NCBI GenBank assembly: GCA_020052235.1
Contig: JAGVPM010000140.1
Coordinates: 1-45,525, forward strand
Source: Candidatus Goldiibacteriota bacterium
GTDB lineage: Bacteria > Oederibacteriota > JAAXVQ01
Length of the DNA stretch: 45,525 nucleotides
Reading direction: 5' to 3'
The notes beneath the pieces are model-generated. The model did no database searches. It saw only the letters and a list, made by a program, of their open reading frames with translations, and was not told the DNA's origin. Shown one piece after another: positions 1 through 45,525 of the stretch. The position numbers and the translations under genes are program-made. Every line of letters begins with the position of its first letter. Positions within the stretch are counted from its first letter, which is position 1.

Positions 1-1080
<1,080 letters not shown>

Positions 1081-1178
1081 TTTCACCTTCCTTAACCACC
1101 CTTAAATTTAAAAACTATTGGTTTTCAGCCCGATGGCTGAAAAATAAGGGTTTTTAGGCAAAGAGTAAAAGCGGGCAA

Positions 1179-1208
1179 ATTATACCATCGCTTTTAATTA
1201 TGTAGCAA
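1179..1208 (-). promoter_or_regulatory. Sigma-70-type promoter of the small ORF-mreB transcript
   Basis: On the minus strand TTGCTA (1208-1203) is followed after 18 bases by a perfect TATAAT (1184-1179). The predicted start of transcription lies about 90 bases upstream of the 1080 start codon. This is a motif match only. Confidence 0.6.
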
Positions 1209-1443
1209 TATTTTTTTAATTTTTAAAGGATTTTCAGCCACATTTTGAAAGTTTCAAACAAATCATCCGTTTCATTAACCGATGCCGTGCACCAAATTTA
1301 AAATGCGCAGGCGCGCCACCTGAATGAATCGGCAGTGTGCTGCTGCTTTGATTTTAATACCGGGCACACATGTCTGCAATCCGCATAACATGGGCGCCAA
1401 TCATTTTTACTTACGGCGGGAGGCAATGCATTTCTATGCTGCT

Positions 1444-1458
1444 TTCGTGCCTGGCACC
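1444..1458. repeat. Short palindromic repeat, copy 1 (TTCGTGCCTGGCACC)
   Basis: The 15-mer TTCGTGCCTGGCACC contains the near-perfect dyad GTGCC-T-GGCAC. An exact second copy lies at 34093-34107. Both are intergenic. From memory, GGTGCCAGGCAC-type repeats occur near REP-associated transposase genes in other bacteria; no such gene is in this window. Confidence 0.6.
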
Positions 1459-1477
1459 GCGTTGCACGAAAAACCTC

Positions 1478-1506
1478 TTGCAGCCCGGAGGGGGATATAT
1501 TATTAT
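1478..1506 (+). promoter_or_regulatory. Sigma-70-type promoter for the SurA/PpiD-like gene
   Basis: TTGCAG (1478-1483) is followed after 17 bases by TATTAT (1501-1506). The predicted start near 1513 leaves a leader of about 50 bases before the ATG at 1562. Confidence 0.55.
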
Positions 1507-1561
1507 GGCTTCGCTTTTCTTTATTATATGGAGTCCACGAGAAAGGATTTGCTGAACTATT

Positions 1562-3034
1562 ATGATGAAAACAATGCGTAAAAACATGAAGGTTATTTTA
1601 TGGATCGTGGTCGTTGCATTTGTGGGCACGATCTTTTTTGTTTGGGGTATGGATCTCGGGCGCCAAAAGGATTTCGTGGCGCAACAGTCGGCGGCCATGG
1701 TGAATGACAAGCCTATTTCGAACGAAGAGTTTGAACGGCTCTGGAGCCAGCAGTCTCAGGCGCTGTATGCCCAAAGCAAGGAAGAACCTTCCCGGGCCCA
1801 GCTGCAAAAAATGCGGAAAGCCTTGATTTCCGAACTGATCGACCGCGAGCTGCTCCGCCAGCAGTATTCCAAATTGGGGTTCTCCATTTTCCCGCAGGAA
1901 ATCGCTTCGCGCATCGCGTCCATGTCCGCGTTTCAGCAAAACGGAAAATTTTCGCAGGAAAAATATATGACCTTGCTGAACTACAACCATATCAATCCCG
2001 AAGAATTTGAAGCCAGTGAAAAATCGTCTTTGGAAGTTTTAAAGATGGAAATGTTCGTGAAAAACGCGGTGTTGATTTCCGACGACGAGCTGCGGCAATA
2101 CTTCCGCTCGCGCTCCCGCGAGCTCAAGCTCAAAGTCGCGGCCTTCAATTGGAAGGACAAGGCTAAAAGCATCACGGTGCCCGAGGCGGAACTGACGGCC
2201 TACTTCAATGCCCATCGCAGCGAATTCGAACAAACGGCCGAGGTTAAGGCCGCGCATATTTTGATACGCCTGGACGAAAAAGCCACGGAAGAGCAGAAAT
2301 TAACCGCCCGCTTGAAAACCGAAAATATCCGCAATGAAATCAGCAAGGGTCTGGACTTTGCCGCGGCAGCCGTCAAATATTCCGAAGACCCGGGCAGCGC
2401 CAAAACCGGCGGCGACTTGGGCTTTTTTAAAGCCGGCATGATGGTGCCGGCGTTTGAGAAAGCTGCGTTCGCGCTTAAAGTCGGAGAATTGTCCCAGCCC
2501 GTCCAATCGCAATTCGGTTTTCACTTGATCAAAGTTACGGATCGCAAAGAAGCCAAGAACCCGGCCTTTGCGGAAGTTCGGGGAAAAATCCTGGAGCAAT
2601 TGAAGGAAACCAAAGCCAAGGATGAAACACAAAAAGCCGCGGCGGCTTTTGTCGCAAGCCTGGTTGACACCAAGGATTTGGCCAAAACCGCCCAAGCCAC
2701 CAACACCGCGCTTATTTCCACCGGGTGGCTTAAAACCGACGGTAAAATCAATACCCTGGAAAAGTCCGATGTCATCTTGGACCGCGCCTTCAACCTGCCG
2801 GTTAAAAAACCCAGTTCCACCATCAGTGCCGGAGATGCCGTTTTCTTTGCCGAAGTTCAGGAAGAAAAATGGAACCCTATGGACGAAAACGGATTTTCAC
2901 GCCAACGCCAAAGCCTGTTGGAAAAATTAAAAACCGTCAAAGCCGAAGAAACCGTGGCACAATGGCTCAAAGAGTTCAAAACCACAGGCAAAGTGATTAA
3001 CAACATTGAAAAAGAAAAAAACGAAAACGAATAG
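1562..3034 (+). CDS. Membrane-anchored periplasmic peptidyl-prolyl isomerase (PpiD/SurA-like)
   Basis: A 490-residue protein with one N-terminal membrane anchor (about 10-29), a SurA_N-type chaperone segment (about 40-180) and a parvulin-type rotamase domain (about 228-328). The parvulin domain shows the family landmarks AAHILIRLDE, a GGDLGFF motif, MVPAFEKAAFALK and the QFGFHLIKV end. A second helical chaperone segment closes the protein. This order matches PpiD, which sits in the inner membrane facing the periplasm and helps newly secreted proteins fold near the Sec translocon. E. coli PpiD is longer (about 620 residues). AAAGGA lies a rather long 15 bases before the ATG; a start at the internal ATG (residue 5) is possible. 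The gene is monocistronic by layout, and a palindromic repeat lies 55 bases after the stop. Confidence 0.88.
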   Translation: MMKTMRKNMKVILWIVVVAFVGTIFFVWGMDLGRQKDFVAQQSAAMVNDKPISNEEFERLWSQQSQALYAQSKEEPSRAQLQKMRKALISELIDRELLRQQYSKLGFSIFPQEIASRIASMSAFQQNGKFSQEKYMTLLNYNHINPEEFEASEKSSLEVLKMEMFVKNAVLISDDELRQYFRSRSRELKLKVAAFNWKDKAKSITVPEAELTAYFNAHRSEFEQTAEVKAAHILIRLDEKATEEQKLTARLKTENIRNEISKGLDFAAAAVKYSEDPGSAKTGGDLGFFKAGMMVPAFEKAAFALKVGELSQPVQSQFGFHLIKVTDRKEAKNPAFAEVRGKILEQLKETKAKDETQKAAAAFVASLVDTKDLAKTAQATNTALISTGWLKTDGKINTLEKSDVILDRAFNLPVKKPSSTISAGDAVFFAEVQEEKWNPMDENGFSRQRQSLLEKLKTVKAEETVAQWLKEFKTTGKVINNIEKEKNENE

Positions 3035-3088
3035 GCCGCGAAATAATCCCCCTGCAGCTTGATGCAGAGCGTCGGATATCAGACCCCG

Positions 3089-3119
3089 TGTAGGGAACGG
3101 TTTCAAACCGTTCCCTACA
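3089..3119. repeat. REP-like palindrome, TGTAGGGAAC family (copy 1)
   Basis: Perfect inverted repeat with 15-base arms (5' arm TGTAGGGAACGGTTT) around one central C, lying between the PPIase gene and the zinc-ribbon gene. The outer ten bases TGTAGGGAAC recur as the foot of the palindrome at 40537-40567. Confidence 0.85.
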
Positions 3120-3181
3120 AAATTCATCCCTGACGTAATCGGTGAAATTTTAATAAGTGCGAGGGTATTCGAGGTGACTTT

Positions 3182-3568
3182 TTGGATTTAATCCTGCTAT
3201 TCGGGCTGGGATGGCTGGTGGCGTATTTCTTTTACCGGCGTCACAAAACGGAAACTCAAAAACTGTTTGATAAATTAAACCACGATGCGCGAAATTTTAT
3301 CCTAAGCGATCCCCGAACACGCCTGGGTCTTACCGACATTATCGACCTGTTCCATGAAAAAATCATTAATGAACACCTGGATGCGTTGGGAGATCCCTTC
3401 CCTTACAAACGCTGCCCCAAATGCGGCTCAAAAAATATCCGGCGTTTTGTTTTACAGCACGACGGCACCCCGGATCTGGTGCATGCGCCGGCCACTCCGC
3501 CGATTGCCGGGGAAGAGTTTAAGATCCTCTGCCGCAGCTGCGGGTACCGCGATGCGGTTGAAAAATAA
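3182..3568 (+). CDS. Small membrane-anchored zinc-ribbon protein of unknown function
   Basis: A 128-residue protein with an N-terminal hydrophobic segment (residues 2-17) followed by RRHK, so the body is probably cytoplasmic. The middle is helical and charged. The C-terminal third holds a zinc-ribbon with two cysteine knuckles, CPKCGSKNIRR (near residue 79) and CRSCGYRD (near residue 118). The start is TTG at 3182, preceded by GAGGTGA at 3171-3177 with about five bases spacing; the GTG inside that ribosome site is out of frame. The ribbon may bind zinc and a protein or nucleic acid partner, but nothing specific can be claimed. Its TAA stop is separated by one base from a perfect palindrome (3570-3599). 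Confidence 0.75.
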   Translation: MDLILLFGLGWLVAYFFYRRHKTETQKLFDKLNHDARNFILSDPRTRLGLTDIIDLFHEKIINEHLDALGDPFPYKRCPKCGSKNIRRFVLQHDGTPDLVHAPATPPIAGEEFKILCRSCGYRDAVEK

Positions 3569-3569
3569 T

Positions 3570-3599
3570 TACAGGGGCGTATTGCAATACGCCCCTGTA
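3570..3599. repeat. REP-like palindrome, ACAGGGGCGTATT family
   Basis: Thirty-base perfect palindrome with 15-base arms (5' arm TACAGGGGCGTATTG). It starts one base after the stop of the zinc-ribbon gene and ends 17 bases before the stop of the convergent DedA gene, so it may act as a shared transcript end. No oligo-T run follows. Confidence 0.85.
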
Positions 3600-3616
3600 G
3601 TTATTTGTGGCACGTG

Positions 3617-4261
3617 TCAGGATTTCTTGCCGTACTTATGCCGTAAAAACTCAATCACTGCCGGCAGGACCGAGATGACAACAATGGCCATGATGACAAT
3701 GGTAAAATTCTTTTTCACCACCGGCAAATTGCCGAAATAATACCCGCCGAATACAAACAAAGCCACCCAACTTAAACCGCCGACAATATTATACGCAAAG
3801 AAGCGCCAAAAAGTCATAGCACCAATTCCCGCCACAAACGGGGCGAAGGTGCGGAAGATGGGCAGGAAGCGGGTCAAGATGATGGTCTTGCCGCCGTGTT
3901 TTTCATAGAAACGGTGCGTCTTCTCCAAATATTCCCTGTTTAAAAAACGTATCTTTTCACTGCTGAATATCTTGGGGCCGACAAATTTCCCAATACCGTA
4001 GTTGGCCAGATTGCCGAGAATGGCCGCAAGTGACAGTAAAACAAAAATCCAGGTCACATCCAGCGAACCCATGGCCGCAAACGCACCGATGGCAAAAAGG
4101 AGTGAGTCGCCGGGTAAAAAAGGTGTAACCACCAAACCGGTTTCACAAAATATAATCATGAAAAAAAGCACATACACCCAGGGACCACAATACGCAATGA
4201 CCTGGCCCAAGTGTTTGTCCATGTGTAAAAAGTAATCCATAACCAACTGAATGACATCCAT
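3617..4261 (-). CDS. DedA-family inner membrane protein
   Basis: A 214-residue polytopic protein with the DedA landmarks: an N-terminal re-entrant region with the acidic FCETGLVVTPFLPGDSLLF segment, then GGKTIILTRFLPIFRTFAPFVAG with the conserved arginines and the G-x-M that follows. DedA proteins are needed for membrane homeostasis and some act as undecaprenyl-phosphate or phospholipid flippases. The ATG at 4261 is chosen because AAGGAGA sits five bases upstream; a longer frame to 4312 would add 17 unlikely residues. It converges on the zinc-ribbon gene and lies 94 bases downstream of the MFS gene on the same strand, so it may be read from its own promoter. Confidence 0.92.
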   Translation of the reverse strand: MDVIQLVMDYFLHMDKHLGQVIAYCGPWVYVLFFMIIFCETGLVVTPFLPGDSLLFAIGAFAAMGSLDVTWIFVLLSLAAILGNLANYGIGKFVGPKIFSSEKIRFLNREYLEKTHRFYEKHGGKTIILTRFLPIFRTFAPFVAGIGAMTFWRFFAYNIVGGLSWVALFVFGGYYFGNLPVVKKNFTIVIMAIVVISVLPAVIEFLRHKYGKKS

Positions 4262-4355
4262 AACGTCTCCTTGATTGTATTGTTTTCGGTGTTTTTTACA
4301 CCACGCGGTCAAATAAAGCCATCATCATAGGTGAGGTGCACGCGGGACGCAAGTA

Positions 4356-5528
4356 TTATTTTTCCAGTGGATTTTCTCGTACCCAGGCTAGCGCCAATGC
4401 CGCCAACAGTGTCAATCCCAAGGAAAGCATGATCGGAACTGCGTGACCCCAACGCTCCCACAACCAACCCGCCAAGCTCGACGCGCCCAAGGCGCCCAGG
4501 CCTAAAATCATCTGATAAATGCCCAACCCGCTGGCGCGCCAGGCCGGAGGCGATAATTCCGCCACCAAGGCTTTTTGCACTGGTTCTAAAGCGCCTTTAT
4601 GCAACCCATAAACCACGAATACGAGCGGAAGCACCCATTGGGTTCTAATTGTCAGTAATAAAATCAACCCGCTTGCCCAAAGTCCATACCCCATCCACAG
4701 CACGGCCTTGCGCCCCAAACGATCCGCCCAACGTCCGAATGGCCACGAACTAAGCGCAGCCGCCAAAGTAAACGCCAGGTATAACCACGGCAGGGTGGCT
4801 TCGCGATATCCCACCTGCCCGGCATAGACCAGTAAAAACGCATAACTGAAAGCACCCAACGTATATAAAAAACTCGAAACCAGCATCCACCGGAACGGTA
4901 CACTCCATTGCCCCCACATCCAGCGGGCCGGTTTCGGCGCACCGGCATTTGCCTTTTCCTTCAAGCCGAAAAATAAAAGAGCCACACTGAAAAGCGAGGG
5001 CACAGCGGCGATGAGAAAAAGTTTCCGATAACCAAGATAGGGAAACAAAACCAAACAAAGGACGATACCGCAAACAGCACCCAAATTGTCCATGGTTCTT
5101 AAAACACCAAACGCGCGCCCGCGCTTTCCTGCGGTTGCATCCTCGGCCACCATGGCATCTCGGGGTGCACTGCGGATTTTTCCCGAACGGTCGAGGATGC
5201 GCAGCGGCAAAACCCATATCCAGGAAGTTGCAAGGGCATACCCCACGCGGGCCGCCGATCCGGCAAAATAGCCTGACCAGATGAAGGGTTTACGGCGCTG
5301 CACGCGGTCGGAAAGCCAACCTGAAAAAGCTTTGGACAAAGAAACCACGGCCTCACCAACACCCTCAACCAGCCCCAAGGCCCATAAATTAGCGCCCAGA
5401 ATATGGGTCATGAACATGGGCCAAATCGGCGCAATCATGTCCGAGCCCAAATCGTTTAAAAACGAAGCCGACGCGAGCCAGCCGAGAGCGCGGCGTTTGA
5501 CTTGAGGTGATGGAATTTCCGGCTTCAA
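4356..5528 (-). CDS. Major facilitator superfamily transporter
   Basis: A 390-residue protein with about 12 hydrophobic segments. It carries the MFS loop 2-3 signature (SGWLSDRVQRRKPFIWSG) and its second-half echo (GRWADRLGRKAVL). Length and pattern fit drug or metabolite exporters of the DHA/SP type, but the substrate cannot be read. The frame begins with TTG at 5528, eight bases after the stop of the upstream secreted protein, and no ribosome site is visible. The next in-frame ATG would delete the first helix, so translation probably depends on reinitiation from the upstream gene. It is the last gene of the operon that begins with the NlpC/P60 lipoprotein. Confidence 0.85.
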   Translation of the reverse strand: MKPEIPSPQVKRRALGWLASASFLNDLGSDMIAPIWPMFMTHILGANLWALGLVEGVGEAVVSLSKAFSGWLSDRVQRRKPFIWSGYFAGSAARVGYALATSWIWVLPLRILDRSGKIRSAPRDAMVAEDATAGKRGRAFGVLRTMDNLGAVCGIVLCLVLFPYLGYRKLFLIAAVPSLFSVALLFFGLKEKANAGAPKPARWMWGQWSVPFRWMLVSSFLYTLGAFSYAFLLVYAGQVGYREATLPWLYLAFTLAAALSSWPFGRWADRLGRKAVLWMGYGLWASGLILLLTIRTQWVLPLVFVVYGLHKGALEPVQKALVAELSPPAWRASGLGIYQMILGLGALGASSLAGWLWERWGHAVPIMLSLGLTLLAALALAWVRENPLEK

Positions 5529-5536
5529 TTGACGGG

Positions 5537-6241
5537 CTACTTCACTTTCTTGGAGGAATCACCGTCCACCATAACCATGGTGGTGCCGATGAACTGATGG
5601 TCAATTTCGAAAAAAATATGCTTGGGGTCCTTGGGAACTCGTTCAAAAAATACCACTCCGGTATATACCGTGTCCGGAGTTACATCGCGCGGCCATAAAT
5701 AAGTCTGTGCCAGAGCACCGATGTCTTCAATGAGCACCTCGGCTTGCTTGAGTTCTTCGTCCGTGGAAAATTTGGTTCCCGCGAACCAATTTTCCAAGCG
5801 CGTCCGCCATCCCGTGGGCCGGTTTTGAGTCATGAATTGCTTTAAGCGGGCATACACGGCCACGATCTTTTGTTGCGGATAATCGGCTTGAATTTCTCCC
5901 ATCATGGTATCGATCTCATTGACGTTTTGCGGCAAGAGCGAGCGCAACCGGTGTAACCGGTCAGACACAATCTCATCGGCCGTGACCGGGCGCAGCGGCT
6001 TGTTGTCGCCGTCGGTCATTTGCACAAAATAACGGGAAATGGTGACCGGAGATAATTTCGAATGATTTTCCACGCGGATAAAAACCGTAACCGGATTTTT
6101 TCCATCATCCATTTCCGCGGCAAACCCAATCATCCCTATCTGGCCATTGGCTTTCCAAGTGGCTGCCTGCGCGGGAAAAACCGCTGCCGCCAGCCACGCC
6201 GTGCTCAGCACACTCAGCCGGATTAGGGTTCGTAATTTCAT
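5537..6241 (-). CDS. Secreted or periplasmic protein of unknown function
   Basis: A 234-residue protein with a clear signal peptide (MKLRTLIRLSVLSTAWLAAAVFPAQA, cleavage after AQA near residue 26). The mature part has no domain I recognise. It is mixed alpha/beta with a segment (VTVFIRVENHSKLSPVTISRY) that resembles the first strands of an immunoglobulin-like fold. The start at 6241 is fixed by an ATGA overlap with the Maf gene and an AAGAGG ribosome site. Operon neighbours are Maf upstream and an MFS exporter 8 bases downstream. A periplasmic role is inferred from the signal peptide only. Confidence 0.75.
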   Translation of the reverse strand: MKLRTLIRLSVLSTAWLAAAVFPAQAATWKANGQIGMIGFAAEMDDGKNPVTVFIRVENHSKLSPVTISRYFVQMTDGDNKPLRPVTADEIVSDRLHRLRSLLPQNVNEIDTMMGEIQADYPQQKIVAVYARLKQFMTQNRPTGWRTRLENWFAGTKFSTDEELKQAEVLIEDIGALAQTYLWPRDVTPDTVYTGVVFFERVPKDPKHIFFEIDHQFIGTTMVMVDGDSSKKVK

Positions 6242-6846
6242 GGCCGCCTCTTTTGCAATTGTATCCATTGCGCACAAACGCGCCCCAAGGGTAATCCCAC
6301 CACATTAAAATAACAGCCTTCAACGCGGGTGACAAACGCACCGGCGCGCCCCTGAATGCCGTACGCGCCGGCTTTGTCATGCCACTCGCCGGACTTTAAG
6401 TAGTTTTCCAGTTCTTCCGGTTCCAGCTTCCGCATGCGCACCCGGGTATGTTCGGCCCACGTGATGGTTTCGCCGGTCACGCTATGCACCCAAGCCACCC
6501 CCGTGACCACCTGGTGTTCACGCTGCGCCAACCGTTGCAACATGCGCGCCGCCGCGCTGCGCTGCGCGGGTTTTCCAAAAATAGTTTTCCCCACAGCCAC
6601 CACAGTATCGGCCCCTAAAACCCAAGCCGGGGTTTTAATCCGCGCAGCCACTTCCCGGGCTTTGCCCAAAGCGGACTTCACGGCAAACAAGACCGGGTCC
6701 CCGTGCGGCTCGCCCTCATCATACTTGGACTTGAGCACACGAAACGCAATCCCCGCCTGGCGCAATAATTGCCGCCGGCGCGGCGATGCCGAAGCCAGAA
6801 TCAGGCTGGGAAAATTGGTTTTAGGCCCGGCTGCTCGAGTCGTCAT
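6238..6846 (-). CDS. maf: Maf-family nucleoside triphosphate pyrophosphatase
   Basis: A 202-residue protein with all Maf landmarks: the N-terminal LILASASPRRRQLL loop, the YDEGEP acidic segment, VLGADTVVAVG with the metal-binding Asp, GKP, and the C-terminal DKAGAYGIQGRAGAFV and NVVGLPL motifs. Maf proteins hydrolyse dTTP, UTP or modified pyrimidine nucleotides to monophosphates and are linked to cell-division arrest. The start at 6846 overlaps the stop of the NlpC/P60 gene by ATGA; its own stop overlaps the next gene the same way. A longer frame to 6888 would lie inside the upstream gene and is rejected. Confidence 0.93.
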   Translation of the reverse strand: MTTRAAGPKTNFPSLILASASPRRRQLLRQAGIAFRVLKSKYDEGEPHGDPVLFAVKSALGKAREVAARIKTPAWVLGADTVVAVGKTIFGKPAQRSAAARMLQRLAQREHQVVTGVAWVHSVTGETITWAEHTRVRMRKLEPEELENYLKSGEWHDKAGAYGIQGRAGAFVTRVEGCYFNVVGLPLGRVCAQWIQLQKRRP

Positions 6847-7337
6847 GGTTGCAAAGCGCGCCGCACACCTAAAAAACGACCACGCCAATACCGTTCATTG
6901 CCGTCGGAAATTTTTACCGCATCGCCCTTTCCCGGGGCGTGGACAAACCGCCCGTGTCCCAGGTAGATGCCCACGTGCGAAGGACCATTGTGATCAATGC
7001 TCCAAAACAGCAAGTCCGAAGGCTGTTCCTCGCCGCTGCGCACCGGCGCTGTGGCGGAAAATTGCTTCGGACTGCTCCGGGGCAACTTGACGCCCGCAGC
7101 ATTGCGGAACACGTATTGCACAAATCCCGAACAATCAAACCCCTTGGTGGTCGTGCCGCCATACCGATACGGCGTGCCCAGCAGTCCCTTGGCCGTGCGG
7201 ATGATCTCATTGGCTTTAGCAGCATCGGGTGCCGGCCTCGAAGGAATGGTCGCGCATCCGGTCAATACCATGGCAACCAGCCCAGAACATCCAACCAACC
7301 GCGCAATTTGGCTCACGAAACGATTAGAACCCACCAT
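6843..7337 (-). CDS. NlpC/P60-family peptidoglycan hydrolase lipoprotein
   Basis: A 164-residue protein with a lipoprotein signal ending LVAMVLTGC (lipid-anchored Cys near residue 28). The NlpC/P60 domain follows from about residue 45. The catalytic cysteine is in GFDCSGFVQYVF, the first histidine in SHVGIYLGHGRF and the second in FVHAPG. Such enzymes cut the D-gamma-glutamyl-diaminopimelate bond in the peptide stem of peptidoglycan, and the lipid anchor places it at the outer or inner membrane facing the periplasm. The ribosome site is weak (GGAAG about 14 bases upstream). It is first of four genes with stop/start overlaps (with maf, secreted protein, MFS). Confidence 0.9.
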   Translation of the reverse strand: MVGSNRFVSQIARLVGCSGLVAMVLTGCATIPSRPAPDAAKANEIIRTAKGLLGTPYRYGGTTTKGFDCSGFVQYVFRNAAGVKLPRSSPKQFSATAPVRSGEEQPSDLLFWSIDHNGPSHVGIYLGHGRFVHAPGKGDAVKISDGNERYWRGRFLGVRRALQP

Positions 7338-7397
7338 GATTTTTTTGATCTGCTTCCGGGATTTTATTTAACGCGCGCGTTTCCATGAATAAGCCTC

Positions 7398-7955
7398 CTA
7401 GGCTGCTCCGCTTTTCCCGGGCGGCATAGCCGACAATGCAGTCTCAATCAGACGCTTCAGCAGGGTTTCAATTATTTTATCCGCAGCCAAAAAACGGATC
7501 TCGCGCAAGGTGGTGGTCTTCAGGCAATGTTCCAAAACCGTTAAAAACGTGGTTTGCACCGCATGCAGCACCGGGAAGCGTACAATCTCGGCTCCCACGG
7601 GCGGAATCGCCAGTGATACGCAGTGATGCTTATCCGCCAAAACCAGTGCGGCTTTCACGGCTTCATGGATTTTTGGCACGCTGGTCATCATGTCCTGCCC
7701 CCAAGCCGCCGCATGAATCAAATATTTGCATTTCAAGCGGCCTTGGGGCGTGATGATCGCTTGCCCGATTTCTATAGGGCCGGCATTTATGGCAGCCGTT
7801 TCCACAAATTCCCCGGCAAAACGTTTGAGGCCCTCCGAGGTGCCCGAAGAAAACCAAAGGTAATTATTGGTGGGATGCACCAGTGCGTCGACCGCTTGCT
7901 TGGCCAGCTCGCCGGACACAACAAACACACGTGTTTCATTAATCAGGATATCCAT
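7398..7955 (-). CDS. Macro-domain protein (probable ADP-ribose-binding or de-ADP-ribosylating)
   Basis: A 185-residue protein matching the macro fold: VDALVHPTNNYLWFSSG corresponds to the family's DAIVNAAN...L..GGGV region, followed by GPIEIGQAIITPQG and KYLIHAAAWGQD (the usual strand with HA). The glycine-rich loop is altered (SSGTSEGLK). Macro domains bind ADP-ribose or its derivatives and many remove ADP-ribose from proteins or nucleic acids. The start at 7955 follows GGGGAG with five bases spacing; the upstream extension to 7991 contains that ribosome site. It sits 60 bases before the NlpC/P60 gene on the same strand and may share its transcript. Confidence 0.8.
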   Translation of the reverse strand: MDILINETRVFVVSGELAKQAVDALVHPTNNYLWFSSGTSEGLKRFAGEFVETAAINAGPIEIGQAIITPQGRLKCKYLIHAAAWGQDMMTSVPKIHEAVKAALVLADKHHCVSLAIPPVGAEIVRFPVLHAVQTTFLTVLEHCLKTTTLREIRFLAADKIIETLLKRLIETALSAMPPGKSGAA

Positions 7956-8176
7956 GCTCGCTCCCCGGCCGACGGTGATAAACCTGCTCAATGTAATGAA
8001 GACTTTAACATCGCGCTGATTCTAACATGGCGTTAGAAAGCGGCGCAATGGGTTTTTACCCCGCGGCTGAATGAAGGCGCCGGATAAAAGTCAGTGCGGC
8101 TTTTATTCATTGTGTAAAAGATTTTTTTCCAAGGTTGTGATACCTTAAAGGGACGTTGCATCTTTGGGAGGATCGT

Positions 8177-8659
8177 ATGCCGGCGGAGATCATTGAACTT
8201 GCAAACGAAAACGATGCCGAGGAAATTTTAACCTTGCAGAAGCTGGCATTTCAAAGCGAAGCCGCTTTATACAACGACTATACCATTCCCCCTTTGACCC
8301 AAACCTTGGAGGATTTGCGCCGCGAGATCGGCACGTTATGTTTCCTCAAGCTCCTTCGGGACGGACGCATTGCCGGGTCGGTACACGCGGAACAAAAAGC
8401 CGGCACCTGCTTCATCAACCGGCTGATGGTGCACCCCGGCGTTCAAGGACACGGATTGGGAAAAGTCCTGATGCACGCCATTGAAAACCGTTTCCCTCAG
8501 GCGCAGCGCTTTCAATTGGCCACGGGAGATCTCAGCGTCCGGAATCTCAACTTGTATCACGCGCTCGGTTACCGTGAGTTCAAAGCGCAAATGCTCACCG
8601 ATAAAGTCCGCATGGTTTTTCTGGAAAAAAACACCCCGGATTATTTATCCCCTGAATGA
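8177..8659 (+). CDS. GNAT-family N-acetyltransferase
   Basis: A 160-residue protein with the GNAT fold: IIELANENDAEEILTLQ at the N-terminus, strand beta-4 INRLMVHPGVQGHGLGKVLM containing the acetyl-CoA pyrophosphate loop (Q-G-H-G-L-G), and a C-terminal NLNLYHALGYREF motif. It transfers an acetyl group from acetyl-CoA to an amine; the substrate is unknown. The ATG at 8177 has GGGAGG seven bases upstream; an earlier ATG (8156) lacks one. Its 3' end overlaps the 3' end of the convergent small lipoprotein gene by 19 bases. Confidence 0.88.
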   Translation: MPAEIIELANENDAEEILTLQKLAFQSEAALYNDYTIPPLTQTLEDLRREIGTLCFLKLLRDGRIAGSVHAEQKAGTCFINRLMVHPGVQGHGLGKVLMHAIENRFPQAQRFQLATGDLSVRNLNLYHALGYREFKAQMLTDKVRMVFLEKNTPDYLSPE

Positions 8660-8898
8660 TGCTGTACGTTCGTGTTCACATGCGTGTTTTTTCCATCCGA
8701 AGAAGCGCCAACCGTGGTCTCGGTTCCGCCGACTGAAAAAGTCTTATTGGCGTCCATGCCCACATTCCCGTTAATCGGATCCACATGCGCCCCCAAATCC
8801 ACATCCCCTAAATTTCCCGCACCGGAAATATCCATGCTCACGCATCCTGCCAAAGCCGCCACGGCCAACCCCAGCCACACTGCGATGATCTTTTTCAT
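8641..8898 (-). CDS. Small lipoprotein
   Basis: An 85-residue product with a canonical lipoprotein signal (MKKIIAVWLGLAVAALAGC, lipidated Cys at residue 19). The mature part is Gly/Asn/Thr/Asp-rich with no recognisable fold and ends in NVQHHSGDK. The ATG at 8898 is preceded by AGGAGG with five bases spacing, so the longer frame to 8991 is not used. It is convergent with the GNAT gene with overlapping ends and lies 89 bases downstream of the zinc-ribbon membrane protein. Confidence 0.78.
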   Translation of the reverse strand: MKKIIAVWLGLAVAALAGCVSMDISGAGNLGDVDLGAHVDPINGNVGMDANKTFSVGGTETTVGASSDGKNTHVNTNVQHHSGDK

Positions 8899-8987
8899 AA
8901 TGCCTCCTAAAAATGATATCCCCGTGATCGCGCAAACCTTCTTGCGGATTATTGCATCCAGTATCGCCGGATCAGTATCGTCAAACT

Positions 8988-9242
8988 TCACTCCTGCTGG
9001 GTTCGGACAGCCATACCGGCTTTATGGTGTTTAATTATCAAGCCGGGCAAAGTCACGGCCAAGGTAAGCAGCAACACTATGATAATCAGCACCAGTACCG
9101 ACCGGTCCGCCGGACGCCGGATGCCCCGATTTTGACTTTGGCGTTCAAAATCAAAACGCACTCCGCAATGGGGGCATTTCTCTCCCACTCGGGTGGCTGC
9201 CGAAATTTCCCGTCCGCAGTTTCCGCATTGTTTTGAATTCAT
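8988..9242 (-). CDS. Small zinc-ribbon protein with one C-terminal membrane helix
   Basis: An 84-residue protein. Residues 5-25 form a double-cysteine ribbon (CGNCGREI ... CPHCGVRF) of the zinc_ribbon_2/DUF-type found at the front of many small bacterial membrane proteins. A basic linker (RGIRRPADR) leads into one membrane helix (about 48-71, SVLVLIIIVLLLTLAVTLPG). The ATG at 9242 follows AGGTG with seven bases spacing. The function is unknown; the ribbon should face the cytoplasm by the positive-inside rule. Confidence 0.75.
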   Translation of the reverse strand: MNSKQCGNCGREISAATRVGEKCPHCGVRFDFERQSQNRGIRRPADRSVLVLIIIVLLLTLAVTLPGLIIKHHKAGMAVRTQQE

Positions 9243-9378
9243 ATTCAACACCTCGTAATGGCCTGATTCACCGGGAGTATTATATTTGACTTTTCCTGAC
9301 TTCTCCAGCAGGAAAAACAATTCCCCGGCATTTTACACCTGCTGCCTGTGACAATGACTTGGATTTAATTCCCGGCAG

Positions 9379-9407
9379 TTGACTTTTCACACATCCTTAC
9401 TTAGTAT
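9379..9407 (+). promoter_or_regulatory. Strong sigma-70-type promoter of the SDR gene
   Basis: TTGACT (9379-9384), 17-base spacer, TAGTAT (9402-9407). Transcription should begin near 9414, which puts the upstream ATG at 9413 outside the message and supports the ATG at 9446 as the start. Confidence 0.65.
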
Positions 9408-9445
9408 TACAAATGCGGTTATATTCCGGATATCGAGCGTGCCCT

Positions 9446-10330
9446 ATGATTAAAAAATACAACTTAGCAAAACAAACCGCCGGTGCAGCCTTCATCACCG
9501 GCGTATCTTCGGGAATCGGGCGCGCCTTGGCCTTGCAACTTATGCAGAACGGCTATCTGGTTTTCGGCACGGTCCGCAAACCCGCGGACGGCGTATTCCT
9601 AAAAAACGCAGGCGGGATTCCCCTGGTGCTGGATGTCACGGATTCAAAACGCATTCCCCAAACACTTCGCCGGGTGCAGACCTTACTGGGAAAAGCCCCC
9701 TTGAAATTCCTAATCAACAATGCCGGACTTTCCACGTGCGTATCGTGGGAGGATATGTCCCAGGCGGAATTGCGTCACCAGTTTGACGTCAATTTTTTTA
9801 GCGCCGTGGAAATAACCCAATGCTTTTTACCTTTGCTCCGGGCCGGACGCGGACGCGTGGTGCTCATGAGTTCCACCTCCGCGCGTTTGCCCAATGCGCT
9901 GATGGGAGCCTATTGCGCTTCCAAATGCGCGCTTGAAGCTTTTGCCGTAACCTTGCGCCAGGAACTGCTGCCGGAGGGGATTCCGGTCATTTGCCTCCAA
10001 CCCGGCCCGGTGCAAACCCGTATTTTCCAACGCACCCGCGATGATTTGAAAACCGGCCATCCGGAGGCGCTCCGGAGCGGCTACTATGAAAAATTTCTGG
10101 CCTTCAGCCGGAAACTGGAACAAGACGGCCTGACGCCGGAAACTGCCGCCCGCCGGATTGCCGCGTTGATCACTTCCCGGCACCCGCCTTTGCGCGCGGT
10201 GGTGGCGCGCAAAGCCTGGTTTGCCTATGTTCTGCCCTGGCTGCCGCAGCGCATTTTTGATGCAGGCACCTGCCGCGCCCTCTTGCCGGATGCTCCGGCA
10301 GCGAAACGCCCCCCGACCAAACATCCCTAG
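9446..10330 (+). CDS. Short-chain dehydrogenase/reductase
   Basis: A 294-residue classical SDR with the NAD(P)-binding TGVSSGIG motif (18-25), NNAG (92-95), the catalytic serine in VVLMSSTSA (near 143) and YCASK (Tyr157, Lys161). The region after YxxxK (QPGPVQTRIF) is also typical. The C-terminal extension has a hydrophobic stretch (FAYVLPWLPQRIFDAG), which may touch the membrane. The reaction is an NAD(P)(H)-dependent alcohol/ketone interconversion on an unknown substrate; lipid-modifying SDRs often carry such tails. The start is set by the promoter position; the ribosome site is weak. The gene stands alone upstream of mazG. Confidence 0.88.
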   Translation: MIKKYNLAKQTAGAAFITGVSSGIGRALALQLMQNGYLVFGTVRKPADGVFLKNAGGIPLVLDVTDSKRIPQTLRRVQTLLGKAPLKFLINNAGLSTCVSWEDMSQAELRHQFDVNFFSAVEITQCFLPLLRAGRGRVVLMSSTSARLPNALMGAYCASKCALEAFAVTLRQELLPEGIPVICLQPGPVQTRIFQRTRDDLKTGHPEALRSGYYEKFLAFSRKLEQDGLTPETAARRIAALITSRHPPLRAVVARKAWFAYVLPWLPQRIFDAGTCRALLPDAPAAKRPPTKHP

Positions 10331-10390
10331 CCAATTTGCTTTTTAACCGCGCGCGCGCTATAATGCCCGTGTTTATAATAAAATTTAATA

Positions 10391-10418
10391 GTAGAGACGC
10401 AAAATTTTGCGTCTCTAC
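10391..10418. repeat. REP-like palindrome, GTAGAGACGCAAAA family (copy 1)
   Basis: Perfect 28-base palindrome with 14-base arms (5' arm GTAGAGACGCAAAA). Related copies are at 26004-26031 (two changes), 37837-37864 and 41701-41726. It lies upstream of mazG. Confidence 0.9.
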
Positions 10419-10454
10419 CCGTTACCGGAAATATCCACCTCAAGGAGCTTGTTC

Positions 10455-11303
10455 ATGCAGCGCGAAAAATTATTTTTAGACTTGGTCGAACTCATGCAGC
10501 GGTTGCGCGCGAAAAACGGTTGCCCTTGGGACCGCAAACAAACCCACAAAACCCTGCGCCCTTTTTTATTGGAAGAAACCCACGAAGTCCTGGAAGCCAT
10601 TGAATCGCGCAATCCCAAAAAACTCAAAGACGAGTTGGGCGACCTGCTTTTTCAGGTCATCTTTCACGCCCAACTTGCGGCCGAAGCCGGGCAATACGAC
10701 ATCTACGACGTGATCCAGGGGTCCTTGGAAAAAATGCGCCGGCGCCATCCGCACATCTTCGGGGGAAAATCGCTGCGCACCTCCAAGCAGGTATTGGAAA
10801 ACTGGGAAGAGATTAAAAAACGCGAACGCGGCGGAAGCGGAAAATCCCTGCTGGCCGGCGTTCCGCGCACGCTGCCTGCGCTCATTCGCGCCCACCGCGT
10901 CCAAGCCAAGGCCGCGCGCGTGGGTTTTACCTGGTCGCATGTCAATGATGCGGCCAAAAAATTAAACGAGGAACTCGCGGAATTGGAAGAGACGCTGCGC
11001 TCGCGGCGGTTGACGCATATTACCGAAGAGCTCGGGGACACGCTTTTTGCCCTGGTCAACCTGGCGCGTTTTACCGGCGCCAACCCCGAGGATGCCCTGC
11101 ACCTGGCTGTAGGAAAATTCATCAAGCGTTTCGGACACATTGAAAAAACGGCAATTCGTCAGAAAAAGGAACTATCCCAGTATTCGCTGGAAGAATTGGT
11201 CTCGCTCTGGAATGAGGCGAAGCAAAAAAACAAACGCAAATCCAAAACCAAATCCCCTGCGCTGAAACAAAAAATCCTGCGCGCCAAGAGCCGGCGCTTG
11301 TAG
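10455..11303 (+). CDS. mazG: Nucleoside triphosphate pyrophosphohydrolase MazG
   Basis: A 282-residue two-domain MazG. The first domain has NGCPWDRKQTHKTLRPFLLEETHEVLEAI and the metal-binding DELGDLLFQVIFHA motif. The second repeats it as LNEELAELEE...ITEELGDTLFALVNLARF. A signature RRHPHIFGG and ENWEEIKKRE lie between them. MazG hydrolyses (d)NTPs to monophosphate and pyrophosphate, cleaning damaged nucleotides or lowering (p)ppGpp. The lysine-rich C-terminal 30 residues are an unusual basic extension. The ATG at 10455 follows AAGGAG with eight bases spacing; the upstream frame to 10407 runs into the palindrome and is not used. Confidence 0.93.
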   Translation: MQREKLFLDLVELMQRLRAKNGCPWDRKQTHKTLRPFLLEETHEVLEAIESRNPKKLKDELGDLLFQVIFHAQLAAEAGQYDIYDVIQGSLEKMRRRHPHIFGGKSLRTSKQVLENWEEIKKRERGGSGKSLLAGVPRTLPALIRAHRVQAKAARVGFTWSHVNDAAKKLNEELAELEETLRSRRLTHITEELGDTLFALVNLARFTGANPEDALHLAVGKFIKRFGHIEKTAIRQKKELSQYSLEELVSLWNEAKQKNKRKSKTKSPALKQKILRAKSRRL

Positions 11304-11331
11304 CCGGTCAAGCGTGCGGCGGATTATAAAT

Positions 11332-12057
11332 TTACGAATACGTTAATTTTGCTTCCAAGCCTAATTCCCGCAAGATTTCAACAGAGAGACCTTGTATTTC
11401 CAATTGAAATCCGGACGGCATCAAGGGCGATTTGCCCCCATTTAAATAATCCGACATTAAACCACGCAAGGCTTGACGGGCATTAATTTTATTTATACCT
11501 AAAAAATCGCACCGCATATCCACCACCAAGGTTATAAAACCATGAACGATCATCCAAAGGTTTATGGCCTTATGGAACGGATCGCTTTTTCCGATCACTT
11601 TGGCTTTTTGGCAGACAACCACAACCTTGACCAGGGTCAGGAAACATTGCTTCATGGCATTAAACAGCTCCGGGTGCGCTTGGCTTGGCGTTACGCAGGT
11701 TCCAAACATTAGTTTAAAATGTTCCTTATGTTTCTCTCCCATTTTGTAATAGGCCAACGCCGCCTCATAGAACAGTTCCTCCGGTTTATGGGAATAAGTT
11801 TTTGCCGCTTGTTCCAAATACGCATGCAAAAGCCCGAATCCCTGCTCTGCAATCCCAGCCAACAAATCCGCTTTATCCTTGAAATGTTTGTAGGGCGCCG
11901 CCTGGCTTACACCTGCCCGCCGGGCAATTTCGCGCAACGAAATATCATTTGCCGATTTATTTTCCAATAATTTCACAGCTTCTTGGATTAGAATGGTTTT
12001 AAGCTTTTGCGGCTCGCCGGCAGAGGCGATTTTGCGGCTGATATTTTTTTTAGTCAT
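11332..12057 (-). CDS. TetR/AcrR-family transcriptional regulator
   Basis: A 241-residue regulator. The N-terminal helix-turn-helix (ISLREIARRAGVSQAAPYKHF, about residues 39-59, then KDKADLLAGI) is a standard TetR DNA-binding domain, and the C-terminal part is the ligand-binding helical bundle. GGGGAGG stands five bases before the ATG. The gene is divergent from an RND transport operon, and inverted repeats cover that operon's promoter, so it most likely represses the operon until a hydrophobic ligand binds. Confidence 0.9.
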   Translation of the reverse strand: MTKKNISRKIASAGEPQKLKTILIQEAVKLLENKSANDISLREIARRAGVSQAAPYKHFKDKADLLAGIAEQGFGLLHAYLEQAAKTYSHKPEELFYEAALAYYKMGEKHKEHFKLMFGTCVTPSQAHPELFNAMKQCFLTLVKVVVVCQKAKVIGKSDPFHKAINLWMIVHGFITLVVDMRCDFLGINKINARQALRGLMSDYLNGGKSPLMPSGFQLEIQGLSVEILRELGLEAKLTYS

Positions 12058-12108
12058 GCGGTCCTCCCCGGAGGGCTTTCAATTTCGTTATCGCCGTTCA
12101 TCTTTTTA

Positions 12109-12144
12109 GTTGACGCCGTTAACTTAATAGGATAACATCGTTAT
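12109..12144 (+). promoter_or_regulatory. RND operon promoter overlapped by two dyads (candidate TetR operators)
   Basis: TTGACG (12110-12115), 17-base spacer, TAACAT (12133-12138) form a good sigma-70 promoter facing the RND gene. The -35 box lies in the imperfect dyad GTTGACG-C-CGTTAAC (12109-12123). The -10 box lies in ATAAC-ATC-GTTAT (12132-12144). Both share the half-site GTTAWC/GTTA. A repressor on these sites would block RNA polymerase. Confidence 0.6.
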
Positions 12145-12195
12145 ATTAATATAGCATGCCGGGAGGTTCCCGGCCAAGCCAAAACGGGGGTTTTC

Positions 12196-14532
12196 ATGAA
12201 ACGTTTTATCGAAACCATCATCCGATACCGGAAGCTTACCATCACGTTGAATATTCTTCTAACACTTTTTTTAATTTCGCAGTTCCGGCACTTGGCCATT
12301 GTGGTCGATTTGGACACACTCTTGCCGCAAACCCACCCCTTGGTGGCGGCCACCAATAAAATCGGACAGATGTTCGGCAATAAATTAACCGTGGCCATCG
12401 GTGTGACGGCTACGCAGGGCGACATTTATAATCAACGGGTCTTGGGAAAAATTCAACGCATTACCGCGGGAGTAATGAACTTGCCCGGGGCGGTCCGATC
12501 CAACATCAACAGCCTTTCCTCCAGGAAAGCAAAAAGTATTTCAGGGGATGCCGACGGGATGATCGTCCGCCCCCTAATGGAAAAAATACCCGTCAATCCG
12601 GCCGGGCTGGCCGCGCTCAGGCACGCGGTTGAAACCAATCCCGTCTATTCCAATCTCTTAATTTCCAAAGACCGCAAAACCGCCCAAATCGTCGCTGAAT
12701 TCAAAAAAATTCCAGGCGGTTTTCTCGCCATCCAAAAAAACTTAAACCGCGTTGTCGATCAGGAACGCGATGAATCCGTCCTTATTGAAGTCGGCGGCAC
12801 TCCGGTATTCCTGGCATTATTGGAAAAATTTTCCGCGCGCATGGGATTTCTTTTCCCCCTCGCGGTGCTGGTAATCGGCTTGATTCACTACGAAGCTTTC
12901 CGCACCCTGCAAGGCTTAATTTTACCCCTGGTGACGGCGCTGATGGCCGTGCTTTGGGCTCTGGGTTTTCTGGGAATGTCCGGTCAACCGCTTGACGTTA
13001 TCAACGCAACCACTCCGATCTTAATTCTGGCGATTGCTGCCGGGCATGCCGTACAAATATTAAAACGGTATTATGAAGAATATCATCGTCTGCATACGGA
13101 AAAACCTTCCATGTCTTTAAAATCCCTAAGCCGCGAAGCCGTGGCCTTATCACTGTCCAAAGTCGGCCCGGTTATGCTGATGGCCGGTGGAATCGCGGCC
13201 ATTGGTTTTTTCTCGCTGGTTATTTTTGAAGTTAAGTCCATTCAAACCTTCGGTATTTTCACCGGCTTCGGCATACTAAGCGCCTTGGTTCTGGAATTGA
13301 CTTTTATCCCGGCTTTGCGCGCAAGTCTGCCCGCGCCCGGGACACATGAAATCCAACGCGAGAAAGCAATCACCCTCTGGGACCGGATTGCCCTGGCCGC
13401 CTACAACGCAGCACAAAATAAACGTAAGCAAGTTTATTTTGCGGCCTTAATTTCAATCGCCATACTATCCGTGGGCGGCTATTGGCTTAAAATCGATAAC
13501 TCGCAAAAAGCATATTTTTACGGCAGCCTTCAGGAAAAACAGGACGACAACCGCCTCAATGAGCGCTTGGCTGGCACAAATACGTTTTATATTCTGGTCA
13601 AAGGAAAAAGCGAGGATTCCATAAAAAATCCCCAAGTGCTGCGCGGCATTGAGGCGATTCAGCGTTTTCTCGAAAAAGACCCGCTGGTCGGAAAAACCAT
13701 CTCCATCGTCGATTTTATTAAAAAAATGAACCAGGCCATGCACGGCGATGATCCGGCATTTTTCACCATCCCCCAGGATCAAAATTTGATTGCCCAATAT
13801 TTGCTGCTTTATTCCAATTCCGGCGAGCCGGGCGATTTTGACGCTTATGTGGACACGGGCTATCAAAATGCTCTGATCACCACGTTTATAAAGTCAGACG
13901 GAACCGCGTTTGTCTCTGTGCTCATCGATAAAGTCAAATTATTTTCAAATCAATTGTTTGGCCGGGATGCGGACATCGAAATCGGCGGCGGCATTTCCGG
14001 GGGAGTCGCGCTTACCGAGACCATGGTCCGGGAAAAAATCCTGAATATCCTGCAAATCATGGCGGTGGTATTCATTATCACCAGCCTGGTCTTTCGTTCC
14101 GTTTGGGCGGGAATGCTGATTTTGGTTCCGCTGCTGGCGGCTGTTTCAGTTAATTTCGGCATTATGGGCCTGCTGGGAATTCCGCTGCAAATTGGGACCG
14201 TAATTATTTCCGCCATGGCCGTGGGGATTGGGGCCGATTACGGAATCTACTTGAGCTATCGGCTGCGTGAAGAATTGCGCAAAGGAGGTGATGAAGCATC
14301 CGCGCTCCGCCGGGCATTTCAATCGGCAGGGAAAGCAATACTCTTTGTTTCCTCTGCCGTGGCCGGTGGATTTGGCATATTAATGCTTTCATGGGGCTTT
14401 TGGATTCACCTATACCTTGGCTTTTTAATCAGTATGGCCATGTTGGTCAGTTCCGCCAGCGCTTTAACGCTGTTTCCGGCTTTGGTTTTCCATTTCCGGC
14501 CAAAATTTATATTTGAAGAGAGGCTAAAATAA
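12196..14532 (+). CDS. RND/MMPL-family exporter (HAE3-like)
   Basis: A 778-residue inner membrane transporter with the RND layout: helix 1 (about 16-33), a large periplasmic loop, a six-helix block (about 215-375), a second loop and a second block (about 605-765). Family marks are TPILILAIAAGHAVQILKRY in the first block and VGIGADYGIYLSYRLREEL in the second, typical of the HAE3 group, which includes the hopanoid exporter HpnN. These pumps use the proton gradient to move hydrophobic lipids or amphiphiles toward the outer membrane. Residues are normal throughout, and GGGGG precedes the ATG by about five bases. One base separates it from the LolA-like gene. Confidence 0.88.
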   Translation: MKRFIETIIRYRKLTITLNILLTLFLISQFRHLAIVVDLDTLLPQTHPLVAATNKIGQMFGNKLTVAIGVTATQGDIYNQRVLGKIQRITAGVMNLPGAVRSNINSLSSRKAKSISGDADGMIVRPLMEKIPVNPAGLAALRHAVETNPVYSNLLISKDRKTAQIVAEFKKIPGGFLAIQKNLNRVVDQERDESVLIEVGGTPVFLALLEKFSARMGFLFPLAVLVIGLIHYEAFRTLQGLILPLVTALMAVLWALGFLGMSGQPLDVINATTPILILAIAAGHAVQILKRYYEEYHRLHTEKPSMSLKSLSREAVALSLSKVGPVMLMAGGIAAIGFFSLVIFEVKSIQTFGIFTGFGILSALVLELTFIPALRASLPAPGTHEIQREKAITLWDRIALAAYNAAQNKRKQVYFAALISIAILSVGGYWLKIDNSQKAYFYGSLQEKQDDNRLNERLAGTNTFYILVKGKSEDSIKNPQVLRGIEAIQRFLEKDPLVGKTISIVDFIKKMNQAMHGDDPAFFTIPQDQNLIAQYLLLYSNSGEPGDFDAYVDTGYQNALITTFIKSDGTAFVSVLIDKVKLFSNQLFGRDADIEIGGGISGGVALTETMVREKILNILQIMAVVFIITSLVFRSVWAGMLILVPLLAAVSVNFGIMGLLGIPLQIGTVIISAMAVGIGADYGIYLSYRLREELRKGGDEASALRRAFQSAGKAILFVSSAVAGGFGILMLSWGFWIHLYLGFLISMAMLVSSASALTLFPALVFHFRPKFIFEERLK

Positions 14533-14533
14533 A

Positions 14534-15349
14534 ATGAAATTCAAACTCATCACCCTGTTTCTATTTGCGGCGGCCTATGCTTTTTTAATTTCCCTCCCGG
14601 CCTCGGCGCAGACCCTGACCGCCCGGGAGATTGCCGAGAAAAATTATTTGGCGGGCAAAATTTCCGCTTCTATTTCCGAAGCCACCTTCCGCCTGATCAG
14701 CGCAAACGGACAGGAACGTATTCGAAAAACATCAGGCACGTCCAAATTGAAATCCGGCAGCCTGGACAATCGGAGTTTGGTCACATTCCTGACTCCGGCC
14801 GATGTAAAAGGCACAATGATTTTGACCATTGAAAACAGCGAACCCGGTAAAAACGATGATATTTGGATTTATCTCCCGGCTTTGAAAAAAATACGCCGTC
14901 TTATTTCGTCCAATAAAAAAGACAGTTTTGTCGGAACGGATTTCTCTTACGGCGATGTTATCGGCTACAAAGTGGATGAATGGAAGCATACCATAGTGCG
15001 GGAGGAATTGTTCGCAGGCAATGAATGCTATGTGCTGGAATCCCTGCCCGCCAATGACCAGATCAAAGACGACAGCGGCTATTCCAAGCGCCTCAGTTGG
15101 ATCCGTAAAGACAACTTCACGGCGCTCAAAGCGGAACTGTTTGATTTGAACGGATCGCCATTAAAAACCATCCGCCTTTCAAATCATCAACAAGTCGATG
15201 CGGCCAATCACAAGTGGGCCGCGTTTACCTTGGAAGCGGAAAATATTCAAACCATGCACAAAACCATCATCGAATTCAGTCATTACGAGGTTTCGCAAAA
15301 AATCCGGGATGATGTTTTCACTCCCCGCTTTTTGGAGAGCGCGCGATGA
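14534..15349 (+). CDS. Outer membrane lipoprotein-sorting (LolA-like) periplasmic protein
   Basis: A 271-residue secreted protein with a signal peptide (cleavage after ASA near residue 25). The mature part matches the LolA_like family that travels with RND exporters: IWIYLPALKKIRRLISSNKK, FVGTDFSYGDV and YSKRLSWIRKDNF are characteristic. Such proteins form an open beta-sheet half-barrel that carries lipid or a lipidated protein across the periplasm. It begins one base after the RND stop and its own stop overlaps the next start by ATGA, so the three products should be made in fixed ratio. Confidence 0.88.
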   Translation: MKFKLITLFLFAAAYAFLISLPASAQTLTAREIAEKNYLAGKISASISEATFRLISANGQERIRKTSGTSKLKSGSLDNRSLVTFLTPADVKGTMILTIENSEPGKNDDIWIYLPALKKIRRLISSNKKDSFVGTDFSYGDVIGYKVDEWKHTIVREELFAGNECYVLESLPANDQIKDDSGYSKRLSWIRKDNFTALKAELFDLNGSPLKTIRLSNHQQVDAANHKWAAFTLEAENIQTMHKTIIEFSHYEVSQKIRDDVFTPRFLESAR

Positions 15350-16608
15350 GAGCCCGGATGCAGTTCGCCTTGGCGGTTTTGTGCCTGGCGCTCTGGAATG
15401 CGCCTGTGTTTGCCGCGGAAGAAACACCGGGGTTCATTCACGACGTTGAATCCTCAACCTCCCTGCGCAGCGCTTATTGGTCGGATTCGCGCATCCAAGA
15501 TGATCGGCGGAATTTATGGATCCTGGGACTTTGGGAACGATTCCAGCTGGGGATTTCGAATAATTCAAAACTAGTTATGGACGGCCGGCTCGGAAACCGG
15601 GGACCTTGGCAGCCGGATAATGTAAGCGGGGATTTGCGCGAAGCTTTTCTGGCCCTAACGGCCGGCCCTTGGGATTTGAGCGCAGGCCGGCAAATGATTG
15701 TTTGGGGTAAAGCGGATGGAATCAACCCAACCGACAATCTTGCTGTCCGCGATTTCTCCCTGTTGACCCCGGAAGACGCTGACCAAAAGTCGGGGGTGAT
15801 ATCGGCCAAACTGGCCTACACGATTGAGAACTGCCGAATTTCCGCCTATTGGCTGCCGGAATTCCGCCCCAACAAGCTGCCAATTTCCGATACCGATACA
15901 ACATGCTATATCGAAGCAGCTCCTGAGCACCCGTTGGAGCAATGGGCAGTGCGGTTTGACAGCCTGGGTGAAGGTGCTGACTGGTCCATCTCTTATTATA
16001 ATGGTTACGACAAAAATCCCGATTTTTCTCTCTGGCCGGTTAATGGCCCGCAGCTGCAAATCGGTCTGGACCATCACCGTATTCGGGTATTGGGGGCGGA
16101 TACCGCGTTTAATTTGGATCGGTTCGGTGTCCGGGCAGAGGCAGCTTATACCTGGACTGAAGATCCGCAAGGCATTGACCCATTTATGAAAAATTCTTTT
16201 TTCTACGGGATTATGGGCGCGGACAGGACTTTTGCGGATTTTAACGTAAACGCTCAAGTGATCTTCCGGTATATTGACCATTTTGCAGACTCCGGCGCGC
16301 TTGCCGAACCGATACAGTCTCTGGCACGGCAAGCGGCACTGTCCAATAATCAATTCGACGAAACTCAATTGGGCTTATTCGGGCGCATCGGCCGGACCTG
16401 GTGGAATGACACGCTGGAAACCGAGGTGGCGATGCTCTATTGGTTCCGCCATAATGACTATCTGGTCCGGCCAAAAATAAAATATGCCTGGACCGATACC
16501 CTAAAAACCATTTTTGGTTCAGACCAATACCGGGGGCCTGAAAATTCGGCTTATGGAAATTTAAAAAATATTTCCACAACCTATTTGGAAATGCAATTGG
16601 GTTTTTAA
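15346..16608 (+). CDS. Outer membrane beta-barrel protein (DUF1302-like)
   Basis: A 420-residue protein with a signal peptide (cleavage after VFA, near residue 23), then alternating hydrophobic/polar strands rich in Trp and Tyr and a final phenylalanine (LEMQLGF), the usual signal for barrel insertion. WGKADGINPTDNLAVRDFSL followed by TPEDADQKSG is the motif of the DUF1302-type barrels encoded beside RND/LolA-like genes. GGAGAG precedes the ATG. It completes a probable envelope-spanning route with the pump and carrier upstream. Its substrate is unknown. Confidence 0.82.
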   Translation: MRARMQFALAVLCLALWNAPVFAAEETPGFIHDVESSTSLRSAYWSDSRIQDDRRNLWILGLWERFQLGISNNSKLVMDGRLGNRGPWQPDNVSGDLREAFLALTAGPWDLSAGRQMIVWGKADGINPTDNLAVRDFSLLTPEDADQKSGVISAKLAYTIENCRISAYWLPEFRPNKLPISDTDTTCYIEAAPEHPLEQWAVRFDSLGEGADWSISYYNGYDKNPDFSLWPVNGPQLQIGLDHHRIRVLGADTAFNLDRFGVRAEAAYTWTEDPQGIDPFMKNSFFYGIMGADRTFADFNVNAQVIFRYIDHFADSGALAEPIQSLARQAALSNNQFDETQLGLFGRIGRTWWNDTLETEVAMLYWFRHNDYLVRPKIKYAWTDTLKTIFGSDQYRGPENSAYGNLKNISTTYLEMQLGF

Positions 16609-16669
16609 TCAATGCGGACCCAGCCCGCCGACGAAAGTGCGTTGACGCATCACGCCCGTCATGGGTGCC

Positions 16670-18175
16670 TTAGCGAATCCTCAATCCGTACTCTTTCTCA
16701 TAATACTTACGGTAATTCCATCCGAATACGATCAAGGTCATGGCGAGTTTGAAGCGCCGGGGATATTTGACCAGGCACCACGTTAAAAACCGCCAATCAT
16801 AAATACGGCCGCGGTTGAAGATTCCCAGTACTAAGATCGCCCTGAAGAACGACACCAACGTCATCCATTGCAGGGGCGGGTTTCCGGCCGGGGTGAGATG
16901 GGAGTAATTTTTGAAAAAAGTTTTCAAACGGGCGTAATAGGCTGCGGGCGAATACAGCTTGGCTATCATGGTTTTAAATTTTTCAAGCAAGTCCCCGGCG
17001 GTCATGGTTTTGGGAACAAAATTCACCACCCCGGCTGTGTAATCGCCCTGAAAAGAATGCGGCCGCAAGCGTCCTTCCTTTTCTAGCCGTTCAAAAAGCC
17101 TGGTCCCGGGCACGGGTTTAAGCAGATTCATCATCGCTGTGGCAATCCCACTGGCTTGGACAAAGGCTTCCTGTTTTTCAAAAATATCGCACGGATCATT
17201 GTCAAATCCCACCACAAACCCACCCTGAACTTGCAGCCCGCTTTTTTGAATTTTTTGGACACTGGCCAGCAGGTCGCGGTTGCGATTCTGATTTTTGGAA
17301 CATTCTTTCAAAGACGCGTCGTGGGTGGATTCTATGCCGACGAAAACTATTGTAAAACCCGCTTGCACCATTAAATCCATGAGTTCCTGGTCATCGGCGA
17401 GGTCCAGCGAAGCCTGGGTAAGGAAGGTAAAGGGATATTTTTTCCCGCGCATCCAGGCAATCATGGCAGGCAGGATTTCCTGCTTCAGGCGTTTACGGTG
17501 CCCGATAAAATTGTCGTCCACGAACATCACTTGTTGCCGCCACCCGGCAGCATGAAATTGCTCTAATTCCGCCAGAATCTGATCTTTATTTTTCGTGCGC
17601 AAGCGCCGCCCGTCCAGAAAAGCGATGCCGCAAAACTCGCATTGGTGCGGACAGCCGCGTGAAAACTGGAGGTTCAGCATAAAATAGTCGTTGCGCGCCA
17701 CAATCTCCCAGAGCGGGATGGGCGATTTTTCCACCTCGGCCCATTGCTCGGTGGTATAAATCCTCCGGTTTTTCCCTGCGGCCAGATCTTCGAGAAACTC
17801 CGGCAGGGTAATTTCTGCTTCCCGCAGAACGAAATGATCAACCTCGGGAAAATCGTCATGGTCCAGCAGGAAAAGCGGACCGCCGGCCACAATTTTTAGC
17901 CCGGCACTGCGGCAGCGGCGTATGACTTCACGGGCTGACGGCTCCTGAACTTGATAGGCGCTGATGAATACAATCTCCGCCCAATGCAGGTCGCTATCCT
18001 TTAGTTTCCGGGCGTTCAAATCCACCAGGCGTTTTTCCCATTCTTTGGGAAGCAAAGCAGCCACGGTAAGCAACCCCAGGGGCGGCATGACGGCCCGTTT
18101 ATAGACGATCCGCAAAGCGTATTTAAAACTCCAAAAGGTCTCGCCATAGTTGGGGTTCAGCAAAAGTGCCCGCAC
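16670..18175 (-). CDS. B12-binding-domain radical SAM protein with DUF4070 tail
   Basis: A 501-residue enzyme. The first 150 residues are a cobalamin-binding-type Rossmann domain (MPPLGLLTVAALLP, IVAGGPLFLL), without the classical DxHxxG. The radical SAM core carries the cluster motif CPHQCEFC (C-x3-C-x2-C) and FVDDNFIGHRKR, and a DUF4070-type C-terminus follows. This order is shared with the hopanoid 2-methylase HpnP and other class B methylases, so methyl transfer to an unactivated carbon is plausible; a specific substrate is not. I choose GTG at 18175, because GGAGG lies five bases upstream and it gives the normal family start (RALLLNPNYGETFWSFKYAL); the frame to 18232 adds 19 residues without a ribosome site. 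Confidence 0.85.
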   Translation of the reverse strand: MRALLLNPNYGETFWSFKYALRIVYKRAVMPPLGLLTVAALLPKEWEKRLVDLNARKLKDSDLHWAEIVFISAYQVQEPSAREVIRRCRSAGLKIVAGGPLFLLDHDDFPEVDHFVLREAEITLPEFLEDLAAGKNRRIYTTEQWAEVEKSPIPLWEIVARNDYFMLNLQFSRGCPHQCEFCGIAFLDGRRLRTKNKDQILAELEQFHAAGWRQQVMFVDDNFIGHRKRLKQEILPAMIAWMRGKKYPFTFLTQASLDLADDQELMDLMVQAGFTIVFVGIESTHDASLKECSKNQNRNRDLLASVQKIQKSGLQVQGGFVVGFDNDPCDIFEKQEAFVQASGIATAMMNLLKPVPGTRLFERLEKEGRLRPHSFQGDYTAGVVNFVPKTMTAGDLLEKFKTMIAKLYSPAAYYARLKTFFKNYSHLTPAGNPPLQWMTLVSFFRAILVLGIFNRGRIYDWRFLTWCLVKYPRRFKLAMTLIVFGWNYRKYYEKEYGLRIR

Positions 18176-18290
18176 AAATTCCTCCGAAAACACTGAATAA
18201 TCGCAGATCGGAATGCCGGACTTCCGAGCCATTATTATATATCCGGTTGGCTATTTGAAAAAGCTATGATTCACTAAACATAAAAAAAGC

Positions 18291-18319
18291 TTGACAAACG
18301 TTTGATGTCAAACTATACT
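18291..18319 (+). promoter_or_regulatory. marR-type promoter with operator copy 1 in the spacer
   Basis: TTGACA (18291-18296) and TATACT (18314-18319) are separated by 17 bases, a near-consensus promoter. The spacer holds the dyad GTTTGA-TG-TCAAAC (18300-18313). Binding there would exclude RNA polymerase, giving autorepression. The predicted start of transcription falls at or next to the ATG at 18327. Confidence 0.75.
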
Positions 18320-18326
18320 TGCAAAC

Positions 18327-18749
18327 ATGAAACCTGACAACCTGGCTTATTTAATATCCGTCGCCCGCGAGAAAATGTCCCGATTCATTGTTTCGGAACT
18401 GCAGCGGCATAAGATCGGGAAACTGGTGCCTTCGCATGGGGATATTTTAATGGCATTATACCAACACGGCAGCTTGCCCATGAAAGATCTGGTGCGCATG
18501 ATCCGGAAAGACAAGTCAACCGTGACTCCGCTGGTTGAGAAATTAATTAACCTGGGATATGTTGATAAAAACCAGGACGAACAGGATCTCCGCATAAAAA
18601 AAATCGCCCTTACTTTCAAGGGCAGGTCTTTACGCCCCATCTTTGACGAGATATCCGAAAAGCTTTACCAGCGGATTTATAAAAATATATCCGTGGAAGA
18701 AGGAAAAACCCTTCGATTACTTTTGGAAAAAATAATTGCCCACTGGTGA
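18327..18749 (+). CDS. MarR-family transcriptional regulator
   Basis: A 140-residue winged-helix protein: helix-turn-helix with LPMKDLVRMIRKDKSTVTPLVEKLINLGYV, then the wing with DLRIKKIALTFKGRS, a close fit to MarR. It likely binds as a dimer to the GTTTGA-N2-TCAAAC dyads at its own promoter and twice before the next gene. There is no ribosome-binding site before the ATG, and the promoter predicts a transcript starting within two bases of it, so the message is probably leaderless. An internal ATG (residue 17) would cut helix 1. The downstream MBL-fold gene is the likely target. Confidence 0.9.
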   Translation: MKPDNLAYLISVAREKMSRFIVSELQRHKIGKLVPSHGDILMALYQHGSLPMKDLVRMIRKDKSTVTPLVEKLINLGYVDKNQDEQDLRIKKIALTFKGRSLRPIFDEISEKLYQRIYKNISVEEGKTLRLLLEKIIAHW

Positions 18750-18766
18750 TTATTTTTAATAAAAAG

Positions 18767-18780
18767 ATTTGATATCAAAC
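18767..18780. promoter_or_regulatory. MarR operator copy 2
   Basis: The perfect dyad TTTGATATCAAA (18768-18779) stands between marR and the MBL gene and matches the marR promoter dyad in both half-sites (TTTGA/TCAAA). Confidence 0.65.
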
Positions 18781-18829
18781 TAACTGCGTGTGTTTTTTTA
18801 ATCAAAGGAGGTGAACTCGTTCTACAAAG

Positions 18830-18843
18830 GTTTGATGTCAAAC
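18830..18843. promoter_or_regulatory. MarR operator copy 3
   Basis: GTTTGATGTCAAAC is identical over 14 bases to copy 1 at 18300-18313. It ends 15 bases before the ATG of the MBL-fold gene, just before its ribosome site, where a bound repressor would act as a roadblock. A strong AAAGGAGGTGA at 18804-18814 lies upstream with no well-spaced start codon of its own. Confidence 0.65.
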
Positions 18844-18858
18844 AAAAAGGAGAAGAAA

Positions 18859-19758
18859 ATGCATTTTAAAAAATTGGCAGTTGTTACAGCAGTTTTGCTG
18901 GCATCCAGAAGTCTAAACCACGCATGCCACGCCATAACCCAGGGAGGCAAGACCATGAAAGGAACTATTGTCATTACGAATAAGGAAAACGTAAAAATTC
19001 ACTCCTACATCTCGCCTGAAGACAGCACATTGGTCAGTACCCAGATCATTGAAACCAAACATGAGCTGGTGGTCGTCGATGCTCAATTTTTACGGCCGTA
19101 TGCCCGGGAAGTAAAGGCCTACATTGCCGGTTTGAACAAACCTATAAACCGCATCATCATCAGCCATTCCCATCCGGATCATTGGTTTGGTTTGGAGTTT
19201 TTTCAAGATGTGCCGGTTTACAGTCTGCCGGAAACCAAAGAAGAAATTGAGAAACTAGGCGATGTGATTATTCAAAGCAAGAAACCGGTTTTAGGCGATT
19301 TGGTCACGGATAAAAAATATGTGCCGACCAAGATTATCGCCGCGCCTGGGAAAGAAGCGATTGACGGCGTAATTTTTGAATTCGAAAGGATCAAGTCCGC
19401 CGAAGCCGTGATCCAGTTGCTGATCAAACTTCCGCAGGCGCAAGTTTTGGTGGCGCAGGACCTGGCATTCAACCGGGTGCATTTATTCATCGGTCAAAAG
19501 GAGTTTAAATCCTGGATGCAGATTGCCCAATCCATGGAGGCATTGAAAGATTATTCGATCATTCTGGCCGGGCATGGCGAACCCGCGGATTCCAAAATAT
19601 TTCACGAGAATATTCAGTATCTTAACGATGTAATGGAAATTTTCTTGAAAGTGAAAACCGGCGCGGAATTAAAACACGCCTTGGTAAAAAAATACCCCGC
19701 CTACCGGGGCGCGGTACTTTTGGACATCTCGAATTCATTTCTCTATCCCCAACCCTAA
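18859..19758 (+). CDS. Exported metallo-beta-lactamase-fold protein
   Basis: A 299-residue protein with a probable signal peptide (MHFKKLAVVTAVLLAS..., cleavage near ACHA). The MBL fold follows, with the metal motif SHSHPDHWFG (HxHxDH) near residue 110, a later acidic metal residue (LVAQDLAFNRVH) and a terminal AGHGEP motif. The middle histidine usual in GHTxG is not seen, and AEAVIQLLIKLP occupies that place, so the metal site may be unusual. The ATG at 18859 has AAGGAG six bases upstream. Longer frames would begin inside the operator. It probably hydrolyses a small substrate in the periplasm and is induced through the MarR protein. Confidence 0.82.
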   Translation: MHFKKLAVVTAVLLASRSLNHACHAITQGGKTMKGTIVITNKENVKIHSYISPEDSTLVSTQIIETKHELVVVDAQFLRPYAREVKAYIAGLNKPINRIIISHSHPDHWFGLEFFQDVPVYSLPETKEEIEKLGDVIIQSKKPVLGDLVTDKKYVPTKIIAAPGKEAIDGVIFEFERIKSAEAVIQLLIKLPQAQVLVAQDLAFNRVHLFIGQKEFKSWMQIAQSMEALKDYSIILAGHGEPADSKIFHENIQYLNDVMEIFLKVKTGAELKHALVKKYPAYRGAVLLDISNSFLYPQP

Positions 19759-19771
19759 AACGGCTAAGGAT

Positions 19772-19800
19772 ATCCGGGGGCGCTCGCGCCTCCGGATTTT
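19772..19800 (+). terminator. Rho-independent terminator after the MBL gene
   Basis: A GC-rich hairpin with 12-base arms (ATCCGGGGGCGC, pairing with one wobble to the arm ending at 19797) is followed by a TTTT run, 14 bases after the stop. Confidence 0.65.
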
Positions 19801-19844
19801 CCGCCGTCACCGTGCAGATGCTCGGTTAGATCACTGTTTTTTAT

Positions 19845-21431
19845 TTAAAACTCTCTCAATTCCGCCGCATCCAAGGGGATAATCTTCTTTGCGGCCACCG
19901 GAGATGGCTGCAATTTATTTTTTTCGGGTTGCGAAGTCGAGAAACGCGGAGCCGCGTTTGCTCCAAAATGCGCGCTCCTCTCTCTGGAATAGTCATGAGA
20001 TTCAGACGTTTCCCGGACATAGCCGACCATTCCCTGAAGATGATTAACCAACATTTTCAATTCCTGGGCTTGGGAATCCAGTTCCTCCGAAGCCGAAGCC
20101 GATTCTTCCGCGCTGGCGGCAATCGATTGCGTCACTTTGTCCATTTGTGTCATCGCGTCGTTCACTTGCTCGATCCCTTGGGTCTGCTCGGTGCTGCCGG
20201 CCACGACAGCAGCAGCCAGCCGGTCCACTTTCAATGCCACTGTGCTGATTTCCTGCAGAGTCTGCGACACTTCAACACTTATGGTTACACCCAATTCCGT
20301 GCTTTGAACGGAATTGGCGATCATGGTGCCGGTATTTTTAGCAGCGGCCGCGCTTTTTTGGGCCAAATTGCGCACCTCTTCCGCCACCACGGCAAATCCC
20401 TTGCCGGCTTCTCCGGCCCGGGCTGCCTCAACGGCGGCATTAAGCGCCAACAAGTTGGTTTGAAAAGCAATTTCATCAATCGTCTTAATGATCTTGGAGG
20501 TTTCGTCCGATGATTTCTTGATGCTGCCAATCGCCGCAGTCATCTTGGCCATGGCAGCGCTGCCTTGATTGGAAACCTCTTTGGTCTTCTCCGCCAAGGC
20601 TTTGGTTTCAGAGGCATTCGCCGCATTCTTTTTGGTCACTTCCACCATTTGTTTGATGCTTTGGCTGATCTTATCAACCACCGTGGCTTGCTCACTGGCG
20701 CCTTGAGCCAGGGATTGGCCGGAAGAGGAAACTTGGCCCGCGGCTGAAGAGGTTTGAGCGGCCCCGCTGCCCAAGCCTTCAATGATTTTTTTCAGTGGTC
20801 CGGTGATGGACCGCGAAATCATCAGCGCCAACACCACGCCAACAATGCTGATGATAACCGACATGAGCAAAATCCACCAACGCACTGAGCCCATGATATG
20901 CGTATATTGATTCCGTTTGTCTTTGGAGACCGTAATAACTTGGGCGAGTGTCTCCATGACTATTTTGAGTTCAGGTTCTGTTTTTTCGCGGTAAACTTTT
21001 ATAATGTCTTGAAAACCCGCGGATTCATGCTTGAGCTGCGCAATCACCAAAGCGGATTCATGCAAACGCGTATGCGGCCCCTCAATTTCCATAAACAGAC
21101 TCTGCAGTTCCGGTATTTTTTTAACCACTTCATTTTTTCCTTCGCCATAAAACCATTTGCCGAATCCGCACTGATGCGGATCGGTTTGAATTTTTAATTC
21201 CCGGTTTTTATTTTCATCAATTATAAAGGCATTCAGCTGATTCACCCACGCCAGGTGGTCAATTTCACGCTGCAACATTTCCATGACCACCGCCGTCATG
21301 GCCGCCCGGTTGCCGGCTTGGTTCAAAATCTGATTCATCCCCAAAAACGACGTAATGGTAACCAAGGCTAAAAAGAAGATATACAACAATGATTGCAGAC
21401 CGATTTTTCGGCTAATGGTCAGATTACTCAT
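19845..21431 (-). CDS. Methyl-accepting chemotaxis protein with a zinc-binding CZB sensor
   Basis: A 528-residue chemoreceptor. Transmembrane helix 1 spans about 9-31. A periplasmic CZB-like sensor follows, with the four zinc ligands visible: His59 (DHLAW), Cys88 (HQCGFGKWF), His120 and His124 (GPHTRLH). The second helix (about 190-212) leads into a HAMP-like region and the coiled-coil signalling domain with the hairpin tip [23 protein letters not shown] usually sits in the cytoplasm; here it lies between the two membrane helices. The C-terminus ends [14 protein letters not shown], close to the end of the broken receptor at 28245. GGAGG lies six bases before the ATG, and a sigma-28-like promoter stands upstream. 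Bacteriohemerythrin is the next gene upstream. Confidence 0.93.
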
Positions 21432-21470
21432 GATTCGCCTCCACTGATGAATTCTTTAGCACCATTAATA

Positions 21471-21497
21471 AAATCGGCTGTCTTAAAAAAAACTTGA
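21471..21497 (-). promoter_or_regulatory. Sigma-28 (FliA)-like promoter of the chemoreceptor gene
   Basis: On the minus strand TCAAGTTT (21497-21490), 11 bases, GCCGATTT (21478-21471) compares with the flagellar sigma consensus TAAAGTTT-N11-GCCGATAA (7 of 8 and 6 of 8 positions). It lies about 40 bases upstream of the start codon. Confidence 0.65.
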
Positions 21498-21574
21498 GCC
21501 ATTTATTGTTTTTTCAACACATTGGTTTGATTTAGATTTTTCCGGTGCAGGTATTCGGGCGGATTTCCGCGGGC

Positions 21575-21982
21575 TTATTTCAAACCATGTTCTTGAAAAC
21601 AAACGGAGTATCTCTGGTCCACGACCAAGATATGCTCCGTCAGCCAGCCTTTGAGAAAATTCATAACCTGGAGCGAAAGCGCAAGTTTATTGGCTTCAAA
21701 ATCCTGTTTAAATTTCTCTACGCGCCGTATGAATTCCGCATGTTCCGCAACATGCGCTGAATACCCGGGATAATTGAATTGGCGCATATACGTTTCTTCC
21801 GTGGAAAAATGGCTGCGGGTATATTCTTCCAGTTCATTTAAAATCTCACCCAAAATTTCTTTCCCTTTGGATTGTTTCATGGCCTCATGCAGAGTATTGA
21901 TTAAACCAAATAATTTGCAATGCTGGTCATCAATGCTTTTTACGTTCACGCTGTATTTTTCGCTGAATTCGAAGATCGGCAT
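21575..21982 (-). CDS. Bacteriohemerythrin
   Basis: A 135-residue four-helix protein with all seven di-iron ligands of hemerythrin: His21 (DDQHCKLF), His58 and Glu62 (HFSTEE), His77 and His81 (HVAEH), His117 and Asp122 (EHILVVD). It binds O2 reversibly and can store or deliver oxygen, or sense it. The ATG at 21982 follows GGGAGG with nine bases; the GTG six bases earlier sits too close to that site. It lies upstream of, and on the same strand as, the CZB chemoreceptor (143 bases apart), a pairing that suggests oxygen or redox taxis. Confidence 0.93.
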   Translation of the reverse strand: MPIFEFSEKYSVNVKSIDDQHCKLFGLINTLHEAMKQSKGKEILGEILNELEEYTRSHFSTEETYMRQFNYPGYSAHVAEHAEFIRRVEKFKQDFEANKLALSLQVMNFLKGWLTEHILVVDQRYSVCFQEHGLK

Positions 21983-22046
21983 GCGCACAAACCTCCCAGC
22001 CGGCGGCGGGCGCCGGTTATTTTTTTACTCCAAACCCCCGACGCAC

Positions 22047-23219
22047 TCACACCAACAACGGCGGTTCGTCCGAAGAACGGAAAATTTCTTCACCTCCGAA
22101 AAATACCCGGCGCACGGAAAAATCCGGCCCGGCCAGCACCAAATCCGCGCGGCCGCCGACCATAATCCGCCCCAGGCCCCGGATGCCTAAAAGTTTGGCG
22201 GGATTATGCGAGGCCAGGTGCGCTGCTTTCCAAATGGAAAAACCCGGCAGCGCCCCCACGGTGGCCACGCCCCGCCATACGGGATGAATGCCGCCGGCCA
22301 AAGCCCCGTCCTCATGCCGGGCGGCGCCTTGCTTGATCTCAAGTTTTTCTCCCTGCGCTTCCACATGCGACCCCTCCGGCATGCCGGCGATCCAACGGCA
22401 ATCCGAAACCAGGATCAAATCCCCGACTTTGGCGCGCACGAACATAGACAAGGTTTCCGGCGCCAGATGTTCGCCGTCCCCGATGATCTCAGCGGTCAGC
22501 CGTTCCTCCGCCAGCGTGGCGCCGACCAACCCGGGTTCGCGCTGATGAAACGGCCGCATGCCATTGCCCAAATGGGTCACCATGCGCGCGCCCCACTCCA
22601 CGGCCGCATGAGCTTGTTCAGCCGTGGCCAACGAATGGCCCAGGGAAACAATGATGCCGGCCGCCGCGAATGCCTTGATCGCCTCCTCGGCTCCCGGCAG
22701 TTCCGGGGCCACGGTGACGATTTTCAATTCATCGCCCAACGTTTTTAAAATCTGCGTCACATCGGCCATGCGGGGAGGTTTTAAAAATTCCTTGGGAATG
22801 GCGCCGCGCGCATCGGGATTGAGAAACGGCCCTTCCAAATGAATGCCCAACAAACGCACTGGAGCCGAGAGCCTGGCTTTCCTAACCACTTCCGCCATGC
22901 GGGCCAGTTCATCGTACCCGGAAAAAAATTGCGACAGCATCAGCGCCGTGGTGCCCTGCGCCGCGTGATAATAGGTGGACGCCAGCAACCCGCCCAGGCT
23001 GGTGGGGTCGATTCCGCCGCCGCCGTGGCAATGCAGATCCACCAGGCCCGGAAACACCAAATACCGCCGCGCGCCTACAAAGTCCCGGCTGCCAAAGCGG
23101 CTGGCCGAAGTCGACGGCAAGATGCTCTCAATCCGTTTCCCGTTGATTACAATTAGTTTGTCTTCCAGCGGCTCATTGTCCGTGGCCAAAGCCCGGGCGC
23201 GTATAATGTAACGTTTCAT
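22047..23219 (-). CDS. nagA: N-acetylglucosamine-6-phosphate deacetylase
   Basis: A 390-residue amidohydrolase with the NagA landmarks: the metal-site PGLVDLHCHGGGGID near the N-terminus, GIHLEGPFLNP, SLGHSLATAEQ, THLGNGM and the catalytic-Asp region LILVSDCRWIAG, where the residues after Asp differ from the common TDA. It removes acetate from GlcNAc-6-phosphate, feeding amino-sugar recycling from the cell wall or chitin breakdown. The ATG at 23219 has GGAAGGA six bases upstream; the frame to 23297 lies within acpS and is not used. Four bases separate it from acpS, so the two are cotranscribed. No nagB or sugar kinase is nearby. Confidence 0.9.
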   Translation of the reverse strand: MKRYIIRARALATDNEPLEDKLIVINGKRIESILPSTSASRFGSRDFVGARRYLVFPGLVDLHCHGGGGIDPTSLGGLLASTYYHAAQGTTALMLSQFFSGYDELARMAEVVRKARLSAPVRLLGIHLEGPFLNPDARGAIPKEFLKPPRMADVTQILKTLGDELKIVTVAPELPGAEEAIKAFAAAGIIVSLGHSLATAEQAHAAVEWGARMVTHLGNGMRPFHQREPGLVGATLAEERLTAEIIGDGEHLAPETLSMFVRAKVGDLILVSDCRWIAGMPEGSHVEAQGEKLEIKQGAARHEDGALAGGIHPVWRGVATVGALPGFSIWKAAHLASHNPAKLLGIRGLGRIMVGGRADLVLAGPDFSVRRVFFGGEEIFRSSDEPPLLV

Positions 23220-23223
23220 GGGA

Positions 23224-23601
23224 TCATCCTTCCAAAATAACCGTGGCCGCCGCGTATCCGGAACTGTGCGATAAGGAAAGCCAGGTATGTTCAACACCCG
23301 CGCGGCGGGCCATTTGGCTTGCCAATCCGGTCAATTTTAAAAACGGCTGTCCGCCGGCGCGGCGGGCCACGCCCACGTCGGTCCACTTCACGCCTTTGGC
23401 CCAACCCGTCCCCAACGCTTTCATAAACGCTTCCTTGGCGCAAAAACGCGCTGCAAAATGCTCGCCGCTGTGTTTATACCTGCGGCAATAACGGATTTCC
23501 GCAGTTGTAAACGTACGCAATAAAAAATGCCGGCCGCCCCTGGCCATGGCCTTTTCCACGCGCGCAATTTCCTGTATGTCCAACCCCATGCCTAAAATCA
23601 T
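23224..23601 (-). CDS. acpS: Holo-[acyl-carrier-protein] synthase
   Basis: A 125-residue AcpS with the family motifs GMGLDIQEIARVE (metal-binding Asp8), FTTAEIRYC, FAARFCAKEAFMKALGTG (metal-binding Glu) and the C-terminal SLSHSSGYAAATV. It moves the 4'-phosphopantetheine arm of CoA onto apo-acyl carrier protein in fatty acid synthesis. AAAGGA lies six bases before the ATG at 23601; the long frame to 23781 passes through a repeat and is not used. It is transcribed with nagA. Confidence 0.93.
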   Translation of the reverse strand: MILGMGLDIQEIARVEKAMARGGRHFLLRTFTTAEIRYCRRYKHSGEHFAARFCAKEAFMKALGTGWAKGVKWTDVGVARRAGGQPFLKLTGLASQMARRAGVEHTWLSLSHSSGYAAATVILEG

Positions 23602-23630
23602 ATTTAATCCTTTTTTTGTTTTTCGAGAAT

Positions 23631-23661
23631 CTCTCCGCGTCCTCTGCGCCTCTGCGGTGAA
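23631..23661. repeat. CTCTGCGCCTCTGCGGTGAA repeat, single copy
   Basis: The 20-mer CTCTGCGCCTCTGCGGTGAA (23642-23661) is shared exactly with the right arm of the inverted repeat at 42480-42577, with a related CTCTCCGCGT before it. It lies between acpS and the patatin gene. Confidence 0.75.
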
Positions 23662-23740
23662 TATGATTTTTACATCGGCACACCGGCAGATCATTATAAA
23701 CACAACACCTATCATCTGGCAACCGTCCCATGACCCAACT

Positions 23741-25960
23741 TTAAAAGCGATGCCCGAGGGAAAAATGCACCATGGGGACATGGGTCCCGCTGTTGTCCGT
23801 CAAGGATACCTCCAGCGGTCCAATGGGAGAAATGGCGCCCACCGTCAACCCTGCACCAACGAGTACGGTGCCGGCTTCAAACAAGGATTTAAAATCATCT
23901 TCCAATTTGCCGGCGTTTGCCTGTAAAACCAAATACACATTGTCCCAAACCTGGACTTGAATTCCCGCCCTGCCCACCCAAACCGCGTTATCGTAGCGCT
24001 CCATGAATTTATACCCGGCAAAAGAAATTTGGTGCGGATCATAATCAAACATTCCTCCCAGATGAAACTCATGGGCAAAATGCGTCTGGCGCGAGGAGGC
24101 GGCACCCAGGGTTCCGCCTCCAAAAACCGAAACCCGGGAATGTAGAGGCAGCACTCCCAACAGGGTGCCGAAATAGCGGGGATAATCGGAATAATCCGGC
24201 GCGGGTTTAAATACCATGGACCGGGTGATGTACCGGACTTCACAGTACGCTTGAACTCCGGAGCGGGGAAATTGCGTGCGGTCCAGGGTGTCGATGCGTA
24301 AAAATCCGGCATAATTTAAAAAATCAATATCTCGGTTGCGCGCCGGATCATTGCCGGCATCCGCCTGCACATTAACAAATTCCTTTTCCGCTCCCAACCC
24401 TAAGGACATGGCATTGGCAAAACTTTTTTGCAAAAAAACTTCGCCGGTATAATTGATGAAATCATGGTAGATCCACGTACTGTCATCATCATAGGAGGAT
24501 ACTTTAAATTGATTATACCGGAGTTGGGCATTAAACCCCAACCCGGTATTCCAGCCCAACGGCACATACCTTGTCCCCCGGAACGCGCCGTTCTCACCCA
24601 GTTTAATATCAACGCCGATCTTGGAGCCTTCCATTAAAAAATTCCTGAATGTCCCGTTGAACAAGAGCGCGGATTGGGTGTCCGAGTCATACCCCAATCC
24701 GACTTTAAGCAAATCATTGCTGCTCTCCGAAACTTGCAATAACAATTTTTGGCCGTTTTTTTCTCCCGGCTCCAAGGTGTAGGTAACGCGTTCAAAAAAA
24801 CCGCTCCCGTAAATACGCAGCACGGCCGCCTTGATTTCTTCCGGGCTTACCCAAACCGGCGGTTCCAATTGCAAATGCTCATCCACAAGTTCGCGCGGTA
24901 CATGGTTTAAGCCTTCAATCCGAACTTCCGTGATTTGCAAACGGGACCAATTAAATTTTTTCCTCAAATCCCCTCGCATGGGAGGCGCGGGATATTTTTT
25001 CAACCGATCGGCCAAAACTTTCAACTCCCCTACTTTGGCCCGGGCGGCTTTCTCGCCGATTGCGACCAGGGCGGTGGTTTCCGTAAAACTTCCGGAACCG
25101 TATCCCCGGGTGTCGGGAATAATCAGCACCGAACACAAAGCATTTTGCCCCGGCGCTTCCGCCGCGCCGAAAAAACTCATGGACTGATCCAAAATTTTTT
25201 GCAATGTATCCAGTTCCTCTTTGCCGTAAAGCGCAGTTCCCACATCCACACCCACAATTATATCCGCACCCATGTCTTTGACATTGGATGCGGGAAAATT
25301 ACGCGCTACCATCCCGTCCGCCAACAGGCGGCCTTCAATTTCAACCGGAGTGAACACCGAGGGAATCGCCATGCTGGCGCGCAGGGCTTCAGGCAAGGAA
25401 CCGTGGTCTAAAATAACGCCTTTGCCATTGGTCAAATCCGTGGCCACGCACTCAAACGGAATAGGCAACTTTCTGAAATCACGAATAGCATGCGCCGGCA
25501 GGGTCAGTTCGGACAGCATGAGAGAAATATTTTCGCCGCTGCTTAATCCCCGCGGAAGCGTGATCTGCCAGGCTTGAATGGGAAAGGCAAGCAAGTACTT
25601 GCCGTCATCGTCTTTTTCCTCCAGGGGCAAATATTTGCGCGGCACCCGGTCTCCCAGCAGTTCCTGCCAATTCTGCTCATACATAATCCGTTCTATGCCG
25701 GCCGCATCGTATCCTATGGCATACAAGCCGCCTATGATGGCCCCGATGCTGGTCCCGGCAATATAATCGGGCGGCAATCCCAATTCTTCCATGACCTTTA
25801 ACACCCCGATGTGCGCAAATCCGCGGGCGCCGCCGCCGCTTAACACCAGCCCCAGCCGGGGCCGTTCACCGGCGGCAGTTTGGCCTTCGGACGGAACCCA
25901 CCCGGCGGAGATTAACCCTATGGCCGCTATCCAGCCCAGATATCGCCAGCCCTTGCGCAT
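23741..25960 (-). CDS. Patatin-like phospholipase with POTRA and outer membrane beta-barrel (PlpD-type)
   Basis: A 739-residue protein. A signal peptide (about 1-27) precedes a patatin domain with the oxyanion loop SGGGARGFAHIG (41-52), the nucleophile Ser71 in GTSIG and the dyad partner Asp215 in LLADGMVARNFPA. Both catalytic residues are intact. A POTRA-like module follows (about 335-400, ITEVRIEGLNHVP ... GFFERVTY). A 16-strand Omp85-type barrel ends in Phe739. This is the layout of type Vd secretion proteins, which export the lipase domain to the cell surface or outside. AAGGAGCG precedes the ATG, and the gene is monocistronic. Confidence 0.92.
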   Translation of the reverse strand: MRKGWRYLGWIAAIGLISAGWVPSEGQTAAGERPRLGLVLSGGGARGFAHIGVLKVMEELGLPPDYIAGTSIGAIIGGLYAIGYDAAGIERIMYEQNWQELLGDRVPRKYLPLEEKDDDGKYLLAFPIQAWQITLPRGLSSGENISLMLSELTLPAHAIRDFRKLPIPFECVATDLTNGKGVILDHGSLPEALRASMAIPSVFTPVEIEGRLLADGMVARNFPASNVKDMGADIIVGVDVGTALYGKEELDTLQKILDQSMSFFGAAEAPGQNALCSVLIIPDTRGYGSGSFTETTALVAIGEKAARAKVGELKVLADRLKKYPAPPMRGDLRKKFNWSRLQITEVRIEGLNHVPRELVDEHLQLEPPVWVSPEEIKAAVLRIYGSGFFERVTYTLEPGEKNGQKLLLQVSESSNDLLKVGLGYDSDTQSALLFNGTFRNFLMEGSKIGVDIKLGENGAFRGTRYVPLGWNTGLGFNAQLRYNQFKVSSYDDDSTWIYHDFINYTGEVFLQKSFANAMSLGLGAEKEFVNVQADAGNDPARNRDIDFLNYAGFLRIDTLDRTQFPRSGVQAYCEVRYITRSMVFKPAPDYSDYPRYFGTLLGVLPLHSRVSVFGGGTLGAASSRQTHFAHEFHLGGMFDYDPHQISFAGYKFMERYDNAVWVGRAGIQVQVWDNVYLVLQANAGKLEDDFKSLFEAGTVLVGAGLTVGAISPIGPLEVSLTDNSGTHVPMVHFSLGHRF

Positions 25961-26003
25961 GCCTTTCGCTCCTTGAACTGCAATTTACGAGGATAAATTA
26001 AAT

Positions 26004-26031
26004 GTAACGACGCAAAATTTTGCGCCTCTAC
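26004..26031. repeat. REP-like palindrome, GTAGAGACGCAAAA family (degenerate copy)
   Basis: Same 28-base element as 10391-10418, changed within the outer arms (GTAACGACGCAAAA on the left, GCGCCTCTAC on the right), so the outer stem pairs imperfectly. It lies 43 bases before the start of the patatin gene. Confidence 0.75.
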
Positions 26032-26135
26032 CATGCGTTACCACCCATTACCCAACCCGGATCATTATACGCTCTTAAAAGTATTTTGAGAAACCTCTTC
26101 ACGCGGACAGTGAGTGATTCCAACCGCCGTTTGCT

Positions 26136-27125
26136 TCAGCCAGTTTTTTTAATAACCACGGCGCGATACGTCGTGATAAAGGTTTCCAACAACGTGGGAT
26201 CGAATTGTTTTCCGGCGTCTTGGCGCATGCGGTCCAACACGCGTTCCTGGGCGGGAACGTCGTACGCGGTTGCCGACAGCCGGTTGTCAAACGCATCGGC
26301 AATGGCAATGATCCGCGAAAACAATGGAATGGCGTCCCCGGCCAAATTGTCCGGGTACCCGCGTCCATTAAACCACTCGTGATGATGCCGGATGACTTTA
26401 TCCCCGCCGGCAATGCAGTGCAATGGCCGGATAATATTTTCCCCCATCAAAGGATGAATCTTCGCCATTTCTTCCTCGGATTCACTCAAGCGGGTCTTTT
26501 TCAATAAAATGGTTTCCGGCAGCGCCAATTTGCCAATGTCGTGCAAAAGCGCCAAAAACTCCAAATCCCGCAGTTCATTTTCATTCAACCCCATTTTTTT
26601 TGCCAGCAGCAGCACGTAGCACGCCACGCGGGCCGAGTGCGCGGAAGTATTTTCATCGCGCGTCCCGATGGTTGAAAACAACGCCTGCACCGCATCCATA
26701 AGCAGAGGAACCATCTCCGGTTTGATGGTTTGCGGCGAAACTTCTTCCGGAGCTTGCGTGGGCTCGGTATCGTTGAGAATGCGGTTTACGGATTTGTACA
26801 GTTCCTCCAACGCAAAGGGTTTCAACAAAAGATCCCGGATTCCGGCTTTAAAAAGCCGGGCCGTGCTGTCAATGGTGGCATGGGCCGTGAGCACAATGAC
26901 CGGAATCTTTTCCCCCCATTTTTGCAAAGAACGCACCAATTCCAATCCGTCCATGCGCGGCATGCGCAGGTCGGTCAAAATCAAAGCATATTTATTTTCA
27001 CGCATCAGCGCCAGGGCTTCGAACCCGTCTTCAGCCGCGTCGACTTTATGACCTTCGTTTTCCAGGGCCAACGTCACGGCCGTGCGCAAATTTTTTTCAT
27101 CATCCACCAGCAAAATACGGGGCAT
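26136..27125 (-). CDS. Response regulator with HD-GYP output domain
   Basis: A 329-residue protein. The receiver domain (1-115) has the acidic pocket DDE, phosphorylation site Asp52 (LTDLRMP), Thr80 and Lys102 (LLKPF). A linker leads to the HD-GYP domain, with HD (195-196, LLHDIGKLALPE), HHHEWFNGRGYPDN (247-260) and IIAIADAFD (272-280). HD-GYP proteins hydrolyse cyclic di-GMP, so phosphorylation probably lowers cyclic di-GMP and promotes motility. GAGGAGG lies six bases before the ATG at 27125; the longer frame to 27179 is not used. No partner kinase is adjacent. It is divergent from the broken CheW-type gene. Confidence 0.92.
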   Translation of the reverse strand: MPRILLVDDEKNLRTAVTLALENEGHKVDAAEDGFEALALMRENKYALILTDLRMPRMDGLELVRSLQKWGEKIPVIVLTAHATIDSTARLFKAGIRDLLLKPFALEELYKSVNRILNDTEPTQAPEEVSPQTIKPEMVPLLMDAVQALFSTIGTRDENTSAHSARVACYVLLLAKKMGLNENELRDLEFLALLHDIGKLALPETILLKKTRLSESEEEMAKIHPLMGENIIRPLHCIAGGDKVIRHHHEWFNGRGYPDNLAGDAIPLFSRIIAIADAFDNRLSATAYDVPAQERVLDRMRQDAGKQFDPTLLETFITTYRAVVIKKTG

Positions 27126-27276
27126 GGCGGACACCTCCTCATGCCAAACCAACTCTTTCCAAACTGTAAAAACGGACATACGCCGTCCCCATTAGGATCG
27201 TATCTTGGGCGGCAAATATTGAGGCTGTTTTCGTTTATTCTTAAGCGCATGGCCTGCGCCCGCCACTCTTTTTTAT

Positions 27277-27303
27277 TAAAGTATCTTTACTGCCTGGCGA
27301 AAC
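27277..27303 (+). promoter_or_regulatory. Weak sigma-28-like promoter before the broken CheW-type gene
   Basis: TAAAGTAT, 11 bases, GGCGAAAC (7 of 8 and 5 of 8 matches to the flagellar sigma consensus), about 45 bases before the start at 27350. It is offered only because the chemoreceptor at 21431 has a better match of the same kind. Confidence 0.3.
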
Positions 27304-27349
27304 TATGGATAACAGTCTGTCTCTCCAGCGTTTTATAGAGGAGGAGATC

Positions 27350-28245
27350 ATGCAGCTCAACAGCGAAATGTGGGTTATTTTTAAATTGGCCGACCGTCTT
27401 TTCGGGCTCTCGGCCGCGGATGTAAAAGAGATGGTGGCCTTGCCCGAAGTCCGCACGGTGCCCAATGCACCGGGCAGCGCGCGCGGGGTTACCAATCTGC
27501 GCGGAAAAGTTCATGTGGTTTGGGATCTGCGCCAATTGCTGGGATTAACCACCCTGCGCCAGGAAACCGATGCCTTGATCCAGGAACTGACGCAGCGGGA
27601 GCAGGACCATAAAAACTGGCTGGCTGAATTGGAACGCTCCATCCGGGAACAACGCGCGTTTACCCTCACGACCGATCCGCACAAATGCAAATTTGGAATC
27701 TGGTACGATACGTTTAAAACCGAAAACCTCATTCTCTCTTCTCTGCTGAAAAAGTTCGACGAGCCCCACCAAGCCATCGGGAAGTATCTGTTTCACTGGA
27801 CGAAATTCGTGCCGTAGCCGGCAAAGTTGACGCGCTCACAGGCAAAGTTTCTCAAGCCAGCAGTTCGCAATCGCGCGGAATCGAAGAAACCGAGACCGCC
27901 ATTACTCAGATGGATCAAGTCATCCAAGGCATGGCGGCCAATGCCGAAGAATCCGCTTCCGCGGCTGAAGAGTTGAGCGCCCAGGCACAGGAACTGACCC
28001 GCATGGTCGAAGATCTGAGCAACATCGTCGGCCTGCAAAGCAAAACGAACTATACTTCCGCGCAGCCCACGCGCCCCCAATCCAACGCCCGGCCTCTCCG
28101 TTCAGGGGCTTCCCCTGTACCTCATCCGGCCACCGCTTCAGCCAATGATTCCAATCTCAACCGCCTGGCGGCCGTAGGGCAAAGCCGCATGCTGAACCCA
28201 AAGGAAATTATCCCCCTGGACAATACGGAATTGGGGAATTTTTAA
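27350..28245 (+). pseudogene. Frameshifted CheW-CZB fused to a chemoreceptor C-terminal tail
   Basis: From the ATG at 27350 (GAGGAGGAG seven bases upstream) the first frame encodes half a CheW domain (FKLADRLFGLSAADVKEM ... NLRGKVHVVWDLR), then a CZB domain with DHKNW, HKCKFGIW and EPHQAI. It stops with TAG at 27815-27817 after a nonsense tail. The next frame over continues as a chemoreceptor descending helix (EVSVSLDEIRAVAGKVDALT, AANAEESASAAEELS) to the end EIIPLDNTELGNF at 28245. The frame change falls near 27775-27780, exactly where the last CZB zinc ligand would be and where the homology to the receptor at 19845 begins. The ascending helix, hairpin tip and membrane segments are absent. 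A deletion that joined two neighbouring genes explains both facts. A base-call error is not excluded. Confidence 0.75.
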
Positions 28246-28263
28246 CCGCCAGCCGGTTTACCG

Positions 28264-28310
28264 GGTAATAAAAAAGCCTCCTAAAAAATTCAGGAGGCTT
28301 TTTTATTACC
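28264..28310. terminator. Strong bidirectional Rho-independent terminator
   Basis: A hairpin with 19-base arms (GGTAATAAAAAAGCCTCCT and its exact complement) around a nine-base loop, with A-run and T-run on the two sides. It lies between the convergent CheW-type gene and cheX and should stop transcripts from both. Confidence 0.92.
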
Positions 28311-28321
28311 CATACTACTCA

Positions 28322-28807
28322 CTACCGCTGCTTAAGCACCACCAAATAGCAACTCTGATCGCCCAGGTTGATCATTTCCGAAACCGCCGCCTGTTCCTTG
28401 GTGATCTTGATATGTCCGGCGATAAAAAGCGGCAACCCCAAGGATGAAAGAGATATATCCCCTTCAATAGTCGTTTTACTCATCCCGGCTATGATATTAA
28501 CTGTTTCGCGGATCGCATCAGCCATATCTTCCTCGGTTAGAGGAGCGGTTGGAGATAAATTCAACAGCCTTCGGGCAATAGCCTGGCAACCGTCATCCGT
28601 GGAAACAAGTCCCAGTTGCAGGGAAAATGCTTCTCCGACCAAAGGCACCCACGCGCCCATGGTGTTGTCCCAGGGCAAATTGCTTTGCCTGGACGCTGCG
28701 GCCACACCATCGGAATTATAGGTGGTTTGTATAAACGCATGCGCGGCCGCCTTGAGAGCATCCAGCCACGTTTGCAAAGTTACGTTTTGAATTTCCATGA
28801 TTGCCAT
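28322..28807 (-). CDS. cheX: CheX-like CheY-P phosphatase
   Basis: A 161-residue protein of the CheC/CheX/FliY group. The single active-site helix DAIRETVNIIAGMSKT holds the conserved Glu and Asn (ExxN) spaced as in CheX, and ISLSSLGLPLFIAGH forms the following beta-sheet region. CheX removes phosphate from CheY-P in organisms lacking CheZ. The ATG at 28807 (AGGTGA just upstream) is preferred over 28798; the first residues are not conserved. It is transcribed from TTGACA-18-CATAAT directly upstream and ends at a shared terminator. Confidence 0.78.
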   Translation of the reverse strand: MAIMEIQNVTLQTWLDALKAAAHAFIQTTYNSDGVAAASRQSNLPWDNTMGAWVPLVGEAFSLQLGLVSTDDGCQAIARRLLNLSPTAPLTEEDMADAIRETVNIIAGMSKTTIEGDISLSSLGLPLFIAGHIKITKEQAAVSEMINLGDQSCYLVVLKQR

Positions 28808-28823
28808 AGTCACCTCAGCCGAC

Positions 28824-28853
28824 ATTATGCCATAATGCCTTTCCTGCTGTCAA
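28824..28853 (-). promoter_or_regulatory. Sigma-70-type promoter of cheX
   Basis: Minus-strand TTGACA (28853-28848), 18-base spacer, CATAAT (28829-28824). The leader to the ATG at 28807 would be only about 10 bases. Confidence 0.65.
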
Positions 28854-28975
28854 AAATTACCTCAAACAAATTTAAACCTCACATTACCAGTATCGGATGC
28901 GCTCTCCCCGGCTTAAGGTCTAAACAGGATGAAACCGGACATTCTTACTTTGGCCTTACACACCAACACTATCGC

Positions 28976-29004
28976 TTTACAATCACTTCCCGCATCCGTA
29001 TAAT
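28976..29004 (+). promoter_or_regulatory. Sigma-70-type promoter of glnS
   Basis: TTTACA (28976-28981), 17-base spacer, TATAAT (28999-29004); the start codon is 34 bases further on. Confidence 0.72.
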
Positions 29005-29037
29005 ATCAGCCTAAATTGTTTGAAGGAGTCTTTTTCC

Positions 29038-30747
29038 ATGAGTGAACAAAACAACCCCGAATCCACAGCCCCGGTACGCTCGCTGGATTTTATCCGCAAG
29101 CGCATCACCGAGGACGTAAAAACCGGTAAGAACCAAGGCCAAGTCATCACCCGGTTTCCCCCGGAGCCCAACGGCTATTTGCACATCGGGCATGCCAAAT
29201 CCATTAACATCAACTTCGGCATTGCCCGCGACTTCAACGGACGCTGCCACCTGCGCTTTGATGACACGAATCCGGAAAAAGAGGATATGGAATACATCAA
29301 CTCCATCCAAGCTGATGTGAAGTGGCTGGGATACGACTGGGGTATCCATCGTTACAACGCCTCGGATTATTTTGATAAACTATATGAGTATGCAATTGAA
29401 CTCATCAAGAACGGCAAAGCTTATGTATGCGACCTGACGGCCGACCAAGTGCGCGAGTATCGCGGCACCTTGACTGAGCCGGGCAAACCGAGTCCTTTCC
29501 GCAACCGGAGCGCCGAGGAAAGCCTGGTCCTATTTGAAAAAATGGCCACGGGCGGTTTTCCGGAGGGTGCCTGCACCCTGCGCGCCAAGATTGACATGGC
29601 CAGTCCCAACATTAACCTGCGCGACCCCGCGATCTATCGTATCAAGCACGCCTCACACCCGCACACGGGTGACAAGTGGCACATCTATCCCATGTACGAC
29701 TTTGCCCACGGCATTTCCGATGCCCTGGAGCATATCACACACTCCATTTGCACCCTGGAATTTGAAGACCACCGGCCCTTGTATGATTGGTTTTTAGACA
29801 ACATCACCATTGATTGCCACCCGCAGCAGATTGAATTTGCGCGGCTAAATCTAACTTACACGGTCATGAGCAAACGCAAACTGCTCCAACTGGTAAAAGA
29901 AAATTTTGTCAGCGGCTGGGATGATCCCCGCATGCCCACCCTCTGCGGCTTACGCCGCCGCGGTTATCCACCCCAAGCCATTATCAATTTCTGCAACCGC
30001 ATTGGTGTGGACAAAACCAACAGCACCGTTGAAATTGAAATGCTGGAATACTATGTCCGCGAAGACTTGAACAAAAGCGCGCTGCGCGTCATGGGTGTGC
30101 TGAAGCCGCTCAAAGTAGTCATTACCAACTATCCCGAGAATCAAGTCGAGGAATTCACGGCTGAAAACAACCCGGAAGACGCAACTGCCGGAACACGCAG
30201 CATTTCTTTTTCGCGCACGCTATATATTGAACAAGAAGATTTCCGTGAAGATCCGCCCAAGGGTTATTTCCGCCTCTCCCCAGGTAAAGAAGTTCGCCTG
30301 AAACATACGTATTACATCACCTGCCAAGAAGTCCTCAAAGACGCGGATGGAAAGATTGTTGAATTGCACTGCACCTACGACCCCGAATCCCGCGGCGGCA
30401 GCACACCGGACAACCGCAAGGTTCAAGGCACGCTGCACTGGGTCTCGGCTCAGCATGCAGTGGAGGCGGACGTATACTGGTATGAACATTTGTTTTCCAA
30501 GGCCAATGCCGACGATGTGCCCGAGGGACAACCGTTTACCGTAAATCTAAATCCTAATTCCCTAACCGTACTGACTGGCTGTAAAGTTGAACCCGGCCTG
30601 GCCAATGCCAAACCCGGGAACCGGTTCCAATTCCTGCGGCAGGGATATTTCAATGTGGATTTGGATTCCAAACCTGGACACTTGATGTTTAACCGCATTG
30701 TGGGCCTGAAAGACACTTGGGGTAAAGCGGAGAAAAAGCAAAAATAA
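29038..30747 (+). CDS. glnS: Glutaminyl-tRNA synthetase
   Basis: A 569-residue class I synthetase. [17 protein letters not shown] contains the ATP motif HIGH (49-52) and [13 protein letters not shown] the KMSKS-type motif (MSKRK). DDTNPEKE, the GlnRS-specific [18 protein letters not shown] and the two-barrel anticodon-binding domain (from about residue 350) all match bacterial GlnS at its usual length. It charges tRNA-Gln with glutamine directly, so this organism need not rely on the transamidation route. AAGGAG lies before the ATG at 29038. It is monocistronic; the first hairpin of a composite repeat with a following T-rich run begins 9 bases after the stop and may terminate it. Confidence 0.97.
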
Positions 30748-30756
30748 ATGTTTAGT

Positions 30757-30843
30757 TTGTCATTCCCGTGAAAACGGGAATCCAGGAGGTTTTCTTTTTT
30801 AAATGTTTTATGCTTCCATGGGGGCACGGCAGGCCGTGCCCCC
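30757..30843 (+). repeat. Composite palindromic repeat, copy A
   Basis: Two hairpins in fixed order: TTCCCGT-GAAA-ACGGGAA (30763-30780) within TGTCATTCCCGTG...ATCCA, then a T-rich spacer, then GGGGGCACGGC-AG-GCCGTGCCCCC (30820-30843). A similar pair in the same orientation is at 32388-32475 and an inverted, eroded one at 31678-31747. Confidence 0.88.
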
Positions 30844-30899
30844 GCTTGAATAATCTCGCTTTTCATGTCAACACCCATACTGGCACTCAATCGTACATT

Positions 30900-31550
30900 T
30901 TACGTTTTCCGATTTCGCCTAGCCTGCCGTCTATCCGCGCTTAGCCATTCCATATAATCATCCACCAAACCTAGAGAGACATCGATAAGATCTTCCGCTT
31001 GTTCACGCGTCACCTTTTTCCCATGAACCGCCATGTTGCATAAACTAATTATATTTGTTATCAATTTATGTTGTTCCGCCGATAAAATCTTCTGCTCATA
31101 TAACTTGCGTGATACCATACCCGCGCTTTCGCCTGAGCACCTTGAACCGCCAGAACCTTCGGAATAATTTTTAAGAATATTTTCTATTTCCATACGTAAG
31201 CCCGCTAAAGCCAAATTCGGATCTTGTTCAGCCAAAACGCGATATTTGGAAAAGTCGAAGCCTGAAGGCGAAGGTGAGAGACCACGATTAAGCATGATCG
31301 CGTTCGCTTTATTCAGTGGAATGGTTGGAGCGGATTTACCGGGAATCGCATCCGCCTTCTTCTGTTGGGCTTTTTCCGAGAGCTTTTTAGTTTCTTGAAT
31401 TTCAGCCGAGATACCACCAGGAAGAACTACTTTTTGCAGACGTCCTAAAAAACTCTGGATTTGAGGCTTAAAGGCAGCGACTAAAATTAAAACTGTAATT
31501 GACCAGGCTAAAACAGTCAAATATTTCAAAATTAGTTCAGCAATTCCCAT
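30900..31550 (-). CDS. Membrane-anchored DUF4145/HEPN-like protein
   Basis: A 216-residue protein with one N-terminal membrane helix (about 8-27), a charged linker (ETKKLSEKAQQKKAD) and a helical C-terminal domain. The domain shows NLALAGLRMEIENILKNY, then LYEQKILSAEQHKLITNIISL and CNMAVHGKKVTREQAEDLID. The arrangement (LR..IE.iL ... N..vHG) is that of DUF4145, a HEPN-superfamily domain found in defence and restriction islands. GGGAGGG lies close before the ATG. The region is AT-rich compared with its neighbours and lies between copies A and B of the composite repeat. The function is unknown. Confidence 0.6.
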   Translation of the reverse strand: MGIAELILKYLTVLAWSITVLILVAAFKPQIQSFLGRLQKVVLPGGISAEIQETKKLSEKAQQKKADAIPGKSAPTIPLNKANAIMLNRGLSPSPSGFDFSKYRVLAEQDPNLALAGLRMEIENILKNYSEGSGGSRCSGESAGMVSRKLYEQKILSAEQHKLITNIISLCNMAVHGKKVTREQAEDLIDVSLGLVDDYMEWLSADRRQARRNRKT

Positions 31551-31677
31551 TTACCCTCCCAAGCATCAACGTTATATCACGATTGCTAAAACGCCGGAAT
31601 ACATACTAAGGAATATAATGAATCTTGCTTGAGTTTGCAATTTAAAACAGGTTATTTTGATAGCTGAGGATCAACCC

Positions 31678-31747
31678 GGACACGTCATGCCGTGCCCTCA
31701 CCAGTACAAGCCAAAATCTCTGGATGCCCGTTTTCACGGGAATGACA
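31678..31747 (-). repeat. Composite palindromic repeat, copy B (inverted, eroded)
   Basis: Read on the minus strand, TGTCATTCCCGTGAAAACGG (one further base change in the stem) is followed after about 25 bases by GAGGGCACGGCATGACGTGT. It has the same order of parts as copies A and C but opposite orientation. It separates the DUF4145-like gene from the ORF6N gene. Confidence 0.75.
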
Positions 31748-31775
31748 ATAATTAAGATGTATCCGATTATTTGGT

Positions 31776-32291
31776 TTACTTTATTTTCTTCTTCCCAATC
31801 TCCTCATTCAGCAGAAAATGAATCGCATCAAACGCCACGTCAATTCTTTGTTTGTGGCCCAACGATTGATTTTGCAAAATATTGACCTGTTCTTGGATGC
31901 TCTTTGCATTAATCATGATGCCGCGTGTGTGTGTAAAAATTCGCATGATCTGAATATTAACTTGGATAGCCCGCTCGCTATTTAACACGCTGGATAACAT
32001 GGCCACTCCGTTTTCTGTAAAGGCCTGCGGAAGATACCTACGTCCGCCTTTCTTTGAGGTTCCATTTTGGAACCTCAAACCCGAAAACTCTTGAAAAGTA
32101 AGCTTAAACATGAAATCCGCAGGGAATCTTTTCGCGTTTCGTAAAACTGCCTTATTCAAATTTTTGGTTTGCGTTCCATACAATTCAGCCAAATCCTGAT
32201 CCAGCATAATTTTTTGTTCACGCAGGGTATATATTCGCCGGGCAATTTCTTTTTCAGTAAAAACCGCTATAGTTTTAGGGGCGCGGGGCAT
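31776..32291 (-). CDS. ORF6N-domain DNA-binding protein
   Basis: A 171-residue protein matching the ORF6N (KilA-N-related) domain: IARRIYTLREQKIMLDQDLA then ELYGTQTKNLNKAVLRNAKRFP, MFKLTFQEF and the ENGVAMLSSVLNSERAIQVN segment are all typical. The C-terminus is helical. Such proteins derive from phages and occur singly in many bacterial genomes, where their role is usually unknown. AGGAGG precedes the ATG by eight bases. It lies between copies B and C of the composite repeat. Confidence 0.88.
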   Translation of the reverse strand: MPRAPKTIAVFTEKEIARRIYTLREQKIMLDQDLAELYGTQTKNLNKAVLRNAKRFPADFMFKLTFQEFSGLRFQNGTSKKGGRRYLPQAFTENGVAMLSSVLNSERAIQVNIQIMRIFTHTRGIMINAKSIQEQVNILQNQSLGHKQRIDVAFDAIHFLLNEEIGKKKIK

Positions 32292-32387
32292 CTGAGTATC
32301 CTCCTGAATGAATAATGTTTAAAATTATTTAGACCGATTAAAAAGGAAAAAGTCGCATTTAAATGAAGTGAAATTTTATCCGTAGGC

Positions 32388-32475
32388 TGTCATTCCCGTG
32401 AAAACGGGAATCCAAGGTGTTTTTTTTTTAATAAGTTTATGCTTCCAGAGGGGCACGGCAGGCCGTGCCCCTACG
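32388..32475 (+). repeat. Composite palindromic repeat, copy C
   Basis: Same order as copy A: TTCCCGTGAAAACGGGAA (32393-32410), a run of T, TTATGCTTCCA and the dyad GGGGCACGGC-AG-GCCGTGCCCC (32450-32471) followed by CTAC. The CTAC (GTAG on the minus strand) supplies the TAG stop codon of the receiver gene. Confidence 0.88.
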
Positions 32476-32827
32476 CCCCCAGCACTTCCCCAATCACCCG
32501 TTTCAATTCCTTCAACTCAAACGGTTTCGGCAAGCACGCCGCTGCCCCGGCCCGAATTGCCAGTACTTCCAACTCGCGAGAGAGACACCCGGAATAAAAA
32601 ATGACTTTCGGCGGTTTGGACAGTTGATGCAAAAATTCCAAAAAATCCAGCCCATTCACAAACGGCATCTGATAATCGGTAATCACCAAATCCGGCATGC
32701 ATTGATCCATAAGCGCCAAAGCCTGGGGTACTGAGTAAGCGGCAGTTACCGCATAGTCCGCTTCCAGGGCCAAACGCAGGCTTTCCAAGAGAAAATGATG
32801 GTCATCGACAATGAGAATACGCGGCAT
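32471..32827 (-). CDS. Single-domain response regulator (receiver only)
   Basis: A 118-residue receiver: acidic pair DD (8-9), phosphorylation site Asp51 (LVITDYQMP), Thr/Ser position in FYSGC and Lys (LPKPF). It has no output domain, and a receiver is about 118 residues long, so it may work like CheY or Spo0F. Its TAG stop is made by the composite repeat, so the protein could once have been longer. AAGGG lies before the ATG. It is divergent from the XRE gene with two direct-repeat dyads between them. Confidence 0.87.
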   Translation of the reverse strand: MPRILIVDDHHFLLESLRLALEADYAVTAAYSVPQALALMDQCMPDLVITDYQMPFVNGLDFLEFLHQLSKPPKVIFYSGCLSRELEVLAIRAGAAACLPKPFELKELKRVIGEVLGA

Positions 32828-32845
32828 GGGCGACCCTTCGATAAT

Positions 32846-32933
32846 CAGTTACTTATTTACTGTATTTAGCCACAGTCTCCGTTTGCCGTCAATATATATT
32901 TGAAACGTATTTGCAGTTTACTTATTTACTATA
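32846..32933. promoter_or_regulatory. Two direct copies of a CAGTTACTTATTTACTG dyad
   Basis: CAGTTACTTATTTACTG (32846-32862) and CAGTTTACTTATTTACT (32914-32930) share almost all bases and each has dyad ends (CAGT...ACTG). They lie between the divergent receiver and XRE genes, so they are candidate binding sites of the XRE protein. Confidence 0.5.
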
Positions 32934-32952
32934 AAAGCATATTTTCCACAAC

Positions 32953-33264
32953 ATGCCAACCCGATCCAAGGAAAAAAATATACTTCAAACGTCCTTCGGA
33001 CACGTCGTCCGCACACTACGCTACAAGCTCAATCTTACCCAGGATGAACTGGCCGAACGCGCCGGATTAAACCGTGCCTATATCGGCGACCTTGAATTGG
33101 GCGGACGAAACTTATCCCTCCGCAACATCCTGCGGCTCTCCGTCGCCCTGGAAGTCACGCCGGAAAAATTCATGGGATTGTTTGCCAAACAATTAAAGCA
33201 GGAGAAAAAAGATTTTGATTTAAAAGATTATTTGGAAAAAAGCAAGTGGGTGGAACGGGGATAG
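32953..33264 (+). CDS. XRE-family helix-turn-helix regulator
   Basis: A 103-residue protein with a standard XRE helix-turn-helix: VVRTLRYKLNLTQDELAERA, then GLNRAYIGDLELGGRNLSL and ILRLSVALEVTPEKF (about residues 17-76). The C-terminal 25 residues are charged and helical. Such proteins repress their own genes and their neighbours. No ribosome-binding site precedes the ATG. Its 3' end faces the HEPN gene and is 16 bases away. It could regulate the receiver gene, the HEPN/nucleotidyltransferase pair, or both. Confidence 0.88.
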   Translation: MPTRSKEKNILQTSFGHVVRTLRYKLNLTQDELAERAGLNRAYIGDLELGGRNLSLRNILRLSVALEVTPEKFMGLFAKQLKQEKKDFDLKDYLEKSKWVERG

Positions 33265-33280
33265 CTACAATACCTTCGCT

Positions 33281-33667
33281 TCAGGCTCTGCTCTCCACCC
33301 AGGTACGAATCTCCTTAAGAAGCTTCCGTACTGCTGTTTTATCAAGAGGCTCTTCAGATTCCAAAGGGAAAACGTCGTATCGGAATTCCACGGCAAAAGG
33401 AGTCAAAACCCTCACTTCGTCAAAATGTTCGGGAATCTGAATCCCCTGCTCTTTGGCCAAATCGATCAATTCAGCCAAACGATGCGTCATCGGATACGTT
33501 TTCCCCTCGGCCGCAAATAATGCCTTTAAATATTTTTCAGCAGCCTGTTGCGCGTGGAATCCGAATATTTCAAGCGGTGCGCCGGCATCCGCCAGCAATT
33601 TATCCAAAACATATTCATCCTGGGAAGCTTTTTGCAGCAAAAGGGCAAAGAGCTTAGGCTGCGGCAT
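33281..33667 (-). CDS. HEPN-domain protein of a HEPN/nucleotidyltransferase pair
   Basis: A 128-residue helical protein with the HEPN core FHAQQAAEKYLKALFAAEG, HRLAELIDLA and VEFRYDVFP. This type accompanies MNT-type nucleotidyltransferases in two-gene modules. The RX4-6H RNase motif of HepT toxins is not visible, so toxicity is unproven. The ATG at 33667 overlaps the partner gene by 14 bases and has AAGGA upstream; the frame to 33772 is not used. Related PF05168 members are not always toxins. Confidence 0.87.
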   Translation of the reverse strand: MPQPKLFALLLQKASQDEYVLDKLLADAGAPLEIFGFHAQQAAEKYLKALFAAEGKTYPMTHRLAELIDLAKEQGIQIPEHFDEVRVLTPFAVEFRYDVFPLESEEPLDKTAVRKLLKEIRTWVESRA

Positions 33668-33971
33668 GGAGTATTTTTCCTTCTTGTGCCGCATTAAAGA
33701 AAATAGTCCCCGGCACATGGGACCACTCCGCATAATTTTTTCGGCTGGTAACCACAACATCCACCGGCACACGCAAAGAACGGAGTGCGTCGCTTAGCCG
33801 GATCATTTCCTTCCGGCGCGCCGTTACCATGGGCTCAATGACCAGAATATCCAAATCACTATTATCACCGGCCGCGCCGCGTGCGTGCGAACCAAATAAA
33901 ATGATGGTTGAGTCCGGAGCTGCCTGCCGCAACCGGGCCGTCACCTCCAAAATAATTGTTTCGGAAATCAT
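33654..33971 (-). CDS. MNT-type nucleotidyltransferase
   Basis: A 105-residue minimal nucleotidyltransferase with the active-site motif GSHARGAAGDNSDLDILV (GS-x10-DxD) and the third acidic residue in VPVDVVV. Enzymes of this type add AMP to a partner; in the MntA/HepT systems this silences a HEPN toxin. All catalytic residues are present. It is the first gene of the pair and overlaps the HEPN gene by 14 bases. A separate receiver and XRE gene stand on the other side. Confidence 0.9.
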   Translation of the reverse strand: MISETIILEVTARLRQAAPDSTIILFGSHARGAAGDNSDLDILVIEPMVTARRKEMIRLSDALRSLRVPVDVVVTSRKNYAEWSHVPGTIFFNAAQEGKILHAAA

Positions 33972-34092
33972 GGTTGACTCCTTAAACTGATTTGCTGATT
34001 AACTTCCACGAAAAGCATGACAAATTTTAGCTTTTCTCCGCCCTTTTCGCAAGATTTATTGCATTGATGCTGCCAGACATGAACTTACGATT

Positions 34093-34107
34093 TTCGTGCC
34101 TGGCACC
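34093..34107. repeat. Short palindromic repeat, copy 2 (TTCGTGCCTGGCACC)
   Basis: Exact copy of the 15-mer at 1444-1458, in the 181-base gap between the nucleotidyltransferase gene and the phosphofructokinase gene. Confidence 0.6.
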
Positions 34108-34126
34108 ATCCCTGCCGATTGAGCAA

Positions 34127-34150
34127 GGGCGCAATAAATTGCGCCCCTAC
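34127..34150. repeat. REP-like palindrome, GGGCGCAAT family
   Basis: GGGCGCAAT-AA-ATTGCGCCC followed by CTAC (GTAG on the other strand). The foot ends two bases from the TAA stop of the phosphofructokinase gene. Confidence 0.8.
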
Positions 34151-34152
34151 GT

Positions 34153-35247
34153 TTAATCCCCCAGGCTGATGTCATTGCCCCGGGCGGTTTTCAATAAATA
34201 GTGGTCCTGACTGATTACATTGTATGTCCCCACGGCTTCTTCCAGGGGAATGTCGATCAAATCCGGGTGCCGGTAAGCGGCCATGCGGCCAAACTTTCCG
34301 TCGCGTATCATTTCCACGGCTTTGACGCCGAATTGCGTGGCTAAAATGCGGTCAAACGCAATCGGCGTGCCGCCCCGCTGCAAATGCCCCAACACGGTCA
34401 CGCGCACGTCCGCTTCCAGGCGGGCTTTGATTTGCCCCATCAACTCATAGCCTACACCGCCCAGGTGCACATGCTTATTTCCCACTTCATCACTTTTTTT
34501 AGCCACCACGCAGCCGTCTTTGGATCTGGCGCCCTCGGCTATAACCACAATGGCAAATCCTTTACCGCGCTGAATGCGGCTCTCTATTTTCTCCACGACT
34601 TTATCCAGATTGTAAGGAATCTCCGGAATCAGGGCAATATCCGCTCCGCCGGCCACGGCCGCGCTTAAACCGATCCACCCTGCGTCGCGGCCCATGACTT
34701 CCAAAATCATCACCCGGTTGTGGCTGGCCGCGGTGGTGACCAGCTTGTCCACGGCTTCGGTGGCGATTTCCACGGCCGTCTGAAAACCAAACGTGAAATC
34801 CGTGCAAGCCAAGTCATTGTCAATGGTTTTGGGAATGCCGATGATGTTCAAACCCTTTTTGAACAAATCCAGCGCGATCTTTTGGGACCCATCACCGCCG
34901 ATGCTGACCACGGCGTCAATGTTCAAACAGCGGAGCTGCCGGATAAGCTCGTCCGACCGGTCCACGGTGCTCCAGGTTCCATCGGCGTTTTTCAAGGGCC
35001 ATTCAAATGGCGACCCTTTGTTGGTCGTGCCAATGATGGTTCCCCCGCGCACGTGAATGCCCGCCACCGCCTGGCGGTCAAGTTCCAAGATCTCGCGCGG
35101 TTCGGTGAGCACGCCGTTGTAGGCGTTTATAGAGCCTAAAACCCGCCAATCCTTTTCCTGAGCCGCCCGCTTCACCACCGAACGGATGACGGCATTTAAC
35201 CCGGGACAGTCCCCGCCGCCGGTAACCAACATGATCGTTTTGCCCAT
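34153..35247 (-). CDS. pfkA: 6-phosphofructokinase
   Basis: A 364-residue phosphofructokinase with GGDCPGLNAVI, the nucleotide-site GGDGS (117-121), PKTIDND (139-145), VMGRDAGWIGL and LGHLQRGG. It makes fructose-1,6-bisphosphate from fructose-6-phosphate, the committed step of glycolysis. The donor-specificity pair is Gly in GGDGS (favouring ATP) and Lys in PKTIDND (usual in PPi enzymes). The same pair occurs in plant and trypanosomatid ATP enzymes, so ATP is likelier. GAGGTAGG lies before the ATG. Its 3' end abuts a REP-like palindrome. Confidence 0.94.
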   Translation of the reverse strand: MGKTIMLVTGGGDCPGLNAVIRSVVKRAAQEKDWRVLGSINAYNGVLTEPREILELDRQAVAGIHVRGGTIIGTTNKGSPFEWPLKNADGTWSTVDRSDELIRQLRCLNIDAVVSIGGDGSQKIALDLFKKGLNIIGIPKTIDNDLACTDFTFGFQTAVEIATEAVDKLVTTAASHNRVMILEVMGRDAGWIGLSAAVAGGADIALIPEIPYNLDKVVEKIESRIQRGKGFAIVVIAEGARSKDGCVVAKKSDEVGNKHVHLGGVGYELMGQIKARLEADVRVTVLGHLQRGGTPIAFDRILATQFGVKAVEMIRDGKFGRMAAYRHPDLIDIPLEEAVGTYNVISQDHYLLKTARGNDISLGD

Positions 35248-35343
35248 GACCTACCTCGCTTCGCGCATCAATATCCGGCCGTTTGCGGCAGGAATAATGA
35301 AATTATCGTCATTATCAGGTTGGCGCTTGACCCCGATGTGTCC

Positions 35344-37806
35344 CTATACGATGCTCCGCACGCGCAGGGCATCCTGAAACGTCTGCACGCTCATGGTCTC
35401 CCCGGGCGTAAAAACGACCTTTTTCACCCGCTCCGGCAATAAAAAGAAACCATTCTCTGAAAATCGCCCTGCCAAATTTTCAGCCGTTAGATACACATAC
35501 GCCGCAGGTTTGTCCGAGGCTACCTCGAACGCGAACGTTTTTCCACTTGCCTCGATCTCGGAAATTTGCAGTTGCGGCGGCTCTATCCGCGTCTCTTTGA
35601 ACGGAGCCGGAAAAAATACATTGCTCACGTTAATCCCGGGTGCGGTAAAACGCAGGTGCAAAAAACGCTCCCGGTGGCATTCAACGGGAAACAGATTGGG
35701 CCAGGGCAGGTCCCAACATTTCACGCTGCCGGCACCCGGCACTGCAGCCGGAAAGGCCCAGGAGCGGAGAGCCTCTCCGCTCCACGCGTACAGCGTGACG
35801 GTCACGTCCCCGTGCAGCGGCACGGGAGTATCGTTGCTCACCCAACCCTCCACGCGCCCGTACGCCTCTCCGGCTGAAACCATAACTGGCGCATAGAGGG
35901 TTTTAAGCTGGTGGTGCAACAGCTTCCAACTCCCGTCGTACTCCAGCGAACTCCACGACATGCCCGGCCAAATGTCGTTCAACTGCCAATAAAGAATGCC
36001 CATGCACTCGGGACGCATGCGCCGCCAATGCTCAATGGCATTCTTTAGCGACAAGGCCTGCAAGACTTGGGTGTAATACACGGTCTCGGCAAAGCCGCGC
36101 GGGGGATGAAACCAGGCCTCCATTTGCTTTTCCAGGGTGCGATGCCCGAACCCGCAACGCTGGCGGCGCATGAACATGGGCCCATGGAAATCCAAATCCT
36201 CCGGTGCCAGGACTTTTTGCAGGCTCGCCAAACTAGGTGCGGATTGATATCCGAATTCCGAAACAAAACGCGGATGCATGTTCCAATATTGGCTAAACTC
36301 ATGGCCGTGGCTCCATACATCCCAACTGTGCGCATCCCCGCGCCCAAGTTCGTTGGGCTCGCCCCAAATCCCGAACCCGTTGCTGGGAGAGCTGGGCCAA
36401 TACACACGCGAGGGATCTTCTTCCCAAACCGCATGCGCCAGGGTTTCCAAATACAAGCGGCGGTAATCTTTGGCATACTCGTCTTTGTATTCGGGTTTAT
36501 TCCAAAACGCGCCCAAGAGGGCTTGCTCATTTTCATTGTTTCCGCACCACAGGGCCAGGCAAGCCCGCGAGGCCAAGCGCCGGATTTGATACCGGGCTTC
36601 CGCATCCACTTCGCGTAAAAATCCGTCGTTCGCGGGATACAAGGCGCAGGCAAACATGAAATCCTGCCAAATCAAAAAACCATACTCGTCGCACAGGTCG
36701 TAAAAATCATCGGACTCGTACACTCCGCCGCCCCAAACCCGGAGCATGTTCATGCTCGCGCCGCGCGCGCTGCCCAGCAGGTCTTGCAAACGTTCGTGCG
36801 TCGCGCGCCCCGGGTAACCGTCGGCGGGAATCCAATTGGCGCCTTTGGCAAAAACCGGCACGCCGTTGACCTTGAAATAAAAACTCTCGCCCCGGGCGTC
36901 GGGCTCGCGCATCAACTCCACGGTCCGAAACCCAATGCGCTCCGTATGGGTGTCAACCTCCCCCTTGACCCCAACGAAAACCACGCTGAGCGAATAAAGC
37001 ATTTGCTCGCCATAACCATTCGGCCACCAGCGTTTGGGGTTGGAGATGCTGAATTTTAATTCAGCCGTATTCTCCCCGTCGCTCAATTCCACGGACTGCT
37101 GCATGGAATCTTGGCCCAGGTGGGCCTCCAACCTCCCCTGCGCGCCCCGGGGCGAATCCAGGATCACACGGATGTTGAGCAGCACATCCCCGTTCACAGC
37201 ATGCTCCTGGCGGCAAACCACGTGCACAATACGCGCTTCACTCCAGGCTTCCAGCCGGATCGGACGCCAAATGCCCGTTGGGCGCAGAGCCGGACCCCAG
37301 TCCCAGCCAAAATCAGCTTGGCATTTGCGTAAAAAATTCCGGTGCTCGTCTTTGCCCGTGTAATCAATATAAGGAAGCGGATATGGATACTGTTCCGCCA
37401 ATTTAGCCCCATAGTCCATGGGCGGTTGAAACTGAATGCGCAAAGTATTTTGGCCGGGTTTCAAATAGGGCTTGATGGAAAACGCATATCCGCGAAATTG
37501 ATTGCGCGGACGCCCCACGCCCTGGTCATTGACATACACATCCGCCACCGTATCCAGGCCTTCGCAGACCAGGGCAATTTTTTGTTTGGATAAACAAGCT
37601 TCGTCCAAGTTAACCTCGCGGGTATAATCCCACACCGTGTGCCCGATCCAATCCAGAGTTTCTTCCCGGTCCCGGTAATGCGGATCTTCAATCAGCCCGG
37701 CACGCAGCAAGTCCAACTGCACCTGGCCCGGCACAACCGCAGGGATGCGGAAATTCCGGTCTTTCTGAAGCAGGGTCCATTCCCCGTTTAAATCCAAACT
37801 GCGCAT
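35344..37806 (-). CDS. Beta-mannosidase (glycoside hydrolase family 2)
   Basis: An 820-residue GH2 enzyme without a signal peptide. The N-terminal jelly-roll sugar-binding domain (about 1-190) includes DFGWDWGP, typical of beta-mannosidases. An immunoglobulin-like domain and the catalytic TIM barrel follow, with the acid/base Glu425 in WCGNNENEQ and the nucleophile Glu517 in FVSEFGYQS, then C-terminal beta domains. It removes beta-1,4-mannose from the non-reducing ends of manno-oligosaccharides in the cytoplasm. GGGAGT is six bases before the ATG. No mannan transporter or mannanase is in the window. Confidence 0.93.
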   Translation of the reverse strand: MRSLDLNGEWTLLQKDRNFRIPAVVPGQVQLDLLRAGLIEDPHYRDREETLDWIGHTVWDYTREVNLDEACLSKQKIALVCEGLDTVADVYVNDQGVGRPRNQFRGYAFSIKPYLKPGQNTLRIQFQPPMDYGAKLAEQYPYPLPYIDYTGKDEHRNFLRKCQADFGWDWGPALRPTGIWRPIRLEAWSEARIVHVVCRQEHAVNGDVLLNIRVILDSPRGAQGRLEAHLGQDSMQQSVELSDGENTAELKFSISNPKRWWPNGYGEQMLYSLSVVFVGVKGEVDTHTERIGFRTVELMREPDARGESFYFKVNGVPVFAKGANWIPADGYPGRATHERLQDLLGSARGASMNMLRVWGGGVYESDDFYDLCDEYGFLIWQDFMFACALYPANDGFLREVDAEARYQIRRLASRACLALWCGNNENEQALLGAFWNKPEYKDEYAKDYRRLYLETLAHAVWEEDPSRVYWPSSPSNGFGIWGEPNELGRGDAHSWDVWSHGHEFSQYWNMHPRFVSEFGYQSAPSLASLQKVLAPEDLDFHGPMFMRRQRCGFGHRTLEKQMEAWFHPPRGFAETVYYTQVLQALSLKNAIEHWRRMRPECMGILYWQLNDIWPGMSWSSLEYDGSWKLLHHQLKTLYAPVMVSAGEAYGRVEGWVSNDTPVPLHGDVTVTLYAWSGEALRSWAFPAAVPGAGSVKCWDLPWPNLFPVECHRERFLHLRFTAPGINVSNVFFPAPFKETRIEPPQLQISEIEASGKTFAFEVASDKPAAYVYLTAENLAGRFSENGFFLLPERVKKVVFTPGETMSVQTFQDALRVRSIV

Positions 37807-37836
37807 AATTCACTCCCATGAAATGTTAAACACATT

Positions 37837-37864
37837 GTAGAGACGCAAAATTTTGCGTCTCTAC
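37837..37864. repeat. REP-like palindrome, GTAGAGACGCAAAA family (copy 3)
   Basis: Perfect 28-base palindrome identical to 10391-10418 and extendable by one pair (T...A) on each side. It lies 30 bases upstream of the beta-mannosidase start. Confidence 0.9.
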
Positions 37865-37962
37865 AATTCAATTTTAATTCATGATTTCATTTTTCATTAT
37901 ACCAGGTTGTTTAAACACAGAAACTATTCTCTGATTAATTTTAAACCATTTCGCGTGACTCC

Positions 37963-38009
37963 AAACTAAAAAGCCTCCGGGGTTATTATTCCCGAAGGCT
38001 TTTTAGTTT
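37963..38009 (-). terminator. Rho-independent terminator after the VIT/VWA gene
   Basis: The arm AAACTAAAAAGCCT with a GC core (CCGGGG) pairs with CCCG-AAGGCTTTTTAGTTT around an eight-base loop. On the minus strand it starts 10 bases after the stop of the VIT/VWA gene. The A/T ends would let it work in both directions. Confidence 0.85.
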
Positions 38010-38019
38010 TCTTAAAATT

Positions 38020-40404
38020 TTATTTCAAATCAAACCTAATCTCGCATTTCACGGCCGTGGGCTTGTTGGTTTGCGGTTTGGCAAACACCCAGGCCTCCAC
38101 CAGTTTAATCACCCGGTCGGAAAGCGCCGTCCACTGCAGCTGATCCCGGGTTATTTTTACGCCTGAAACAATTCCCTCGGCACTGATGGTGAATTCCAGT
38201 GTCAAGGTTCCGCTCAAGTCCTCTTTTTGCGCCAATTCCCGGCGGTATTCCTGCTTAAGCGCTTCGAGGTTATGCAGCAATACTTTTTCAACCTCGGTGC
38301 CGGACAATCCGCCGGCTGCATTCAGCAATTTGGCTCTCACCTGCGGTGCCTGCGGTTTTACTTTTTCTTGAGGCTTCGGTTGCACAACAGCCTCGTCTTT
38401 TTCCTCATAGTCGGCTTTCTTGCATTCCGCCATCATGGGCGCAGCCGCCGAGCGGCACACCATGCCCGCAGGGCCTGCGTTGTATCCTCCGCCCACGGCA
38501 TAATCCGAAACGCCTTCGGGCATGGGCAGCGGCTGTTTCACCTGCGTGCCTTTGGACCCGTCGGTACGCACCAGAGAATCAATGGCCACAAACGAGGTAT
38601 ACTCGGTCATTAGGTTGTACTTCAGCCCCAACTGGGTTACTTCCTTGACCCGCGCATCCGACTTGTCCAATTTGTTCATATCCGAAAGCAGCATGATGCG
38701 ATGGCGCGCCCACATGTAACGGATGGCCTCATTGCCGGCCGACGCTTGGGCGTCTTTTAAATGCATAACGTTCTCGTATTTTTCACCTGCCGCCAAGCCA
38801 ATAACCCTGATGGCCCCCGAGGGTGTGCCCTTGTATTTGCCAAACACCACCACGGATTTTTGGGCAAACAAGTCCGGTACGGCCATGGGCTCCACGTCGT
38901 ATGCATTTAATCCTTCAAACTTTACCTTGATGCCTGTCAGGACCGGAGAGGCAATGTACGCTTTCAACTTGGCCGCTTGTTCCGGAGCTTTTTGGGGATT
39001 AAGCACAATAAACGGCTCGCCCATGCCGGCGCGCGCCATGCCTTCCATCAAGAAGCGGTTTACGGATGAACCAATGCCGAAGGAGAAAAAGTTAGCCTGC
39101 CCCAGATGGCTGCGGATGTATTCAAACGCTTCTTTTTCCACGGACACATACCCATCGGTTGCAATGATTACATTGCGCGAAGTGCCCTCGGCGCGCGGCA
39201 AGGCCAGTGCGCGTTTTAAGGCCGGCATCAACTCCGTACCGCCGCCGCCCTGCTGGTGATCAATGGTATCCAGGGCCTTTTGAATATTTTCTTTGGAAGC
39301 CGGCAAGGACTGCTCCGACATGATTGAATTGTTCCCGGAAAACAGCAGCACATTAAAATAATCGCTGGGGCGAAGCTGCGAGAACAGGTCTTTCATCAGC
39401 GCTTTGGTGGTATCCAGCGGGAACCCATACATGGAACCGGAAACATCAATGATAAAAATGTATTCGCGCGGGACAATCAACTTCGTCTCCACGCGTTTGG
39501 GGGGTTCCATCATCATGAGAAAGAAATTTTCATCCTTGCCCGGGTATAAAAGCAGCCCGCTTTCAATCTTGTCCCCGGCCAGAGAGTATTTAAGCATAAA
39601 ATCCCGGTTCCCGGCTTTGGCGCTTTCCGGGACCGTAATGTGCGCTGTTTGTTTGCCCGTATACTCCACTTTCACATCCGGATGGCTCGGGCTGGAAATT
39701 TTTGCAATGGGCATGCCGCTGTTCACGGTCACATCCAGGCCAAAGGTAAACGGCGAAGCCGCCCCGGCATGCATGTAGGGATTTTTCACCCAACTCTCGG
39801 TATCAGGTGCGCCGCTTTCTTTCATATTGGAATAGCGCGTCCCTGCCACGGTGGGATACACAAACTCATACGTATTATCCTCGGGCACCAACAGCTCGGT
39901 GTAGAACATTTCCACCTTGATCACATCGCCGGGCAGGATGTTGCCCACGTTCATTTGGAAAACATTCGGGCGTTGCTGCTCCAGCAGCGAAGCGGTTTTG
40001 CCTTCGCTCAAGGCTTTTTCATAATCCTTGCGCGCTTGCTCGCGCTCGTTGATCTTGGCTTCAATCACGCGTTCCCCGATGGTCATCTTCATGGCATAGA
40101 CGGCTGCGCGCGTGGACGCGGGAAAAACGTAGATGGCTTCCAGCTTGGTTTTGCCTTCATTTTTATACACTTGGGTGACTTTAACCTGGGCAATAACCCC
40201 GGAAACATTCACATCGGCGCGGGTGCTTTTTAAAGGCAAACTGTCGGTTTGGGAATCTTGACTGAGGACTTGAAAGTAAGGCGAGAGGGTTTTATCTTGA
40301 TCTTCGTTTTCGGATTGAAGAGCGGCGGCGGCAATTTGGTTCAACATCATCAACACGGGAACGCACAACCACACCTTGGCCCAGCGGGGCATTTGGCCGA
40401 ACAT
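38020..40404 (-). CDS. Secreted VIT and von Willebrand A domain protein with an AgmX/TonB-like C-terminus
   Basis: A 794-residue protein with an N-terminal signal segment (about 9-27). The VIT domain (about 45-190) has KVTQVYKNEGKTKLEAIYVFP and INEREQARKDYEKAL. The VWA domain starts at about 313 with an intact metal site (DVSGS, 320-324). A Pro/Lys/Gln-rich linker (about 665-690) leads to a 100-residue C-terminal domain (LSGTLTLEFTISAEGIVSGV) resembling AgmX/PglI or TonB ends. This resembles inter-alpha-trypsin-inhibitor-like proteins of envelopes. It probably binds protein partners in the periplasm or at the surface. GAGGAGG stands before the ATG, and a GGAAACC...GGTTTCC hairpin (40431-40450) lies in the leader. 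Confidence 0.87.
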   Translation of the reverse strand: MFGQMPRWAKVWLCVPVLMMLNQIAAAALQSENEDQDKTLSPYFQVLSQDSQTDSLPLKSTRADVNVSGVIAQVKVTQVYKNEGKTKLEAIYVFPASTRAAVYAMKMTIGERVIEAKINEREQARKDYEKALSEGKTASLLEQQRPNVFQMNVGNILPGDVIKVEMFYTELLVPEDNTYEFVYPTVAGTRYSNMKESGAPDTESWVKNPYMHAGAASPFTFGLDVTVNSGMPIAKISSPSHPDVKVEYTGKQTAHITVPESAKAGNRDFMLKYSLAGDKIESGLLLYPGKDENFFLMMMEPPKRVETKLIVPREYIFIIDVSGSMYGFPLDTTKALMKDLFSQLRPSDYFNVLLFSGNNSIMSEQSLPASKENIQKALDTIDHQQGGGGTELMPALKRALALPRAEGTSRNVIIATDGYVSVEKEAFEYIRSHLGQANFFSFGIGSSVNRFLMEGMARAGMGEPFIVLNPQKAPEQAAKLKAYIASPVLTGIKVKFEGLNAYDVEPMAVPDLFAQKSVVVFGKYKGTPSGAIRVIGLAAGEKYENVMHLKDAQASAGNEAIRYMWARHRIMLLSDMNKLDKSDARVKEVTQLGLKYNLMTEYTSFVAIDSLVRTDGSKGTQVKQPLPMPEGVSDYAVGGGYNAGPAGMVCRSAAAPMMAECKKADYEEKDEAVVQPKPQEKVKPQAPQVRAKLLNAAGGLSGTEVEKVLLHNLEALKQEYRRELAQKEDLSGTLTLEFTISAEGIVSGVKITRDQLQWTALSDRVIKLVEAWVFAKPQTNKPTAVKCEIRFDLK

Positions 40405-40536
40405 GGAGCCTCCTCGAACACTTTGATTTGGAAACCGGGTTTGGTTTCCTCTTACTTTCGAAAAAACTTTTTTTCGCCTAGGCAGTACGTAACACTGACA
40501 CCAGAAGGTGCCTATCGGTTCTACAATGCGATGATT

Positions 40537-40567
40537 TGTAGGGAACAGGCATGCGAAGTTCCCTACA
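40537..40567. repeat. REP-like palindrome, TGTAGGGAAC family (copy 2)
   Basis: TGTAGGGAAC (40537-40546) and its exact complement (40558-40567) enclose an 11-base loop AGGCATGCGAA, so only the feet match copy 1 at 3089. The right foot contains the TAG stop of the phospholipase-like gene. Confidence 0.82.
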
Positions 40568-41666
40568 TCCGGCTGGTTTCACCCCGCGCTTTAATTAAGA
40601 CCAACGCGCTCATGGCCACGGCCAGCGTATACAGGCGTTGCATACTGCCGGTATTGAGCCGAAATCCATTTTTAAAATTTCGGTAGGTATGCGTGTATTC
40701 ATAATAGGCTTGAAACGCCAGCCAGGTTACCAATGCCGCCACGCTCCAATTGCGCGCCGGAGTCCGCAAACGGTCGCGGCGTTTTATAGCTTGCGGCGGA
40801 ACGGGGTCCTCGCGATTCCATTTTTTCACATAGGCGCTTACGTCCTTCAATCCTGCCCGCGCAGCGTCAAATTTCGACGCGAACACATCCAAGGCGTTTT
40901 CATATTCCACATGCCAGTTTCCATTGTATCCGGCCGCGTGATGCGGAATGCCGGCATCCTGAACCGCGTGTAGAACCGGCCCCAGCAAATCCAAGCGGCC
41001 GGGAGTTTTCAAAAATCGCCCGTACCAATACCGGGCTAAATTATCCACGGGAAAAAAAACGCTGTACGGGATGCCCTGATCATTCCCCCCGTGATCATCC
41101 GCCAAAGGAAAACGCGCGATTATTTCCGAGTTGGATGTGGTATATATTCCCAAGTCCCGGGGAAATGAGTATTGCTCCACTGCCGGAGAACAACGGCAAT
41201 ACCAAGGGCGCCCGGGGATGTGGACATATTCATCGTTCAGCCAATACTGAATGCCTTCGTCCACCTTGAATCCGGTCAAAAACGCGGCCAATCGGCCCCA
41301 ACCTCCGGTCAATTCACAGGCATCTTGATATTGATCCGTATGCGCCGAGCCGCGAAAATAACTATAGCCGTCATAATCATCAAATTTGCCGGGCCCTTTT
41401 TTTATGTCAATAAAGTGATTGAAGGCCGTATGATTTTTTTGATCGGTTTGATAGTGCGCCTTATCCGGGGCCTTCACCGGTTGCCGGGCATGGGGGTTAT
41501 CCCGTGGTCCAGCCACATCCACGAATTCCAAATCATTGAAACAATCCGTTTGGGCGCATTGTTCGATGATGCTCTGTGCCTGTTTTCCGGCCCAATCCAT
41601 TTCCAAGTGAGCGTCCGCGGTCCAAATGGCGGTCTGCGTGGCTTTACGATGCGCTTTTTCGTTCAC
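40563..41666 (-). CDS. Zinc-dependent phospholipase C-like protein with C-terminal membrane segments
   Basis: A 367-residue protein. The segment LHAVQDAGIPHHAA ... NWHVEYENALD keeps the H-x3-D-x3-P-H and later H-x3-E spacing of bacterial zinc phospholipase C/S1-P1 nuclease proteins, which bind three zinc ions. Other candidate ligands lie in WTADAHLEM and KNHTAFNHF. There is no signal peptide. Two weak hydrophobic segments near the C-terminus (VAALVTWLAFQAYYEY, LAVAMSALVLI) could anchor it. I prefer GTG at 41666 (GGGAGGA seven bases upstream) over TTG 41681 or ATG 41672, which overlap that site. Its TAG stop is inside a palindrome. Confidence 0.6.
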   Translation of the reverse strand: MNEKAHRKATQTAIWTADAHLEMDWAGKQAQSIIEQCAQTDCFNDLEFVDVAGPRDNPHARQPVKAPDKAHYQTDQKNHTAFNHFIDIKKGPGKFDDYDGYSYFRGSAHTDQYQDACELTGGWGRLAAFLTGFKVDEGIQYWLNDEYVHIPGRPWYCRCSPAVEQYSFPRDLGIYTTSNSEIIARFPLADDHGGNDQGIPYSVFFPVDNLARYWYGRFLKTPGRLDLLGPVLHAVQDAGIPHHAAGYNGNWHVEYENALDVFASKFDAARAGLKDVSAYVKKWNREDPVPPQAIKRRDRLRTPARNWSVAALVTWLAFQAYYEYTHTYRNFKNGFRLNTGSMQRLYTLAVAMSALVLIKARGETSRM

Positions 41667-41700
41667 AGTCATTCCTCCCAAAGGCCAAAATTATACCACA

Positions 41701-41726
41701 TAGAGACGCAAAATTTTGCGTCTCTA
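41701..41726. repeat. REP-like palindrome, GTAGAGACGCAAAA family (copy 4)
   Basis: Perfect 26-base palindrome (arms TAGAGACGCAAAA), one base shorter on each side than copies 1 and 3. It lies between the divergent phospholipase-like and GyrI-like genes, just upstream of a minus-strand TATAAT (41693-41688). Confidence 0.88.
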
Positions 41727-41823
41727 CAACCCATTTTTTTATTTTTAACCCTGACATACGGTTGTCACACGCGTATGCTATCTTTGGCGCGTTAAACATT
41801 CGAACCTAAAGGAGGAATGAACT

Positions 41824-42474
41824 ATGTGGAAATGGATTGTGTTGGGTGTGGCGGCTCTGGTGGTGTTGGGTGGCGGTGTGTTTTTATGGATGATGCAGGG
41901 GCCGGATGTCTCCAAGTACGAGTTTCTTAAAAATCCGCGCATCACTGCCAAACCGGACACCCCGGTTTTGGAAGTGCCTTTCGAGATTTCTTCCCAAGAT
42001 CTGCATCGCGTGTTTGGTGTTTTAATGAAAACCTACTTCAAACTGCCGCACGTCCCCAAGGGGCCCGGCATGCCGGCCCCGGCGGCCCGCTATAAAAACC
42101 TGCTGGACATCACCTTGCCCCCGGAGAAACGCCTGCAAGCATTTAAAAATGTGGTTTGGAAGGGTTCGGCCGCGATTCCCGTTCCTGCCGAGGTGCGCGA
42201 ACTCCCGGCCAATACCGGCGAACCCAACTTCACGCCGCGCGTGTCGGTTTGGAAATACGGCGAAGTGGCGGAAATCCTCCACCTGGGGCCTTATGACGCC
42301 GAAGTTCCGACCATTAAAAAATTGACGGACTATATCACAGCCCAAGGCTACGAAATTACAGGGCTGCACGAGGAAGAATACTTGCGCGGTCCGGGAATGT
42401 TCTTTAGCAATCCGAAAAACTATTACACCATCATACGTTATCCGGTAAAAAAGAAAGCTGCGGCCGCTAAATAA
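41824..42474 (+). CDS. Membrane-anchored GyrI-like small-molecule-binding protein
   Basis: A 216-residue protein with one N-terminal membrane helix (about 4-22) and a GyrI-like/SOUL-type domain from about 45. The order of strands (VLEVPFEISSQDL, RVSVWKYGEVAEILHLGPYDAEVPTIKKL, GLHEEEYLRGPG, YTIIRYPV) matches that group, in particular the HLGPYDAEVPT helix start and the E-E-Y-L-x-GP turn. This domain binds small amphipathic molecules in many regulators. AAAGGAGG lies eight bases before the ATG. It ends AAAAK, and a 98-base inverted repeat begins five bases beyond its stop. Confidence 0.8.
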   Translation: MWKWIVLGVAALVVLGGGVFLWMMQGPDVSKYEFLKNPRITAKPDTPVLEVPFEISSQDLHRVFGVLMKTYFKLPHVPKGPGMPAPAARYKNLLDITLPPEKRLQAFKNVVWKGSAAIPVPAEVRELPANTGEPNFTPRVSVWKYGEVAEILHLGPYDAEVPTIKKLTDYITAQGYEITGLHEEEYLRGPGMFFSNPKNYYTIIRYPVKKKAAAAK

Positions 42475-42479
42475 AAGAC

Positions 42480-42577
42480 TTTCACCGCAGAGGCGCAGAG
42501 ATCGCAGAGGAATCTCTTATGGAAAAAATTTTATTTTCCCGGAATTTCTCTGCGAACTCTGCGCCTCTGCGGTGAAA
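42480..42577. repeat. Long inverted repeat of the CTCTGCGCCTCTGCGG family
   Basis: Arms of 34 bases (5' arm begins TTTCACCGCAGAGGCGCAGA; two mismatches) enclose a 30-base AT-rich loop, so the transcript can form a long hairpin. The right arm shares an exact 20-mer with 23642-23661. It lies directly behind the GyrI-like gene and may act as its transcript end. Confidence 0.88.
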
Positions 42578-42662
42578 TGCCTGTGCGCTTTCTCGGTTGA
42601 CCTGCTAAAAAACCTTGCGTATGATGCTCGCAAACGCAATGCCGCATGGCGAAGGTGGACTT

Positions 42663-42965
42663 ATGGACAATACACTGAGCATCAAATGCCCCAAGTGCAA
42701 AGATATTTTGATTGTAAACCGCATCACCGGCGAATTGATCGAAGTCCGCAGCCCTTTGCTGGAAGAAAGCACAGGCGACCGTTTCGAGGACGCGCTCAAG
42801 AAAATTAAAATGAATGCCCGGGAAGCGGAAGAAAAATTTCAAAAAGCCAAAGAAGCGGAAAAAAACAAAAAGCAGGACTTGGATGCGCTGTTTGAAAAAT
42901 CATTGGAACAAGCCAAAAAAGACGACCCTGCGTCCAAACCCATCCGCGAAATCGACCTCTCGTAA
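42663..42965 (+). CDS. Small CPKC-motif protein with a charged helical tail
   Basis: A 100-residue protein. The N-terminus (residues 5-16, LSIKCPKCKDIL) has a single CxxC knuckle that could bind zinc in a dimer. VRSPLLEESTGDRFEDALKK and a long charged helix (AREAEEKFQKAKEAEK, DLDALFEKSLEQAKK) follow and probably form a coiled coil. I have no function for it. AAGGTGG lies five bases before the ATG at 42663. It is convergent with the TPR gene, and the 19-base gap leaves little room for separate terminators. Confidence 0.7.
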   Translation: MDNTLSIKCPKCKDILIVNRITGELIEVRSPLLEESTGDRFEDALKKIKMNAREAEEKFQKAKEAEKNKKQDLDALFEKSLEQAKKDDPASKPIREIDLS

Positions 42966-42984
42966 CCGGCCAATGCGTTGCCGC

Positions 42985-44724
42985 TCAAATGGTGAGCCGC
43001 TTCGAATCCGCGGGAATTTCCTCTTCAGCACCGCCCTTAACCCGGCGGATACGGTTGGCAATTCCCCAGTGGGCCGTACGATTGTTGGTCTTATCATAAA
43101 ATACCGCCAATTGCTCCAGGGGATCCAGCAGCCGCAAATTATTTTCACCGTACGTGGCCGTATACAGATTCAGCGCGTCTTTGAGCATTTTCTCGGTTTC
43201 AATAAAATTATTTTTAATAAAATACACTTCGGACATCTGCAAAAGATATTTGCCGTAAATGACATTTTTAGCGCCGATGGCTTGCCGGGCGGCATCCAGG
43301 CTCTGATGCGCAAACTTTTCCGCTTCGAACAACTTGCCCTGCGCCAGATAAATCCGGCTTAATATATATGCGGATTCCGCCGTGGCATCATGCGCGGCGC
43401 CGTAATATTTTTCATTCAGCCCGTGAGCCTGCAAAGCAAATTTTTCCGCGGAATCAAATTGATTGCGCAACAGGCGGATCTCGCCCAATTTCAAAAATAT
43501 GGAAGAGGCCAGCGGATTCCCCGGCCCCAATGCCTTGACCACAATATCCTTGGCCTGTTCGTATAATTCCTCGGCTTCGTCCAATTTGAGTTGTTCGATA
43601 TATAAATCCCCCAGCCGCTCCAAATACACGCATACGTAAATCGTATATCCCTTGGAAGCCTGCACCGCCAGCTGGAGCGCATCGCGGGAATTTTTTTCCG
43701 CATCCTCGTATTGGCAATAGGCCTGCTGAATGACCGCCATGTTGCTGTAAATGGCCGCCAGGTTGGACAAGATCACCGGATGCGTTTCGTTCCGGGAATA
43801 TTTTTCCAAAATCAAAAGTGCATTAAAGCAGGTGGATTTGGCCTGGTCGTACAAACCTTGGTATAAATAATTGGATACCAAGTTGTTCATCATAAACGCG
43901 ATAAACATGTGTTCTTTGCCAAACTGCAATTGATACTGGCGGAGCATGTCCCCGGTCAGGGGCAAAACATCGCGGAACGCGCCCACATTGAGTTTGTTGT
44001 CGATTAAATCGGATTGCATGGCAATGGCAAAAGGATGCGCCTTCCCCAGCTTGAACTCCGCCAATTTCAGGCTGTTTTCATTCACGGAAATACTGCGTTT
44101 AAACTCCCCGCGCAACCTGGCCAGCTGGTAATCCTGGCGCAACAGCGCCAATTCCACAGACGTCTGCTCGGGATTGGTCAAACACCAAATCAGGGATTGA
44201 ACTTCCGCCCGCCGGACCTGCGTTTTAAACAAATGAATCCCAAACACCGAAGGCAACAGCAACAGGAAGGCCGCCAAGCAAACAACCAAAATTCCGGTTG
44301 CGCGCCAATCGCGGCCGCCGGCCGACTGCAAGACCGTGTTCTGCTCAATTTTGGATAAGGCTTTTCTTCTTAAGGTTTCCCGCAGTTTGAAAAATTTCCG
44401 AAAATAAATTTTGTTGGCAAACATGCCCGAGGCCAGCATGACTTCCAGCGGCAAGGTAACGTGGCAGGGATTGGTGCTGAAATAAAAATCTCCGGCAATA
44501 ATGCCGGCGGAAAAAAAACACGCCCAAAAATAATTTTTCCGCAGCATGAACCACAGCGGCCCGAAAAAAAATGCCGCCCAATTCCACTGGCTCAACCCGC
44601 GGGCGAATTTCCATTTATAAATAAAATAACGGTAATTGCCGCCGATAAAATGACGGATGGCATCATCGACCAATTCCGGATGGTTGGGCGAAAAAATTTG
44701 TTTAAACGGCGCAAAAAACTTCAT
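42985..44724 (-). CDS. Membrane protein with DUF2628-type N-terminus and TPR repeats
   Basis: A 579-residue protein. The N-terminus has WNWAAFFFGPLWFMLRKNYFWA, typical of DUF2628, with hydrophobic segments to about residue 95. A further membrane segment (about 143-160, ILVVCLAAFLLLLPSVFG) follows. The rest is about seven tetratricopeptide-type repeats (for example LGDLYIEQLKLDEAEELYEQA, YILSRIYLAQGKLFEAEKFA), which bind protein partners, probably from outside the membrane. The family is unknown. I take ATG at 44724; a TTG at 44742 is an alternative and neither has a clear ribosome site. Confidence 0.78.
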   Translation of the reverse strand: MKFFAPFKQIFSPNHPELVDDAIRHFIGGNYRYFIYKWKFARGLSQWNWAAFFFGPLWFMLRKNYFWACFFSAGIIAGDFYFSTNPCHVTLPLEVMLASGMFANKIYFRKFFKLRETLRRKALSKIEQNTVLQSAGGRDWRATGILVVCLAAFLLLLPSVFGIHLFKTQVRRAEVQSLIWCLTNPEQTSVELALLRQDYQLARLRGEFKRSISVNENSLKLAEFKLGKAHPFAIAMQSDLIDNKLNVGAFRDVLPLTGDMLRQYQLQFGKEHMFIAFMMNNLVSNYLYQGLYDQAKSTCFNALLILEKYSRNETHPVILSNLAAIYSNMAVIQQAYCQYEDAEKNSRDALQLAVQASKGYTIYVCVYLERLGDLYIEQLKLDEAEELYEQAKDIVVKALGPGNPLASSIFLKLGEIRLLRNQFDSAEKFALQAHGLNEKYYGAAHDATAESAYILSRIYLAQGKLFEAEKFAHQSLDAARQAIGAKNVIYGKYLLQMSEVYFIKNNFIETEKMLKDALNLYTATYGENNLRLLDPLEQLAVFYDKTNNRTAHWGIANRIRRVKGGAEEEIPADSKRLTI

Positions 44725-44763
44725 GCCTGTCAGCTTTCCCAAGGGATCCCCGCGTTTTTTAGT

Positions 44764-45159
44764 TTACCCCTTAGGCTGAAATACGTCAAATTTGTTTCCA
44801 TACAGATCTTGAAATTGAAATGCCAAACCCCAGGAATTTTCCATGGGTTCCCCGAGAATTTTTACGTTTTGTTTTAAAAATGCCTGATACGTGGCGCGGA
44901 CATCCGAACTGGACATGACCATAAGCGAAATATCCCCGCCGGTCTGTTTACCCACGCGCGCCAGCGCCTCGGGGGTATCGGCTTTCATGAGCACCACGCC
45001 GGTTTCTTTTTGATCCGGAGGGCTCACCACCAACCAGCGGAATCCATTGGGCAATACGGCATCATGATTTTTTTCAAAGCCCAGTTTCTGCGTGTAAAAA
45101 GCCAGCGCTTCGTCTTGGTCGCGCACCAAAATGGCAATATGTGTAATCCGTTGTATCAT
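44764..45159 (-). CDS. VOC/glyoxalase-family protein
   Basis: A 131-residue protein of the vicinal oxygen chelate fold with two beta-alpha-beta-beta-beta units: ITHIAILVRDQDEALAFYTQKLGF and then SDVRATYQAFLKQNVKILGEP, ending FQDLYGNKFDVFQ. Metal ligands are His7 and a terminal acidic residue; the Glu of glyoxalase I (FELT) is replaced by WLVV. It may be a dioxygenase, resistance or glyoxalase-like protein. GGGGTGG lies before the ATG. It shares strand with the TPR gene, 39 bases upstream of it. Confidence 0.85.
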   Translation of the reverse strand: MIQRITHIAILVRDQDEALAFYTQKLGFEKNHDAVLPNGFRWLVVSPPDQKETGVVLMKADTPEALARVGKQTGGDISLMVMSSSDVRATYQAFLKQNVKILGEPMENSWGLAFQFQDLYGNKFDVFQPKG

Positions 45160-45278
45160 ACGCGTCCACCCCGGTTCTCTATAAGCTCAATTGCCCCGCG
45201 GACAATTGCCGTCCTATGCCTTAGATTCGGTTGGAATTTGGTTTTCCTTCACTGCCGGATAAACCAATTACCCGGCAC
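45160..45278. other. Intergenic stretch with a weak hairpin
   Basis: Gap between the VOC gene and the ferredoxin remnant. It holds two CAATTG...CAATTG repeats (45187-45210 region) and the dyad TGCCGG...CCGGCA near 45254-45277, which could end a leftward transcript. No gene is visible. Confidence 0.4.
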
Positions 45279-45440
45279 TCACGCCAATTTGTCCAATAAT
45301 TTTTTTACAGGTTTCGGATAGTGCCCGCGCCCCCGGAACTTGGCCGTGTAAATCGCTTTTTGGGGACAGTGGTTAAAACAGGCCCAGCAGCCGTAACAAA
45401 GCGCCATATCAAATTTTGGAAACGGATCTAGTGTAGTGAG
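45279..45440 (-). pseudogene. C-terminal fragment of a ferredoxin-type iron-sulfur protein
   Basis: On the minus strand the frame reads DPFPKFDMALCYGCWACFNH then CPQKAIYTAKF, with C-x2-C-x2-C-x3-CP, the [4Fe-4S] ligand set, and ends with HYPKPVKKLLDKLA. This is the end of a ferredoxin or flavodoxin/ferredoxin-type (EFR1-like) protein. A stop codon at 45441-45443 closes the frame directly upstream, and DPFPKF is not a plausible start, so the N-terminal part has been lost. A start at the internal ATG (45407) would give 42 residues with the ligand set nearly intact but no fold. Confidence 0.6.
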
Positions 45441-45463
45441 TCATAAATACCTTTACAATTGAC

Positions 45464-45525
45464 TTTACTTGCCCCATGACGAGGGATATAATGCATATAA
45501 ATGAATTTAGCCGAACCCGTAACAC
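45464..45525 (+). other. Promoter and beginning of a rightward gene cut by the window edge
   Basis: TTTACT (45464-45469), 17-base spacer, TATAAT (45487-45492), then an ATG at 45501 (MNLAEPVT...) only nine bases after the -10 box and open to the edge. This would give a leaderless or nearly leaderless message. The position next to a truncated gene suggests a mobile element. Too little is present to name the product; another frame from ATG 45491 is also open. Confidence 0.35.

Follow-up and report, generated by a model that had tools for sequence, protein, structure and literature searches.

How does one short regulator control the gene that follows it when copies of its operator lie both within its own promoter and behind its coding sequence? 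The question is raised by a locus in the window analyzed here, the whole 45,525-nt stretch of contig JAGVPM010000140.1 (assembly GCA_020052235.1) from a Candidatus Goldiibacteriota bacterium. In this window a marR gene is followed by a gene for a metallo-β-lactamase (MBL)-fold protein (Table 1). An earlier note on the sequence had read the locus as a MarR regulon in miniature, with one operator present three times, and had predicted autorepression together with a downstream roadblock, both relieved by a single ligand. The earlier finding is real and was largely well read, and its interpretation is partly supported.

Table 1. Features of the marR–MBL locus, in window coordinates
Feature	Position	Strand	Basis or remark
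marR promoter P1	18291..18319	+	TTGACA 18291-18296, 17-nt spacer, TATACT 18314-18319
Operator O1, GTTTGATGTCAAAC	18300..18313	.	in promoter spacer, flush with -10
marR, 140 aa MarR-family repressor	18327..18749	+	Pfam PF01047, E 4.8e-11
Hairpin over marR end, terminator-like	18728..18757	+	13 bp, CACT loop; 3′ arm ends in T-tract
T-tract (5 T)	18753..18757	+	ends exactly 9 nt ahead of O2
Operator O2, ATTTGATATCAAAC	18767..18780	.	17 nt past marR stop codon; proposed roadblock
Operator O3, exact O1 copy	18830..18843	.	15 nt ahead of MBL start
AAGGAG ribosome-binding site of MBL gene	18847..18852	+	sequence, start-site listing
MBL-fold hydrolase, 299 aa, signal-peptide-like N-terminus	18859..19758	+	PF00753, E 7.4e-8

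A sequence search of the window recovers the dyad GTTTGATGTCAAAC within the spacer of the marR promoter and its second exact copy ahead of the MBL ribosome site, both as claimed. The third dyad is ATTTGATATCAAAC; it occupies 18767–18780, where 18768–18779 had been given before, and the part of its palindrome that matches the other sites is 12–13 bp long. The half-site of the window operators is GTTTGA. O3 ends 3 nt before the AAGGAG sequence, and the centers of O2 and O3 are 63 bp, or 6.0 helical turns, apart. With up to three mismatches allowed, the 14-mer has 12 matches in the window (six of them O1, O2 and O3 on both strands) against a shuffle mean of 5.0 and a maximum of 10, and the recurrence of the dyad is therefore beyond chance. 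In the whole 3.17-Mb genome, exact GTTTGANNTCAAAC is found at O1 and O3 only. A single mismatch extends the list to 19 places, of which three are O1–O3, and the reversed control pattern gives eight. Fifteen of the 16 one-mismatch sites outside the window were inspected together; open frames of 150 aa or more enclose 13 of these but not the remaining two, and the sixteenth, on contig C116, is intergenic. Because there are only two exact sites and the near-sites fall mostly within long frames, the dyad is not a common motif in its own genome. The description of a regulon in miniature is supported, with no further exact site in the genome.

Some smaller observations belong beside these sites. The C116 site (L001, 463–476) reads GTTTGATGTCAAAA, follows a GGAGG and contains the ATG of a frame about 28 codons long. 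Between O2 and O3 there is a strong Shine–Dalgarno sequence, AAAGGAGGTGA (18804–18814), without a well-placed start codon; an ATG in frame with it occurs at 18835, within O3. Two dyads behind marR are also present in the relatives L172 and L144, spaced 33 and 37 bp. On the other side of the promoter, a B12-binding radical SAM/DUF4070 gene (16670–18232, minus strand) points away from marR, and a sequence resembling a promoter on that strand (18312–18340; TTGTCA, 17 nt, TATAGT) overlaps O1, so this divergent gene could share the operator. Downstream of the MBL gene, the minus-strand region 19845–21988 holds what we take, by sequence likeness, to be a methyl-accepting chemotaxis protein gene and a hemerythrin-like gene.

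Is the promoter operator a conserved feature? We collected 37 marR loci, namely the window locus and relatives at 37–51% identity. They comprise Clostridium-type matches (E 1e-20 or better in 6 of 147 and 36 of 389 genomes searched), plasmid matches (L142–L145), the window and G007, a genome from another family of the same order. An automatic rule asked whether the −35/−10 spacer holds a dyad, one mismatch being tolerated, and whether a similar one lies no more than 130 nt behind marR. The spacer dyad is present in 22 of the 37 loci (dinucleotide-shuffle mean 0.4, maximum 4) and is repeated behind marR in 17 of those 22 (mean 0.5, maximum 3), with the caveat that the relatives are mostly kin of one another, so that the shuffle statistics overstate independence. 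Nine of the 15 loci without a spacer dyad form one sister clade (100/100 support; L142, L150, L158, L162, L164, L165, L167, L170 and L171), in which no dyad was found and all nine loci carry a ribosome-site motif; strong hairpins of the ordinary kind follow marR in L142, L158 and L170 at least.

A spacer arrangement like that of P1 and O1 is present in G007 as well as in the relatives from Clostridia and Bacilli. The G007 regulator is 39–40% identical to that of the window and its promoter reads TTGACT-TTG-GTTTGACGTCAAAC-TATAAT, with the ATG 6 nt on; G007 has this counterpart of O1 but neither O2 nor the MBL gene. (An exact GTTTGATGTCAAAC on contig C54 of G007 lies inside a gene and was taken as chance.) Across the aligned loci, the TTGACA and TATAAT hexamers around O1 are conserved. 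Conservation of the predicted site among these loci and in G007 thus lends good support to the proposal that MarR would repress its own gene from an operator between the −35 and −10 hexamers.

The start of marR is also distinctive. Its ATG lies 7 nt past the −10 hexamer in the window, where the transcript is probably leaderless, and in a set of 27 loci picked by hand the ATG is 6–7 nt past the −10 in 25; in 23 of these, a ribosome-site motif is missing from the last 20 nt. Not every locus starts without a leader: a subclade fetched later, with GTTCGGTACCGAAC-type operators, has a leader and a ribosome site. The loci of this subclade (L205, L206, L207, L208 and L210) have GC-richer hairpins ahead of the T-tract.

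The regulator itself belongs to the MarR family (PF01047, 42.8 bits against a cut-off of 24.6), and none of the NCBIfam equivalogs reaches its cut-off with the window protein, the best being BilQ (NF045593, 50.4 against 125 bits). A peroxide sensor of the OhrR or EstR type was ruled out because the reactive cysteine is absent, the window MarR having no cysteine at all. Its recognition helix starts D62-K63-S64, and across the loci the helix residues go with the operator variant: D-K with GTTTGA, D-R with CTTTGA, E-R with CTTCGA and T-Q-P with ATAGA. A lysine accompanies G or A as first base in 15 of 15 cases (the other half-site of L174 has C), and an arginine accompanies C on at least one half in eight of eight. 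On the tree, there is one change for K/R and one for the first operator base, and the correlation therefore has no statistical weight; the co-variation is consistent with recognition of the operator by this helix and is not independent proof of it. Within a locus, the operator variant is identical before and behind marR, as in L134 (GTTCGATATCGAAG/CTTCGATATCGAAG) and L145 (TATAGATATCTATA/CATAGATATCTATG), with TTCGA at both places in L134 and ATAGA at both in L143 and L145.

Behind marR, most relatives have a single operator. We aligned 21 of these downstream operators on their first base: 20 hand-picked from the 37 loci, including L143, L144 and L156, which the automatic rule had missed, and excluding L152, where the downstream dyad is degraded, together with a Nitrospirota locus. 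A run of 5–8 T ends upstream of the operator, at a distance of 9 nt in 17 loci and 8 nt in two (19 of 21; shuffle mean 1.8, maximum 7), and is absent in L144 and the Nitrospirota MBL locus. The T-tract tracks the operator and not the stop codon, since the operator starts anywhere from about 15 to 49 nt past the stop. Nine loci were fetched later and had no part in forming the spacing rule; five of them have a downstream dyad, of a different operator sequence, and all five have the tract at 8–9 nt. A hairpin before or including the tract, with z below −1.5, is present in 12 of 24 T-tract loci, the window among them, and a clear hairpin is absent in the other 12. The window hairpin has a folding energy of −9.8 to −10.5 kcal/mol and a z of −3.5 against dinucleotide shuffles (42-nt stretch), which together with a T-tract 10–14 nt upstream of O2 gives the window the features of a roadblock-assisted terminator.

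At the O2 counterparts of the 21 aligned loci, there is no −35 and no conserved −10, only the ‘TA’ of the longer palindrome being kept, and no plus-strand promoter-like site was found between marR and the MBL gene in the window. This geometry of tract, operator and hairpin fits a weak terminator on which a repressor acts as roadblock. The case for the downstream roadblock of the earlier note is thereby strengthened: the fixed tract spacing and the lack of a conserved promoter speak for it at the first downstream operator.

The closest relative of the MBL protein (49%) is encoded on a Nitrospirota contig (L021/L136), where the end of marR is followed by GTTTGATATCAAAC and then by the MBL gene; the GTTTGATATCAAAC-type site is the sole such site in that genome. 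Since this contig has the same succession, the order marR–operator–MBL occurs in two phyla. Its locus lacks the tract, and the T-tract of the marR–MBL pair is therefore seen in the window only.

The reading that we favor, and consider rather probable, is a self-contained, ligand-relieved repression cassette with a roadblock and read-through into the MBL gene. A MarR dimer at O1, between the −35 and −10 hexamers, would silence its own leaderless promoter, and downstream of marR it would also occupy O2 and, in this locus, O3. Polymerase escaping P1 would be halted by MarR at O2, with the RNA 3′ end then on the T-tract; this placement draws on the usual distance at which bacterial RNA polymerase stalls ahead of an obstacle. 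The hairpin over the end of marR would aid release of the halted polymerase, and O3 may provide an extra block ahead of the ribosome site. Ligand would clear all sites and the transcript would continue into the MBL hydrolase gene, the product of which has as its probable substrate the inducer or a related compound. From the sites, their conserved position and sequence, the fixed T-tract spacing and the lack of a second recognizable plus-strand promoter, we infer MarR binding, a roadblock or termination, a ligand and the substrate of the enzyme. Counting against this model, the window tract has only 5 T, and the geometry of the T-tract leaves O3 unaccounted for. As a wider and more tentative proposal, an operator 8–9 nt behind a T-tract at the end of a repressor gene may be a repressor-gated terminator that is widespread in bacteria, in which, with or without a hairpin, the bound repressor would keep polymerase on the tract and trigger release, and ligand would switch the terminator off.

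The same elements can be read in other ways. A T-tract upstream of a promoter is a possible UP element, and the tract could serve as one if O2 (and O3) governed a second promoter, for the MBL gene, with occlusion at both promoters in the style of MepR. There is precedent for this in the MepR sites at mepR and mepA, as given in the excerpt consulted (PMC3617543), and in a few loci a −10-like hexamer comes straight after O2 (TATAAT in L163 and L134); we nevertheless judge a second promoter unlikely, because the 21 aligned O2 loci show no −35 and no conserved −10 and O2 in the window shows no promoter-like plus-strand site. It is also conceivable that binding alone counts, in a cooperative or looped MarR complex, and that tract and hairpin are the ordinary terminator of marR. 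The helical phasing of O2 and O3 in the window would suit such a complex, and the hairpin with its tract does look like an intrinsic terminator, but a terminator unconnected with the operator would not hold a distance of 8–9 nt to it while the distance to the stop codon varies, and with a single downstream site in most relatives a looped complex appears improbable.

Lower still do we rate the idea that O2 and O3 work at the RNA level, through a 14-bp stem in the MBL leader that controls translation. The 18750–18858 RNA does fold in this way (−17.8 kcal/mol), but so would any two copies of a palindrome, the ribosome site at 18847–18852 stays free and most relatives have only the one downstream copy, which makes a role of this kind very improbable. 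That the repeats arose by chance and have no regulatory role is hardly credible: near-matches elsewhere in the genome do occur roughly at background level, but position and sequence are conserved in the relatives.

The favored reading, a cassette with roadblock and read-through, can be set beside the genes that follow marR. In 21 loci, this gene encodes an α/β hydrolase of varying kind in 12, with a gap of 420 nt in one case; the other nine comprise three MFS pumps, three PNPOx-like proteins and, one each, a flavodoxin-like reductase, an ABC-transporter gene and a large membrane protein that is probably a transporter. (Nine of the 21 partner genes were checked by Pfam and the others were named by sequence likeness or plasmid annotation.) With its MBL protein, the window would add one more hydrolase to the kinds found at this position. 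The partners in the relatives are of the detoxification type; hydrolases and efflux pumps suggest that the ligand is a foreign or toxic small molecule, and they fit the earlier proposal that one ligand would relieve all sites and that the MBL enzyme may act on it.

The MBL product belongs to the metallo-β-lactamase fold superfamily (PF00753, 33.0 bits against 22.7), with HSHPDH as its HxHxDH motif. Its structure model has a mean pLDDT of 90.8 and matches 8d2z_A best (Z 27.0, rmsd 2.9 Å, 258 residues) in match lists that show MBL and alkylsulfatase structures and that other possible families may lie outside of. Seven residues are invariant in 32 aligned relatives: H103, H105, D107, H108, E182, D201 and H239. 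The earlier note had observed that the usual GHTxG histidine is missing. This is real, and the position is that of the invariant glutamate E182; counted along the sequences, E182 and the His196 of subclass B1 enzymes each lie 10 residues before the P of an LP motif. The same His-to-Glu change at His196 is described for the alkylsulfatases SdsA1 and SdsAP in the portion of the source used here (PMC5426288). Because E182 is invariant and this change has been described, the missing histidine is a family trait, and of the unusual chemistry proposed from it the histidine loss stands, while the chemistry looks less unusual than suggested, Glu being known from alkylsulfatases. Likeness to the type III alkylsulfatases (SdsA1/SdsAP/Pisa1) lies in this replacement; their chains are about 630–670 residues long and have Glu for Cys221, whereas the window protein has 299 aa and D201 in 32 of 32 relatives. 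Two more specific assignments were rejected, subclass B1 β-lactamase (33.6 bits against 200, with Glu182 at the His196 position by spacing) and quinoprotein relay zinc metallohydrolase 1 (TIGR04558, 91.5 bits against 300).

Export of the MBL enzyme is plausible for the window copy only; the nearest relative (L021) has no signal-peptide-like N-terminus. MBL relatives are rare: they were found in one of 45 genomes of the phylum, which is the window's own genome, and in one of 394 around the Nitrospirota genome, which is that genome itself. No MBL relative was found in viral contigs, where a pattern of T-tract plus operator gave 13 stretches, none with a marR match, and a search with the O1 promoter pattern gave no match. 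MarR genes near MBL genes in L026 (Fusobacteriaceae) and L023 (a Clostridium MAG) were set aside as being of another type, without this dyad.

The novelty lies in an architecture that is conserved and in the spacing between operator and T-tract; MarR autorepressors and bacterial roadblocking are already known. Such autorepressors are common, and in these loci position, operator sequence and helix residues go together across phyla. The cassette is compact: promoter and first operator take up about 36 bp, and a leaderless gene and one more operator complete it. The constant spacing supplies a precise rule by which a repressor-gated terminator can be tested for, and such a terminator would explain how a single short regulator governs partner genes of many unrelated kinds. 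Should the T-tract serve for release, roadblock repression would be linked to termination in bacteria. A literature survey by title and start of abstract, with subscription journals mostly outside its range, yielded nothing that we recognized as dealing with these regulators as a group or with a bacterial T-tract terminator gated by a repressor.

Among known MarR systems, MepR of Staphylococcus aureus has sites in the promoters of both regulator and partner gene, the partner being a MATE pump (PMC3617543, in the excerpt consulted). It resembles the window locus as an autorepressor followed by a partner gene tied to toxic compounds, with an operator at each, and differs in its motif (GTTAG rather than GTTTGA), in having a pump where the window has an MBL hydrolase, and in partner sites that, in that excerpt, overlap a real promoter, whereas O2 of the window type shows no conserved promoter. 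We do not claim orthology, since other MarR chains score above MepR. EstR of Agrobacterium, as far as the parts of the report at hand describe it, senses organic hydroperoxide and represses both its own gene and the adjacent hydrolase (esterase) gene estC through 14-bp palindromes, GTTATCGCGATAAC (PMC5201249); its genes are divergent and share one intergenic region, its operators differ from those of the window, and the window MarR has no cysteine. MhqR of S. aureus likewise heads an operon with detoxification genes (mhqRED), senses quinones by a non-thiol route and binds a 9-9 bp operator over the operon start site; the sections drawn on mention no operator behind the regulator (PMC6798810).

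The closest parallels to the downstream half of the cassette concern elongation and termination. Repressors such as CcpA, CodY, PurR, ArsR and LexA bind inside transcription units and block elongation, and the text consulted on these roadblocks describes no fixed operator/T-tract spacing of the kind present in the window loci (PMC10310618). At RNA polymerase I terminators, according to the portion of the source used, polymerase is stopped by bound Reb1, Nsi1 or TTF1 while still about 15 bp upstream of the protein's site, within a T-rich tract, and release is triggered by an RNA hairpin that precedes the tract (PMC12366685). The tract here lies at a matching place, about 10–16 bp upstream of O2. 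The Pol I terminators described there are eukaryotic and constitutive and have a longer hairpin distance, whereas in the window the block would be a repressor that ligand can remove and termination is predicted from the sequence. If this reading is true, the cassette would bring together an autorepressor with a leaderless start, a partner gene that can be exchanged freely and a ligand-controlled bacterial counterpart of Reb1/TTF1 termination.
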